DNA of 51,498 nt from positions 1-51,498 of the forward strand of contig JAAYVL010000139.1 of assembly GCA_012517205.1 (NCBI GenBank). The letters are read 5' to 3'. The stretch is from Verrucomicrobiota bacterium. Its GTDB lineage: Bacteria > Verrucomicrobiota > Verrucomicrobiia > Limisphaerales > UBA8199. The position numbers and the translations under genes are program-made. Below the pieces are notes generated by a model. That model made no database searches and had not been told where the DNA came from. It saw only the letters and a list, made by a program, of their open reading frames with translations. Shown one piece after another: positions 1 through 51,498 of this stretch (positions are counted from its first letter, which is position 1; each line of letters starts with the position of its first letter).

Positions 1-141
1 CAAGCATTGGGGGAGGAGTTGCGGCCCATCTATGAGAGTGCCGAGCGCGTGCGGGGGTTAGTCTCTCATCCTTGGCTGGTTCAACAAGTAAACGCTACCG
101 CAGCGGAGAATAGTGCATTTACGTGCCAGAAGTGGTATTAG
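1..141 (+). CDS. C-terminal end of an unidentified protein (partial)
   Basis: An open frame enters from the left edge and runs 46 codons to a TAG. The C-terminus contains LRPIYESAERVRGL and HPWLVQQVNATA, is mostly polar and predicted helical, and shows no motif I can tie to a family. Codon choice is GC-rich like the neighbouring genes, which supports coding, but the fragment is short and has no visible start, so chance openness cannot be excluded. About 425 bp separate it from the convergent murE stop. Confidence 0.4.
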   Translation, partial: QALGEELRPIYESAERVRGLVSHPWLVQQVNATAAENSAFTCQKWY

Positions 142-566
142 CATTTCCCGTCCGCTCCGCCGGCAGAACTCCCAAAGTAGTCTTGCCTGAAAGCTTTCAC
201 CGGTGCATTTTCGCACATCGAAAACATCGCGGCCACGAGAGCAGCAGACCTGAATTACAGGTGTGATGATGATTGACGGCGTAGAAGCGTACCGCCGTTA
301 TTTGGCGAGTCTGTACCGGCAGAAGCTGGGGTATGAGCTGGTCGATAGGGCGCAAATAGCGAGACCACGCCGCCGACGATCTGGCGGATCGTGTCAGAAT
401 GTGATTTGACTTGTTGGATTGACGCGCAAAGGATAGCCGTACAGCCAGGCTCCTGATGGATTACGAGGTAGGGATTCCACTTTACCTTCTTCCCTTCCGG
501 GATGGCACTGACATTCAGAACCAGATTACACAGGCGCAGGCAGCCAGAGCCGTCAGGTGGGCAACG
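142..566. other. Intergenic stretch without a convincing gene
   Basis: This region lies between the partial gene at the left edge and the end of murE. A 47-codon frame (266-409, plus) beginning MMIDGVEAYRRYLASLYRQK looks protein-like for its first 30 residues, then turns arginine-rich. A shift to another frame gives RDHAADDLADRVR, so it could be a decayed gene fragment. No ribosome-binding site, terminator or RNA gene stands out. Confidence 0.3.
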
Positions 567-2054
567 TCAACCGCCGTAGCCCTTCTCGCGGAGCAGCTCT
601 TCAGCCACCTCGTAATCGTTGAAATGGATGGTGCGGTCCTTGAGGATCTGAGAGCTTTCGTGGCCTTTACCGGCCACCAGAACCAGATCGCCAGGCTGGG
701 CTTGGTCTAAAGCGTGACGGATGGCGTCGCGCCGGTTGTGGATTACCTCGTGTGCCCCGCTCTGCTTTTTTTGCAAGCCGGCCATGATGTCGCCCACGAT
801 TTGGTCGGGGTCTTCGGTGCGGGGGTTGTCATCGGTGATGATGAACCGGTCACTGTGCGCTTCGACGGCGGCGGCCATCAGGGGGCGTTTGGCGCGGTCG
901 CGATCGCCGCCGCAGCCGAAGACCGTGATCAGGCGCTGGGGGTTCATAGCGCGGGCGGCCCGCAGCACCGTTTCCATCCCATCCGGCGTATGGGCATAAT
1001 CTATGATGACGGAGAAGGGCTGCCCGAGAGCAATCGGCTGGAAGCGGCCAGCCACGGCGATATTCTTTTCCAGGCCCTGTTTGAGTTCGGCCAGCGTCAG
1101 CGGCGTATGCAGAACTGCGGCGACACCCGCCAGCATGTTGTAGAGGTTGAATTCGCCGCGCAGCTTGGCCTGAACCTCAATCTCACCGCGGGGCGTGACC
1201 AAGGTGAAGCGGGTGCCGTCAGCAGAGAAACGGTAATCGCGGGCGGTCACGTCGGCCTTGTTTTTGAGGCCATAAAGCACCTTCTGCGCACGCACGCGCT
1301 CAATGAAGAAGGGGGCGCTGGGATCGTCATGGTTGAGGGCCACATGCTGCTGCGGGCCGAGGCTGGACAGCCAGCGCAGCTTGGCGTGACGGTAATTCTC
1401 CATCGTCTTGTGCCAGTCGAGATGATCTTGCGAGAGGTTCGTCCATGCCGCGGCCTGGTAATCAACGCCGACCACGCGGTGGAAATCCACAGCGTGAGAA
1501 GAGACTTCCATGGTGCAAAAATCGCACTTCTCGTTGACCATTTCCGTGAAGATGGCGGCCAGATCGGGCGGTTCAGGGGTGGTGTCCTTTGAATTGCAGA
1601 TGCGACCGTTGATTTTGTAGTACAACGTGCCGATAAGGCCGGCGCGGTAGCGGGTCATCAGGAGACTTTCGATGACGTGGGTGGTGGTGGTTTTGCCGTT
1701 TGTGCCGGTGACGCCAATAAGTTGGAGGGACCGGGCCGGATGCCGATAAAACTCCACCGCCAGCAGGGCCAACGCATAGCGCGAGTCGGGCACCAGGATT
1801 TTGACCACCCCGGCAGGGACAGGCTGATCCTGCTGCAGGACGACTGCCACCGCACCTGCCCGCACGGCATCCGGCAGGAGGGGATGTCCGTCCGGAATCT
1901 CAATCTTGTCCAACTGCGTGTAGATATTGATGGCGACGTACAGGCATCCGGGGGTGACTCGGAGAGGATCATAAACCACTCCTGTGATTTCAGGGGCCTG
2001 GTTTCCGAAGACCTTTTTCTCCGGCAGCACGGACAGTAGAGCACTTAACTTCAT
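567..2054 (-). CDS. murE: UDP-N-acetylmuramoyl-tripeptide synthetase MurE
   Basis: A 495-residue cytoplasmic Mur ligase that adds the third amino acid to UDP-MurNAc-L-Ala-D-Glu during peptidoglycan precursor synthesis. The ATP-binding loop TGTNGKTT is at residues 116-123. The central Mur ligase domain carries MEVSSHA and NLSQDHLDWH, and the C-terminal domain has FGCGGDRDRAKRP. DNPR at 409-412 followed by TEDP is the signature for meso-diaminopimelate rather than lysine as substrate, so a Gram-negative type wall is expected. Length is normal for the family. It stands apart from any other mur or fts gene; the next gene upstream on the same strand, maf, is 200 bp away. Confidence is high for family and specificity. 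Confidence 0.95.
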   Translation of the reverse strand: MKLSALLSVLPEKKVFGNQAPEITGVVYDPLRVTPGCLYVAINIYTQLDKIEIPDGHPLLPDAVRAGAVAVVLQQDQPVPAGVVKILVPDSRYALALLAVEFYRHPARSLQLIGVTGTNGKTTTTHVIESLLMTRYRAGLIGTLYYKINGRICNSKDTTPEPPDLAAIFTEMVNEKCDFCTMEVSSHAVDFHRVVGVDYQAAAWTNLSQDHLDWHKTMENYRHAKLRWLSSLGPQQHVALNHDDPSAPFFIERVRAQKVLYGLKNKADVTARDYRFSADGTRFTLVTPRGEIEVQAKLRGEFNLYNMLAGVAAVLHTPLTLAELKQGLEKNIAVAGRFQPIALGQPFSVIIDYAHTPDGMETVLRAARAMNPQRLITVFGCGGDRDRAKRPLMAAAVEAHSDRFIITDDNPRTEDPDQIVGDIMAGLQKKQSGAHEVIHNRRDAIRHALDQAQPGDLVLVAGKGHESSQILKDRTIHFNDYEVAEELLREKGYGG

Positions 2055-2254
2055 AGTATGAACTAGTTGTAATAAATGCCGCGCCCGGCAGCGTCGGAAC
2101 GCGGTGACAGATGCAGGCTTAGCAGTAGCGACCTCTCAGGTCAAGCACGCGGTTAACCGCGTTCGTCGGGCGTCCTTCGCGACGTCGGCCAGTCGGCTTG
2201 GGAGGAGTTCGGAGGCGCTGGGGACGGCGATTTCACGGTTAGAGTTGCTATGCG

Positions 2255-2845
2255 TCAGGTTCCCAGCCAGGCCGCCAGTTCCATCCGGAGGCGTTCCAGG
2301 GGGAGGCCGACGACATTAGTGTAGGAGCCGGCAATCTCTTCAATGATCAGATCCCCATGCTCCTGGATGGCGTAGGCACCGGCTTTATCCAACGGATTGA
2401 CCCGGCTCAGGTATTGCCGGATTTGGTAATCTGTGAGACGGCGGAAGGCTACAGCGGTGCTCTCGGTGAAGAGCACTTGGCATTGCGTTCGCCAGTGCAG
2501 GAGACAAACTCCAGTCACGACCAAGTGAGTGCGCCCTTGCAGTTGTCTAAGCATTTTTCTGGCGGCCGCTTGCGTTGCTGGCTTGCCCAGGAGTGTTTCC
2601 TCCAGGGAAACCAGGGTGTCTGCTGCCAGCACCAGGGCGTGGGGAACTTTCCTAGCTACCCAGCGCGCTTTGCGGAGGGCATTGATCCGGCACAACTCGC
2701 AGGCGCTCAACTGTGCATGATGGATTTCCGACGCATCGGCGGGTTGAACCTCGAACGCGAGGCCCAGTGATCGCAGCAATTCCGCTCGCCGCGGGGAGGC
2801 GGAAGCAAGGATCAGCCGGGGCCAGGACCGCCGCGAGGTTGGCAT
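2255..2845 (-). CDS. maf: Maf family nucleoside triphosphate pyrophosphatase
   Basis: A 196-residue Maf/YhdE-type protein. The family hydrolyses non-canonical or pyrimidine NTPs (dTTP/UTP or m7GTP, depending on subgroup) to the monophosphate and has been linked to septum inhibition. The diagnostic LILASASPRRAELL is at residues 11-24. The catalytic-Asp motif AADT, GKPATQAAARKML and the late motif AGAYAIQEHG all follow in the expected order. The start was taken at the first ATG; the conserved core begins ten residues in. It lies just downstream of the TPR lipoprotein gene (14-bp gap, same strand), so the two may be co-transcribed. Which nucleotide subgroup it belongs to cannot be settled by eye. 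Confidence 0.92.
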   Translation of the reverse strand: MPTSRRSWPRLILASASPRRAELLRSLGLAFEVQPADASEIHHAQLSACELCRINALRKARWVARKVPHALVLAADTLVSLEETLLGKPATQAAARKMLRQLQGRTHLVVTGVCLLHWRTQCQVLFTESTAVAFRRLTDYQIRQYLSRVNPLDKAGAYAIQEHGDLIIEEIAGSYTNVVGLPLERLRMELAAWLGT

Positions 2846-2859
2846 AATAGCTCGCGATG

Positions 2860-4722
2860 CTAAGGTTGGGGCGACGCTAGCCAGAAGTTGATGGCGCTGG
2901 CCTGCGGATGCTGCGGCTCCAGTTCGATCACCTTCAAATAATGCTGGCGTGCCCGGGTCGGCTGTTTCAATTGCTGTGCGTAAAGATTGCCCAGCGCCAG
3001 GTGGGCACGGGTTTCGTTTGGAGAGTGAGCGACGATCTTTTCCAACTCGTTAACCGCATCGCGTGGGCAGTTGGCTCGTTTGAGCACCAGCGCGAAGTTG
3101 TAACGCGCATCATTTGATGACGGTTCGAGGGCCAGCGCGGTTTCATAGGCACGCAGAGCCAGGGGCAGATTGCCGGTTTCGGCTGCCACCAGGCCAAGAT
3201 TGTAATGTGCTTCGAACAGGCTGGGATCGAGTTGCACCGCTTGCTGGTAAGCCTGTTTTGCCTCCGTCCAGCGCCGCGTTTGTTGTGCTCGAACTCCCCG
3301 GGTAAACGCTGCCTCGGCTTCGGGGCGATTGCCACGGGAGGGAACCGCTGGCGAGTGGTAGGCATAGCGGCTCAGTTGGTTGCCGGGCTCTGGCGCGGTG
3401 AAGACGCCCGGTGTCGGCGCGGCTCCCGTCGTAACCGTCCCGGCCGATTCCGGCAACTCGGTACCTGGGGTTGCCCCCAGGGGCGTTGGCTGCGGGGGTG
3501 TTTTCTCTTTGCTGCGAACCAGGTTGAGCGGATTGATGCGCTGGAAGAAACCACGTTTGTCCGTTTGCGAAGCTGTCACCCGGGCTGGCACCGATGATGT
3601 GATAATCAAGGGTTCTGTGGGCGAACCTTGCGCCGGGATTGGCCTCGCGACAACTGGCGGGCTAGGTTGCAAGGCGGATTCAACGGAGGGGCGCACTATT
3701 CCGGTGGTAGCTGGCGGCGGCGGAGGGATAATCGGAGCGGGCGACGGCACGCTGGTCGGACTGGCTTTTGCCGCACTAGCGGTGGTGGTTTTCGGGGGCT
3801 CGAGGATCGGTTCTGGTTTATGGGTTGCCACAGTGCTGGTTACGGGAGGCGCAACCGGTTGCGGCGGAGGGGTGACTTGGATTGATGGAACTGTGGGGCC
3901 TGTGGTTGCCGGCCGCGCAGGAGAAGCAAGTTCCATTTCAAGTTGTCGTATGGTTGCCTGCACGGCCTGGGCATTGGCGGGCACTGGCTTTAATGTGGCA
4001 TAGGCCCGGTATTTTTCCAGTGCCACCTGGCGATTACGCAGGTGCTGGTGCGAGACGATGGCCAGATTCAAGAGCGCGGGGCCATAGTCAGCTTGCTGTT
4101 TGAGCGCAGCTTCAAAGCAGTGGGCCGCCGCTGTTGCCTGTCCGCGCCCGAGCAAGGTCAGGCCCAACCCGTTGAGCGCTTCCGGGTTTTGCCGCTGCAG
4201 CCGAAGTGCCTCACGGAAGCTTTTCTCCGCAGCGTTTAGCTCCCGAGCTCGCAATTGGGCCGTGCCCAATTTCAGGAACCCCGGGGCTTCGTTGGGGCGG
4301 CGCAAAGTGTAGGCGGCGAATTCAGTTTTGGCGGCTTCGAGGCGATTTTGCGACAGCCAGAGGCAGCCCAGATTGTAGCGCGCTTCGCTCAAATCCTGGT
4401 TCAATGTCAGCGCTCGCCGGTAGGCATGCTCCGCTTCGACCGCCTCACCGGCATGATGGTAAGCCAAACCCAGGTCGTTCCAGGCCAGTGCATTGGTGCC
4501 GCCCAGAAGGACGGTTGCGGCGCGCAGCTTTTCGATCGCCTGCTGGTATTCTCCCCGGTTCATCAAGCGGCGGCCTTCCAAAAAAGCGTGCGGACCTGCC
4601 GGGGTGCAGCCGGCCAGCAGCGCCAGCAGGCCGGCCAGCCCGGCTCTCCAGCACCGACGCGGCCCGCTGACCGCCATCCGCGCTCCCGGATCGCGGGCCG
4701 CCGCATTTTTTGTGGTCAGCAT
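2860..4722 (-). CDS. TPR-repeat lipoprotein with proline-rich linker
   Basis: A 620-residue predicted outer-envelope lipoprotein. The N-terminus has basic residues, a hydrophobic run and a lipobox ending LLAGC, after which Cys would be lipidated. A first block of tetratricopeptide repeats (about residues 45-260, e.g. ALAWNDLGLAYHHAGEAVEA) is followed by a long low-complexity Pro/Thr/Ala/Ser linker (about 265-440) and a second TPR block (about 470-610, e.g. FEAHYNLGLVAAETGNLPLA). The two-block design suggests a scaffold that spans periplasm or peptidoglycan and binds partners at both ends; no enzyme motif is present. Translation may instead start at Met16. It is divergent from the DUF362 gene with about 30 bp between starts, so the promoters must overlap. 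Confidence 0.8.
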   Translation of the reverse strand: MLTTKNAAARDPGARMAVSGPRRCWRAGLAGLLALLAGCTPAGPHAFLEGRRLMNRGEYQQAIEKLRAATVLLGGTNALAWNDLGLAYHHAGEAVEAEHAYRRALTLNQDLSEARYNLGCLWLSQNRLEAAKTEFAAYTLRRPNEAPGFLKLGTAQLRARELNAAEKSFREALRLQRQNPEALNGLGLTLLGRGQATAAAHCFEAALKQQADYGPALLNLAIVSHQHLRNRQVALEKYRAYATLKPVPANAQAVQATIRQLEMELASPARPATTGPTVPSIQVTPPPQPVAPPVTSTVATHKPEPILEPPKTTTASAAKASPTSVPSPAPIIPPPPPATTGIVRPSVESALQPSPPVVARPIPAQGSPTEPLIITSSVPARVTASQTDKRGFFQRINPLNLVRSKEKTPPQPTPLGATPGTELPESAGTVTTGAAPTPGVFTAPEPGNQLSRYAYHSPAVPSRGNRPEAEAAFTRGVRAQQTRRWTEAKQAYQQAVQLDPSLFEAHYNLGLVAAETGNLPLALRAYETALALEPSSNDARYNFALVLKRANCPRDAVNELEKIVAHSPNETRAHLALGNLYAQQLKQPTRARQHYLKVIELEPQHPQASAINFWLASPQP

Positions 4723-4752
4723 TGGTCAGGGTGGTATCATTCAAGGCTGGAA

Positions 4753-5856
4753 GTGTCAAGTAACGCACAATGCCCGGAACGTTTGATCTTTGCCGCCACC
4801 CCACGCTGGCGGCCCGGCGCCTTGCTGGTCTTGTTTCTCGGCGGGTTGATGGGGGGGCACCCCCTGCCGGCACAACTGCTTGCACCGGCTTCGCCCGGCA
4901 GCACCGCTCCCCAGGCTGACATCTTCGTGGTTCAGGATGACACCGCCACCGCGGCCTTTGCGCCGCGCTGGGACCGGGTTCGACTGATGGTCAACTGTGC
5001 GATCACCAACCTGACCCATTGTGCCACCATGCCAGAAGCCTGGCGCAGCCTGATCGCAACCCAGGATGTGGTTGGCATTAAGGTGTTTTCAGCACCTGGT
5101 CCAAATAGCGGCACGCGACCGGCGGTGGTGGCTGCGGTGATCGAAGGTTTGCTCGCAGCGGGGTTGCCGCCCAAACAGATCGTTGTCTGGGACCGCCGCC
5201 TCACCGACCTGCGCCTGGCTGGCTACGGCACGCTGGCCCAAAAGTATGGCATTCGGCTGGCTGGAAGCATCGAAGCGGGTTGGGATTTGGAGGTCTTTTA
5301 TGATCCTGACAGTCCGATCCTGGGCAACCTGGTCTGGGGTGACCTGGAGTTTGGCCGGAAGGGCGAGAGTGTGGGGCGCAAGTCGTTTGTCTCACAACTG
5401 CTCACCCGCCAGGTTAACAAGCTCATCAATGTGACCCCGCTGCTCAATCACAACGCGGCCGGCGTTGCGGGCAACCTCTACAGCCTTGCGACGGGTAGTG
5501 TGGATAACGTGATCCGTTTCGAGTCCCAACCCGAAAGCCTGGCTACTGCGGTCCCGGAAATTTACGGCCTGCCCGTGCTGAGCGACCATGTGGTGCTCAA
5601 TATCACCGATGCGCTGATTTGCCAATACGAGGGCGGCGAGCGCGGTCTGCTCCACTATTCGACAGTGCTCAACCAACTCCGCTTCAGCCGCGATCCCGTG
5701 GCGCTGGACGTGCTTTCGCTTCAAGAACTGGATCGCCAGCGCCAGTTTGCGGATGTTCCTACGGTTAAACGCAACCTTCGCCTCTATAATAATGCTGCTC
5801 TGCTCCAGTTAGGCGTAAGTGATCTCAGGCGCATCCGAGTGGAGCGGATTCCCTAG
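4753..5856 (+). CDS. Exported DUF362 domain protein
   Basis: A DUF362-type protein. Landmarks are VVGIKVFSAPGPNSGTRP, the loop KQIVVWDRRLTDLRLAGYG, and NKLINVTPLLNHNAAGVAG, all typical of this family, whose biochemical role is unknown. The open frame extends far upstream, but that part lies antisense to the TPR gene. The likely start is a GTG that leaves an N-terminal basic segment and a hydrophobic stretch (PGALLVLFLGGLMGG), as in an export signal; a TTG or the ATG inside that stretch are alternatives. From the GTG the product is about 367 residues. It is followed by a convergent gene 103 bp away. I do not assign a function. Confidence 0.78.
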   Translation: MSSNAQCPERLIFAATPRWRPGALLVLFLGGLMGGHPLPAQLLAPASPGSTAPQADIFVVQDDTATAAFAPRWDRVRLMVNCAITNLTHCATMPEAWRSLIATQDVVGIKVFSAPGPNSGTRPAVVAAVIEGLLAAGLPPKQIVVWDRRLTDLRLAGYGTLAQKYGIRLAGSIEAGWDLEVFYDPDSPILGNLVWGDLEFGRKGESVGRKSFVSQLLTRQVNKLINVTPLLNHNAAGVAGNLYSLATGSVDNVIRFESQPESLATAVPEIYGLPVLSDHVVLNITDALICQYEGGERGLLHYSTVLNQLRFSRDPVALDVLSLQELDRQRQFADVPTVKRNLRLYNNAALLQLGVSDLRRIRVERIP

Positions 5857-5959
5857 TCGGTGGAAGCCGTGCCGCATTGGCTCGTGCGTCCTCTGTTTCA
5901 GTTCCGGGGGCTTCTGTGTGGAGCGGCTCCGGGTTGAACTTGGCCATCTGCTGTGATGG

Positions 5960-6937
5960 TTAATTATTGGGAGACGACGGCTTCGGTTGCTTGGACTCCG
6001 GCTGGCTTCCCTCATTCTTCAGCAAGGCAATGATCTCACTGGCTGAAGCGGCCAGGGTAGCTTCGACTTCAGATCCCTGCTGCTTGAGGTTGATCGCGCT
6101 AATCAACCGCATGGCGCTCGCCGCATTCGGTTGCAGCTTCACCAGCTTCAACAAGGCCTGGCCAGCCGACAAAATTTGCGTGGCGGTGGCATTACCGTCG
6201 GCTTCGAGTGAGAGCGTTGCCGTAAACCGGTCTGACGCTTCGCTCATTTCCAACCGTGCCGCCCGGGCCAGGCGGAGAATAATGGTGGCGGGATGCACGG
6301 GAAGCGGTTCCACTTTGGTCGCGGCGGCCTGGAGGAAGACACTGCCCGCCTGGTTGCCGAGTTGTGCACACTGGCCGCTTTCCCTGAGGCTGCGCACGGT
6401 GCAGTCCAGCACATCCAGCGCGTGCGCTACGTTCGTCTCCTGGCGGGACAGGATTATCACGCGCTGATGGTGCATGGCTCCATAGACGCGCTGCTCGGCG
6501 GAAGGATTGCGGTTTCCGCTCGTGTCAAGCCACTGGTGGATTCGATGCTTTTGGTAAGGTGTGGTCAGGTGATCTTTGGCTGCCCGGGCGGCGCGCTCGA
6601 GTTGGCCGGCTTGGAAATCTCCATAGACCAGCAGCGTGCCGTCTGCCGGGGCGTCGGCGCGGCCGTACAGGGTAAGGCCGCGCAAATGCTTGCGCGGGTC
6701 AAGTTGGAGCGCGGCCCAGAAAGCGCCCAGGCGAGCTCGGATTTCGGGTTTTTCCATTCCCTCCAGCAGGTACTGGCCCATTGCGCTCGGACGCAGTTTG
6801 TCGCAATCCACATGCAGCACCCAGGCGGGAGCTGCAGGCACGTCGGCGCGCTGAAGCGGCAAGGCCGATAGCGGGCACGGGTCGTTCGCGAGGCAGCCGG
6901 CGAGCAGAATCACCCGAAGCAAACATGCGTTCCTCAT
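5960..6937 (-). CDS. Unknown exported (lipo)protein
   Basis: A protein of about 325 residues that I do not recognise. The N-terminus MRNACLLRVILLAGC has a short charged region, a hydrophobic core and a lipobox-like LAGC, so export and lipidation are likely. An in-frame ATG seven codons upstream is also possible. After an Ala/Pro-rich start (PAAPAWVLHVDCDKL) the body shows alternating strands and helices, with long Ala/Leu-rich C-terminal helices (around IIALLKNEGSQPE) and no Cys or His pattern suggesting a metal or active site. It reads like the secreted proteins of unknown function that are frequent in Verrucomicrobiota. It lies immediately downstream of the RNase P RNA gene on the same strand. 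Confidence 0.6.
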   Translation of the reverse strand: MRNACLLRVILLAGCLANDPCPLSALPLQRADVPAAPAWVLHVDCDKLRPSAMGQYLLEGMEKPEIRARLGAFWAALQLDPRKHLRGLTLYGRADAPADGTLLVYGDFQAGQLERAARAAKDHLTTPYQKHRIHQWLDTSGNRNPSAEQRVYGAMHHQRVIILSRQETNVAHALDVLDCTVRSLRESGQCAQLGNQAGSVFLQAAATKVEPLPVHPATIILRLARAARLEMSEASDRFTATLSLEADGNATATQILSAGQALLKLVKLQPNAASAMRLISAINLKQQGSEVEATLAASASEIIALLKNEGSQPESKQPKPSSPNN

Positions 6938-6965
6938 AACGGCGGCCCACTGTGCCACAGGAAAA

Positions 6966-7430
6966 TTGGTATTGGAAGGGCTGTAAGCCGAATTTTGTCT
7001 GCGCCCGTTGCCGGGCGGAGAGAATCATTTGTCTCAGCAGCCAGAACCCGGGACCCGTTCCGCGGTTCGGAACCTGGAGCGGGCCGCTCCGGGGTCCCCT
7101 ATTTGGCCTTGCACCCGATGGGGTTTTCCGTGCCTCCGCGCTTGCGCTTGGAGCGGTGGGCTCTTACCCCACCTTTTCACCCTTACCGCAGCCTCGTTGC
7201 CGGGGCTACGGCGGTTTAATTTTCTGCGGCACTGTCCGTCGGGATGCCTCACGGCATCACCTCCCGCGTGTATCCCGCCGTGAGCCAGGTTGGCCTGCCT
7301 CCATGCTGTTCGCACGGGGGGTAGCGCCCGGCTCCGGCCGGTTACGCGGCATCGCGCCCTTTGGTGTTCGGACTTTCCTCCTTCCCCGGATTCATTCGGG
7401 GAAAGCGATTCTCCGCCCTTCCAAAACCAA
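6966..7430 (-). ncRNA. rnpB: RNase P RNA (bacterial type A)
   Basis: On the minus strand this region carries the conserved RNase P blocks in order. GAGGAAAGTCCGAAC (conserved region I, around 7368-7382) follows the hairpin TTTCCCC...GGGGAA. GGTAAGGGTGAAAAGGTG with GGTAAGAGCCCACCG and ACAGTGCCGCAGAAAA come next, and ACAAAATTCGGCTTA (conserved region V) is near the 3' end. The ends were set by a 16-bp helix P1 pairing 7415-7430 with 6966-6981 with a single mismatch. The resulting RNA of about 465 nt is on the long side. RNase P RNA is the catalytic part of the enzyme that trims tRNA 5' ends. A well-placed promoter precedes it. Confidence 0.95.
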
Positions 7431-7434
7431 CTTG

Positions 7435-7463
7435 AATATACTCTTGCCGCCCCGTGCGAGCAA
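7435..7463 (-). promoter_or_regulatory. Sigma-70-type promoter of rnpB
   Basis: On the minus strand, TTGCTC and TATATT are separated by exactly 17 bp. The -10 box ends 4 nt before the first base of the predicted P1 helix, so transcription would start at or just before the mature 5' end. Confidence 0.75.
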
Positions 7464-7551
7464 GCCCGCGTAGATTCACGGGGAGCGGAAATTGGGGTTG
7501 GCGGCCCAGGCCGGGAAGGCCGAGAAGCAACGCCCAGATGAAGGCCGCATC

Positions 7552-8280
7552 CTATTCGGTCACTGCCAAATCCATATCCGGGGTGTAGTAGAGCATGCGG
7601 CCGCAGTTGCTGCAGGCAACCAGTTCTTTTTCGGCCTGGCAGGTTACCAGAAGTTGGGGCGGCACTTTCATGTGGCAGCCGCCGCAGACGCCGTGCTGCA
7701 CGCCGACCAGAACATTTTCACCCTTGCTGCGCAGCAGGCGCTCATAGCGTGAGCGCGCGGTTTGTTCGACGTTCCCGGCCAGGGTTTCCCGGCGGGCGCG
7801 CAGTTCGTCCAATTCCCGGCGCAGGTTCGCCTCGCGCGCGGCCAGTTGAGCGAGTTGGTCTTCGACCAATTTGCGGGTATCGCTGGCGGTTGCGGTTGCA
7901 TGGGCAATCTCCTTCTGGACCGCTTCGGCTTGTTCCATTAACTCGATTTGCTGATTCTCAAGCTCGAAGATGGCGCTTTTACAAGTTTCTATCTGGGAGG
8001 CCAAAGCGCGGTATTCATCGTTTTTTCGGGTCAACAACTGCTGATGGGCGTAACGATCTATCATCTGCTTTTTGACCTGGGCTTCAAGTTCAAGGTCCTT
8101 GCGAGCCGACTCGATCTGCTTGAGGCGTTGCCGTGCGTTTTCCAGCGCTGACTGGGCGGCCGCAGCTTTGGCGTTAAAGGTTTGCCGTTCCGGTTCGATG
8201 CGTGCCAGTTCACCTTGCTCACGCCGAATTTTGCGGTCGCAATCTTGCAGAATCAGGAGTCTTTCGATCGTCTCGAGCAT
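7552..8280 (-). CDS. Coiled-coil protein with C4-type zinc ribbon
   Basis: A 242-residue cytoplasmic protein. Residues 5-180 form a long antiparallel coiled coil rich in Glu, Gln, Arg and Ala. The C-terminus is a zinc ribbon with two CxxC pairs, GVCGGCHMKVP and VACSNCGRMLYY. This is the zf-RING_7/YbgI-associated type of small nucleic-acid-binding candidate widespread in bacteria, whose molecular function is unsettled. Its stop lies about 90 bp upstream of the rnpB promoter on the same strand, and it diverges from the phosphotransacetylase gene across 124 bp. Family assignment is firm; function is not. Confidence 0.88.
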   Translation of the reverse strand: MLETIERLLILQDCDRKIRREQGELARIEPERQTFNAKAAAAQSALENARQRLKQIESARKDLELEAQVKKQMIDRYAHQQLLTRKNDEYRALASQIETCKSAIFELENQQIELMEQAEAVQKEIAHATATASDTRKLVEDQLAQLAAREANLRRELDELRARRETLAGNVEQTARSRYERLLRSKGENVLVGVQHGVCGGCHMKVPPQLLVTCQAEKELVACSNCGRMLYYTPDMDLAVTE

Positions 8281-8404
8281 GTTTTTAGCTTCAGCCAGGG
8301 GACAGAGTACTTGGCGCAGCGGCGCAAGTCAACGTGTGGTCTTTTCATTTTAAGGGCGCGCTTATCCGGTTGCGCTTTGGCGTTCGCTGCGCTACCAAGC
8401 AGAT

Positions 8405-9472
8405 ATGCGATTCATTAGCGGCGTGATCGAAAAATTGCAGCGTCACCCCAAGCGCATTGTGTTCCCGGAAGGAACCGAACCGCGCGTGCTGCTGGCGGCC
8501 CGCCAGTTTTACGCGTTGCGGCTGGGGGTGCCAATTCTGCTGGGCGATCCGGTTCGCATCCAGGAGGTTGCCCGCGACTTGAAGGTCGCGTTGAACGGCA
8601 TTCGTCTGCTGAATCCGGCCGACAGTGAAGAGTTGGACAACTACGCCAGCCGGTTCCGACGGTTGCACCAGTACCGCGGCAAGCGCATGAAAATGCTCGA
8701 AGCCCGCGACGCGGTTCTCCAGCCCAACTACTTTGGCGCCATGATGCTCGCCATGCATGCCGCCGACGGCTTTGTCGCCGGCGTCCGCCAGGTGACCGCC
8801 GGCGTCCTGCGGCCTCTATTCCAGACCATTAAACCCGCCCCGCACTCCAAAACTGTCGCCAGTTGCCTGATCATGGAGGTCGAAGATTCGCGGTTGGGTG
8901 AGCAGGGCGTCCTGTTCCTGGCCGATTGCGATGTCATCGAAGATCCCTCGGTTGAGCAATTGGCGGACATCGCGGTTTCCACGGCCCAACTCGCCCGGCA
9001 TTTGCTCGGGGCGCGTCCCCGGGTGGCTTTGCTTTCATTTTCCACCAAAGGCAGTGCGGCTCACCCCTCCGTGGGCAAAGTCCAGGCGGCCACCGCACGT
9101 GCCCAGCAAAAGGCCTCCGCCCAAAAGCTCGATGCCGACTTTGATGGCGAGCTTCAGGTGGATACGGCACTAGTGCCGGAAATCGCCGCCCGCAAACTGC
9201 CCGACAGCAAACTCGGCGGCCATGCCAACGTTCTCATCTTTCCTGATCTCAACTCCGCCCAGATCGCCAGTAAACTGGCCCGTCTCCTGGCTCGCGCCAA
9301 CGCTTACGGCCACATCCTGCTGGGCCTGGACCGCCCGGCGGCTGATGTTTCCCGCGGGTCCACCACCCGCGACCTTCTCGGTGTGGCCGCCATCATTGGC
9401 GTCCAATCGATTGATTACCAGGCTCTGTACCCTGGTGCCGGCCAGCGATTACCCGGAGATCGCGTTCGCTGA
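8405..9472 (+). CDS. pta: Phosphate acetyltransferase (PTA/PTB family)
   Basis: A 355-residue enzyme of the phosphate acetyl/butyryltransferase family, which interconverts acetyl-CoA and acetyl phosphate in acetate metabolism. Landmarks are RIVFPEGTEPRVLLAA at residues 17-32, RQVTAGVLRPLFQTIK in the central region, VALLSFSTKGSAAHPS, and NVLIFPDLNSAQIASK followed by GHILLGLDRPAADVSRG near the C-terminus. It has no N-terminal P-loop extension, so it is the short form. The Ser in LLSFSTKGS and the surrounding residues match the CoA-binding side of the family. No acetate kinase gene adjoins it; it is followed by an intrinsic terminator. A phosphobutyryl specificity cannot be excluded, but the length and motifs favour PTA. 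Confidence 0.93.
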   Translation: MRFISGVIEKLQRHPKRIVFPEGTEPRVLLAARQFYALRLGVPILLGDPVRIQEVARDLKVALNGIRLLNPADSEELDNYASRFRRLHQYRGKRMKMLEARDAVLQPNYFGAMMLAMHAADGFVAGVRQVTAGVLRPLFQTIKPAPHSKTVASCLIMEVEDSRLGEQGVLFLADCDVIEDPSVEQLADIAVSTAQLARHLLGARPRVALLSFSTKGSAAHPSVGKVQAATARAQQKASAQKLDADFDGELQVDTALVPEIAARKLPDSKLGGHANVLIFPDLNSAQIASKLARLLARANAYGHILLGLDRPAADVSRGSTTRDLLGVAAIIGVQSIDYQALYPGAGQRLPGDRVR

Positions 9473-9539
9473 CAAAGGGATCGGAAAAGGGACGGAGCCT
9501 CATTGCCAGAAGTTGCGAGATTCTACGGGTACACAAAAA

Positions 9540-9565
9540 GGCCGGGTTATTCACCCGGTCTTTCT
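9540..9565 (+). terminator. Intrinsic terminator after pta
   Basis: GGCCGGGT and ACCCGGTC form an 8-bp stem (one G-U pair) with a TATTC loop, followed by TTTCT. It lies 68 bp past the pta stop. Confidence 0.8.
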
Positions 9566-9874
9566 GCCACATTTCTACATTGAGAACCGATTAAATCTTC
9601 ACCGATGCCACACACCAGCATCGTTAACACACCCCAAACTTACCAGGATCCCAATTTGCAGCTAGTCACCAGTTCTGGGGACAAGCCGGGGGAGGGCGCA
9701 AGCGGGATGGCGCGCGGATATTGCCGCCGTTCGAAGCGGCGGCGGTTGGCGGAAAGAAAAGCAGGCGCACCTCCCGGGAGTTTCGCCATGCGCGCGCTAA
9801 CCGGGAGCGTCTTAACCGATTTGCTGCCGGCTTGAGTTTGGGGAGGTGGCGCGGCATTCTAAGCGGAAACGATC
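9566..9874. other. Intergenic region upstream of the ZIP transporter
   Basis: About 310 bp with no convincing gene. It contains one GC-rich hairpin (GCCGCCGTTCGAAGCGGCGGC, around 9723-9745, described here in parts: arms GCCGC/GCGGC around TTCGAA). The metal-transporter promoter should be here, but I see no strong -35/-10 pair. Confidence 0.4.
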
Positions 9875-10651
9875 ATGGAAACCATGTCCATAGCCTATGT
9901 GTTGCTGGCGTATGTCCTGGCCGTGGGGGGCGGCGCGTTGGGGATACTGCTGGGCAATTCGCATGAGCGATTGTGTGCGCTGATCAGCCTGGGCGCCGGC
10001 ACATTGCTGGGGGTGACGCTCTTGGCGATTTTGCCTGAGAGCTTTGCGACCCTGCGCTGGCGGGGAGTGTTGCTGGCGGTGGGGTCGGGCTATGCGGTGT
10101 TTGCCGTGATCAGCAAATACATCTTTCATATCTGCCCTGCCTGCGCGGCCAGCCATTTCGACGAAGCCGCCACACATCGTTTCGGCGAGATTGCCACCGC
10201 GATGATGGTGGCGCTGGCGATTCATTGCCTGGCCGACGGTGTGGCGCTGGCTGCGGGGCACGAAGCCGAGGCGTCCCACGCGCACAGCAGCCGCGTGCTG
10301 GACTTGTCCCTGATCGTTGCCATTTGCGTGCATAAAGTCCCGGAAGGATTGGCGCTGGGCGGGTTATTGTTGGGCGCCGGCTTTAGCCGGATGCAGACGT
10401 TGCTGCGGGTTGCGGCGATCGAGGCGACCACCTTGGTGGGAGGCGTGCTGGGTTGGTTCTTTTTACGCGAAGCTTCGTTGTTCTGGCTGGATGCCGCGGT
10501 CGCCCATGTCGGCGGCGGGTTTCTCTATTTGGCGGTGCATGCGGTTTTGGGCGAAATCCTCAAACACCACAAAGCGCTTGTGCTAACCTGTTTTGCGTTG
10601 GGCTTTGGTATTATCGCCGCGTTGGTTTGTTTGCTTCGGTTGTTGCACTGA
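9875..10651 (+). CDS. ZIP family metal transporter
   Basis: A 258-residue inner-membrane protein with about eight hydrophobic segments, importing divalent metal such as zinc or iron as in the ZIP/ZupT family. The two metal-binding transmembrane helices are recognisable: HCLADG at residues 117-122 and HKVPEG at 153-158, the canonical HxxxDG and HKxPEG pairs. Between them lies a histidine-rich loop, GHEAEASHAHSS, the usual cytoplasmic metal-handling loop. The start chosen (METMSIAY) places the first membrane helix immediately after it; Met4 is an alternative. It appears to be monocistronic; the next 590 bp hold the control region of the polysaccharide operon. Metal specificity cannot be told from sequence. 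Confidence 0.9.
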   Translation: METMSIAYVLLAYVLAVGGGALGILLGNSHERLCALISLGAGTLLGVTLLAILPESFATLRWRGVLLAVGSGYAVFAVISKYIFHICPACAASHFDEAATHRFGEIATAMMVALAIHCLADGVALAAGHEAEASHAHSSRVLDLSLIVAICVHKVPEGLALGGLLLGAGFSRMQTLLRVAAIEATTLVGGVLGWFFLREASLFWLDAAVAHVGGGFLYLAVHAVLGEILKHHKALVLTCFALGFGIIAALVCLLRLLH

Positions 10652-10735
10652 ACCCTGCCGGGAAAAGCAGAAATCGCGTGGAAAGGGTTGCAGCGAGGCG
10701 GGGGAGGCAGGGAGGGAATTGGCTTCCGGGCGGAG

Positions 10736-10752
10736 TGTCTCATAATGGGACA
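10736..10752. promoter_or_regulatory. Operator-like palindrome upstream of the polysaccharide operon
   Basis: TGTCTCAT-A-ATGGGACA is an inverted repeat with 8-nt arms and one mismatch. It sits 96 bp upstream of the GG of the sigma-54-like promoter, a distance usual for enhancer-binding-protein sites. A related site follows at 10778. Confidence 0.45.
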
Positions 10753-10777
10753 GCCGGTTTCGCGCCGGGCGGCTAAG

Positions 10778-10794
10778 TGTCCAAATATGAGATA
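10778..10794. promoter_or_regulatory. Second operator-like site, related to the first
   Basis: TGTCCAAATATGAGATA matches the site at 10736 in 11 of 17 positions. The two centres are 42 bp apart, about four helical turns, placing both on the same DNA face. It is more degenerate than the first. Confidence 0.35.
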
Positions 10795-10847
10795 GAACGC
10801 GGGGAGCTTTTTCCCTAAACCCGGGATTTCAGTGGCAAGCGTGACAG

Positions 10848-10862
10848 GGCACGCTGCTTGCT
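10848..10862 (+). promoter_or_regulatory. Sigma-54 (RpoN) type -24/-12 promoter
   Basis: GGCACG-CTGC-TTGCT matches the -24/-12 consensus (T)GGCACG-N4-TTGCW at all listed bases except the first T, with the obligatory GG and GC exactly 10 bp apart. It faces the polysaccharide operon, whose first firm start codon is about 375 bp downstream. Confidence 0.6.
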
Positions 10863-10873
10863 GGAATGGGGGC

Positions 10874-11065
10874 ATGGCTATGGCGCTTATTTCGTGGTTT
10901 TGTGTTTCGACGCTGACGGGTTTTGCCCTGGCTGCGGCGGCGGCGCGAGCAACCCCACGCCGACCCGGACAGTGGCCGTCGGTTAACGAACTGACGGAGG
11001 AGACGGGCGTTGAAGGATTGCCCGTATTGCCGGGGTTGGATGCGGCAGGAAAGCGGGCGGCTTAG
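10874..11065 (+). CDS. Possible small exported peptide
   Basis: A 63-codon frame starting MAMALISWFCVSTLTGFALA, i.e. an immediate hydrophobic segment like a signal peptide or membrane anchor, followed by a short Pro/Glu/Gly-rich tail. It would begin almost exactly at the transcription start predicted from the sigma-54-like promoter, so it would need leaderless translation. I do not recognise it. It may be a small protein of the operon or a chance frame within the leader. Confidence 0.25.
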   Translation: MAMALISWFCVSTLTGFALAAAAARATPRRPGQWPSVNELTEETGVEGLPVLPGLDAAGKRAA

Positions 11066-11238
11066 GCGCCCGGGGGAACGCACGAGGGAGCCCGTCATGC
11101 GAGAAACCGCCACAGCACAGGGCAGGGCAGGCGCGGCGGGAATGGAAACCGGAAGCCGGGCTGTCGGTAGTTTCACGGAAAGCCACTCCGTAATGAGCGG
11201 AGTTGCCGATTTTGGAAGATGGGGGAAGATGTCTGAGC

Positions 11239-11997
11239 ATGATGATAAGCTCAGAGATTTCGGCTGGTTCGGCTGGAAAGATTCTAGGTGGATCGGCAAG
11301 TGGACAAAGTGTGGCGGTTCGGCATGGGGCGAAAGGGTTGCCGATGTGGAAGCGGGCGCTAGACCTGGCGCTGGTGGTGATGCTGGCGCCGGGATTGTTG
11401 GTCATCGGCGGGGTGGTGGCTCTGGTGGTGGCGTGCGGGTCGCGGGGGTCGGTGTTTTTCCGGCAACGGCGGGTGGGCTACCAGGGGCAGATTTTCGAGT
11501 GCTACAAGTTTCGGACAATGCAGGAGAATGCCGACACGCAGCAGCATCGGGCGCATGTGCAGCAGTTGATGGAGGCGGACGTGCCGATGACGAAACTGGA
11601 TGCCAAAGCGGATCCCCGGCTGGTGCCATTGGGCCGGTTGCTGCGGGCGACGGGGTTGGACGAGTTGCCGCAGGTTTTGAACATCATTCGCGGCGAAATG
11701 AGTTTCGTGGGGCCGCGCCCTTGCATTCCTTACGAATTCGAGCACTACCAGTCATGGCAGCGGCGGCGGTTTGCCGCGGCCCCGGGGCTGACGGGATTGT
11801 GGCAGGTGAGCGGAAAGAACCGCACGACTTTTAATGAGATGATCCGGCTGGACATTGAATATTCGGAGCGCCAGAGCCTGGGGCTGGACTTGTGGATCAT
11901 TATGAAAACCTTCCCGGCGCTGCTGCAACAGTGCGTGGATCTGCGGGCGGGAAAGCGCCGGCAGCCGTCCGCGGCAGTGGCGGTCAGCGTGGGATAA
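11239..11997 (+). CDS. Undecaprenyl-phosphate sugar phosphotransferase (bacterial sugar transferase)
   Basis: An initiating glycosyltransferase of the polyisoprenyl-phosphate hexose/HexNAc-1-phosphate family (WcaJ/PglC-like catalytic domain), which loads the first sugar phosphate onto the lipid carrier for exopolysaccharide assembly. A membrane segment (LALVVMLAPGLLVIGGVVALVV) precedes the catalytic domain with FRQRRVGYQG, YKFRTM, GLDELPQ, SFVGPRP and PGLTGLWQVSG in the usual order. It is about 252 residues from the ATG chosen, which has GGGGGAAG upstream; a TTG 12 codons earlier would overlap a hairpin. It lacks the large N-terminal membrane domain of WcaJ and is therefore the short form. 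It is the first gene of a four-gene operon; the next gene starts 27 bp later. Confidence 0.92.
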   Translation: MMISSEISAGSAGKILGGSASGQSVAVRHGAKGLPMWKRALDLALVVMLAPGLLVIGGVVALVVACGSRGSVFFRQRRVGYQGQIFECYKFRTMQENADTQQHRAHVQQLMEADVPMTKLDAKADPRLVPLGRLLRATGLDELPQVLNIIRGEMSFVGPRPCIPYEFEHYQSWQRRRFAAAPGLTGLWQVSGKNRTTFNEMIRLDIEYSERQSLGLDLWIIMKTFPALLQQCVDLRAGKRRQPSAAVAVSVG

Positions 11998-12024
11998 ACG
12001 ACCGAAGAACAACGAACAAGAATT

Positions 12025-13143
12025 ATGAAGCAAACCATCAAGGTGGGAGTGGCGGGTTGCGGCTACTGGGGCCCGAACCTGATCCGAAACCTGCGGCAAT
12101 CGCCGGACTGCCAGCTCAAGCTGCTATGCGACCCGAGCGAGCAGCGGCTGGCGCACATGCGGCGGCTGTATCCGGAAGTGGCCACCACACGCCAGTTTGA
12201 TGATTTGCTGAACGGCGCGGACCTGGACGCCTTGGTGATTGCCACCCCGGTGCGCTATCATTACGAGATGGCGATGGCCGGGCTGCGAGCCGGCAAGCAC
12301 GTATTCGTCGAGAAGCCCATGGCGCGCACCGAGGCGGAAGCCGAGGAAATGGTGGCCCTGGCCGAGCGCGAGGGGCTGGTGCTGATGGTGGGGCATACCT
12401 TCCTGTTTTCACCGGCGGTGCGCCGGATGAAGGAGATCGTGGACGCGGGCGATATCGGGGAAGTGCAATACATCGCGGCGCGGCGGCTGAACCTGGGACT
12501 GTTCCAGAAAGACATCAACGTGGCGTGGGACCTGGCGCCGCATGACATTTCGATCCTGCTGCATTTGCTGGAAGAGCATCCGGTCAGCGTTTCCTGCCAG
12601 GGAAGCTGCCATGTGACGCGCAGCATCGAGGACGTGACCATGATGTACCTCACGTTCGCCCGGAACCGTTGCGCCATGATCCACAATAGCTGGCTGGATC
12701 CCAAGAAGGTGCGGCAAATGACCGTGGTGGGCTCGCAGCGGATGATTGTATATGACGACACCGAGCCGCTGGAAAAGCTGAAGATTTACGATGCGCGGGT
12801 GGAAGTGCCGCCGCATTACGACACCTTTGCGGAGTTCACCTATTCCTATCATTATGGCGACGCCTACGTGCCGTATATCAAGCAGGACGAGCCATTGAAG
12901 CTGGAATGCCAGCATTTCCTGGAATGCATTCGCGCCAAGTGCACGCCGATCGCCGGGGGCCGCCTGGGGCTGGAGGTGGTGCGGATTCTGGAAGCGGCGA
13001 GCGAATCGCTGCGCCAGCAGGGGGCCCCGGTGTCGTTGGAAGCGGTGACCCAGTGGAACAACGGCCACGACGGCAACGGCAAAGGCAGCGAGTCATCTGG
13101 CCGAGTGGCCGCCAGCCCGGCCCGCCGCATACTGGCTGCATGA
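12025..13143 (+). CDS. Gfo/Idh/MocA oxidoreductase, WbpB/WlbA-like
   Basis: A 372-residue NAD(P)-dependent dehydrogenase. The Rossmann motif GVAGCGYWGPNLIRN is at the N-terminus, the catalytic Lys in HVFVEKPMA at about residues 92-100, and DLAPHDISILLHLL carries the conserved substrate His/Asp region. The protein resembles the WbpB/WlbA branch that oxidises UDP-N-acetylglucosaminuronate at C3 to a 3-keto sugar. That reading is supported by its neighbours: a WbpD-like acetyltransferase overlapping it by 4 bp (ATGA) and a WbpA-like 6-dehydrogenase. The predicted pathway leads to UDP-2,3-diacetamido-glucuronate for polysaccharide. Exact substrate is an inference. Confidence 0.9.
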   Translation: MKQTIKVGVAGCGYWGPNLIRNLRQSPDCQLKLLCDPSEQRLAHMRRLYPEVATTRQFDDLLNGADLDALVIATPVRYHYEMAMAGLRAGKHVFVEKPMARTEAEAEEMVALAEREGLVLMVGHTFLFSPAVRRMKEIVDAGDIGEVQYIAARRLNLGLFQKDINVAWDLAPHDISILLHLLEEHPVSVSCQGSCHVTRSIEDVTMMYLTFARNRCAMIHNSWLDPKKVRQMTVVGSQRMIVYDDTEPLEKLKIYDARVEVPPHYDTFAEFTYSYHYGDAYVPYIKQDEPLKLECQHFLECIRAKCTPIAGGRLGLEVVRILEAASESLRQQGAPVSLEAVTQWNNGHDGNGKGSESSGRVAASPARRILAA

Positions 13144-13634
13144 GCGGCAGCGAGCAGCTCTACCAGCGTATAGCCGCGGATGTGAAGCTTGGCCAGCGGG
13201 TCAAGATCTTCGCCTTTACCAACCTCTACGGCTGCGAGATTGGGGACGATACCAAAATCGGGACGTTTGTTGAAATCCAAAAAGGCGCGCGCATCGGCCA
13301 GCGGTGCAAGATTTCCAGCCACAGCTTTATTTGCGAGGGCGTGACGATTGAAGATGAAGTCTTCATCGGCCACGGCGTGACTTTCATCAACGACCGCTTT
13401 CCGCGGGCGACCAATACGGACGGCAGCCTCCAGACCGAAGCGGACTGGAAATGCGTCCCCACGACAGTCCGGCAGGGCGCCTCGATCGGTTCGGGCGCAA
13501 CCATTCTGTGCGGAGTGGAAATTGGACGGCGGGCGACGGTCGGCGCGGGCAGCGTGGTCACGCGGAATGTTCCGGACGGCGCCGTGGTCGCGGGCAATCC
13601 GGCGCGGTTGTTGCGCGCCGGGGCGGCGGCGTGA
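13140..13634 (+). CDS. WbpD-like hexapeptide N-acetyltransferase
   Basis: A 164-residue left-handed beta-helix acetyltransferase. Repeated hexapeptide units are visible throughout (CEIGDDTKIGTFVEI, GARIGQRCKI, VTIEDEVFIGHGVTF, GASIGSGATI, GRRATVGAGSVV), ending VPDGAVVAGNPARLL. The insertion FINDRFPRATN is typical of the WbpD/WlbB group, which acetylates the 3-amino group of UDP-2-acetamido-3-amino-glucuronate. The ATG overlaps the stop of the preceding oxidoreductase, indicating translational coupling. The open frame continues upstream inside the oxidoreductase gene, but the homologous region starts here. The 3-aminotransferase that would supply its substrate is not in this window. Confidence 0.9.
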   Translation: MSGSEQLYQRIAADVKLGQRVKIFAFTNLYGCEIGDDTKIGTFVEIQKGARIGQRCKISSHSFICEGVTIEDEVFIGHGVTFINDRFPRATNTDGSLQTEADWKCVPTTVRQGASIGSGATILCGVEIGRRATVGAGSVVTRNVPDGAVVAGNPARLLRAGAAA

Positions 13635-13669
13635 GGCCCGGGGCGAAACCCGGCAAGAGCAATCATAGC

Positions 13670-14956
13670 ATGAAGACAGCCGTAGTGGGATTAGGTTATG
13701 TGGGGTTGCCCCTGTCGCTCCAGTTCGCGCGTTCCGGGGTGACGGTGCTGGGCCTGGACGTGGACCCCGCGAAAGTGGAGGCTTTGCTGGCGGGGCAAAG
13801 CTATATCAAGCACATTTCGTCCGCGGAGGTCGCCGCTCTGGTGAAGTCAGGCCATCTGTCGGCCTCGACCGATTTCGGCCGCATCCGTGAAGTGGAAGCC
13901 GTTATCATTTGCGTGCCCACGCCGCTGAACAGGAATCGGGAGCCGGACCTCTCGTTCATCCTCGAAACCGGGCGGAGCATCGCGCGGCATTTGCAAAAAG
14001 GGATGCTGGTGGTGTTGGAGTCCACCACCTATCCCGGCACGACCGACGAGGATCTGCGCGCGGTGCTTGAGAATGGGTCCGGCCTGAAAGCAGGGCAGGA
14101 TTTTCATCTGGCCTTTTCGCCGGAACGCGAGGACCCCGGCAATCCCGCCAGCCAGGTCGCGTTGATTCCGAAGGTGGTGGGCGGCTACTCGCCGGCCTGC
14201 CTTAAAAAGGCGGTGGCCCTGTATTCGCGGGCCGTCAAGACCGTTGTCCCGGTGTCGTCCTGTCGCGCGGCAGAGGCGGCCAAGCTGCTTGAGAACACTT
14301 TTCGCGGCGTCAATATTGCCCTCGTCAACGAGCTTAAGATCGTTTACAACGCCATGGGCATAGACATCTGGGAAGTCATCCACGCGGCGAAAACCAAACC
14401 GTTCGGGTTTATGCCGTTTTATCCGGGGCCGGGCCTGGGGGGACACTGCATCCCGATTGACCCCTTCTACCTGACCTGGAAGGCCCGCGAGTTTGGCCAG
14501 AATACCCGCTTCATCGAGTTGGCCGGGGAGATCAACACCTCCATGCCGCTGTATGTGGTGCACCAATTGGCCGACGCGCTGAACGCCCGCCAAAAGTCCA
14601 TCAACGGCAGCTCGGTGCTCGTGTTGGGGCTGGCCTACAAGCCGGATGTGGACGATGAGCGCGAGTCCCCCAGCTATGTGCTGATGGAAATGCTCAAGAC
14701 GCGCGGCGCCCGGGTGGCCTACTACGATCCGTACGTCCCGGTCATCAAACCCACCCGCGAGCATGCCCATTGGGCGGGCACCCAGTCGGTGGCCTGGAAC
14801 CAGGAAACCATCAAGGCCTTCGATGTGGTGCTGATCGCGACAAACCACTCTTGCGTCAACTACCGGGAGTTGGCGGAGTGGGCGGAGTGCATTGTGGACA
14901 CGCGGAATGCGATGGGCGGCGTTCCCACGCTTCCCAATCAAGTGTGGAAGGCCTGA
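13670..14956 (+). CDS. UDP-sugar 6-dehydrogenase, WbpA-like
   Basis: A 428-residue nucleotide-sugar dehydrogenase of the UDP-GlcNAc/UDP-ManNAc type, which oxidises C6 twice using NAD. The N-terminal Rossmann motif is AVVGLGYVGLPLSLQF, then VPTPLNRNREPDL, LESTTYPGTT and FSPEREDPGN. The nucleophilic Cys lies in GGHCIPIDPFYLTWKA, and the C-terminal UDP-binding domain contains VLGLAYKPDVDDERESPS. These are WbpA rather than UDP-glucose dehydrogenase features. It should make UDP-GlcNAcA, the substrate of the WbpB-like enzyme two genes earlier. Start: ATG followed directly by the Rossmann strand; the upstream frame lies inside the previous gene. It ends 18 bp from a convergent hydrolase gene, with no clear terminator. 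Confidence 0.93.
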   Translation: MKTAVVGLGYVGLPLSLQFARSGVTVLGLDVDPAKVEALLAGQSYIKHISSAEVAALVKSGHLSASTDFGRIREVEAVIICVPTPLNRNREPDLSFILETGRSIARHLQKGMLVVLESTTYPGTTDEDLRAVLENGSGLKAGQDFHLAFSPEREDPGNPASQVALIPKVVGGYSPACLKKAVALYSRAVKTVVPVSSCRAAEAAKLLENTFRGVNIALVNELKIVYNAMGIDIWEVIHAAKTKPFGFMPFYPGPGLGGHCIPIDPFYLTWKAREFGQNTRFIELAGEINTSMPLYVVHQLADALNARQKSINGSSVLVLGLAYKPDVDDERESPSYVLMEMLKTRGARVAYYDPYVPVIKPTREHAHWAGTQSVAWNQETIKAFDVVLIATNHSCVNYRELAEWAECIVDTRNAMGGVPTLPNQVWKA

Positions 14957-14974
14957 GCGGCCGCGGCGGCGCGG

Positions 14975-17539
14975 TCACCGGATTTCGTACCAGAGCGTGC
15001 GGTGCTCCGGGCCGATGGCGAAGCGTGAGATGCGGCCATCAACGCGAACGGGAACGGCGGTCTGGGGCTGGCCGCGGCTGTCCAGCACCCGCACTTGCTT
15101 GACGCGAAACGGCAGGCTGACCTCCACCGGGATGCCATTGACCCGCGCCGGGCCGGAGCCCCATCGGTTGCCGACCGACGTGCGCGCATCGTTCCAGACC
15201 ATGCCCTGATTTTCCGCGGACCCGACCGCCGTCAGCAGCATCCGGCGCGCTTTCTCCAGCGGTTTTCCGTCGAGGCTGGTCAAAACCAGCGCCGCATAGT
15301 TGCGATCGGCCGGGCCCAGTGTGAGTTGGACTCCGCCCAGGTCGAACGTTTGCCCGGCAATCAGGCCCCACACCGCGCGCGAGTTGGGTGTGTTGATTTG
15401 CACGTGAGCCAGGTTGCGGTCGCGGGCGTCCCATACGACCCGCCCGTCGGGGCTTGCGAGCAGTTGCCCGGCCGGCGCGTTTGCCAGGGCAGGGGAGTCC
15501 GCCGCGGGATCAATGCCAATGCGCTGGCTCAGGGCAAGCGCCGCCGGCGCCATCTGGCGCAGCGTGCCGGCGGCCACCGCGGGCAGCGGCTGGAGATCGC
15601 CGCGCCGGTAGAGGTTGGCGCACGCGCTGAGCAGGGCCAGTTTCACCGGCTGGCCGTTGAAAGAAAAATACCCCTGCATCCGCTCGGCCTCCCATTCGGT
15701 TGCGCGGCTGTGATAATCAAAGAAGAAAACCCCGTCCCAATCCTGCAAGGCCGCCACCATCGCCGCAAACGGCACCGCGCTGGCAGCGTAATCATTCGGG
15801 TCCGGGATATTCCATTCCGAGAGCGTGAAGGGCCGATCCAACAGCCGCCACGGCGCGCGGGTCAGCAGGCTGTCAGTTCCCGGCGCCAGTTCCATCGGGG
15901 TATTGCGGATCGTCCAGTCGGCCGGGTCCCAGGGGCGGCCGGGAAAGTGCGGGTGTTCCCAGTAAGCATGGATATCGGCGTAATCGCAGGTCGCGGCCAC
16001 AATTTCCGCCCCGTGATACGTGATCTGGGAAGCCGTGATGGGGACGCGCACGCCGAGATCCCGCTTGAGAAAGTTCGCCACCTCGCGAATGAAGCCTTTT
16101 TCCGTGTCCACCATGAACTGCTGCGCCTCCCGCCGTGCCGCTTCGCACCAGCCGGACTGCGGGATTTCCACGTTGCCCTGTTCGAGGCTTTGTCCGTCGG
16201 GCACGACGATGAATCTGCCGCCGCGCTGCAAGCTCACGGCGGCCAGCGAGAACGCCGTGGCATCCCGGCCGAACTTGAAACAGATGCGAACTTTGTCCGG
16301 GACCTCGGCGGCGCTGGAAAACACATGCTTTACTTGCGTCCAGGCCGGCCCGGCTGGCACCGTCTCCGCCAGCCCCACCGGGTTCCAATCGTGCGGCCCT
16401 TGCCGGGATACATCCACATAGAGCGAGCGGACGGCTTCAGCTTTGATCCAGAACGAAAGGGTATAGGTGCGGGAAGGTTCAAGACGCAGGCCCGGGAATT
16501 GAAGTTCCTGCCGGTGCAACTCCGGGGCGGCTTTCGGAATCTCCAGGCGCAGCGCCGGGAGGCCAGGCTCCGGCCCGGGCTGATCGAGCACGGCCTTGAC
16601 GGGGAACTCCGGGCTTTGGTGCAGCCACCAGCCGCCAAGGTTTTCCCGCCATTCCGCGGCGGCGAGCACATACTCTCCGGGCGGCTCGACCGTCGTGCCC
16701 CAGGCCCGTTTCAAGGCTTCCGTCGAAGCGTGCCGGGAGCCCAACCAGCGGTTCCACTGCCGTTTGAACTCGCCTCGATACGGCTCCGGCAGCCGTGCGG
16801 CCAGGCCCGGCCCGAGCTTGCTAAAGGAGTTTTCATTGCTCAATTCAATCAGGGCGATGCCGGGGTCGGCTGTGCGCGGCAGGCGACGGTAGCGGTTGGT
16901 GTGCGTCAGGTAATCGCGGCAAAACTCCTTGAATAAAGCCCTCATGCGGGGCTCGTAATAGATCAGGTACTTGTTATAACGAACCGCGTCGGGAAGGTTC
17001 GAGGCGACGAAACCTTCGGCGGCCGTGAAAGTGCGCCCGACGTGAAGGTTCAGGTTGGCATAGATCCCATGCCGATGAAGCTGATCCAGGAAATAATCCT
17101 GCCGATCCAGCATGTCCGGATCCAGCGTGCGCCGCCCGCCGACGACCGGGCCCCAAATCCCGCTGGGCGCAGCGGCGGTGTCGTGGTGGTGCATGCGCAC
17201 ACCGTTGACGCCCAGCTTGGCCAGGTGCGCGGCCGCTTTTGCGGCATCCTCCTGCGCGGGAAAATTGCCGCCGAAGCACAGGTTCACCCCCCAGATTTTC
17301 AGGCGTTTAGGCCCGGTGTAGAAGTGACCGTCCTGAATACGCACAAAGCCGTCGGCTCCCGCGGCCTTGGGCGAAAGCCCCGAAAAATCGGTAGCTGACC
17401 TGCTGGCATCGTCGCCCGGAATAACAAAAGCAAACCGCTCCCCGGTTGGGGCGCTCCAAGCCGGGAACCCGAACGCGCATGCGGCCAGCAACCAACTGAG
17501 ACGGATGAGGGGCAACCTGGGGCTGGAGATTATTCTCAT
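14975..17539 (-). CDS. Secreted clan GH-A type glycoside hydrolase with inserted carbohydrate-binding domain
   Basis: An 854-residue exported protein with a signal peptide (LSWLLAACAFGFPAWSA). The TIM-barrel part starts near residue 75 (RLKIWGVNLCFGG, VNGVRMHHHDTA). IELSNENS places a candidate acid/base Glu at 236 and LSEWNIPD a candidate nucleophile Glu at 575, the NE...E pattern of clan GH-A. Between the two, residues about 300-445 form a beta-sandwich resembling a carbohydrate-binding module (RTYTLSFWIKAEAVRSLYVDV, DKVRICFKFGRDA), inserted into the barrel. A beta-rich C-terminal domain follows. Family number and substrate cannot be set by eye. It converges on the polysaccharide operon, so it could act on that polymer, but this is speculation. 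Confidence 0.72.
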   Translation of the reverse strand: MRIISSPRLPLIRLSWLLAACAFGFPAWSAPTGERFAFVIPGDDASRSATDFSGLSPKAAGADGFVRIQDGHFYTGPKRLKIWGVNLCFGGNFPAQEDAAKAAAHLAKLGVNGVRMHHHDTAAAPSGIWGPVVGGRRTLDPDMLDRQDYFLDQLHRHGIYANLNLHVGRTFTAAEGFVASNLPDAVRYNKYLIYYEPRMRALFKEFCRDYLTHTNRYRRLPRTADPGIALIELSNENSFSKLGPGLAARLPEPYRGEFKRQWNRWLGSRHASTEALKRAWGTTVEPPGEYVLAAAEWRENLGGWWLHQSPEFPVKAVLDQPGPEPGLPALRLEIPKAAPELHRQELQFPGLRLEPSRTYTLSFWIKAEAVRSLYVDVSRQGPHDWNPVGLAETVPAGPAWTQVKHVFSSAAEVPDKVRICFKFGRDATAFSLAAVSLQRGGRFIVVPDGQSLEQGNVEIPQSGWCEAARREAQQFMVDTEKGFIREVANFLKRDLGVRVPITASQITYHGAEIVAATCDYADIHAYWEHPHFPGRPWDPADWTIRNTPMELAPGTDSLLTRAPWRLLDRPFTLSEWNIPDPNDYAASAVPFAAMVAALQDWDGVFFFDYHSRATEWEAERMQGYFSFNGQPVKLALLSACANLYRRGDLQPLPAVAAGTLRQMAPAALALSQRIGIDPAADSPALANAPAGQLLASPDGRVVWDARDRNLAHVQINTPNSRAVWGLIAGQTFDLGGVQLTLGPADRNYAALVLTSLDGKPLEKARRMLLTAVGSAENQGMVWNDARTSVGNRWGSGPARVNGIPVEVSLPFRVKQVRVLDSRGQPQTAVPVRVDGRISRFAIGPEHRTLWYEIR

Positions 17540-17881
17540 ACGCCAGGGGTTCTATCATATCCGGGCCCAAAGCGCCAGATTCCTGCCCAGGCACGCCGAA
17601 ATTGCCCAGGATGAACTTGTGACAAGGGCACCCGAGGACCACTCCAGCCAGGCAAGTCCGAGCGATTCGGCTGTATTGCCAGCCCCAGGAATGGAGCCTC
17701 ATAGGTCGCCCGGGAACAGAGGACATGAGCCTTCCTCCTCCCCAAGCCGCCCAAAAACATTAGGCTACTCCATACTGAGAGAACAGGTCCCCTTGTGAAC
17801 CCTGGCTTCCCGAGGCCCCAGAATCATAGCTCTCAAAGGCGTCCGCCTCCCTTGCCATACCCTTCTTTTGCCGTCCCAAAT

Positions 17882-17982
17882 AGCCGTGTACAAGGGGTGT
17901 ACAAGGGATGCTCCCCGGGAGTTCATAGGATTTTAGTTAGTACATCCGATGAGCATCCTTTGTACACCCCTTGTACACGGCT
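17882..17982 (+). repeat. Long palindromic repeat element, copy 1
   Basis: Arms 17882-17913 and 17951-17982 are 32-bp inverted repeats with one mismatch. Each contains GTGTACAAGGGGTGTACA followed by a spacer and GGATGCTC. They enclose a 37-nt loop. A homologous element lies at 37340-37454 in the opposite orientation, with 27 of 37 loop positions shared (core CATAGGRTTTTAGYTRGTACA). Each arm holds two TGTACA palindromes separated by 5 bp. The element could fold into a long hairpin or cruciform. No transposase is nearby. Confidence 0.85.
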
Positions 17983-18082
17983 TGAGGTTAGCTATAGATG
18001 TGCTTGAAATGATAGGAGTTGAACGGGTTTGGAGATGACAGTGACTTTAGGAGGCGCAGGAGAGCCAGGAACGTACTGCTTG

Positions 18083-18107
18083 GGGGTGTCCAAAAATTGG
18101 ACACTCC
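18083..18107. promoter_or_regulatory. Perfect operator-like palindrome upstream of the PLD-like gene
   Basis: GTGTCCAA-AAA-TTGGACAC has perfect 8-bp arms, extended by a G-T and two G-C pairs on each side. It has no T-run, so it is more likely a protein-binding site than a terminator. It lies about 85 bp upstream of the next start codon and resembles the palindrome at 37613-37629. Confidence 0.5.
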
Positions 18108-18190
18108 TGAAACGAGAGGTAAGAATCAGGGGATGCTGCAGGCTTCTGGCGGTTGACTTCATGGGGGCAAGATTGTTGACTGTTTAACCA

Positions 18191-20266
18191 ATGATAGTCG
18201 GACGCACCCCAAGGCATTTGGCCGTGGCGGCGCTGGTTTTGCTGATGCTCCTGGGCGATGGAGGGGGTAAGGGCGCGGCGGCGGCAGCCCCCAAGCAGCG
18301 GGCGCTGGACGAGTGGCGAAGCCTCACTGGTCCCGGCGCGCCTGCGCCGCGGGTGTTTGTGAAGGGGGACCGGGTGCGGTTTTATTTCCAGATTGGCTCC
18401 CATATTGAAGAATTCACGGCGAACTGGGATCGGCATCGGCTGCCGAGCGATGGGTATCGCGTCAACTCCGCGGTGCTGCGCTTGAAGCAGCGGATGGCGC
18501 ACATGCCGGACGGCGAGCGCGGTTGGCGCGAGGCGACGGTGATTTACGGGGCGGAGTGGGCCCGCCTCACCACGAATTTAGTGGAGGCACTGGCGCCCGC
18601 CACCGCCGGGCAGGGGATTTATTGCCAGGGGTTTCTTGCGGATCGGCTCCTGTATCGTGATGCGCAGGGGACGCCCCGGTTTGCCTCGCTGGACGAGGCG
18701 CCGCCGGGAGTGGTCGTGGCCCGGCAGCTTTCTTTTGAAGAAACGCTCTCGACGGTGGCGCGGATGGTCGAGCAGGACCTGGCGCGGAATCACCCGGGGG
18801 AAACGCTTTTTTTGCTGCTGGCGCCCAATCCCCGGCGCTTTCCGCAGCCGCTTTTGCTGGATCGCCAGCAGCGGCAGTGCATCTGGCTGATCCCGGCGTC
18901 GCTCTATGACCGGACCGAGCGGGGCCTGGGGCTTTCGACGACGGCGCAGGGATTCAGGGCGCTGTTGTTGGAAAGCCACGGGCTGGCGCTGCTCAAGAAC
19001 CCGATTTCCAGCGTGGCCCGGCTTGCGGATTTGGGGGTTCAGTCAGTGGTTCGCTTTGTGCGTGTGCCGTTCCCCAAACCCGGCACGCGCTATCCCGAAC
19101 TCAGTTCGGGGCCGGGAATGGATTTGCGGGCGTGGGAGGAATGGCTGGATCGCTACACCGGCACGCGGCAGGAGGAAGGCTCGCTGGACCTGCTGATAGA
19201 CGGGGTGCAGTTCTTCCCGCGGCTCAAGCAGGCAATCGCCGATGCGACGAACCATATCCATTTCAACATCTACGTTTTCGACAAGGACGATGTTGGCATC
19301 AGCGTGGCGGACCAGTTAAAGCAGCGGGCCAGCGAGATCGAGGTCAAAGTAATCTTTGATCGGCTGGGCGCGATTGGGGGAGGAGGCGCCCCGCCCAGCA
19401 CGCCGTTGCCGGCGGACTTTAGCAGCCCTTCCTCGATCTATTCCTATTTGCGGCAGGATTCCCGCGTGCGGGTGCGCCCGTTTCTGAATCCGTGGTTCTC
19501 GGCGAATCATGCGAAGGTGTTATTGGTGGACGGCACCCATGCGTGGCTGGGGGGAATGAACCTGGGGCGGGAATACCGCTACGAATGGCATGATTTGATG
19601 GTCGAGTTGCAAGGCCCGGTTGTGAGCACCCTGGAGGAGGAGTTCCGGCGGAGTTGGGCCCACGAGGGCCTCCTGGGAGATTTTGCCTACGTGGTGGCGC
19701 TGGCCCGCGGGCCGAGACCGGACGCGCCGCCGTCACCGCCGGGAGACTGGATTAAATTGCGTCTCCTGCCCACCCGGACGGCCTGGAAGCCATTCAGTGC
19801 CGCGGTCCAAAAAGCCATTGGCGCGTCCCGCAGCTATGTTTACCTGGAGAATCCCTACCTGTTTGACAAGCGCGTGATTGTCAGCCTGGCGCGGGCGCGC
19901 AACCGGGGAGTGGATGTGCGCGTGGTGTTGCCGCGGGTGAACGATCTCAAGATTGGCGGGCGAAGCAACCTGGTGTTGGCCAATTATCTGCTGGAACACG
20001 GGGTGCGGGTTTATTTTTACCCGGGCATGACGCATGTGAAGGCCCTGCTGGTGGATGGCTGGGCCGCGGTGGGATCGGCCAACCTGAACCACTTGAGCCT
20101 CCGCGTGTGCCAGGAGCAGAATGTCGCAACCTCCGACCCCGCGTTTGCCGCCCGCCTCAAGCGCGAGCTCTTCGAGGAGGATTTCTCCCGCGCGTATGAG
20201 CTGACCGAGCCGCTGTCCATCGAATGGATGGATTTCCTGGCTGACTTGCTGCTTGAAGGACTCTAA
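18191..20266 (+). CDS. Phospholipase D / cardiolipin synthase-like protein
   Basis: A 691-residue protein with an N-terminal hydrophobic segment (LAVAALVLLMLLGDGGG) and two PLD catalytic motifs: NHAKVLLVDGTHAWLGGMN and THVKALLVDGWAAVGSAN, both with intact HxKxxxxD. Two HKD motifs in one chain is the architecture of cardiolipin synthases and phosphatidyltransferases, acting at the inner membrane. The roughly 330-residue region before the first motif is unusually long for ClsA/ClsB and has no family I recognise; it may sense or bind a partner in the periplasm. The dnaG start follows 9 bp after its stop, so the two genes may share a transcript. Confidence 0.85.
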   Translation: MIVGRTPRHLAVAALVLLMLLGDGGGKGAAAAAPKQRALDEWRSLTGPGAPAPRVFVKGDRVRFYFQIGSHIEEFTANWDRHRLPSDGYRVNSAVLRLKQRMAHMPDGERGWREATVIYGAEWARLTTNLVEALAPATAGQGIYCQGFLADRLLYRDAQGTPRFASLDEAPPGVVVARQLSFEETLSTVARMVEQDLARNHPGETLFLLLAPNPRRFPQPLLLDRQQRQCIWLIPASLYDRTERGLGLSTTAQGFRALLLESHGLALLKNPISSVARLADLGVQSVVRFVRVPFPKPGTRYPELSSGPGMDLRAWEEWLDRYTGTRQEEGSLDLLIDGVQFFPRLKQAIADATNHIHFNIYVFDKDDVGISVADQLKQRASEIEVKVIFDRLGAIGGGGAPPSTPLPADFSSPSSIYSYLRQDSRVRVRPFLNPWFSANHAKVLLVDGTHAWLGGMNLGREYRYEWHDLMVELQGPVVSTLEEEFRRSWAHEGLLGDFAYVVALARGPRPDAPPSPPGDWIKLRLLPTRTAWKPFSAAVQKAIGASRSYVYLENPYLFDKRVIVSLARARNRGVDVRVVLPRVNDLKIGGRSNLVLANYLLEHGVRVYFYPGMTHVKALLVDGWAAVGSANLNHLSLRVCQEQNVATSDPAFAARLKRELFEEDFSRAYELTEPLSIEWMDFLADLLLEGL

Positions 20267-20275
20267 GCTGTCGTC

Positions 20276-22069
20276 ATGGCTGGCCAGCTTTCCCGGGCGA
20301 CCCGCGAGCAAATCCGCGCTGCCAATGACATCGTGGAGGTGATCGGATCGTACCTGCCGCTCAAACGCGCCGGGGCCAACTTCGTCGCGCTTTGCCCCTT
20401 CCATAAAGAGAAGACGCCCAGCTTCAACGTCAACCCGCAGCGCCAGGTATTTCATTGTTTCGGCTGCCATGCGGGCGGCGACGTGTTCGAGTTCGTCAAA
20501 CAATACGAAAACATAGATTTCCCGGAGGCGGTGCGGCGGCTGGCGGAGCGGGCGAGGATTCCGCTGACGTACGAGAAGAGCGACCCCGGGTCGTATGGGC
20601 GACCGCTGAAGGAGCAGTTGTTGCAAATCCATGAGCAGATCGCCCAACGCTGGCAAAACGCCCTCGCCAGCGAAGCCGCCGGTCAGTTGGCGCGGGATTA
20701 CCTGGCCCAACGCGGCGTCTCCGCGGAAGCCATCCAACTCTTCCGTTTGGGCGCCGCGCCGGACTTGTGGGACGACACGGTGAACTGGGCGAAGAGCAAG
20801 GGCTACGAACTGTCTTTGGTGGAGCAGGCTGGCCTCATTTTACGCCGCACGGAAGGCGACGGGTACTATGACCGCTTTCGCCGGCGGCTGATGTTCCCCA
20901 TTTGCGACGAGCAAGGGCGGGTGATCGGCTTCAGTGGGCGGGTGCTGCCCGGGGATGAGAAGGCGCCCAAATACGTCAACTCGCCCGAGACACCCATTTT
21001 CACCAAGAGCAAAGTCTTCTTTGGGCTGGATAAGTCCCGGCGCGCGGTGCTTGATGCCGGATATGCGGTCATTTGCGAGGGGCAGCTTGATCTGATCGCC
21101 GCCTATATGGCCGGGGTGCAAAATGTCGTGGCTCCCCTGGGAACGGCTTTCACCGCTGACCACGCCCGGATTCTGCGGCGCTATGTGACGGAGGTGGTCA
21201 GTTGCTTCGACTCGGACGAGGCCGGTCAAACCGCCGCGGTTCGGTCGTTGGATTCTCTCCTGGAGTCCGGCCTGGCGGTGCGCGTGGCCGTGGTGCCATC
21301 GCCCCACGACCCGGACAGCTTTATCAGGGCCTTCGGGAGTGCCGCCTTCAAGCAACTCATTGAAGGTGCCGAAGGCTTCTTTGATTACTACTTGCATCGC
21401 CTCTGCGCCACCAACGAGGTAGCCTCCGATAAGGGGCGTCTCGCGGTGCTGCGCAGCATGGCCGAAGCCGTGTATAAGACTGGCAACGCGGTGCTGGTTG
21501 ATAAATACGCGCAAAAGACCGCTTTGCGCCTGGGGGTGACGCCAGACGCTGTCCGTGCCGAGTTCGGGAAGTTCTCCCGATCGAAAACCGTGAGACCGGA
21601 AGCCGCCGAAGAATCGGCCCCGGAAACTGCCGGCCCGCAAAAGCCATCGCCTTCGGAGTTCTGGCTGCTGAAGATCCTCCTGCTGCACGATGACCTCGTG
21701 GAGTGGGCGGCGGCGCATTTGGATCCGGCCTGGGTGGAGCACCCGGTGGCAAGGCAGATCATCGCGCAGCGCCTGGCCGCTCAAACGAACCAGACCTGGC
21801 TCAGCCTGGCAGACTTCCTCGATGAGTGCGACAGCCCGGAAATGCGGAGCCTGGTGACTGAAGCCACGACCGAGAACCGTGCCATTCCCAACCCATCTCA
21901 GCAGCTCAAAGATATCGCCACGCGGTTGCGGAACCAGAGCATTGACCGCCAGCTTGTCGCCTTGATGCAGCGCGCTCACCAGCCGGAAACCAATGAAGCC
22001 GACCGGCTTGAACTGTTGCGCCAGCAACAGGAATTACGGCATTGCAAGCGTCAGCCAATCCAGGGCTAG
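20276..22069 (+). CDS. dnaG: DNA primase
   Basis: A 597-residue replicative primase that makes RNA primers for the lagging strand. The N-terminal CHC2 zinc finger is CPFH at 40-43 with CFGC at 61-64 (HKEKTPSFNVNPQRQVFHCF between). The catalytic core follows. The Toprim domain has the catalytic Glu in VICEGQLDLIAAY and the acidic pair in CFDSDEAGQTAA. The C-terminal third (from about residue 445), which would bind DnaB helicase, is divergent and Glu/Pro-rich at its junction, as expected. Length is standard. No rpoD or rpsU adjoins it, unlike the classical macromolecular-synthesis operon; it instead follows a PLD-like gene by 9 bp. Confidence 0.96.
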   Translation: MAGQLSRATREQIRAANDIVEVIGSYLPLKRAGANFVALCPFHKEKTPSFNVNPQRQVFHCFGCHAGGDVFEFVKQYENIDFPEAVRRLAERARIPLTYEKSDPGSYGRPLKEQLLQIHEQIAQRWQNALASEAAGQLARDYLAQRGVSAEAIQLFRLGAAPDLWDDTVNWAKSKGYELSLVEQAGLILRRTEGDGYYDRFRRRLMFPICDEQGRVIGFSGRVLPGDEKAPKYVNSPETPIFTKSKVFFGLDKSRRAVLDAGYAVICEGQLDLIAAYMAGVQNVVAPLGTAFTADHARILRRYVTEVVSCFDSDEAGQTAAVRSLDSLLESGLAVRVAVVPSPHDPDSFIRAFGSAAFKQLIEGAEGFFDYYLHRLCATNEVASDKGRLAVLRSMAEAVYKTGNAVLVDKYAQKTALRLGVTPDAVRAEFGKFSRSKTVRPEAAEESAPETAGPQKPSPSEFWLLKILLLHDDLVEWAAAHLDPAWVEHPVARQIIAQRLAAQTNQTWLSLADFLDECDSPEMRSLVTEATTENRAIPNPSQQLKDIATRLRNQSIDRQLVALMQRAHQPETNEADRLELLRQQQELRHCKRQPIQG

Positions 22070-22087
22070 CCGCTGGCACCCGGGCAA

Positions 22088-22119
22088 CGTGCCGTCGGCC
22101 GGCCGCTCGGTTGTTTTTG
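22088..22119 (+). terminator. Possible terminator after dnaG
   Basis: The GC-rich self-complementary segment GCCGTCGGCCGGCCGCTCGG is followed by TTGTTTTTGG about 20-50 bp past the dnaG stop. The stem pairing is imperfect, so this is tentative. Confidence 0.4.
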
Positions 22120-22313
22120 GGGTGCGTTGACGCCGTTCCTTGTTGAGAGCGAGGGGGACGAACTTCCGTTCGAAGCGGTTCCGTTTGAGAGTTTCCTGAG
22201 TCACGCAAACGCTTTTCCACAAAGGGTTCGCAGGTGTGTTGCGCAGTGCTGGCTTCAAGAGGGATGCAAAGCGCTTTCCCTGAGCAAGGGAGATGAGGAA
22301 TTTCAAATCCGTA

Positions 22314-22342
22314 TTGACTCTGGGCGGGCGCGGCGTTAAAGT
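22314..22342 (+). promoter_or_regulatory. Sigma-70-type promoter of the small lipoprotein gene
   Basis: TTGACT and TAAAGT are 17 bp apart, ending 69 bp before the ATG. This is one of the best -35/-10 pairs in the window and fits an abundant small envelope protein. Confidence 0.65.
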
Positions 22343-22411
22343 GCCAGCCATAGACAGGAATTAACGAACCTGAAAGCCAAACAAACAACGCAAACATAGA
22401 AAGGGCGGAGT

Positions 22412-22789
22412 ATGAAAATTAGTGCATGGATATTAACAGCAGTAGTGGCCACCACGCTGGCGCTGGTGGGGTGCGGTAAATCAGGCGGCGGCGAAAGTGT
22501 GGATACGTCAGCCCTGCAAGCGAGCTTCGAGTCGGCGGAGGCCAGCGTGAAGGAAAGCGCAGAGAAGGCGATCGCCGCCGTGAAGTCCTCTGATTGGGCC
22601 GGCGCCGTGACGGAGTTGAAGAAGCTCCTTGAGGACGCCAAGTTGACGGCCGAGCAGCAGCACGCGGTGAAAGACACGCTGGCCAAGGTGCAAAGCGCGA
22701 TCGGCAAAGTGGCGGGCGAGGTAACCGAGGGAGCCGAGAAGGCGATTGATGACGCGGCGAAGGCAGTCAAAGAATTGCCGAAGCCGTAA
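22412..22789 (+). CDS. Small Ala/Lys-rich helical lipoprotein
   Basis: A 125-residue protein with a classic lipoprotein signal, TLALVGC (lipid-modified Cys at 21), then a GGG linker and an almost entirely helical, Ala/Lys/Glu-rich body (SAEKAIAAVKSSDWAGAVTE). I know no function for it; the composition suggests a coiled or helical-bundle envelope protein. A purine-rich stretch AAAGGGCGGAG precedes the ATG and could serve as ribosome-binding site. It is a stand-alone unit, with its own promoter upstream and a strong hairpin downstream, so it is probably well expressed. Confidence 0.75.
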   Translation: MKISAWILTAVVATTLALVGCGKSGGGESVDTSALQASFESAEASVKESAEKAIAAVKSSDWAGAVTELKKLLEDAKLTAEQQHAVKDTLAKVQSAIGKVAGEVTEGAEKAIDDAAKAVKELPKP

Positions 22790-22834
22790 GCCGCCCCGGC
22801 CAGCCGTTCGTTGGACGCAAATCATATCTTCACC

Positions 22835-22870
22835 GTGGCGCGTGGCGTTTTGAGGTCACGCGCCACTTCT
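22835..22870 (+). terminator. Hairpin terminator after the small lipoprotein gene
   Basis: GTGGCGCGTG and CACGCGCCAC form a perfect 10-bp stem with a 12-nt loop, followed by TTCTGTTT. It is 46 bp past the stop codon. Confidence 0.65.
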
Positions 22871-23003
22871 GTTTACGGATTTGCTTTCACGCGGCCGCCG
22901 GACCGCAAGGCTTGGGGAAGATGACCCGGGATTGCTTCCAAGCCCGCTCGCGCCGGAGGGATGCTGCTTGTCTTTGCGCCCGTCGCGCCCGGATACTCGC
23001 GCC

Positions 23004-24554
23004 ATGAACCGAAACGCGCCCGTGCTTTCGAATAACCTGGATGCGTTGTTTCTCGAGTCCAGGAAGTGCCAGGCCCGCTATGATTTTGCGGGGGCCATCG
23101 AGGTGCTGCAGCGCGCCCGCAGGCTTGAGCCGGCGAATGACAAGATTCTGGTGGACCTCGGGGCTGCCTGCGCCAAGGCGTATGATTTCGCCGCCGCGCA
23201 GCGCTGGTTCGACGAGGCTATCCGCGTTACGCTCACCCCCGTTCCCGCTCTCAACGCCATCGGCCATGCCTGGCTGGAGGTGCGCAATTACGAAGCCGCG
23301 CAAGCCTGTTTTGAACGGCTATTTAAGGAAAAGCAGGTTCCGGTTGTCGCGTTCATCCGCCTGTCCGAAATCTATATCCGGCGCCGCCGTCTGGCCGATG
23401 CCGACGAAATTACCGGGCGCGCGCTGCACCTTTACGGGCCCTTGGACGCCGTCTTATTAGCGCGCGGCAATGTGCATCGCCAACTGGGGCAGTTTGACCT
23501 GGCGGAAAAGTTATACAATGTTCTCGTGAGCCGCCCCGCGGGCGATCCCCTGGTCCGCGCCTTTGGCTATTACGAGCTGGCCAGCCTTCACGATCATAAA
23601 CGGGAATACGATAAGGCGATGTCCGCTTTGCTGGAGGGCAAGGCGCTTATGCGGCAGGGAGCCGCGCAGCCGTTGAAGATTCTGCGGGAGAAGCAGGCGC
23701 ATCTGAAAGAGATGCAACAGAGCGCCAGTGAGCAGGCGGTACAGCGCTGGCGCAAAGCGGGAACTACGGATCTGCAACCTCCGCGCAAGCTCGCCCTGCT
23801 TTGTGGTCATGCCCGCTCCGGAACCACCCTTTTGGAGTATGTGATTGATGCGCATCCGGGCGTCGTTTCGGCCGAGGAAAGCACGGTCTTTCACAACAAG
23901 GCCTACTACCCGCTTGGCCGGGCGGTCTCCCGGAACGCGACCTTCGTCTCCTCCCTGGACTGGTTTCCCGCCCGCACCATGCGCCAAATCCGCTCCGAGT
24001 ATTTCAACGGGATTGAATCCCTTTTGGGCGAGCCCATCGGCGACCGCCTTCTGCTGGATAAGAATCCAGCGAACACCTTTGATGTGCCCGCCATCGCTCG
24101 CATTTTTCCGGAGAATAAGTTTGTGGCCGCCTTGCGCGATCCCCGGGATGTTTGCCTGAGCTGTTTTATGCAGCCGGTGAACATTCTGCCTGATACCGCC
24201 GCGTGGCTGAGCCTGGAAGAAACGGTGCAACACTACGCAGCCATCATGGGTTTATGGGCCGCCTGGAAACCCTGTCTTGGGGAACTGGCCATCGAAGTTC
24301 GTTACGAAGATTTGGTGGACAACCTGGAAGCCAGCGCCCGGCGGGTGTTGGCATTTTTGGACTTGCCTTGGGATGACCGCGTTGTGCGCTTTCACGAGCA
24401 TGCCAGCAGCAAAGTGGTTCGTTCGCCTACCTTTGCCGAGGTTACCAAGCCGCTTTATCGAGCATCCGTTGGGCGCTGGAGGAACTACCAGAAGTATTTT
24501 GAGCCACATCTGCCCAAACTCGCACCTCTGCTGCGCGCATTCGGCTACGAATAA
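23004..24554 (+). CDS. TPR-sulfotransferase fusion protein
   Basis: A 516-residue protein. Residues 1 to about 250 are tetratricopeptide-like helical repeats (AGAIEVLQRARRLEP-type units). The C-terminal half is a PAPS-dependent sulfotransferase: the 5'-phosphosulfate loop GHARSGTTLLEYV, and the 3'-phosphate motif region LRDPRDVCLSCFMQ, then RYEDLVDNLE and a final VGRWRNYQKYFEP. TPR-sulfotransferase fusions are common in Verrucomicrobiota and Planctomycetota; the acceptor (sugar, protein or lipid) is unknown. The ATG at MNRNAPVL was chosen because the repeat region starts directly after it and the upstream part is non-conserved looking. It precedes the sugar-modifying genes, consistent with sulfation of a glycan. 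Confidence 0.85.
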   Translation: MNRNAPVLSNNLDALFLESRKCQARYDFAGAIEVLQRARRLEPANDKILVDLGAACAKAYDFAAAQRWFDEAIRVTLTPVPALNAIGHAWLEVRNYEAAQACFERLFKEKQVPVVAFIRLSEIYIRRRRLADADEITGRALHLYGPLDAVLLARGNVHRQLGQFDLAEKLYNVLVSRPAGDPLVRAFGYYELASLHDHKREYDKAMSALLEGKALMRQGAAQPLKILREKQAHLKEMQQSASEQAVQRWRKAGTTDLQPPRKLALLCGHARSGTTLLEYVIDAHPGVVSAEESTVFHNKAYYPLGRAVSRNATFVSSLDWFPARTMRQIRSEYFNGIESLLGEPIGDRLLLDKNPANTFDVPAIARIFPENKFVAALRDPRDVCLSCFMQPVNILPDTAAWLSLEETVQHYAAIMGLWAAWKPCLGELAIEVRYEDLVDNLEASARRVLAFLDLPWDDRVVRFHEHASSKVVRSPTFAEVTKPLYRASVGRWRNYQKYFEPHLPKLAPLLRAFGYE

Positions 24555-24844
24555 GGAAGGACGGTTTTCCATGGGCGGGTCGTTTGGGGCAGGCCGAGGA
24601 GGAGGTTGGCTTGCGTAAGGTTGCCAGTTCGCGTCGGAGGGGTGTTCTTCCTTCATCACGGGTTTCTGCGGAGCGTTTTGGAAAACATTTGGCGGTCTGG
24701 ACTCGGTCCGTCTGGTTCTTCAGTCAAAGGCAAGCGCGGTTCCAGGTTTGCGCGTGCCAGGAACAGTTCGTAATGACTGGGTTTTACGAGAACACTCCAT
24801 GCTGTGAGCTTGCAAGGGTTGCGGTGGCTGGCTAATCTAAACGC

Positions 24845-25216
24845 GTGGACGCCAGCAAACATTCTGTCCCGCAGCCCCGAAAGTTTAAGGTGGGCTTTTG
24901 CGAATGTTTCGGGTGCTCTGTTGAGGCCTTCCCAAAGGCGCTCTTAAGAAAGAGCATCCATCCTCCTTTGCGTCCCCTGGCTTGGTTGGTTCGGAGCTTG
25001 TCGCCCAACTATTTCCGCCCGGATTTGGAATATGCGGAGCGAATTGGCGAAACCAGAGACTGGGAGGCATTCTGGACGCTGGCTAATAGCATTCGCAGGG
25101 ACATGATCTTGAATCACGGTCTGTTGCGCGCGGGCCTTCATCTGCGCATTTCGGGGTATCGCTTGATCAAGGTCTATCAGGAGATCACCCGGCACCGGCG
25201 CGAGTCTTTCCTTTAA
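24845..25216 (+). CDS. Unknown 123-residue protein in the glycosyltransferase cluster
   Basis: A small, probably cytoplasmic protein starting with GTG. I do not recognise the family. The sequence is well structured, with no low complexity: GFCECFGCSVEAFPKALLRK (two Cys pairs close together), a Pro-rich turn (HPPLRPLAWLVRSL), then helices containing ERIGETRDWEAFW and HGLLRAGLHLRISGYRL. It is basic overall. It ends 5 bp before the next glycosyltransferase gene, so the two are surely co-transcribed and may work together. TTGCAA-17 bp-TAATCT lies just before the GTG and would give an almost leaderless transcript. Codon use is like that of the neighbours. Confidence 0.7.
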   Translation: MDASKHSVPQPRKFKVGFCECFGCSVEAFPKALLRKSIHPPLRPLAWLVRSLSPNYFRPDLEYAERIGETRDWEAFWTLANSIRRDMILNHGLLRAGLHLRISGYRLIKVYQEITRHRRESFL

Positions 25217-25221
25217 AATCC

Positions 25222-26778
25222 GTGAGACTCGTCATAGTTCATCATCATTTCCGGCCTGGAGGGGTGCGGCGTGTAATTGAATTGGCCACGCCGCATTTGG
25301 TGTCGCACTGGCCGGAAGCGATTCGCACGGTAGTGCTGGCCACGGGCGAGGCTCCGGAAGCTGCCTGGCTGCGCCGTTTCCGCAAAGAACTTCCAGGCGT
25401 GCGCGTTCAGGTCGTCGTGCAGCCATCCTTTGGCTACCGGTCTGAAATGAAGGAAACGGGTTCGGTTTGGAAGCGGCGCGTCGAGGAGGGCATTAGCGCT
25501 CTGGTCCGCCTCTCGATGCGTGAGGATTGCCTGGTCTGGGCGCATAATTTGGGGTTGGGGCGCAATCTGGAACTGGCGCATAAGTTAACGCAGGCATGCC
25601 ATAGCGGGGGCATTCCGCTAGTGGCGCACCATCACGATTGGTGGTTCGAAAACCGGTGGCACCATTTTACCGCAAACCGCAGTCCCGGTTTTCAAACATT
25701 GCCGGCTGTCGCGAATGCGGTGCTGCCTGCCTCCCCGTATATTTATCATGCGGCCATTAACCGCGCCGATGCCGTAGTGCTGCGGCGGCACTTCCACAAC
25801 CAGGCCGATTGGCTACCCAATCCGGTAATGCCGCCCGCGCGAGTGCCCGCCCGGCGCGTTGCCGCTGCCCGTGCCTGGCTTCAGCGTCAACTGAATGACA
25901 AGGCTCCCGTCTGGCTGCTGCCTTGCCGGTTGTTGCGCCGTAAAAACATTGGCGAGGCCTTGCTGCTCACCCGCTGGTTGCGACCCCAGGCATGGTTGGT
26001 CACGACGGGCGACTGCAGTTCGACAGAGGAAACCACTTATGCGCGGACGTTGGCTGACGCCGCGCGCAAAGGCCGCTGGCGGCTGCGGCTTGGAGTTTTG
26101 CGGGATAGAGAAACTACGAGCCCTTCAGTGCCGGAACTGTTGGCCGCCTGCGAAGCGGTAATGTTCACCTCGCTTCAGGAAGGTTTTGGTTTGCCGTATT
26201 TGGAGGCGGTGGCAGCTCGCCGCCCTCTGGTGGCGCGGGAATTGCCGAACATAGCACCGGACCTGGCAGAGTTTGGGTTTGCTTTCCCGCAATCCTATCG
26301 CGAAGTATACGTGGCCCCGGAGCTGTTTGATTGGCGAAGCGAACGGGAACGGCAGGCCCGCAGGTTTGCGCAATGGATTCGTGTGATGCCTGATGCGGCT
26401 GCTCGCCTGGCCGGCAAACCCGCCGTGCTGGCTGGCGGGAAGAAGCCGCGGCCAGTGCCATTCAGCCGACTGACGCTTGCGGCTCAACTCGAGGTATTGG
26501 CTCAACCGATTGAACGGTCGTGGGAGCGTTGCCTGCCACTTAATCCGTTTCTGGAACGGTGGCGCCAGCGGGCGGCCGCCGGGGATTTGGAAACTGCACC
26601 CTGGCCGCCTCGGGCGGAATCCTGGCTCAGCGGGCACGCCTATGCCCAACGATTTCTGTCTCTGGTTTCGCCGCGGCGCGGAGAGGTTCCGGAGCCTGGA
26701 GCTGGCCAGGCGGCGCAAGCTGAATTTTTGCGGCGGAAATTACATGCCGATTATCTTTACCCCCTTTTATGGAGCTAG
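25222..26778 (+). CDS. Glycosyltransferase, GT-B fold (family 4-like)
   Basis: A 518-residue cytoplasmic glycosyltransferase that starts with GTG. The N-terminal strand RLVIVHHHFRPGGVRRVIE is the glycine-rich opening of GT-B enzymes. LVAHHHDWWFENRW is a His-rich acceptor-side loop, and LLPCRLLRRKNIGEALLL is the start of the nucleotide-sugar domain. FTSLQEGFGLPYLEAVAARRPLV carries the E-x7-E donor motif. A C-terminal extension of about 100 residues after the donor domain is unusual. It follows the 123-residue protein by 5 bp and overlaps the HAD hydrolase gene by 10 bp. The His-rich loop is shared with the glycosyltransferase two genes downstream (VIAHHHDFAWERE), so the two probably use related acceptors. 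Confidence 0.85.
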   Translation: MRLVIVHHHFRPGGVRRVIELATPHLVSHWPEAIRTVVLATGEAPEAAWLRRFRKELPGVRVQVVVQPSFGYRSEMKETGSVWKRRVEEGISALVRLSMREDCLVWAHNLGLGRNLELAHKLTQACHSGGIPLVAHHHDWWFENRWHHFTANRSPGFQTLPAVANAVLPASPYIYHAAINRADAVVLRRHFHNQADWLPNPVMPPARVPARRVAAARAWLQRQLNDKAPVWLLPCRLLRRKNIGEALLLTRWLRPQAWLVTTGDCSSTEETTYARTLADAARKGRWRLRLGVLRDRETTSPSVPELLAACEAVMFTSLQEGFGLPYLEAVAARRPLVARELPNIAPDLAEFGFAFPQSYREVYVAPELFDWRSERERQARRFAQWIRVMPDAAARLAGKPAVLAGGKKPRPVPFSRLTLAAQLEVLAQPIERSWERCLPLNPFLERWRQRAAAGDLETAPWPPRAESWLSGHAYAQRFLSLVSPRRGEVPEPGAGQAAQAEFLRRKLHADYLYPLLWS

Positions 26779-27509
26779 CAGATGTGAATGTGCGCGCGGT
26801 TATTTTCGATGTTTATGGCACCCTTTTGGAGATCGGCCCGCCGCCGGTGGATGCCGATGCGCGTTGGCAGCAGCTATTTCAAGAGATGCTGCACGCCCCT
26901 CCTTTGTTGAGCCGCCTGGATTTCTATGTGGCCAGCAACAAACTCGTGGCCAAACGCCATGAAGCCAGCCGGGCGCGCGGCATAGCCTGGCCGGAGGTGC
27001 AGTGGCCTGCGGTGGTCGCGGAAGTACTGCCGCCCTTGCGCCGGCTGCCGCGGGCGAAACTGGACGAATTTCTCTATCGTCAAATCCAGATAGGCCACAC
27101 TCCACTCCTGAGTGATGCTACGGTAGCGGCCTTACGCAAACTCAAGGCGAGCGGCTGCCTGTTCGGCATAGCTTCGAATGCCCAGGCATACACACTGCGC
27201 GAATTGGAAGAGGCCCTGGTTCGCCATGGGCTTGGGATGGACCTGTTCGAGCGCGACCTTTGCTTCTGGTCGTTCGAGCATGGCTTTAGCAAACCAGACC
27301 CGCATGTGTTCCAGATTCTCAGCACCCGGCTGGAGGCGCGGGGCATTTCCCGGGCCGAGGCGCTTATGGTTGGCGATCGCCTCGATAACGACTGTGAGCC
27401 GGCTCGCGCCTTTGGCTGGCAGACGTGGCTATTGAAACCGAAAGGCGACAGCCGCATTCCAAGAAGCGGAAACTGGCAGGATCTGCTGCATCAGCTCGCC
27501 ATAAAATAA
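26769..27509 (+). CDS. HAD-superfamily hydrolase
   Basis: A 246-residue haloacid-dehalogenase-type hydrolase. Motif I is VIFDVYGTLLE, motif II GIASNAQ, and the motif III/IV region is SKPDPHVFQ with MVGDRLDNDCEPA. The second Asp of motif I (DxD) is replaced by Tyr, which is the usual pattern for L-2-haloacid dehalogenases but is also found in some phosphatases. An L-2-haloacid dehalogenase role makes little sense here. In context it could be the phosphatase that dephosphorylates glucosyl-3-phosphoglycerate. It overlaps the preceding glycosyltransferase, which indicates a shared operon. The substrate is unproven. Confidence 0.82.
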   Translation: MELADVNVRAVIFDVYGTLLEIGPPPVDADARWQQLFQEMLHAPPLLSRLDFYVASNKLVAKRHEASRARGIAWPEVQWPAVVAEVLPPLRRLPRAKLDEFLYRQIQIGHTPLLSDATVAALRKLKASGCLFGIASNAQAYTLRELEEALVRHGLGMDLFERDLCFWSFEHGFSKPDPHVFQILSTRLEARGISRAEALMVGDRLDNDCEPARAFGWQTWLLKPKGDSRIPRSGNWQDLLHQLAIK

Positions 27510-27621
27510 ATCAGGCCGACTTGACGGAACCGGCTATTTGCCGTCGGAAATACGGTAACTATTCCGCGCCGGAGCTTTGCGTCAGGCTTGAAGTTCCGAG
27601 TAGTGGCGGTAGCATCGACTA

Positions 27622-28911
27622 ATGTCATTCTGCATACTTACGACGGGCGCGCCTAAACGCATCGGCTTCATCTCCACACGGTTTCATGGTACGGACGGTG
27701 TCACGCTCGAAACGCGAAAATGGGCGCAGATTCTGACCGGGATGGGGCACTCCTGTTTTTGGATGGCGGGATTGCTCGATGCCCCGCCGGAGGCGAGCCA
27801 TGTTGCACCGCTGGCCTTCTTTGGCCATCCGGAGGTTGCCGAAGTGCAGAGCAGGCTTTTTGGCGTGGCGTTTCGAAGCCGGGCTGTCACCAATCAAATC
27901 CAATCCATTAAAGAACGGCTGAAGGATGAGCTTTATCGCTTCATAGAGAAGTTCCAGATTGAAATCCTTCTGCCGGAAAACATTCTGGCTATCCCGATGC
28001 ACGTGCCGCTAGGGCTGGCCATGACCGAGGTAACGGCCGAGACCACCTTGCCCGTCATCGCCCATCATCACGATTTTGCCTGGGAGCGCGAGCGCTTCAC
28101 GTTGAATGCCGTTAGCGATTATCTGCAAGCTGCCTTCCCGCCGCTATTCTACAAAATGGAGCACGTGGTGATCAACTCGATGCAGCAAAAAGAACTGGCC
28201 CGGCGGCTCGGCATTCCTTCGCAAATCATCCCGAATGTGTTGGACTTCGAAACGCCCCCTCCGGGTGTTGATGACTATAGCCGGGATCTTCGCCGTGAGA
28301 TCGGCTTGGAAGAGAGCGATTGGTTTATTCTGCAGCCCACGCGTGTGGTTCAGCGCAAAGGCATCGAGCATGCCATCGAACTGGTGCGCCGCCTTAATAA
28401 TTCGCGGGCCAAGCTCGTCATCTCGCACCCCGCAGGCGATGAAGGGAACGCTTACATGGCCATGCTCAAAGACCGTATTGCCGATGCCGGCATTGACGTG
28501 CGGTTCATTTTCGATCGGGTAGGCGAAACCCGCGGCACCACTCCGGAGGGAAAGAAGATTTACACCCTGGCCGATGTCTATCCGCACGCGGACCTGATTA
28601 CCTACCCCAGTCATTATGAAGGATTCGGCAACGCCTTTTTGGAGGCGGTTTATTTTAGCAAGCCGGTAGTCGTAAACACTTACGCCGTGTATGCGCGCGA
28701 TATTGATCCGCTGGGGTTTAAAACCATCGAGATGCCACAGTTGGTGACCCGGGAGGTGGTCGAACAAGCCCGGGCCGTCTTGGAGGACCAGGCGCTGGCG
28801 GCAGAGTGGGCGCGCACCAACTACGCTCTGGGCGTGAAATACTTCTCTTATTCTGTGGCGCGGCGCAAACTGGCTGCCCGCATTTCCAACCTGTTTGGAG
28901 AAGGAGTTTAG
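27622..28911 (+). CDS. Glycosyltransferase family 4, candidate mannosylglucosyl-(phospho)glycerate synthase
   Basis: A 429-residue GT-B enzyme. KRIGFISTRFHGTDGVTLET is the N-terminal donor/acceptor loop, PVIAHHHDFAWERERF an acceptor-side His-rich segment, and LQPTRVVQRKGIEHAIELV begins the second domain. TYPSHYEGFGNAFLEAVYF holds the E-x7-E retaining-GT4 motif. Its STRF.GTDGV start reminds me of mannosylglucosyl-3-phosphoglycerate synthases and mannosylglucosylglycerate synthases, and the location beside GpgS and a GH13_18 phosphorylase fits. That assignment is inference from memory and context. It converges on the phosphorylase gene with only 9 bp between stops. Confidence 0.82.
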   Translation: MSFCILTTGAPKRIGFISTRFHGTDGVTLETRKWAQILTGMGHSCFWMAGLLDAPPEASHVAPLAFFGHPEVAEVQSRLFGVAFRSRAVTNQIQSIKERLKDELYRFIEKFQIEILLPENILAIPMHVPLGLAMTEVTAETTLPVIAHHHDFAWERERFTLNAVSDYLQAAFPPLFYKMEHVVINSMQQKELARRLGIPSQIIPNVLDFETPPPGVDDYSRDLRREIGLEESDWFILQPTRVVQRKGIEHAIELVRRLNNSRAKLVISHPAGDEGNAYMAMLKDRIADAGIDVRFIFDRVGETRGTTPEGKKIYTLADVYPHADLITYPSHYEGFGNAFLEAVYFSKPVVVNTYAVYARDIDPLGFKTIEMPQLVTREVVEQARAVLEDQALAAEWARTNYALGVKYFSYSVARRKLAARISNLFGEGV

Positions 28912-28920
28912 CGGGCGCGA

Positions 28921-30645
28921 TTATTTGTCTTCCGCGCGCAGCCAAAGGGTCTGGTATCCCTTGAGCCGTACGTTTGCCGGCTGATAGCGGTCGCCGGAGA
29001 TCAGTTCAGTCCAGAAAGGGGCGCACTCAGCCGCTTGCACCAGGCGAGAGGCGGAAACCGTTTGGCTGGTAACGTTGTGCAAACACAGCAACCGTTGACG
29101 GCCATCGAGCGAAGCCCGATACACGGCAAACAAACGCCGATCGCCCGCCAGCACCCGCTGCGCCGCCTGGGGGTGAAATGCGCGGTGTTGGCGGCGAATA
29201 CGCAGCAGCTTGTTCAATCCGCCAAAAACGCAGGCTCGCAGGGAGCCTGCTTCGGCCAACTCGCTTTCCAATTGCGCGCGAGCCAACTTCTCGCGGTTGA
29301 TGCGCCGTTTCAAGCCGCTGGTTTCCGCGCCGGCCCGGTCGCCCCGTGAACCCAGAAGCGAGTGGAAATAAATGCCCGGCACTCCTTGCAGGCTGAGCAG
29401 AATGGCATGCGCCGTGAGAAACTTGCGGGCGGCCAATTCGGCAGGTTCACCTCGCCGCGGGTTCGACAGGGCATCGAGATAATTAATATTCAACTCGTAA
29501 GGAACCTGCGTGTGGTCCGGCAACTCCTTGAATGAAAGGAAGCCGCCGTGCGCCAGGGCGCGGCGTGCCAGTGCCTCAATTTCTGCCTTGGCGAGGATGC
29601 CTTGCGCCGGATTCAGGCCGATGCCGTCGTGCGAGGCCAGGAAGTTGAAGAACGCCACCCGGTCCGACGGCAATGTTAATGACTGCGCCCAGCGAGTCAG
29701 TTTCACCGCGTTGCCGGTGGCGAAACTATGCAGCACCAGCGGCGGCAGAGCGAAGTTATAGACCAACTGAGCTTCGTTGGCGCCGTTTCCAAAGTAAGAA
29801 ACATTTTCAGCGTGCGGCACGTTGGTTTCGGTGATGAGTCGCACATGCGGAGCCGCTTTATCCAATACCGCACGCATAAGCTGGACGATTGCGTGTGTTT
29901 GCGGCAGGTGCAGGCAAGTTGTTCCGATTTCCTTCCAGAGAAAAGCGATGGCATCCAGCCGGATGAACCGCGCCCCGCGTGCCGCGTAAAACAGCAGCAC
30001 TTCCAATACGGCCAGCAGTACGCGGGGATTCCGGTAATCCAGATCCACCTGGTCGGCGCTGAAAGTCGTCCATAACCGGCGCCGCCCGCGCGCAGTGGGA
30101 AATTCCGTAAGTAACGGCAGGGTGCGTGGGCGCACGACCTGCGACAAGTCCGGCTGTCCCTTGACCGTTATAAAGAAATCCCGGAATTGAGGATCATCGC
30201 GCTGAAAACGGCGGAACCATTCCCCTTGCGCCGAAAGGTGATTAACGACAGCGTCGAACATCAAATCAAACGACTGCCCAAGGCGCGCCACGTCATTCCA
30301 CGAGCCGAATGCCGGGTCCACCGCGAAGTAGTCTTTTACAGCAAATCCATCATCTGATGACGCGGGATAAAAAGGCAGGATATGCACGCCGCTAATCAAA
30401 CCTTGCAAATGTGATTTGCAGAAACGAGCCAGCGTCCGCAGCGGCGCCTCCCCGGGTTCTCGCAATTGGTCAGCATAGGTGATGAGCAGGATATCGTGCT
30501 CGGCGAGTGGCTTTACCGTGCGGCGGAATCTGCCGAGCGTCTGTCGCGGCCAGGATTTTAGCAGTACGGACAGTTGCCGCATGGAAGCAGCGGCGCCCTC
30601 CCGTCCATAGAGGAAATCCAGATACTGGCGGAACTGTGAAGTCAT
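28921..30645 (-). CDS. GH13_18 glycoside phosphorylase, probably glucosylglycerate phosphorylase
   Basis: A 574-residue alpha-amylase-superfamily enzyme of the sucrose phosphorylase type. The family signatures are GVHILPFYPASSDDGFAV and MFDAVVNHLSAQGEWF. The catalytic triad is visible: nucleophile D231 in RFIRLDAIAF, acid/base E273 in LITETNVPH, and D340 in FLASHDGIGL. Members of subfamily 18 include sucrose, glucosylglycerol and glucosylglycerate phosphorylases, which release glucose-1-phosphate. Since the gene directly upstream on the same strand is a glucosyl-3-phosphoglycerate synthase (84-bp gap), glucosylglycerate is the most likely substrate. It would let the cell recover glucose-1-phosphate and glycerate when the solute is no longer needed. 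Confidence 0.87.
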   Translation of the reverse strand: MTSQFRQYLDFLYGREGAAASMRQLSVLLKSWPRQTLGRFRRTVKPLAEHDILLITYADQLREPGEAPLRTLARFCKSHLQGLISGVHILPFYPASSDDGFAVKDYFAVDPAFGSWNDVARLGQSFDLMFDAVVNHLSAQGEWFRRFQRDDPQFRDFFITVKGQPDLSQVVRPRTLPLLTEFPTARGRRRLWTTFSADQVDLDYRNPRVLLAVLEVLLFYAARGARFIRLDAIAFLWKEIGTTCLHLPQTHAIVQLMRAVLDKAAPHVRLITETNVPHAENVSYFGNGANEAQLVYNFALPPLVLHSFATGNAVKLTRWAQSLTLPSDRVAFFNFLASHDGIGLNPAQGILAKAEIEALARRALAHGGFLSFKELPDHTQVPYELNINYLDALSNPRRGEPAELAARKFLTAHAILLSLQGVPGIYFHSLLGSRGDRAGAETSGLKRRINREKLARAQLESELAEAGSLRACVFGGLNKLLRIRRQHRAFHPQAAQRVLAGDRRLFAVYRASLDGRQRLLCLHNVTSQTVSASRLVQAAECAPFWTELISGDRYQPANVRLKGYQTLWLRAEDK

Positions 30646-30729
30646 GCGCTACGGCTTACCCAAAATGCCGGCAGGTGCGCGCTGGTTTGCCGCTGCCAGT
30701 TGAACGGTCGAGCATCATAATGCCGCCAT

Positions 30730-31944
30730 TCAATGCGTATTATCCAGCCGAACCGCAGCGTTCAACCCATCAAAGAACCTGGGCAGGGCGGATTGCACGC
30801 GGTTCCAGTTGGGAATCAGCGGAGTCGACAGCGGGTCCTCCAGGAAAGCCTTTTCCGCAATTTGGATGCTGCGCACGAATGTGGCCACCGCTTTTTCCTC
30901 CTCATGCCGCGGAAACGACAAGCCATTGACGGCGGCATCGGCGCCATAGAATCGAAGCGAGTCTTCGGCCTGGCGCAAGTAGGCGCTCAAAAGGGTGTCA
31001 AACAACCCCACATCCAGTTTGATGCCTTCGGCGGCCATCCGGCGGAAGAAAGATTTGGTGATATCCACCGCCATCTTGTTAAGCCCCTTGGCGGTGTCGC
31101 GCGGCGAAAGCTCCTGATGTTTGTGGTCGTAATTTTCGCATAATTCCGACTGGCAAATCGCGCGGGGCGCGGCGTTGCGAAACACCTCGGCCAGGGTGCC
31201 CACCTCCACCGCCCAATCGTAGGGAATGCGCACGCGCCGGACCAGGTCGGTATGGATTGAGAACTCACCGGCCAGCGGATAGCGGAAGGTATCCATATAG
31301 ACCAGGTAGGGATGCTGGCCGATAATGCTTTTGAGCGCCCGCAGAAGCGGCGTGACCAGCAGGCGCATCACGCGGCCATTCAACTGGTGAGTGACGCGGG
31401 CGTAATAGCCTTTGCAGAAATCAAAGCCCAGGCTGGGGTGCGCCACCGGGTAAGTTAGCCGGGCCAGCAACTCCCGGCTGTAGGTCAGGATATCGCAATC
31501 ATGCACCACGACCACGCGCGCCTGTTCGCTGGCCAGCACATAGCCGAAGCAGATCCAAATATTGCGCCCTTTGCCGCCCGGCCCGGCGCTCAACTCGGCT
31601 TCCTCAAGTTTTTGGAATAGCGCTGACAGCCGAGGCCCGTCGTTCCACAATAACATCGGGCGTTGCGGCAACTGGGCGAAGAATTTGCAGGCTCGCTGGA
31701 AATCAGCCGCGCGGGTCGCGCCATCGATGCCCACCACAATTTGCTTGAGGTAGGAAACGTTCTTGAGTTCGCGGACAATCCGCGCCAACGCGCGCGTGCC
31801 GAGTTCTTTGATGTGGCACGGCAATACCAACGTAATCGGCGATTCGGCTGCAAATCGCTCCAACTCATGCTCGAGCCGGGCAACGTCGGGGCGCCCCAGC
31901 CGATGCAGGGTGGCGATGGCGCCGGTTTGAAAAAAGTCAGGCAT
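30730..31944 (-). CDS. gpgS: Glucosyl-3-phosphoglycerate synthase (GT81)
   Basis: A 404-residue GT-A glycosyltransferase that joins glucose from a nucleotide donor to 3-phosphoglycerate, the committed step to glucosylglycerate. Family landmarks are ITLVLPCHIKELGTRAL (donor-binding strand), GKGRNIWICFGYVLA, the metal-binding DxD in VVVHDCDILTYSRELLARL, GYYARVTHQLNGRV, and QHPYLVYMDTFRYPLAGEF. WAVEVGTLAEVF and YDHKHQELS complete the usual order. Length is normal. It heads a two-gene minus-strand unit with the GH13_18 phosphorylase. Confidence in the enzyme family is good; donor preference (ADP- or UDP-glucose) is not visible. Glucosylglycerate is an osmolyte and a nitrogen-limitation solute in several bacteria. 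Confidence 0.88.
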   Translation of the reverse strand: MPDFFQTGAIATLHRLGRPDVARLEHELERFAAESPITLVLPCHIKELGTRALARIVRELKNVSYLKQIVVGIDGATRAADFQRACKFFAQLPQRPMLLWNDGPRLSALFQKLEEAELSAGPGGKGRNIWICFGYVLASEQARVVVVHDCDILTYSRELLARLTYPVAHPSLGFDFCKGYYARVTHQLNGRVMRLLVTPLLRALKSIIGQHPYLVYMDTFRYPLAGEFSIHTDLVRRVRIPYDWAVEVGTLAEVFRNAAPRAICQSELCENYDHKHQELSPRDTAKGLNKMAVDITKSFFRRMAAEGIKLDVGLFDTLLSAYLRQAEDSLRFYGADAAVNGLSFPRHEEEKAVATFVRSIQIAEKAFLEDPLSTPLIPNWNRVQSALPRFFDGLNAAVRLDNTH

Positions 31945-32125
31945 GGTTGTTTGCGTTTTGCGTCTCTGCCGCGGGCGCGCGCTGTTTGCGGCCGCATCGG
32001 CGTCGAGTCGTCTGATTATCCCGATGGCGGCCCGACCATTCGGACTTATCCTCCGACGGCACCCACCGTCGGACCCTTGCGCTCAAAGTCAACGCTTATG
32101 CGTTTGCGTTAGGAGCCTGATAACT

Positions 32126-32323
32126 ATGCCGCTGAATGGCCAAAGCCGTCAAGGCCGCGTTATTATCAATTTTTTTGAGGAGGCGGTTCGTCGGGGATTA
32201 GCATCGCACGAGGAGTATTCTGAGCCCGCCAATCTCATCTCGTTCTTGCCGGAGTCTTTTCGCCGTAAGACCACACGCAGGCGCTTCCGAAAGAGACTTT
32301 GGGCTTTGGACTTTGGATTATAG
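32126..32323 (+). CDS. Possible small basic protein
   Basis: A 65-codon frame from an ATG with AGGAG ten bases upstream, a better ribosome-binding site than most genes here have. The product starts MPLNGQSRQGRVIINFFEEA and ends with an Arg-rich tail (RRKTTRRRFRKRLWAL). It finishes 17 bp before the DUF554 gene, so it could be co-transcribed. I do not recognise it, and it may be a chance frame; the rest of the 396-bp gap upstream shows no other gene. Confidence 0.35.
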   Translation: MPLNGQSRQGRVIINFFEEAVRRGLASHEEYSEPANLISFLPESFRRKTTRRRFRKRLWALDFGL

Positions 32324-32340
32324 CCGCTAGCCTGTCTTGA

Positions 32341-33060
32341 ATGATCGGCACAGCTCTGAATGTTGCGGGGATTCTGCTTGGCGGCGCGATTGGTTTGGCG
32401 CGGCGCAAGCCTTTCTCCCCGGCGCGGGAATCCTTTTTCAAGGTTGCGCTGGGGGTCTTCGCCATTTTCTATGGTCTGCGGCTGACCTGGACCAGTCTAA
32501 ATGGGTCCTTGTGGCAAATCCTCCGGCAGCTTCTCATTGTTGTGCTGGCGCTAATGCTGGGGAAGTTAACCGGGCGATTGCTGCGTCTGCAGAAGATGTC
32601 GAACCGGGTGGGGAAAAAGGCGCGCGAGAGCATAGCCGCGGCCCGACCTGCCGCGCCGGGCCGCCTGGGCGAGGGGTTCAAGACCTGCGCCGCGCTCTAT
32701 TGCGTCGCGCCATTGGCCATCCTGGGTTCGGTGCAAGACGGTTTGAGCGGCTACTATTACCCCCTCGCGGTGAAGGCGGTAATGGATGGCCTGGCCACGA
32801 TGGGGTTTACTCTCGTGTTCGGCTGGGGGGTGTTGCTGGTTGCCCTGCCGGTGCTGGCTTTTCAGGGCACGATTACGTTGTTGTGTCTGCATGGGCTTAA
32901 ACCTTTTCTGGAGGCCCACAGCCTGGTGGACCCGGTCAATGCGGCAGGCGGACTGCTGGTCTTCTGTGTGGGAATGGTAATCCTTGACTTGAAGAAAATC
33001 GAACTGGCCGATTACCTGCCCAGCTTGATTTTTGCCCCGATACTGTCATGGCTGATGTGA
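32341..33060 (+). CDS. DUF554 family membrane protein
   Basis: A 239-residue integral inner-membrane protein with about seven hydrophobic helices. It matches the DUF554 (YdfK-type) family: GTALNVAGILLGGAIGL at the N-terminus, KTCAALYCVAPLAILGSVQDGL in the middle with the conserved GSVQDGL, VKAVMDGLATMGF, and IELADYLPSLIFAPIL at the end. The family is thought to be a transporter or channel-like group but has no established substrate. It stands alone, between the possible small protein and a large hairpin downstream. Confidence 0.9.
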   Translation: MIGTALNVAGILLGGAIGLARRKPFSPARESFFKVALGVFAIFYGLRLTWTSLNGSLWQILRQLLIVVLALMLGKLTGRLLRLQKMSNRVGKKARESIAAARPAAPGRLGEGFKTCAALYCVAPLAILGSVQDGLSGYYYPLAVKAVMDGLATMGFTLVFGWGVLLVALPVLAFQGTITLLCLHGLKPFLEAHSLVDPVNAAGGLLVFCVGMVILDLKKIELADYLPSLIFAPILSWLM

Positions 33061-33066
33061 CCGGCA

Positions 33067-33116
33067 TAAGCCCGGCACGGATGCGGGGGCCGGGCCGTTG
33101 CGCGCGCCGGGGCTTA
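33067..33116 (+). terminator. Large imperfect hairpin downstream of the DUF554 gene
   Basis: TAAGCCCGGC pairs with GCCGGGGCTTA (one bulge), and the GC-rich interior (GGCACGGATGCG...) can form an alternative stem with GCCGGGC. There is no uridine run, only CACTATTTC after it, so termination is plausible but not certain. Confidence 0.4.
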
Positions 33117-33162
33117 CACTATTTCACTCGGCAAGCGGCAATCCTGTGTTAAGCTCTTTCGT

Positions 33163-34317
33163 ATGAAGCACGTGCGCTTGGGACTTATCGGGTTGGGCAA
33201 CATTGGCCAGCACCATTTTAACTATCTTACCGCCGGCAAAATCAGCCGGGCGGAACTGGTAGCGGTGTCAGATACCGCCTCGGCCAAGCTGGAGAAATAC
33301 AAACCGCTGAAAACCTTCATCGGCGGGGAGGAGTTAATCCGCTCCGGCCTCGTGGATGCGGTCATCATTGCAACCCCGCATTACCAGCATACCACCCTCG
33401 GGATTGCGGCCCTTAAACAAGGGTTGCACGTGATGGTCGAGAAGCCCATCTCCGCCCACAAAGCCGACGCGGAGCGGCTGATCGCCGTGCATAAGACAAA
33501 GCCCAGGCTGGTATTTGCCGCCATGTTCCAACTGCGCACCGAGCCGCGTTACCTGAAGATTCGCAAGCTCATTCAGGACAACGAACTGGGCGAGATCGTG
33601 CGCATGAGCTGGGTCATGACGGATTGGTTCCGCACCGAGGCCTACTACGCCAGCGGTGGCTGGCGCGCCACATGGAAGGGCGAGGGAGGGGGCGTATTGC
33701 TCAACCAATGCCTCCACAACCTCGACACCCTGCAATGGCTGCTCGGCATGCCGGCCCGCGTGCGCGGATTCTGCCAGCTCGGCCGCTTCCATCAGATCGA
33801 GGTCGAGGACAATGTCTCCGCCTACCTTGAATATCCGAACGGCGCCACCGGCACGTTCGTCTCCTCCACCGGCGAGTCCCCCGGCACCAACCGCTTCGAG
33901 ATCGCTGGCACGCGCGGCAAACTGCTGCTCGAAGCGGACAAGCTCACCCTGGAGCGCAACGAGGTGGATATGATCGAGTTCAGCCGCACGGCCAGGCTCG
34001 GCTTCGCCAAGCCCGAGGTCTGGCACGTCGAAATCCCCTTCGGCCCTTCTCCCAACGGCCACGCGGTCCTGATGCAGAACTTCATCAACGCCATCCTCGA
34101 CGGCGAGCCGCTGATTACGCCGGGCCCGGAAGGCATCCATTCCGTCGAACTGGCCAACGCGATCCTCTTTTCCTCGCTCCTGGGGAAAACGCTGGAGTTG
34201 CCCATGGACAGCCGGGCCTACGAGAAGAAGCTGAACCAATTGATCGCAGCGTCAAAGGTGAAGAAGAAGGTAGTGGCAATCGCTAATGAGGACTTCACCA
34301 AGTCCTTCCGGCGGTAA
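33163..34317 (+). CDS. Gfo/Idh/MocA family oxidoreductase
   Basis: A 384-residue NAD(P)-dependent sugar or inositol dehydrogenase. The Rossmann motif is LGLIGLGNIGQHHF and the catalytic Lys lies in HVMVEKPISAHKA. The substrate domain has GEGGGVLLNQCLHNLDTL, the GG..LDxGxH-like segment where His/Asp sit in this family. The Verrucomicrobiota carry many such genes for unusual polysaccharide sugars. Here it precedes, after a 536-bp gap, a xylose-isomerase-like sugar isomerase, and a GH43 and a GH172 gene lie within 5 kb, so a role in sugar degradation is likely. Substrate is unknown; it is not closely like the WbpB-type oxidoreductase at 12 kb. Confidence 0.88.
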   Translation: MKHVRLGLIGLGNIGQHHFNYLTAGKISRAELVAVSDTASAKLEKYKPLKTFIGGEELIRSGLVDAVIIATPHYQHTTLGIAALKQGLHVMVEKPISAHKADAERLIAVHKTKPRLVFAAMFQLRTEPRYLKIRKLIQDNELGEIVRMSWVMTDWFRTEAYYASGGWRATWKGEGGGVLLNQCLHNLDTLQWLLGMPARVRGFCQLGRFHQIEVEDNVSAYLEYPNGATGTFVSSTGESPGTNRFEIAGTRGKLLLEADKLTLERNEVDMIEFSRTARLGFAKPEVWHVEIPFGPSPNGHAVLMQNFINAILDGEPLITPGPEGIHSVELANAILFSSLLGKTLELPMDSRAYEKKLNQLIAASKVKKKVVAIANEDFTKSFRR

Positions 34318-34853
34318 GAAAACAGCTTGTCAATCGGGGCAGAGGAGTTAGGGTGTCGCGCATGAGCATCCCGGGAATCAAAGCCCGCATGGGCCGGGCG
34401 GCAGAAGCGGCGCGATTCTTCGCATCCGCTTGCTTGCCGTGCGGGGCCGGGGCTGATGATCCTGCCTGTCGGACCCGGTGGCCCGAATGGATGAAGCGCC
34501 TGGATGACGGCGAAAGGTCAGCCGGGATAAGGCCCAATACATTCGCGAGGTGCTTGGGCCTGAGGGCCGCCAGGGGAAGCCTGGAAACCGGTGCTCGACG
34601 AAGCCGTATTCCTGGGCTTTGTGCCCTATCGCGCCCGCAAGGCGCAAGTTGCTATTGGTCTTTGAACACTTGAGGGTCAGCCCGCGGCAGCGGCCGGATT
34701 ATCATATAGCGGACGCAACCGGCCGCCTATCGAACCGGCTGGCTGGTTGTTCGTTTATGATGCGTTTCGGCGAGATTCCTTCGAGCCGGGGTGCCGATTG
34801 CGAATACCCAGCAGGTTCGTTTTCAGAGTGTCCGTTTTAGATTCGTAAATGAT
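34318..34853 (+). pseudogene. Gene-less stretch with a possible decayed coding remnant
   Basis: No intact gene is visible. Around 34526-34665 two plus-strand frames join into protein-like sequence if one frameshift is allowed: RDKAQYIREVLGPEGRQGKP in one frame, then WKPVLDEAVFLGFVPYRARK in another, ending at a TGA after AQVAIGL. This looks like the C-terminus of a degraded gene, family unknown. The remainder is GC-rich without promoter or RNA signals that I can support. Confidence 0.25.
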
Positions 34854-35756
34854 ATGAAATACATGGGCATCGGCGATGAAGCCGCTAACAACATAGACGG
34901 CCAGATCCAGGCCACCCAGGAACTGGGCTGGAAACTCCTTGAGCCCCGGGGCGTCGAAGTCCCTGGCTTTGCCAAGGCCAACTTCCACGACATACCGGAC
35001 GTGGCGTTTGACCTCGCCGTTCGCAAGCTGGAGGCGGCGGGCATAAACGCCTATTGCTTCGGCTCCACCATCATGAACTGGGCCAAGAAGCTGAGCGATC
35101 CCTTCGACATCACCCTTGCGGAAGTCAAGCGTGCCATCCCGCGCATGCAGCGCGCCAGGGCCAAATACGTCCGCATCATGAGTTTCAAGCCGGAAGACGA
35201 CGCGTGCGTGATCCCGGCCGAGGTCTTTCGCCGGGTGAAGGAAGTGACCGACCGCTTCCTCGACGCCGGTCTTCAGCCCGTCCACGAGAATTGCATGAAC
35301 TACGGCGGTATGAGTTGGCAGCACGCCCTCGAACTCCTCGACAAGTGTCCCGGCCTCAAATGGGTCTTCGACACCGCCAACCCCATCTTCAATCCCGATC
35401 GTTCCAAGCCAAAGCCCTGGCCCAAACAGGACCCGTGGGAGTTCTGGACGCACGTGCGCGATCATGTCGCCCACATCCACGTTAAGGACGCCACCTGGAA
35501 TCCCGCAAAGGACGACGCGGACTACAACTGGCCCGGCGAAGGGCGGGCCCGAGTGCGCGACATTCTCAAGGACGCCCTGTCGCGCGGCTACAACGGAGGC
35601 TTATCCATCGAGCCGCACATGGTTGTCGTCTTCCACGACGCCCAGGCCAAGGCCGCCAACGAAGCGGCCATGCGCCAGAACTACGTCGAATACGGCCGCC
35701 GCCTGGAGAAGATCGTTGCAGAGGCCAGGAACGAGTTGAAGCAGCCTGCGGCGTAG
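34854..35756 (+). CDS. Sugar phosphate isomerase/epimerase (xylose isomerase-like TIM barrel)
   Basis: A protein of about 300 residues of the AP-endonuclease-2/xylose-isomerase-like TIM-barrel superfamily. Candidate metal ligands appear in order: the Glu of LLEPRGVEV, the Glu of QPVHENCMNYGG, the Asp of WVFDTANPIF, the His of HIHVKDATW, and the Glu of LSIEPHM. These carbohydrate enzymes isomerise or epimerise sugars or inosose and commonly sit beside Gfo/Idh/MocA oxidoreductases, as here. The start was taken at MKYMGIGDEA; a GTG 21 codons upstream (reading PIANTQQVRF) is possible but the extra residues look unlike the family. A strong hairpin follows. Confidence 0.87.
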   Translation: MKYMGIGDEAANNIDGQIQATQELGWKLLEPRGVEVPGFAKANFHDIPDVAFDLAVRKLEAAGINAYCFGSTIMNWAKKLSDPFDITLAEVKRAIPRMQRARAKYVRIMSFKPEDDACVIPAEVFRRVKEVTDRFLDAGLQPVHENCMNYGGMSWQHALELLDKCPGLKWVFDTANPIFNPDRSKPKPWPKQDPWEFWTHVRDHVAHIHVKDATWNPAKDDADYNWPGEGRARVRDILKDALSRGYNGGLSIEPHMVVVFHDAQAKAANEAAMRQNYVEYGRRLEKIVAEARNELKQPAA

Positions 35757-35781
35757 CCGCCCGGTATAAGCCGGGGGGACG

Positions 35782-35804
35782 GGAGCCTTGCAAAACAAGG
35801 CTCC
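35782..35804. terminator. Hairpin between convergent genes
   Basis: GGAGCCTTG-CAAAA-CAAGGCTCC is a perfect 9-bp stem with a 5-nt loop between two converging genes. Neither side has a long T-run, so it probably acts as a weak bidirectional terminator or mRNA-end stabiliser. Confidence 0.55.
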
Positions 35805-35837
35805 TTGAGGGCCAAATCGGCGGCTGGCGCGTGTTGC

Positions 35838-36827
35838 TTATTTGGCGGGGATGCCGGGGGCCGGTTGGTCCGTGTCGCGGGTGACTTTCACATGCAGGAC
35901 ACCCTGGCTGTCGAACCACAGCGGATCAAGCGCCAGAAAGCGGCGCCAGTTCACCTCGGTATCCCACTTCTGGTGGTAGAGCATCCAGAGCTTTCCGTCC
36001 GGGCCTTTCACCACACAATGATGTCCCGGCCCCGACACCTTGCCGCCGCGCTGGGCGATGGGATTGCCCGCGTATTTCACAAACGGACCGGTGGGCGATT
36101 TGGACGTGGCGTAGCCAATGCCGTAATTGGGAGTGTCGGCCCCGGAGCCGGAGTACATCAGGTAGTAGATTCCATTGTGCTTTAACATGAACGGCCCCTC
36201 CGTCACCTCGCCGCTGCGCCTCTCCCATTCCACGGTTGGCCGGATTACAACTTTGGGTTCGTTTACCTTGCGGATCGGGTCGGCCATGGGCTGAACCATA
36301 ATCTTGAAGCCTTCGTTTAAATCCACGTAGTAAAGGAAGAGCCTGCCGTCATCGTCCTGAAACAGATGGGCGTCAATTGAGTGCGTGGCCAGCACCGCCT
36401 GATCAATAAAAGGGCCGAGCGGGCTGTCTGCCACCGCCACGCCAATCTGCTTTTCCAGCGGACCGCGCCTGGGGCCGCCGATGTTGTCGGTGTAGTAGAG
36501 GTAGAATTTGCCATCGCCGCGCTGGTTATGAAACACCTCCGGGGCCCAATTCCCGCCGCGCGGGTCGCGAAACACGCGCCCCTTGTTCTTCCAGTCCACC
36601 AGATTTTCGGACACAAACACCTCGTAACCCCGGCTATCGGTGGTCGAATAAAGATAATATTGGCCGTTGAACCGCAGGACAAAAGGATCGGCTATTTCGC
36701 GCTCGGGCAGCAGCGGGTTGCGATAGGTCCTGGCAGGCGCGGGGACTTGGGCGGCCGCCTGCGCCTCGCGGCCAAAGGCGCAGAGCGCCAGTGTCGCTAG
36801 AACCAGAAAGGTTGTCAGCGTCTTCAT
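35838..36827 (-). CDS. Secreted GH43 family glycoside hydrolase
   Basis: A 329-residue exported five-bladed beta-propeller hydrolase. The signal peptide is MKTLTTFLVLATLALCAFG. The three catalytic carboxylates of the family are visible: D47 in EIADPFVLRF (general base), D152 in HSIDAHLFQD (pKa modulator) and E210 in EVTEGPFMLK (general acid). SGPGHHCVVKGPDGK is the conserved His segment of the last blade. Family 43 enzymes remove arabinofuranosyl, xylosyl or galactosyl residues from plant-type polysaccharides. The catalytic domain fills the protein, with no binding module, so it probably acts in the periplasm on oligosaccharides. It runs convergently to the isomerase gene. Confidence 0.92.
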   Translation of the reverse strand: MKTLTTFLVLATLALCAFGREAQAAAQVPAPARTYRNPLLPEREIADPFVLRFNGQYYLYSTTDSRGYEVFVSENLVDWKNKGRVFRDPRGGNWAPEVFHNQRGDGKFYLYYTDNIGGPRRGPLEKQIGVAVADSPLGPFIDQAVLATHSIDAHLFQDDDGRLFLYYVDLNEGFKIMVQPMADPIRKVNEPKVVIRPTVEWERRSGEVTEGPFMLKHNGIYYLMYSGSGADTPNYGIGYATSKSPTGPFVKYAGNPIAQRGGKVSGPGHHCVVKGPDGKLWMLYHQKWDTEVNWRRFLALDPLWFDSQGVLHVKVTRDTDQPAPGIPAK

Positions 36828-37236
36828 TGGGGCAGGATATTAGACAGGGCTGCATGGCAAGGGAAGCCTTTCACGAAAGAGTGACGCCCTTGCGCTCGAA
36901 ACGGGAGGTCAAGCGCGGTGTTAGCCGCCGCGTGGAGGCAGGGGAAGGCCGGGCGGGATGATGGCAGTTCCTCGAAAGGCGGGAGACGTTCCCGAACTGG
37001 TGGACGAGTCAGTATAGTCGAGGCTGGTCAGGCTTGGGGGATTATTACGGCGGAAACTCGCCCCCTGCCCAGTCCATCCCAGGTGATGCGGATTCGGCTG
37101 CGGCGCTTTACAGATTGCGAGGTGGGGGCGCAATACCCGGAGAAACGCCAACCATCAGGAGGCCGAGGTCAGGTCTGCTTTCGTCGTGGCAAAACCGCTT
37201 AGGAACCCCTCCTTTCCGGGTCAACTCCCGGTTTTG

Positions 37237-37256
37237 GGATATTCCAGTGAATATCC
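37237..37256. promoter_or_regulatory. Operator-like palindrome
   Basis: GGATATTC-CAGT-GAATATCC has perfect 8-bp arms and a 4-bp spacer. Its AT-rich arms in a GC-rich region and lack of a T-run favour a transcription-factor site. It lies about 410 bp upstream of the GH43 start. Confidence 0.35.
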
Positions 37257-37339
37257 GCCCCAATAGGCTCGATTCGCTTCCGGCCAGCGCAACCCCCGGT
37301 TTTCCTTAAATTACCTCATTCCCAGGCTCATTTAGGGCT

Positions 37340-37454
37340 CCCAATGCGTCGTGTACAAGGGGTGTACACCGGATGCTCAACGGGTGTACCAGCTAAAACC
37401 CTATGTGCATCCGGTGAGCATCCGGTGTACACCCCTTGTACACGGCGCATTGGG
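37340..37454 (-). repeat. Long palindromic repeat element, copy 2
   Basis: Arms 37340-37378 and 37416-37454 are 39-bp inverted repeats with one mismatch. They enclose a loop of exactly 37 nt, as in copy 1. The loop aligns to copy 1 only after reverse complementing, so this copy is inverted. Its arms extend beyond the shared core with a different but still complementary flank (CCCAATGCG / CGCATTGGG), suggesting that pairing itself is maintained. Core arm sequence: CGTGTACAAGGGGTGTACA, then CC and GGATGCTC. Confidence 0.85.
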
Positions 37455-37612
37455 GCGGGAAAATGACGGGAAATGGAGGGAATTGGAGAGCTGGCAGGGG
37501 AAACGCTGGTTGGGGAGGGTTGCCGGTTTGGTTGGTTGGGGAAAGGGCTTGTTTTCGCCTTTGGAGGGGGGCCGTACGAGGGTGATTACGGCCATTAGCG
37601 CCAGGGCTGAAG

Positions 37613-37629
37613 TGTGCCAAAATGGCACA
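37613..37629. promoter_or_regulatory. Perfect operator-like palindrome upstream of the peroxiredoxin gene
   Basis: TGTGCCA-AAA-TGGCACA has perfect 7-bp arms around AAA, the same spacer as the palindrome at 18083-18107 (GTGTCCAA-AAA-TTGGACAC). Both lie 100-160 bp to the right of a copy of the long palindromic repeat. Confidence 0.45.
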
Positions 37630-37787
37630 GTTCGCCGGAGGGCCGGGAATGGAGCATAAAAGTCGGCGAAGAGGGTAGCCAGGCGCGCTTTAGCCGCGCT
37701 TTTGGCCGTCTTGCCGTTTGACAGGCGGCCCAACCCGGCTTACCTGTTTATCCAATAGATAAACTCAATCATTAACAAAGTATAAAT

Positions 37788-38267
37788 ATGCCAATACCAG
37801 TAGGTTCCAAAGCACCTGATTTCACGCTCAAGTCCAAGCAAGCCTCCGGCCTGGTGGATGTTAAGCTCAGTGCCAACTTCGGCCGGAAGAACACCGTGCT
37901 GCTCTTCGTTCCCGCCGCTTTTACCGGCGTTTGCACGCAGGAACTGTGCGACATCACCAACGGACTCAATGCCTATGCCAGCCTCAACGCGGACGTCATC
38001 GCCATTAGCGTGGACACGCCCTTCGCGCAGGAGGCCTGGGCGCAAAAGGAGAAAATCGGGCTTACCCTGGCCAGCGACCTGAACAAGGAAGTCACGAAGA
38101 AATACGACGTCCTGTTTCCCATGCTGCTCGGGATAGGCGACACCTCCGCGCGCGCGGCCTTTGTTATTGATAAGCACGGCGTGGTGCAATACAGCGAGCA
38201 GACCCCGACGCCGAAGGACCTGCCCAACTTCGATCGGATCAAAGAAACGCTGGCCCGGCTGAAGTAG
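37788..38267 (+). CDS. Peroxiredoxin (Prx5-like)
   Basis: A 159-residue cytoplasmic thiol peroxidase. The peroxidatic Cys is C49 in VPAAFTGVCTQELC, which preserves the PxxxTxxC motif, with a second Cys at 54. The rest of the thioredoxin fold is recognisable (VIAISVDTPFAQEAWAQKE, RAAFVIDKHGVVQYSE). The CTQELC arrangement and short length fit the Prx5/AhpE side of the family, which reduces hydroperoxides and peroxynitrite. It stands alone: no reductase gene adjoins it. The start ATG follows an A/T-rich stretch without a clear Shine-Dalgarno sequence. Confidence 0.9.
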   Translation: MPIPVGSKAPDFTLKSKQASGLVDVKLSANFGRKNTVLLFVPAAFTGVCTQELCDITNGLNAYASLNADVIAISVDTPFAQEAWAQKEKIGLTLASDLNKEVTKKYDVLFPMLLGIGDTSARAAFVIDKHGVVQYSEQTPTPKDLPNFDRIKETLARLK

Positions 38268-38406
38268 GCCCGCCAGGGCGGGAGCGCGGACGCCCCCGGC
38301 AATCCAGGCTTTCGGAGAGCGCAATCTTTGTAAGGTGATCCCCGGGCGCGACCCGGCGGATCAGGCAAGGCTTGCGTACGGGCGGGTTTTGGCGCCATGC
38401 TGGCGC

Positions 38407-39972
38407 ATGATTAAACTCAATACAGTAGCCGCGGCGGCTTTGCTGGCGTCGCTGGCGTTTTGCCCGGCGGTTTATGGTGAGGGCCTGGATCATTTGCTGC
38501 GGGTGCAGGATTACACGGCGCGGCGGGTTTCGAGCGCGGACCCCAGCGGCGGAAACCTGGACATGCGCCGGGTGGAGGCGGGCAAGTCGCTGACGCTGGC
38601 GGAGTTGCCGGGGCCGGGGATCGTGACCCATATCTGGTTCACGCATTTATACCCGTCGCGGAGCGGGCTGCGGAAACTGGTGCTGCGCATCTACTTTGAC
38701 GATTTGCCCGAGCCGTGCGTGGAGGCGCCGCTGGGCGATTTCTTTGGGCTGGGGCACGCGCAAACTTATGCCTACGCCAGCCAGCCGCTGGCGGTGGGCA
38801 CGCATGGCGGGCTTAACTGTTACTGGCCCATGCCGTTCGCGAAGACGGCGCGGCTGGTGGTGTCCAACGAGGGGGCCCAGGATTGCAGCGCGCTTTACTT
38901 TCAGATTGATTACCGGACGCTGGCGAAGCCGCTGCCGGACGATTTGCATTTCTTTGCCGCTTACCGGCAGGAGTTCCCGCCGGTGAAAGGCAAGCCTTAT
39001 CTGATTCTGGAAACCGATGGCGGGCGGGGCCATTTCGCGGGGTGCAACCTGTCGGTTGAGCAGCGGGACGAAAGCTGGTGGGGCGAGGGCGACATCGCCA
39101 TCCATGTGGACGGGGAGGCCCGGCCTTCGCTGGCCGGCACGGGTTCGGAGGACGATTTTGGCGGGGCCTGGTGCTATAGCCACGAGTTTTCGTATCCGCA
39201 GTTTGGCGCGCCTTTGCGGGCGCGGTTCAACGCGCAAGGCGTGCTGGAGCATTGCACGCCCGATTTGAAGGACAAGGCCCTCACCCAGTGGCGCTGGCCC
39301 GAGGCCTGGAAACCGGGCGACCTGTGGAACGTGTATCGTTATCACGTTGCCGACCCGGTGCCGTTCCGCAAGTCGGTGCGGGTGGAGATCGAGCATGGCT
39401 GGCAGGGGAACGAGCGGGCGGATTGGTATTCCAGCGTGGCGTATTGGTACCAGACGGGGCGGCCGGCGGTCCGTGCGGCGTTACCCGCGGTCAAAGACCG
39501 GTTGCCGTACTATTTGCGGGCGCGCGACCAGGGCGGGGGCCGGTGGGAGGCCGAGAACCTGGTGGACGACGCGGTTGCCACGGGCGGCACCGTTCAGGAG
39601 GCGGGCATGGAATTCTGGGGCGACCTGTTTAGCGAGCGCTATGCGCTGCAATGGGAAGCGGGAAAGACCAACGACATCCTCACCGTGCCGTTCACGGTTT
39701 CCCAGGCCGGACGGCACCGGGTCACGGTTCGGCTGGCGCGCGGGGAGGCCGGCGGGGCCTTCACGCTGCAAGTGGATGACCTGAAGCCCGGCGAGCCTGT
39801 GGACTTGTTCCAGGCGGGGGCGATTCCCGGGCTGTTCGAGACGCTGGCTGGCGAGGGCAACCTGGCGGCCGGGGCGCATGCGCTGAAGTTCACCTGCCTC
39901 ACCCCGGACTCACGCGCCAAAGGAAAACGCCTGCTTCTGGATAAGCTGCAAGTGAGCCCGGCGGGCGAGTAG
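38407..39972 (+). CDS. Exported GH172-type protein (DUF2961)
   Basis: A 521-residue secreted protein with a signal peptide (TVAAAALLASLAFCPAVYG). The DUF2961 signature GTGSEDDFGGAWCYSHEF is present at mid-length, with IVTHIWFTHLYPSRSGLRK and APLGDFFGLGHAQTYAYASQ upstream. DUF2961 proteins now make up family GH172, some of which act on alpha-fructofuranosyl or arabinofuranosyl linkages by forming trimers or hexamers. The acidic SED motif is the most obvious candidate active site. The last 130 residues form a separate beta-sandwich (FSERYALQWEAG, GRHRVTVRLARGEAGGAFTL), perhaps a carbohydrate-binding domain. The start at MIKLNT was chosen for its signal peptide; 24 upstream codons in frame are arginine/proline-rich and unlikely. 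Confidence 0.85.
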   Translation: MIKLNTVAAAALLASLAFCPAVYGEGLDHLLRVQDYTARRVSSADPSGGNLDMRRVEAGKSLTLAELPGPGIVTHIWFTHLYPSRSGLRKLVLRIYFDDLPEPCVEAPLGDFFGLGHAQTYAYASQPLAVGTHGGLNCYWPMPFAKTARLVVSNEGAQDCSALYFQIDYRTLAKPLPDDLHFFAAYRQEFPPVKGKPYLILETDGGRGHFAGCNLSVEQRDESWWGEGDIAIHVDGEARPSLAGTGSEDDFGGAWCYSHEFSYPQFGAPLRARFNAQGVLEHCTPDLKDKALTQWRWPEAWKPGDLWNVYRYHVADPVPFRKSVRVEIEHGWQGNERADWYSSVAYWYQTGRPAVRAALPAVKDRLPYYLRARDQGGGRWEAENLVDDAVATGGTVQEAGMEFWGDLFSERYALQWEAGKTNDILTVPFTVSQAGRHRVTVRLARGEAGGAFTLQVDDLKPGEPVDLFQAGAIPGLFETLAGEGNLAAGAHALKFTCLTPDSRAKGKRLLLDKLQVSPAGE

Positions 39973-40051
39973 CGGGATCACGAAGGGCCGCCAGCCGCGA
40001 ATTTGGCGGCGGTCACGCGCCAACCGGCGGGCGTTCCCGTTGGGGGCCCAT

Positions 40052-40906
40052 TCAGGCGCGCTGGCAGCGCGGGCAATAATAGGTGCTGCGGGCCGCTTGC
40101 ACGCGCCGCCGAATGGGGGTCTTGCAGCGCGGGCAAGGCTGGCCTGCCCGGTCATACACCTGCAAACGCTCCTCGTAGTAATCCGGCGCGCCAGGGGCGC
40201 GGCCAAAGTAAAACAGCCGGTCGGATGCCCCCTGGCCGGTGTAATTGAGCGGCACGGTGCTGCCGCCGGCAATGGCCTGCCGGAGCACGGCGCGAATAGC
40301 GAGCCGAAGCCGCCTGACCTGGCTTTCGCTCAGGCGCCGGGCCGGCAACGCCGGCGCGATGCCCGCGCGAAAGAGAGCCTCGCTGGCATAAATGTTTCCC
40401 ACGCCGGCAAGCAGCGATTGGTCCAGCAGCTTGACCTTGATGGCCTGCCGGGACTGCCGCAGAGCCGCGACGAAGGGCCGCAGCGCAAAGGCGCTTTCCA
40501 GAGGCTCCGGCCCGAGGTTCCGCCGCGGGGCCGCCGCCAGGGTCAACCGTCCGAAGCGGCGCGAATCCTCGAAGATAAAGTTCTGCCGCCCCAGGCCCAG
40601 AACCACCGCCGCGTGCCGCGGCAACGGCGTTTTGGCTGGCAGCAAATACATTCGCCCGGTCATGCCCAGGTGACCGGTCAGCGTTAATGCCCCGCCTTGC
40701 CCGGCCGGCCGGAGGTGGAACAAAAGGTATTTCCCCCGGCGTGACACCGCGCGGAACCTGGCGCCACGCAATGCCTGGGCGAAACGGCGTGGGGAATCCG
40801 GCCGCACCACCTTTGCCAGGCGAACCTGGACGACGCCAATCCGGCGTCCTTTCAAGAGCGGCGCCAGGTGGCGAACCAGCACCTCAACTTCGGGCAACTC
40901 AGGCAT
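40052..40906 (-). CDS. mutM: Formamidopyrimidine-DNA glycosylase
   Basis: A 284-residue base-excision repair enzyme that removes 8-oxoguanine and formamidopyrimidines and nicks the strand. The catalytic N-terminus PELPEVEVLVRHL follows the initiator Met, so the active Pro2/Glu3 are exposed after Met removal. LTGHLGMTGRMYL, DQSLLAGVGNIYASEALF and TGQGASDRLFYFGR follow. The C-terminal zinc finger is PCPRCKTPIRR ... YYCPRCQR with four Cys. Length and motifs are standard. It is last in a minus-strand group pyrH - phosphoribosyltransferase - mutM with gaps of 74 and 47 bp, so co-transcription is likely. Confidence 0.96.
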   Translation of the reverse strand: MPELPEVEVLVRHLAPLLKGRRIGVVQVRLAKVVRPDSPRRFAQALRGARFRAVSRRGKYLLFHLRPAGQGGALTLTGHLGMTGRMYLLPAKTPLPRHAAVVLGLGRQNFIFEDSRRFGRLTLAAAPRRNLGPEPLESAFALRPFVAALRQSRQAIKVKLLDQSLLAGVGNIYASEALFRAGIAPALPARRLSESQVRRLRLAIRAVLRQAIAGGSTVPLNYTGQGASDRLFYFGRAPGAPDYYEERLQVYDRAGQPCPRCKTPIRRRVQAARSTYYCPRCQRA

Positions 40907-40953
40907 AATGAAGGGCGGCCGGTTTGCGGGGACGGAAGCGCAGCATGGGCGGG

Positions 40954-41598
40954 TCAGCGCGGGTGAGACTGCGTGGCGGCTCGCAGCACGGCCAGCACTT
41001 CCTCGTCCGTGTTTTGCGCAAAGGACTCATAGTACTGGCCCACGGCAGCAAAGTCCGGGTCCACATGCAGCACGCGCACTTCGTCGGCCACCTGGGCGAG
41101 GCGGCTGACCGCACCGGACGAAGCTACGGGCGCGGCCACGACAATAAAGCCGGCCTTGCGCGCCTTGGCTGACAAGACCGCGGCCTCGGTTGTGGCGCCG
41201 GTCGCGAGGCCGTCGTCCACGAGCAGAACGGCCTTGCCCGCCAGGACCGGGGCGCCCTCGGGATGGAATTGCGCCTGGCAGGCGCGGAGACGTTCTTTTT
41301 CCTCTTCGAGGACGGCCGCCAGCTCCGCGCGAACTCGCGGGTTGGGGCCGACTGCGCGTTCATCGAGCAGGGTTATGTCGCCTTCGGCCAGCGCGCCGAC
41401 GGCAAATTCACGGTTCCAGGGGTGCCCGATTTTGCGGACAGTGATCACGCCCAGGGGCCGGCGGAGAGCTCGCGCCACTTGGGCGGCCACGATTACCCCG
41501 CCGCGAGGCAGCCCCAGTACCAGGTCGGCTTGAACTGCCTGCGTTTGCAGCAGATTTGCCAGTTTGAGCCCTGCGTCTTCGCGTGAACGAAATATCAT
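40954..41598 (-). CDS. Type I phosphoribosyltransferase
   Basis: A 214-residue phosphoribosyltransferase-fold protein. VLLVDDGLATGATTEAAV is the PRPP-binding loop with its paired Asp residues. ADLVLGLPRGGVIVAAQVA opens the domain, and KIGHPWNREFAVGALAEGD is typical of the stand-alone family often annotated as putative phosphoribosyltransferase. ERLRACQAQFHPEG lies in the variable hood. The base substrate, if any, is unknown; related proteins are often found as fusions to dienelactone hydrolases. It is located between pyrH and mutM, in a likely operon, which may hint at nucleotide salvage. Confidence 0.88.
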   Translation of the reverse strand: MIFRSREDAGLKLANLLQTQAVQADLVLGLPRGGVIVAAQVARALRRPLGVITVRKIGHPWNREFAVGALAEGDITLLDERAVGPNPRVRAELAAVLEEEKERLRACQAQFHPEGAPVLAGKAVLLVDDGLATGATTEAAVLSAKARKAGFIVVAAPVASSGAVSRLAQVADEVRVLHVDPDFAAVGQYYESFAQNTDEEVLAVLRAATQSHPR

Positions 41599-41672
41599 TT
41601 TTGCGGGGAAAGGCAGGGAAGGGGGCCGGATGTCGCGCCGGGGTGGAGCCGGCGCCGGGCAGCCGCGCGCGC

Positions 41673-42407
<735 letters not shown>

Positions 42408-42515
42408 TTATGTGGCCGCAGTCAATCCGCGCAGAATTGTTTCGCTCCCGGGCGGAAAAGTCAAATCAAAGCCCAGGCCGCGGCGCGGCGTTTTCAAGCG
42501 GCCCGGCGAGAGGGA

Positions 42516-45500
42516 TTATTTCGCAGCCCGCTTGCCCCGCCAGGAACCGAGGGGCAGAACATTGGCGCGCGCGGCCCAGGCCTCCCAGCGGGCGGATAAT
42601 TCCTTGACCTTGTCCGGGTAGCGGTCGGCCAGGTCGTTCATTTCCGTTCGGTCGGCGGTGAGGTCGTAGAGTTCCCACGGCTGGCCGGCCTTGGCCACGA
42701 GCTTCCATTGGCCGTCGCGGATGGCGCGGTTGCTTTCGTGTTCCCAGCAGAGGGGCTGTGCGCGGTGGAGGGGTTTTCCGTCCAGGGCCGGACGCAGGCT
42801 GACGCCTTCCAGGGGCTGGATTTTCTGGCCGTCTTTTTCGGCGGGGTAAACAGCGCCTGCCACATCCACGCAAGTGGCCATGAGGTCAACCAGGTGGGCG
42901 GGCTGGGTGACGAGTTGGTTGCGGCGCGAGGAAGCGATGCCCCGGGGCCAATGGACAATCAGGGGGGTGGCGATGCCGCCTTCGTGGACCCAGTGTTTGT
43001 ATTCGCGGAAGGGAGTGTTCGAGACATTGGCCCAGCCGCGGCCATAGGCGACGTAAGTGTCCTCCGGGCCGGGCATGACCTCCGGGCCGGTGCGGACGGG
43101 GCGCCCGTCGCGGGTTTGCATCGGCGGCCAAATCTTTTTTTGGAGTTCATCCGGGGCCATAGGCTGGCAGGTCATGGTTTTGATTTCGTCGGCGTTGGAT
43201 TTGCGCCCCATGGGTTCGGCGCAGCCGCCGTTGTCCTGCAGGAAGAGAAGGAGCGTGTTGTCGAAGCGATTTTGCCGTTTCAGCTCGGCGACGATTCGTC
43301 CGATGCCCTGGTCCATCCGATCCACCATCGCCGCATACACTTCCATGCAACGGCTTTCCCAGGCCCGGTTGGTGACGGCATCCCAGTCTTCGGCCGGCGG
43401 CGGCAGTTGCCAGGCCGGGTCAATCAGCCCCAGTTCCTTGAGCCGGGCAAAGCGCGCGGCGCGGATGGGGCCGTAACCGCCGTCGTAGAGGCCCCGGTAT
43501 TTGGCGATTTCCTCGGCGGGCGCGTGCATGGGCCAGTGCGCGGCGGTATAGGCCACGTAGAGGAAAAAGGGCTGGGCCGAGTGATCGCGGGCGTGGTCGC
43601 GGATGAAAGTGATGGCGTTGTCGCTGATGGCATCGGTGTAGTAGAAGCGGGTGGGGCGATATTCGGGATCGTTATCGGGGGTGATATAGGTATTGCCGCG
43701 GCAGAGCGTGGTGGGATCGTAGAAGCTGCCGCCGCCGGTAATGGTGCCGTAGAAGCGGTCGAAGCCGCGCTGAAGCGGCCAGGTGTCCTTGGGGCCGGTG
43801 GGGGCAATAATGTTTGCCACGTGCCATTTTCCGCTCAGGTAGGTGCGATAGCCGGCCGGGCGCAGGGCTTCGGCGATGGTCACGCATCGCCGGTTCAGGT
43901 CGCCGGCGTATCCGTCTTCGCGCCCGCTGCCATGCCCGGTCATGTGCCCCATGCCGGCCTGGTGGGGATAAAGTCCGCTTAGCAGGCTGGCCCGGGTGGG
44001 GCAGCAGCGCGCGGTGTTGTAGAACTGGGTGAAGCGCAACCCCTCTTTGGCCAGGGCGTCCAGATTGGGCGTGCGAATCTCGCTGCCGTAGCATCCCAGG
44101 TCGGAGAATCCCATGTCGTCGGACATAATGAGGACGATGTCCGGCTGTGATGATTGGGCGGAAGCGGAGGCGGGGCGGGGAAGGGATTTTCGCCATTCCA
44201 GAGCCTTGGCGCCCAGGCGGTCGGCCAGGGCCGAGTGTGCGGCCGCCTGGTTGGTCGTTTCCCCGGGATCGGTGGCCACGTTGTAGAGTTCGCGTTGACG
44301 GCCATCGGCGTTGAGCAGCAATTTCCAGTCGCCTTCGCGGATAGCCACATTCGGACTGCGGTTGGTTCCTTTTGGATAGGCGAAGGCATGTTCATTTCGG
44401 CCGTATTCCCAGAAAAGCGCCTTTGCGCGGGCGGCGACCGGGCGGCCCAGCAAAGCCGGGCTGAGGTTTTCGCCGTCCAGGGCAGCGCCGGCGGGCAGAG
44501 GCGCGCCTGCCAGCGCGCACAGGCTGGGGAAGAGGTCCCACGCGCTCAGCACGGTCTGGTCGTCAGTGCGCCCGGCCGGGACTTGCCCGGGCCAGCGCAC
44601 TAGAAACGGCATGCGGATGCCGCCTTCGTAGAGGCTGAGCTTGCTTCCGCGCAAGCCTGCCGTGCGGCGGCCCCGGAAAGTGGGCAGGGGGCCGTTGTCG
44701 CTCGTGAAGATGAGCAGCGTTTTTTCGTCCAGGCCCAATTCCTTTAACCCGGCCAGCAACCGCCCAATCTGGCGATCGTATTCAGCCATCACGCCGATGA
44801 AGTTGCGCTCGGTCTGGGCGCCGTTGGGAAATTCGCTGAGTCGTTCCCGGTTGGGCACCCAGGGGGTGTGAACGTCGTCCGGCCAAAGGTTGACGTAGCA
44901 GGGTTGGCCGCGATGACGGTTCAGGAAGTCCAGGGTCCGATCCACGAAGTAGGCGGTGCGGTCCCAGCGCTGGACTTTGTCCTGCGCCGACCAGATCCAG
45001 TTGGTAGCGGTGAGGTCTGGATGCGGATCCGGGCTTTCGTAGGTGCTGGCATGTTCATCAAAACCATAGGCTGGGAAAGGGGGGGCGTTGGTCACGTCGC
45101 GGCCACCGCCCATGTGCCACTTGCCGAAGTGGCCAGTGGCATACCCGGCGGCTTTGAGAGCGCGCGCCAGCGAAGGAGCACTGGGGTCCAGGAAATCCGC
45201 TTGTTCGCAGGCGTGGTTGCCCTGGCGTGTTTGCAGGAAACTGGTGATGCGCCAGCGGGCGGGATGCATTCCGGTGAGCAACCCCGTGCGGGACGGCGAG
45301 CAGATGGGCGAAGCCGCGTAGTATTGCGTGAAGCGGATGCCTTCCCGCGCCATGCGATCAAGGTTGGGCGTGGGAACCAGGTCGCCGCCATAACAACCCA
45401 GATCGCCGCAGCCCATGTCGTCGGTGAGGAGGACGATGATGTTGGGGCGGGTGATGGGTGGGGTGGCGGCTTGCACGACGCCGGGGCTTGGCAGGTAAGC

Positions 45501-45596
45501 ACCGGCCATGGCGGCCAGTATCATCAAACGTGGCAGAAAAAGAATCCCGGCGCGCATCTGCTGCCGGATTAGCCGTGGGCTTGGAGTCATAGGCAT
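42516..45596 (-). CDS. Double-headed sulfatase (two complete sulfatase domains)
   Basis: A protein of about 1026 residues, exported (signal segment FLPRLMILAAMAGAYLPSPG). Domain 1 (about residues 45-470) begins RPNIIVLLTDDMGCGDLGCY and has the formylglycine site CSPSR with Cys at about 99. Domain 2 (about 485-1010) begins PDIVLIMSDDMGFSDLGCYG and has CCPTR with Cys at about 531. Both keep the metal-binding DD and the FTSDNGP / FLQDNGG motifs, so both could be active after Cys conversion by a formylglycine-generating enzyme. No stop or frameshift separates them, and a linker of 15-20 residues (PRPASASAQSSQ) joins them. The start at MPMTPSPRL was preferred over a TTG further upstream. No such maturase gene lies in the window. 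Confidence 0.9.
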   Translation of the reverse strand: MPMTPSPRLIRQQMRAGILFLPRLMILAAMAGAYLPSPGVVQAATPPITRPNIIVLLTDDMGCGDLGCYGGDLVPTPNLDRMAREGIRFTQYYAASPICSPSRTGLLTGMHPARWRITSFLQTRQGNHACEQADFLDPSAPSLARALKAAGYATGHFGKWHMGGGRDVTNAPPFPAYGFDEHASTYESPDPHPDLTATNWIWSAQDKVQRWDRTAYFVDRTLDFLNRHRGQPCYVNLWPDDVHTPWVPNRERLSEFPNGAQTERNFIGVMAEYDRQIGRLLAGLKELGLDEKTLLIFTSDNGPLPTFRGRRTAGLRGSKLSLYEGGIRMPFLVRWPGQVPAGRTDDQTVLSAWDLFPSLCALAGAPLPAGAALDGENLSPALLGRPVAARAKALFWEYGRNEHAFAYPKGTNRSPNVAIREGDWKLLLNADGRQRELYNVATDPGETTNQAAAHSALADRLGAKALEWRKSLPRPASASAQSSQPDIVLIMSDDMGFSDLGCYGSEIRTPNLDALAKEGLRFTQFYNTARCCPTRASLLSGLYPHQAGMGHMTGHGSGREDGYAGDLNRRCVTIAEALRPAGYRTYLSGKWHVANIIAPTGPKDTWPLQRGFDRFYGTITGGGSFYDPTTLCRGNTYITPDNDPEYRPTRFYYTDAISDNAITFIRDHARDHSAQPFFLYVAYTAAHWPMHAPAEEIAKYRGLYDGGYGPIRAARFARLKELGLIDPAWQLPPPAEDWDAVTNRAWESRCMEVYAAMVDRMDQGIGRIVAELKRQNRFDNTLLLFLQDNGGCAEPMGRKSNADEIKTMTCQPMAPDELQKKIWPPMQTRDGRPVRTGPEVMPGPEDTYVAYGRGWANVSNTPFREYKHWVHEGGIATPLIVHWPRGIASSRRNQLVTQPAHLVDLMATCVDVAGAVYPAEKDGQKIQPLEGVSLRPALDGKPLHRAQPLCWEHESNRAIRDGQWKLVAKAGQPWELYDLTADRTEMNDLADRYPDKVKELSARWEAWAARANVLPLGSWRGKRAAK

Positions 45597-45780
45597 GTTG
45601 GGCAATGGCGCAACGGGCAATAGACTAAAGGCAACCGGGGCCAATTAACAGCAAATTCTCCAGCGCAACTGGTTCCGGCGAGTGGGGAAACAACCGGCCG
45701 GGTTCAGAGGCCGGGCGTGCCGCCCATAGGCGGGTTTGCCTCTCATGGGGTGAACACCCCATAGCCGCCAGAGGGCTTAT

Positions 45781-45877
45781 AGTATAGATAGATGCATGAA
45801 ACGACTATGGCTCGAATAGGAGGCGAGCCAAGTGGCACTACGCGGAGCGGCCCGACAAAGGGCCGCTCACTTTTTTT
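45781..45877 (+). ncRNA. Candidate small RNA ending in a strong terminator
   Basis: On the plus strand, opposite both flanking genes. Hairpin 1: GGCTCG (45809-45814) pairs with CGAGCC (45824-45829), leaving a 9-nt loop AATAGGAGG that displays a Shine-Dalgarno-like AGGAGG. Hairpin 2 is the intrinsic terminator at 45845-45877. TATAGT or TATAGA (45778-45788) could be the -10 box, but no convincing -35 was found. A 7-codon reading MKRLWLE precedes the loop, so a leader peptide is an alternative. No similar RNA is known to me. Confidence 0.45.
45845..45877 (+). terminator. Strong intrinsic terminator (plus strand)
   Basis: GAGCGGCCC and GGGCCGCTC form a perfect 9-bp stem with loop GACAAA, followed by CAC and seven T. 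It is oriented on the plus strand although both neighbouring genes are on the minus strand. Confidence 0.9.
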
Positions 45878-45977
45878 ACCCATAGCGCATGAATTAGGGG
45901 CGATTCGCCCTTGCCTCGGCTCCCGCAAGCCAGGCAGCACCGCTGATACGAAACCTCGGCGTTCCCGATTGGGGCGG

Positions 45978-48900
45978 TTAAGGCAACCGCTGCACGCGGT
46001 AGTAGCGTTGGCTCAGGTTTGTCTCGGCATCCAGGAATTGGAAGGAGGGCCCGGCGGTGGTCAGATTGGTTAACGCCTCCCAGTTCACCAGGTTGGTTGT
46101 CACCTTAAGGGTGTAGTCGCCCGGGCCGCCGCTGACCTGCAACTGGATTTGGCCGCCGGGGGTCAGCCGGATCCAGTCAATTTGCAACGGAGCGGATGGA
46201 ATGAGAGTGAGTTCCGCTTCGGAGCTGGCCACGGTGCCGGCGAGATTGGAGACCACGACAGAATAGCTGCCAGCATTTTCCGCCTGGACATTCCAGCAAG
46301 TATAAGCACTGTCGGTAGCGGCGGCCAGGTTGGTGCCGTTGAAACGCCATTGATACTCCAGCGGCACGGTGCCGGTAGCGATCACGGTGAAGGTGGCGTT
46401 GCTGCCCGCCGCGACGGCGATGCTTTGCGGCTGGGTGATAATAACGGGCGGCACCAGGACGGTGAGGAGGGCGTTCGAACTGGTCACGCTGCCGGCCACG
46501 TTCGTGACGATCGCCGCATACGCGCCGGCGTCAGTCGGTTGCACGTTGATCCGGGTGTAGCTGCTGGCGGTGGCTCCGGGGATGTTGGTGCCGTCGAATA
46601 TCCACTGATAACTCAGCGGCGCGGTGCCGGTGGCGGTCACAGTAAAGGTGATATTGGTCCCGGCGATCACGGTCGCGCTTTGCGGTTGGGCGATAATGCC
46701 CGGAGGCACGCTAATGGCGAGGGTGGCGTTGGAACTGGTCACGCTGCCCAAGGCATTAGACACGACGACGGCATAGATGCCGGCGTGCGCTGCCTGCACC
46801 GGGGAACGCGTGTAGTGGCTGTCAGTGGCGCCGGCGAGGCTCACGTTGTTGAACTGCCATTGATAGCTCAGCGGCGCCGTTCCGGCCGCCGTGACGGTAA
46901 AGGTGGCGTTGCCGCCTTCATTTACCGTGAGGCTTTGCGGGTGCTCCAGGATGGTCGGCGGCGCCAGTACCGCGAGCGCCGCAATGGGGCTGGTGGCGCC
47001 GCCCAAGGCGTTGGATACGATGACTGCATAGTTCCCATCGTCCGAACTTTGTACGCCGGCCAGGTGGAGCGCGGACGTGGTGGCGCCGTCAATATTCGTT
47101 CCATTCCGCTGCCATTGGTAGCTTAGCGGCGGGGCGCCCGCGGCCATGACGGTCAGGCTCACGTTGGAGTTCGCGGCGGCGACCTGGCCGCGCGGCGGCA
47201 CGGTGATATACGGGCGGCCGTCGTTTACCAGCGCCAGGTTGTGATAGCCGCTGCTTGAGATACCGATGACGTTGGCCACACTGTTTGGCGTGGAAGTTTG
47301 GCCGTAGCTATTATCGCCCCAGGCCACCACCGTTCCGTCTGCTTTCAAGGCGAGGCTGCAGTAGCGTCCCGCGCTAATTGCCACGGCATTAGTCAGGCCG
47401 GCGGGGACATTGGTTTGGCCGTAGCTGTTGTCGCCCCAGGCCACCACCGTTCCATCAGCTTTGAGGGCCAGGTTGTGGTAGCCGCCGGCGGCAATCATCG
47501 CCACGTTGGTCAGTCCATTGGGGACAATCGCCTGGCCATAGTGCGGATTGCCGGAAGTGGTAGTGCCGGCTCCCCAGGCCACCACGGTGCCATCTGCCTT
47601 GAGGGCCAGGCTGTGGTAGCCGCCCGCCGCAATGGAAATTACGTTGTTCAGGCCACTGGGAATCATCGCCTGGCCATAGTGCGGATTGCCGGAAGCAGTA
47701 GTGCCGGCTCCCCAGGCCGCCACGGTGCCATCGGCCTTGAGGGCCAGGCTGTGGTAACCGCCGGCCGCAACGGCGAGGACACTGCCCAAGCCGCCGGGAA
47801 TCATTGCCTGGCCGTAGTGCGGACTGGCTCCCGAGTTATTCGTGCCCGCGCCCCAGGCGGCGATGCTGCCATCGGAGCGGAGCGCGAGGCTGTGGAAGTA
47901 GCCAGCCGCAATCCCCACCACGTTGCTGAGACTGTCGGGAACCACGGCCTGCCCGAGATGAGGATTAGCCCCCGCGTTGGTCATCCCGGCTCCCCAGGCG
48001 GCGACAAGGCCGTCTGTCCGCAATGCCAGGCAGTGGTAAAAGCCGGCGGCAATTGCCGACACGGTGTTTAGCCCGGCAGGAATATCCGTCTGTGTGTAGT
48101 TATTTCGGCCCCAGGCAGCCAGTGGCGCCAGCCCCACCAACGCATTTGAGCTGGTGGCGTTCCCGTAGGCATTTTCGACGAAGAGCGAGTAGTCTCCGCA
48201 GTCGTCAATCTGCATGTCGGAGATTGTCAGGGTTGCTGTGGCGGCGCCGCTGATTTTGCCGCCATCCGCGAGGTTAATTCCTCCCTTACGCCATTGGTAA
48301 ACGAGCGGCGCGGGACCAACCGCGGCGGCAGTCAACTGCGCGGAGGAGCCCGCGACGACTTTCTGGCTGACCGGCTGGGATACTATGACCGGCGGAAATT
48401 GGCCGAGCAAGGTGGCGTTCGAGCTGACTATCTGGCTGTTAGAGTTGCTCACCACGACTGAATAATTGCCCATGTCCATCGCCTGCGCATTGGCCACAGT
48501 CAGGGTGGGTGTTGCCGCCCCGCTGATGCGTCCGCCGTCAAACAGATCCACGCCTTCTTTGCGCCAACGATAACTCAAGGTGGGCGAACCCACCGCGCTG
48601 ACGGAGAAGGTGGCGGTGGCCCCCGCCGCCACGGATTGATTTTGCGGCTGGGTGACGATGAACGGGTCCATCACAGTCAGGGTTGCAATCGAACTGATGA
48701 CGGTGTCATACGGATTGGACACCATCACCGCGTACTCGCCCGCCGCCGTCGCCTGGGCGTTGAAGATTGCCAGGCCGGCAGCCGTTGCCCCGTTAATATT
48801 GGTGCCGTTGAACTGCCATTGGTAGCTTAACGGCGCGGTGCCGCTGGCGGTCACGCTGAACAGGGCAGTCATGCCGATCCCGACCGTGGTATCCACTGGC

Positions 48901-50879
48901 TGCGTCGTAATTTTCGCCGGCAGGGCCACCACCAGAATTGAGGGACTGCTGGTGACCGACCCGGCCGTATTGGTGATCACCACCGTATAAGTGCCCGCAT
49001 CCGCCGGCTGCACATTGTTGCGGGTGTAGGTATAGAGTATGGCATTGGGGATGTTCGTGCCGTTGAGCCGCCACTGGTAATGGAGCGGCGGACTGCCGGA
49101 GGCCACCACGCTAAAGGAGGCGGCGCTGCCTTGCAGGTTGGTCTGTGTGGCCGCGGGTTGGGTCACGATGGACGGCCCGACTGGCGGCGGCGGTTCGTAA
49201 ACGAACTTGTAACCGTCGCTATACATCCGGGAACTCGCGCTGAGCGTGCCGCCGGACTTGGTGAAGGTGATGGTTGGCATTGTCTCCCCGGGGGAGAGCG
49301 TCATCTGGCCAACATAGCCCCAGGAGTTGGCATAGGACGACTGGAAGACCGGGGTGGTGGCCGGCAATCCGGAGCACCCGCTCTGAGTTATGCTCGCCAC
49401 CAAATCCGCCGAACAACTGGTAGCGCAATGCGTCACGTAAACCTTGTAGGCGCCACCCGCGATGGGCAGAGTGGGCCGCAGCGTGACCGAAGGGGTTCCA
49501 CTGCCGCCGGTGGCATACTGAACCTTCGCGGGTGCGGTAAGGCCCGGGGCAGTGCTCTTGCAGGTTGAAAACGCCACGAACCCCGCATCGGTGTACGGCG
49601 GGTTGGAATTCAGCGCGCCGTTGGGCAGGTAGCTTTCCACAATTACGTCCGGCGCCGTAACCGCCGTGGTCGCAAAGACATTGACACCGGAGACGCCGGT
49701 TTGGTTATTGGCGTTCTTCGATTTAACCCGGTAATAATAAGTCGTGTAGGGGCTCAGACCGCTCAGGGTGACGCTGTGGACATAGATGGGCGAACTGTTC
49801 GTGACGCTGGTGCCGTAGTTCGTGTCCAGGCCGTATTCGACCACGCTGTCTGATTTTTGATCGGTCGTCCAGGTAATGGTGGCGGACGTGGAATTGATAT
49901 TATCCGCCGAAACATTCGCCACCACCGGCGCATTGGTCCAGAGGGTGATCTCGTTAGTGGCGATGCTGGGCCAAATCGCCGCCGGATGCAGTTCGCATAC
50001 CCAGTAATTCACTCCTTTGAACCCTCCCGCGGTGGCAGGGTTGGCGACGTTCTTGACCGCGTCGACAAACTCGGTGATAAGGGCCGGGGTAATTGTTCCC
50101 TCCCCGTGCCAGCCCTGGCCGAGCGGCACAATGGGCTTGATGGAATTACGCCATTGCCCATAGAGGCCGTTTTGCCAGTTGCGGAAATCAGTGTTCATTT
50201 TGTTCACGCATTGCGTGGGCGTGACGCCAATCTGGATGAAATAAACCTGCGGCATGACGGCGTCGCAGTAGTAGCCGAATTCCTTGTACGGAAAAGTGGA
50301 ATGCACGCTGATATAAGGGAAAGGCGCATGCGCCAGGAATTTGTTGGGCCAGTTCGAGCGCACCATGGAGCAGAGCTGGATCGCCTTGGCGGTATTGTTG
50401 GGCAGGTTATGGGACTCCCACTCGATCTCCGCGTCAAAGACAAAGCCATCGGCCCCCTGGTTGAACACCCAATCAGCGACGGCGCTTTCGCCGGGGATAT
50501 CCAGCCCGTCCGAGCGCGTGTAGCCGAAGATCTTCAACCCGGCGTTGTGGGCGGCGTCCACCAGGCTGCTGCTGAACTGGGGGCTGTAGCCCGGAACCGA
50601 GAAAAGCGCCCCGCCCGTGCCGGCTTTGACGATGATATATTGCATGCCCTGATTCTTGAGGTAAGTCATCAAGCTGGGCACGTCGGTCACCGACGGCACA
50701 TTGCCGTTGCATTGGGCGACTGCGTGGTGCAACTGGTAAATCCAGTCGCCCTTCCCAAGGTTGGCGGGGTCAATTCCTCCATCCCGGATTACTCCGTAGG
50801 CAGAATGGGTTAGTTGGCAGGCTATGAGCAGAGCCCCAAGGCGGGGAGCAACGCGAATGGCACGAGTCAACAGGCGCAT
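45978..50879 (-). CDS. Giant modular secreted protein: glycoside-hydrolase-like domain, FN3, Ig repeats and RCC1 propeller
   Basis: A 1633-residue exported protein. After the signal peptide, residues about 30-315 form a TIM-barrel-like domain reminiscent of putative glycosyl hydrolases (MQYIIVKAGTGGALF, KIFGYTRSDGLDIPG, DGFVFDAEIEWESH with candidate acidic residues). Then come a fibronectin type III domain (about 320-405), a Cys-containing beta domain (about 410-560) and four Ig-like repeats (about 570-920). Seven RCC1 repeats (about 920-1220, each ending GxxHxLALKADG) follow, then four more Ig-like repeats and a 70-residue C-terminal domain ending YYRVQRLP. The Ig repeats (YQWQFNGTNINGAT type) are a Verrucomicrobiota hallmark. 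Likely role: surface adhesion or polysaccharide binding and cleavage; no family-level function is certain. Confidence 0.85.
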   Translation of the reverse strand: MRLLTRAIRVAPRLGALLIACQLTHSAYGVIRDGGIDPANLGKGDWIYQLHHAVAQCNGNVPSVTDVPSLMTYLKNQGMQYIIVKAGTGGALFSVPGYSPQFSSSLVDAAHNAGLKIFGYTRSDGLDIPGESAVADWVFNQGADGFVFDAEIEWESHNLPNNTAKAIQLCSMVRSNWPNKFLAHAPFPYISVHSTFPYKEFGYYCDAVMPQVYFIQIGVTPTQCVNKMNTDFRNWQNGLYGQWRNSIKPIVPLGQGWHGEGTITPALITEFVDAVKNVANPATAGGFKGVNYWVCELHPAAIWPSIATNEITLWTNAPVVANVSADNINSTSATITWTTDQKSDSVVEYGLDTNYGTSVTNSSPIYVHSVTLSGLSPYTTYYYRVKSKNANNQTGVSGVNVFATTAVTAPDVIVESYLPNGALNSNPPYTDAGFVAFSTCKSTAPGLTAPAKVQYATGGSGTPSVTLRPTLPIAGGAYKVYVTHCATSCSADLVASITQSGCSGLPATTPVFQSSYANSWGYVGQMTLSPGETMPTITFTKSGGTLSASSRMYSDGYKFVYEPPPPVGPSIVTQPAATQTNLQGSAASFSVVASGSPPLHYQWRLNGTNIPNAILYTYTRNNVQPADAGTYTVVITNTAGSVTSSPSILVVALPAKITTQPVDTTVGIGMTALFSVTASGTAPLSYQWQFNGTNINGATAAGLAIFNAQATAAGEYAVMVSNPYDTVISSIATLTVMDPFIVTQPQNQSVAAGATATFSVSAVGSPTLSYRWRKEGVDLFDGGRISGAATPTLTVANAQAMDMGNYSVVVSNSNSQIVSSNATLLGQFPPVIVSQPVSQKVVAGSSAQLTAAAVGPAPLVYQWRKGGINLADGGKISGAATATLTISDMQIDDCGDYSLFVENAYGNATSSNALVGLAPLAAWGRNNYTQTDIPAGLNTVSAIAAGFYHCLALRTDGLVAAWGAGMTNAGANPHLGQAVVPDSLSNVVGIAAGYFHSLALRSDGSIAAWGAGTNNSGASPHYGQAMIPGGLGSVLAVAAGGYHSLALKADGTVAAWGAGTTASGNPHYGQAMIPSGLNNVISIAAGGYHSLALKADGTVVAWGAGTTTSGNPHYGQAIVPNGLTNVAMIAAGGYHNLALKADGTVVAWGDNSYGQTNVPAGLTNAVAISAGRYCSLALKADGTVVAWGDNSYGQTSTPNSVANVIGISSSGYHNLALVNDGRPYITVPPRGQVAAANSNVSLTVMAAGAPPLSYQWQRNGTNIDGATTSALHLAGVQSSDDGNYAVIVSNALGGATSPIAALAVLAPPTILEHPQSLTVNEGGNATFTVTAAGTAPLSYQWQFNNVSLAGATDSHYTRSPVQAAHAGIYAVVVSNALGSVTSSNATLAISVPPGIIAQPQSATVIAGTNITFTVTATGTAPLSYQWIFDGTNIPGATASSYTRINVQPTDAGAYAAIVTNVAGSVTSSNALLTVLVPPVIITQPQSIAVAAGSNATFTVIATGTVPLEYQWRFNGTNLAAATDSAYTCWNVQAENAGSYSVVVSNLAGTVASSEAELTLIPSAPLQIDWIRLTPGGQIQLQVSGGPGDYTLKVTTNLVNWEALTNLTTAGPSFQFLDAETNLSQRYYRVQRLP
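47220..48115 (-). repeat. Seven tandem RCC1-type repeats within the giant protein
   Basis: Seven coding repeats of about 117 or 138-141 bp. The units at the nucleotide level are nearly identical for long stretches (the three around 47540-47820 most of all), indicating recent tandem duplication. The number seven is exactly that needed to close one RCC1 beta-propeller. Some units lack the NPHYGQ insertion (39 residues instead of 46). Confidence 0.8.
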
Positions 50880-50890
50880 AATTGCGGAGC

Positions 50891-50919
50891 AATATCACGC
50901 AATAAAACCGTGCGGTCAA
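50891..50919 (-). promoter_or_regulatory. Promoter overlapping inverted repeats at the start of the giant gene
   Basis: On the minus strand, TTGACC and GATATT are 17 bp apart; transcription would start only about 5 nt before the ATG, giving a nearly leaderless mRNA. Around the -10 box the sequence ATTGCG..GCAAT..GCAAT forms overlapping inverted repeats (50881-50903), a candidate operator. Confidence 0.5.
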
Positions 50920-51392
50920 TGCCTTTGTGCGGAAATCCATTATGTAACAGGGTCTTTGGTTTTGTAGATCATAAGCCGAGGCGGTCGAGGCTGCGGATTG
51001 GGCGGCGGTTAAGCGCTTTGGGGAGGATAACTGGCCGTGCGCCAGGGCCCGGGTTGTTGGAAATAGATAAGGCTGGTTGCTTTGCGCGGAAGGAGATTGT
51101 TGCCGCCCTTTTGCCTCGATTGTTTGGGCCAGTTTCTGCCGACCGTACAAAGGATCAGCGGTAATGAGCTTGCTATTGCAGAAACTCAGGCGCCGATAAC
51201 GAAGGATTCTGCCCGCCACCGCCAACCCCAAAAAATTGCCCTTGCGCGAAGCCTCCCCGCCCGCCAGCCTTCCCGCGTGGGCTCGGGGTGGCGGCGGCGG
51301 GGACTTCCAGCCCAAGGAATGGCAGGAAGCCGAGTCGCCCTCCGGGGCGATGACAGAACGACAATAAAAAAACAACAAAAAGGAACTACGTT
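50920..51392. other. Intergenic region left of the last gene
   Basis: About 470 bp between divergent genes. No gene is supported; frames on both strands are low-complexity or very Arg/Pro-rich. A purine-rich AGGAA stands just before the last ATG. No clear terminator or RNA fold was seen. Confidence 0.4.
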
Positions 51393-51498
51393 ATGAAAAT
51401 ACTATCTGCTCCGCGCACGGGCAGCCTGGGCGCGGAAACATATTACCAATCCCCCTTCGGCGTGTGCGCCCGGCGGCGCACCGTTCCCCGGGACCGGC
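51393..51498 (+). CDS. Unknown protein, truncated at the window edge
   Basis: The first 35 codons of a gene that continues beyond the window. ATG is preceded by AAGGAACTACGTT, a reasonable ribosome-binding site. The sequence starts MKILSAPRTGSLGAETYYQ and turns basic (ARRRTVPRDR). It reminds me of a common small-protein type in Verrucomicrobiota genomes that begins MKILSA..TGS..G and has no known function. No signal peptide is visible. It is divergent from the giant surface protein gene across 513 bp. Confidence 0.5.
   Translation, partial: MKILSAPRTGSLGAETYYQSPFGVCARRRTVPRDR

Follow-up and report, generated by a model that had tools for sequence, protein, structure and literature searches.

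Background

In Petrotoga and Rhodopirellula baltica, the mannosylglucosylglycerate pathway comprises the enzymes GpgS, MggA, MggB and MggS, while Methanococcoides and mycobacteria rely on the two-step GpgS/GpgP route. Mannosylglucosylglycerate itself is known from Petrotoga and Rhodopirellula (PMC3694870), and roles have been assigned to the Lys, DxD, Glu and His residues of GpgS (PMC2581804). Passages of PMC7178133 devoted to glucosylglycerate phosphorylase (GGaP) describe this enzyme as the sole known glucosylglycerate sink in many producers, with its in vivo role unconfirmed, and report GGaP genes beside those for GpgS, a phosphatase and a glycerate kinase; a neighbourhood that makes and recycles glucosylglycerate is therefore already known. 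The same passages separate GGaP from sucrose phosphorylases by a (T/S)ETN motif at the tip of beta-strand 5 and by a Glu that replaces Gln in loop A.

Here we describe a related locus in a 51,498-nucleotide stretch of DNA (the window) from a 3.6-Mb draft genome of 93% completeness, whose closest named relatives fall among Verrucomicrobiota of the Limisphaerales/Pedosphaerales type. We consider it fairly probable that the genes of this locus serve to build, extend and recycle a compatible solute of the glucosylglycerate type.

Results

Layout of the locus

The six open reading frames listed in a first-pass annotation of the window were all recovered where it had placed them. Four lie on the forward strand, encoding a 123-aa protein (24845–25216), a 518-aa GT4 glycosyltransferase with a C-terminal extension, linked to GpgS (GT_A, the second GT4 protein of that annotation; 25222–26778), a 246-aa HAD-IA (REG-2-like) hydrolase that is a candidate phosphatase (26769–27509) and a 429-aa GT4 glycosyltransferase of an MggS-related family (GT_B, 27622–28911). 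On the reverse strand are ggaP, for a GH13_18 phosphorylase of 574 aa (28921–30645), and gpgS, for a predicted glucosyl-3-phosphoglycerate synthase of the Methanococcoides type (404 aa, 30730–31944). Strands and the 84-bp gap between gpgS and ggaP agree with the proposal that these two genes form one unit and converge with the other four. The genes for GT_A and the HAD protein share 10 bp, and 9 bp separate the end of GT_B from the ggaP stop codon. Since the five enzyme genes have clear homologues and keep their catalytic residues across many genomes, the locus is not a product of chance.

The 123-aa protein had no match in Pfam or NCBIfam, and codon usage gave weak support to its reading frame. 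Its relatives, found in 26 of 97 genomes of the order with up to five copies each and on contigs other than that of gpgS, form a dispersed multicopy family for which Pfam holds no model. The protein, initially counted as part of the system, was rejected on these grounds and is probably unrelated to it. A further reading frame at 31943–32323 was discarded as a gene (no family match, negative codon score). Upstream of the locus, positions 22881–24554 encode a TPR and sulfotransferase (PF13469) protein.

Synthase and phosphorylase

The model for Methanococcoides-type GpgS (NF040724) matched the locus GpgS over its full length (residues 5–402) with 323.7 bits, the equivalog cut-off of 700 bits not being reached; judged from its sequence, the protein is a close relative rather than a member of that equivalog and probably works like GpgS. 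A profile of 17 homologues retrieved solved mycobacterial GpgS chains (7p5l and 4y6n, E values of ~1e-7 to 1e-8), and also a solved mannosyl-3-phosphoglycerate synthase. Residues K125, D149/D151, R191, G226-E227, E247 and H274 were invariant among the 17 homologues, and the DxD motif, the Lys-Asp-Glu ion network, the acceptor-site GR and the metal His were conserved and aligned with those of solved GpgS. GpgS is the best-supported reading of the 404-aa synthase, with its specificity a prediction.

The GH13_18 protein was 45% identical to Escherichia coli YcjM, annotated in strain K-12 as glucosylglycerate phosphorylase. Both TETN and the loop-A Glu were present in all 45 GGaP-side proteins (the locus GGaP, YcjM and 43 relatives), loop A reading PYELN in the locus protein and PYEIN in YcjM, compared with YQ in the sucrose/glucosylglycerol phosphorylase references. 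A maximum-likelihood tree of 50 proteins separated the same 45 from five references with 100/100 support, these references being sucrose/glucosylglycerol phosphorylase fragments taken from alignments, with no SPP or XpGP reference among them. On the identity to YcjM, the two motifs and the tree split, the protein is assigned as a glucosylglycerate phosphorylase and not a sucrose phosphorylase. A firm placement among sucrose phosphorylases, named beforehand as the outcome that would count against the proposal, is contradicted by the split, TETN and the loop-A Glu. Together with the profile and residue evidence for GpgS, this bears out the suggestion that glucosylglycerate synthesis and phosphorolysis are encoded in one transcription unit.

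Glycosyltransferases and the HAD protein

GT_A and GT_B were profile homologues (hhalign probability 99.7) and both GT4 proteins had a His-rich loop (AHHHDF and AHHHDWWF), as the first-pass annotation had recognised; the C-terminal extension of GT_A, which it had called unique, is shared by ten close relatives. An AlphaFold2 model of GT_A (pLDDT 92.1) adopted a GT-B fold with HepE, GlgM and WaaG as nearest folds. Such likeness in a model does not fix the substrate, and the donor and acceptor of GT_A proposed below are presumed ones.

NF041101 (MggS) was the only named family to match GT_B over its full length, with 208.2 bits and a cut-off of 640 that was not reached; Thermotoga maritima was among the control genomes matching the same model. 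By this comparison, GT_B is MggS-like, a distant sister and not a member of MggS, so that the earlier comparison to mannosylglucosylglycerate-type synthases stands, though at a score far below the cut-off.

The HAD protein matched PF00702 (64 bits) and, below cut-off, TIGR02252 (57.6 bits). Being of the HAD-IA type, it gave no match to TIGR01486, the HAD-IIB model of MPGP/GpgP phosphatases. Its motif I reads DVYGT and thus lacks the second Asp of DxDxT, so that the protein departs by motif from standard phosphatases. Among 29 relatives in which the motif could be read, 28 likewise have Tyr in place of this Asp (DxY), a feature typical of haloacid dehalogenases. Fold comparison returned both dehalogenases and phosphatases and did not separate the two.

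No MPGP phosphatase above cut-off was present in the source genome (at 93% completeness). MPGP-family phosphatases occurred in 10 genomes, seven with a GpgS-GGaP fusion (see below) and three others, and in none of the 47 genomes with GT_A; within GpgS genomes, the exclusion between GT_A and MPGP had p = 2e-4, uncorrected for shared ancestry. Because MPGP is absent from the source genome and from all 47 GT_A genomes, context favours the HAD protein as a putative substitute for the missing phosphatase. The idea that it fills this role thus gains from MPGP absence and from its pairing with GT_A in relatives, and loses from the atypical motif I (DxYGT).

Recurrence of the gene set in other genomes

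Across 236 genomes of the class, GT_A was present in 47, each with a GpgS match (32 within 2 kb), and GT_B in 27, again all with GpgS, while 30 of the 34 genomes with GGaP had GpgS. As the 236 genomes are related, Fisher values overstate their independence. Gene neighbourhoods of relatives, located by tblastn, revealed synteny of the pathway genes in many families and phyla, with relatives of GT_B adjoining GpgS and/or GGaP in several phyla; some genomes carried GT_B and GGaP at a distance from GpgS. Weaker GpgS matches (20–50 bits) were as expected from the other, GT81-like type, which the family model confirmed in one cluster only (L147; PRK13915, 388.6 bits, cut-off 262). That cluster contains GpgS, GT_A, HAD, an M20 hydrolase, GT_B and GGaP. 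That these partners stay the same while the synthase family switches speaks well for placing GT_A, HAD and GT_B in the GpgS pathway. New here is that the cassette recurs in further phyla, where another family supplies GpgS.

At locus L131, GGaP and GT_B adjoin a glycerate 2-kinase. The source genome has a GlxK-type glycerate kinase (PF02595, 343 bits) away from the locus, and a MOFRL-type kinase was not found in it.

Several neighbourhoods held further features. An M20/M28-type hydrolase lies directly beside GT81-type GpgS in Puniceicoccaceae, Kiritimatiellota, Spirochaetota and Desulfobacterales (L147:7657-8823, L161:2367-3521, L159:2363-3535, L162:2342-3511), its Pfam assignment coming from L147 only. 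GpgS of Bellilinea (Chloroflexota; L163:355-2190) has an N-terminal extension of ~280 aa that by eye resembles universal-stress-protein domains. In six loci (L068, L069, L070, L071, L073 and L074), GpgS homologues of 35–39% identity stand beside a PssA-like CDP-alcohol phosphatidyltransferase, called by motif and seen in three of the six; these homologues may have another function. The GpgS frame of genome G056 (L041:9322-10527) has an in-frame TAG near the C terminus, reflecting either sequencing error or truncation.

GpgS and GGaP were joined in a single reading frame of 988–995 aa in eight genomes (L053, L056 and L058–L063). In the members that were aligned, catalytic positions are conserved in the GpgS half as well as in the GGaP half, and in seven of the eight genomes an MPGP-type phosphatase gene lies directly beside the fusion. 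The portions of the review literature on these enzymes that were covered, short of a full literature search, make no mention of such a fusion, which is new here.

Discussion

The sequences show which genes encode GpgS and GGaP, and that all five enzyme genes are linked. The pathway that we propose goes further, with presumed substrates for GT_A, GT_B and the HAD protein, a presumed direction of flux and a presumed role, if any, in stress. GpgS would join NDP-glucose and 3-phosphoglycerate into glucosyl-3-phosphoglycerate (GPG). Most likely, GT_A would then add a second sugar to GPG and the HAD protein would remove the phosphate, in the manner of MggA and MggB; plain dephosphorylation of GPG is an alternative for the HAD step. 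Free glucosylglycerate would be the acceptor of GT_B, with mannose as the probable sugar. Once the solute is unneeded, GGaP would convert glucosylglycerate and phosphate to glucose-1-phosphate and glycerate, and the glycerate kinase encoded elsewhere in the genome would return the latter to glycolysis. The final solute is perhaps mannosylglucosylglycerate: a novel compound, as the first-pass annotation suggested, is possible, and a known one such as this is at least as likely. It is a tentative and rather doubtful extension of the proposal that GT_A and the DxYGT-type HAD protein constitute an undescribed route in several phyla, in which GPG is extended and then dephosphorylated to a new glycosyl-glucosylglycerate solute, and that the fusion both makes and breaks the solute.

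Other readings of the locus have to be weighed against this pathway. A sucrose phosphorylase identity for the GH13_18 protein, with the locus serving unrelated sugar metabolism, is highly improbable: its best NCBIfam match is indeed the sucrose phosphorylase model TIGR03852 and its nearest PDB chains are named sucrose phosphorylase, but the score of 199 bits falls below the cut-off of 334, as does that of the true GGaP YcjM (221 bits), and this identity is contradicted by the resemblance to YcjM, by motifs that are not those of sucrose phosphorylases and by the tree. We also think it unlikely that GT_B makes glucosylglycerate in one step or acts on GPG instead of making mannosylglucosylglycerate, which would give two parallel routes to one product. 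Its score far below the MggS cut-off would fit, as would loci L131 and L122, where GT_B and GGaP stand beside central carbon genes with neither GT_A nor GpgS nearby; against this, MggS is its sole named full-length match, T. maritima matches that model, and the genomes of all 10 such loci tested had GpgS matches, one of them weak.

Mycobacterial methylglucose lipopolysaccharide is a longer glycan of the kind primed by glucosylglycerate. Such a role of glucosylglycerate is known in mycobacteria (PMC4555173), and the modelled structure of GT_A is similar to those of GT4/GT5 enzymes, GlgM among them, so that one could envisage a plain glucosylglycerate cycle with the HAD protein as GPG phosphatase, GGaP as sink and the two GT4 proteins building a longer glycan, and not a small solute, on glucosylglycerate as primer. 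We regard this arrangement too as improbable, since no branching enzyme, methyltransferase or acyltransferase recurred among the commonest neighbour clusters of relatives, the only ones annotated, and linkage to GGaP suggests turnover of a free small solute.

The link between GpgS, GT_A and HAD points to enzymes that may produce glucosylglycerate derivatives in Verrucomicrobiota, solutes for which our literature search found no describing paper in this phylum. The fusion links GGaP to synthesis within the same cell, and offers a single protein for asking if solute levels are controlled by the phosphorylase.

Compared with known GGaP (EC 2.4.1.352; Meiothermus, Spirochaeta and E. coli YcjM), the locus enzyme shares the GH13_18 family, TETN and the loop-A Glu, as well as the genomic association with GpgS and a glycerate kinase reported in passages of PMC7178133; unlike them, it stands with two GT4 glycosyltransferases, and in some relatives it is fused to GpgS. 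With the GpgS/GpgP systems of Methanococcoides and mycobacteria the locus has in common a GpgS with DxD, GKG and GR motifs, whereas it lacks an MPGP-type phosphatase and has instead an atypical HAD protein paired with GT_A. The mannosylglucosylglycerate pathway likewise combines GpgS, an MggS-like GT4 enzyme, a second glycosyltransferase and a phosphatase candidate; however, GT_B is related to MggS only as a distant sister, the locus has GGaP as an additional component acting as a sink, and the likeness of GT_A and the HAD protein to MggA and MggB is one of presumed enzyme steps. What sets the present gene set apart from these systems is the GT_A-HAD module, its mutual exclusion with MPGP and the GpgS-GGaP fusion.
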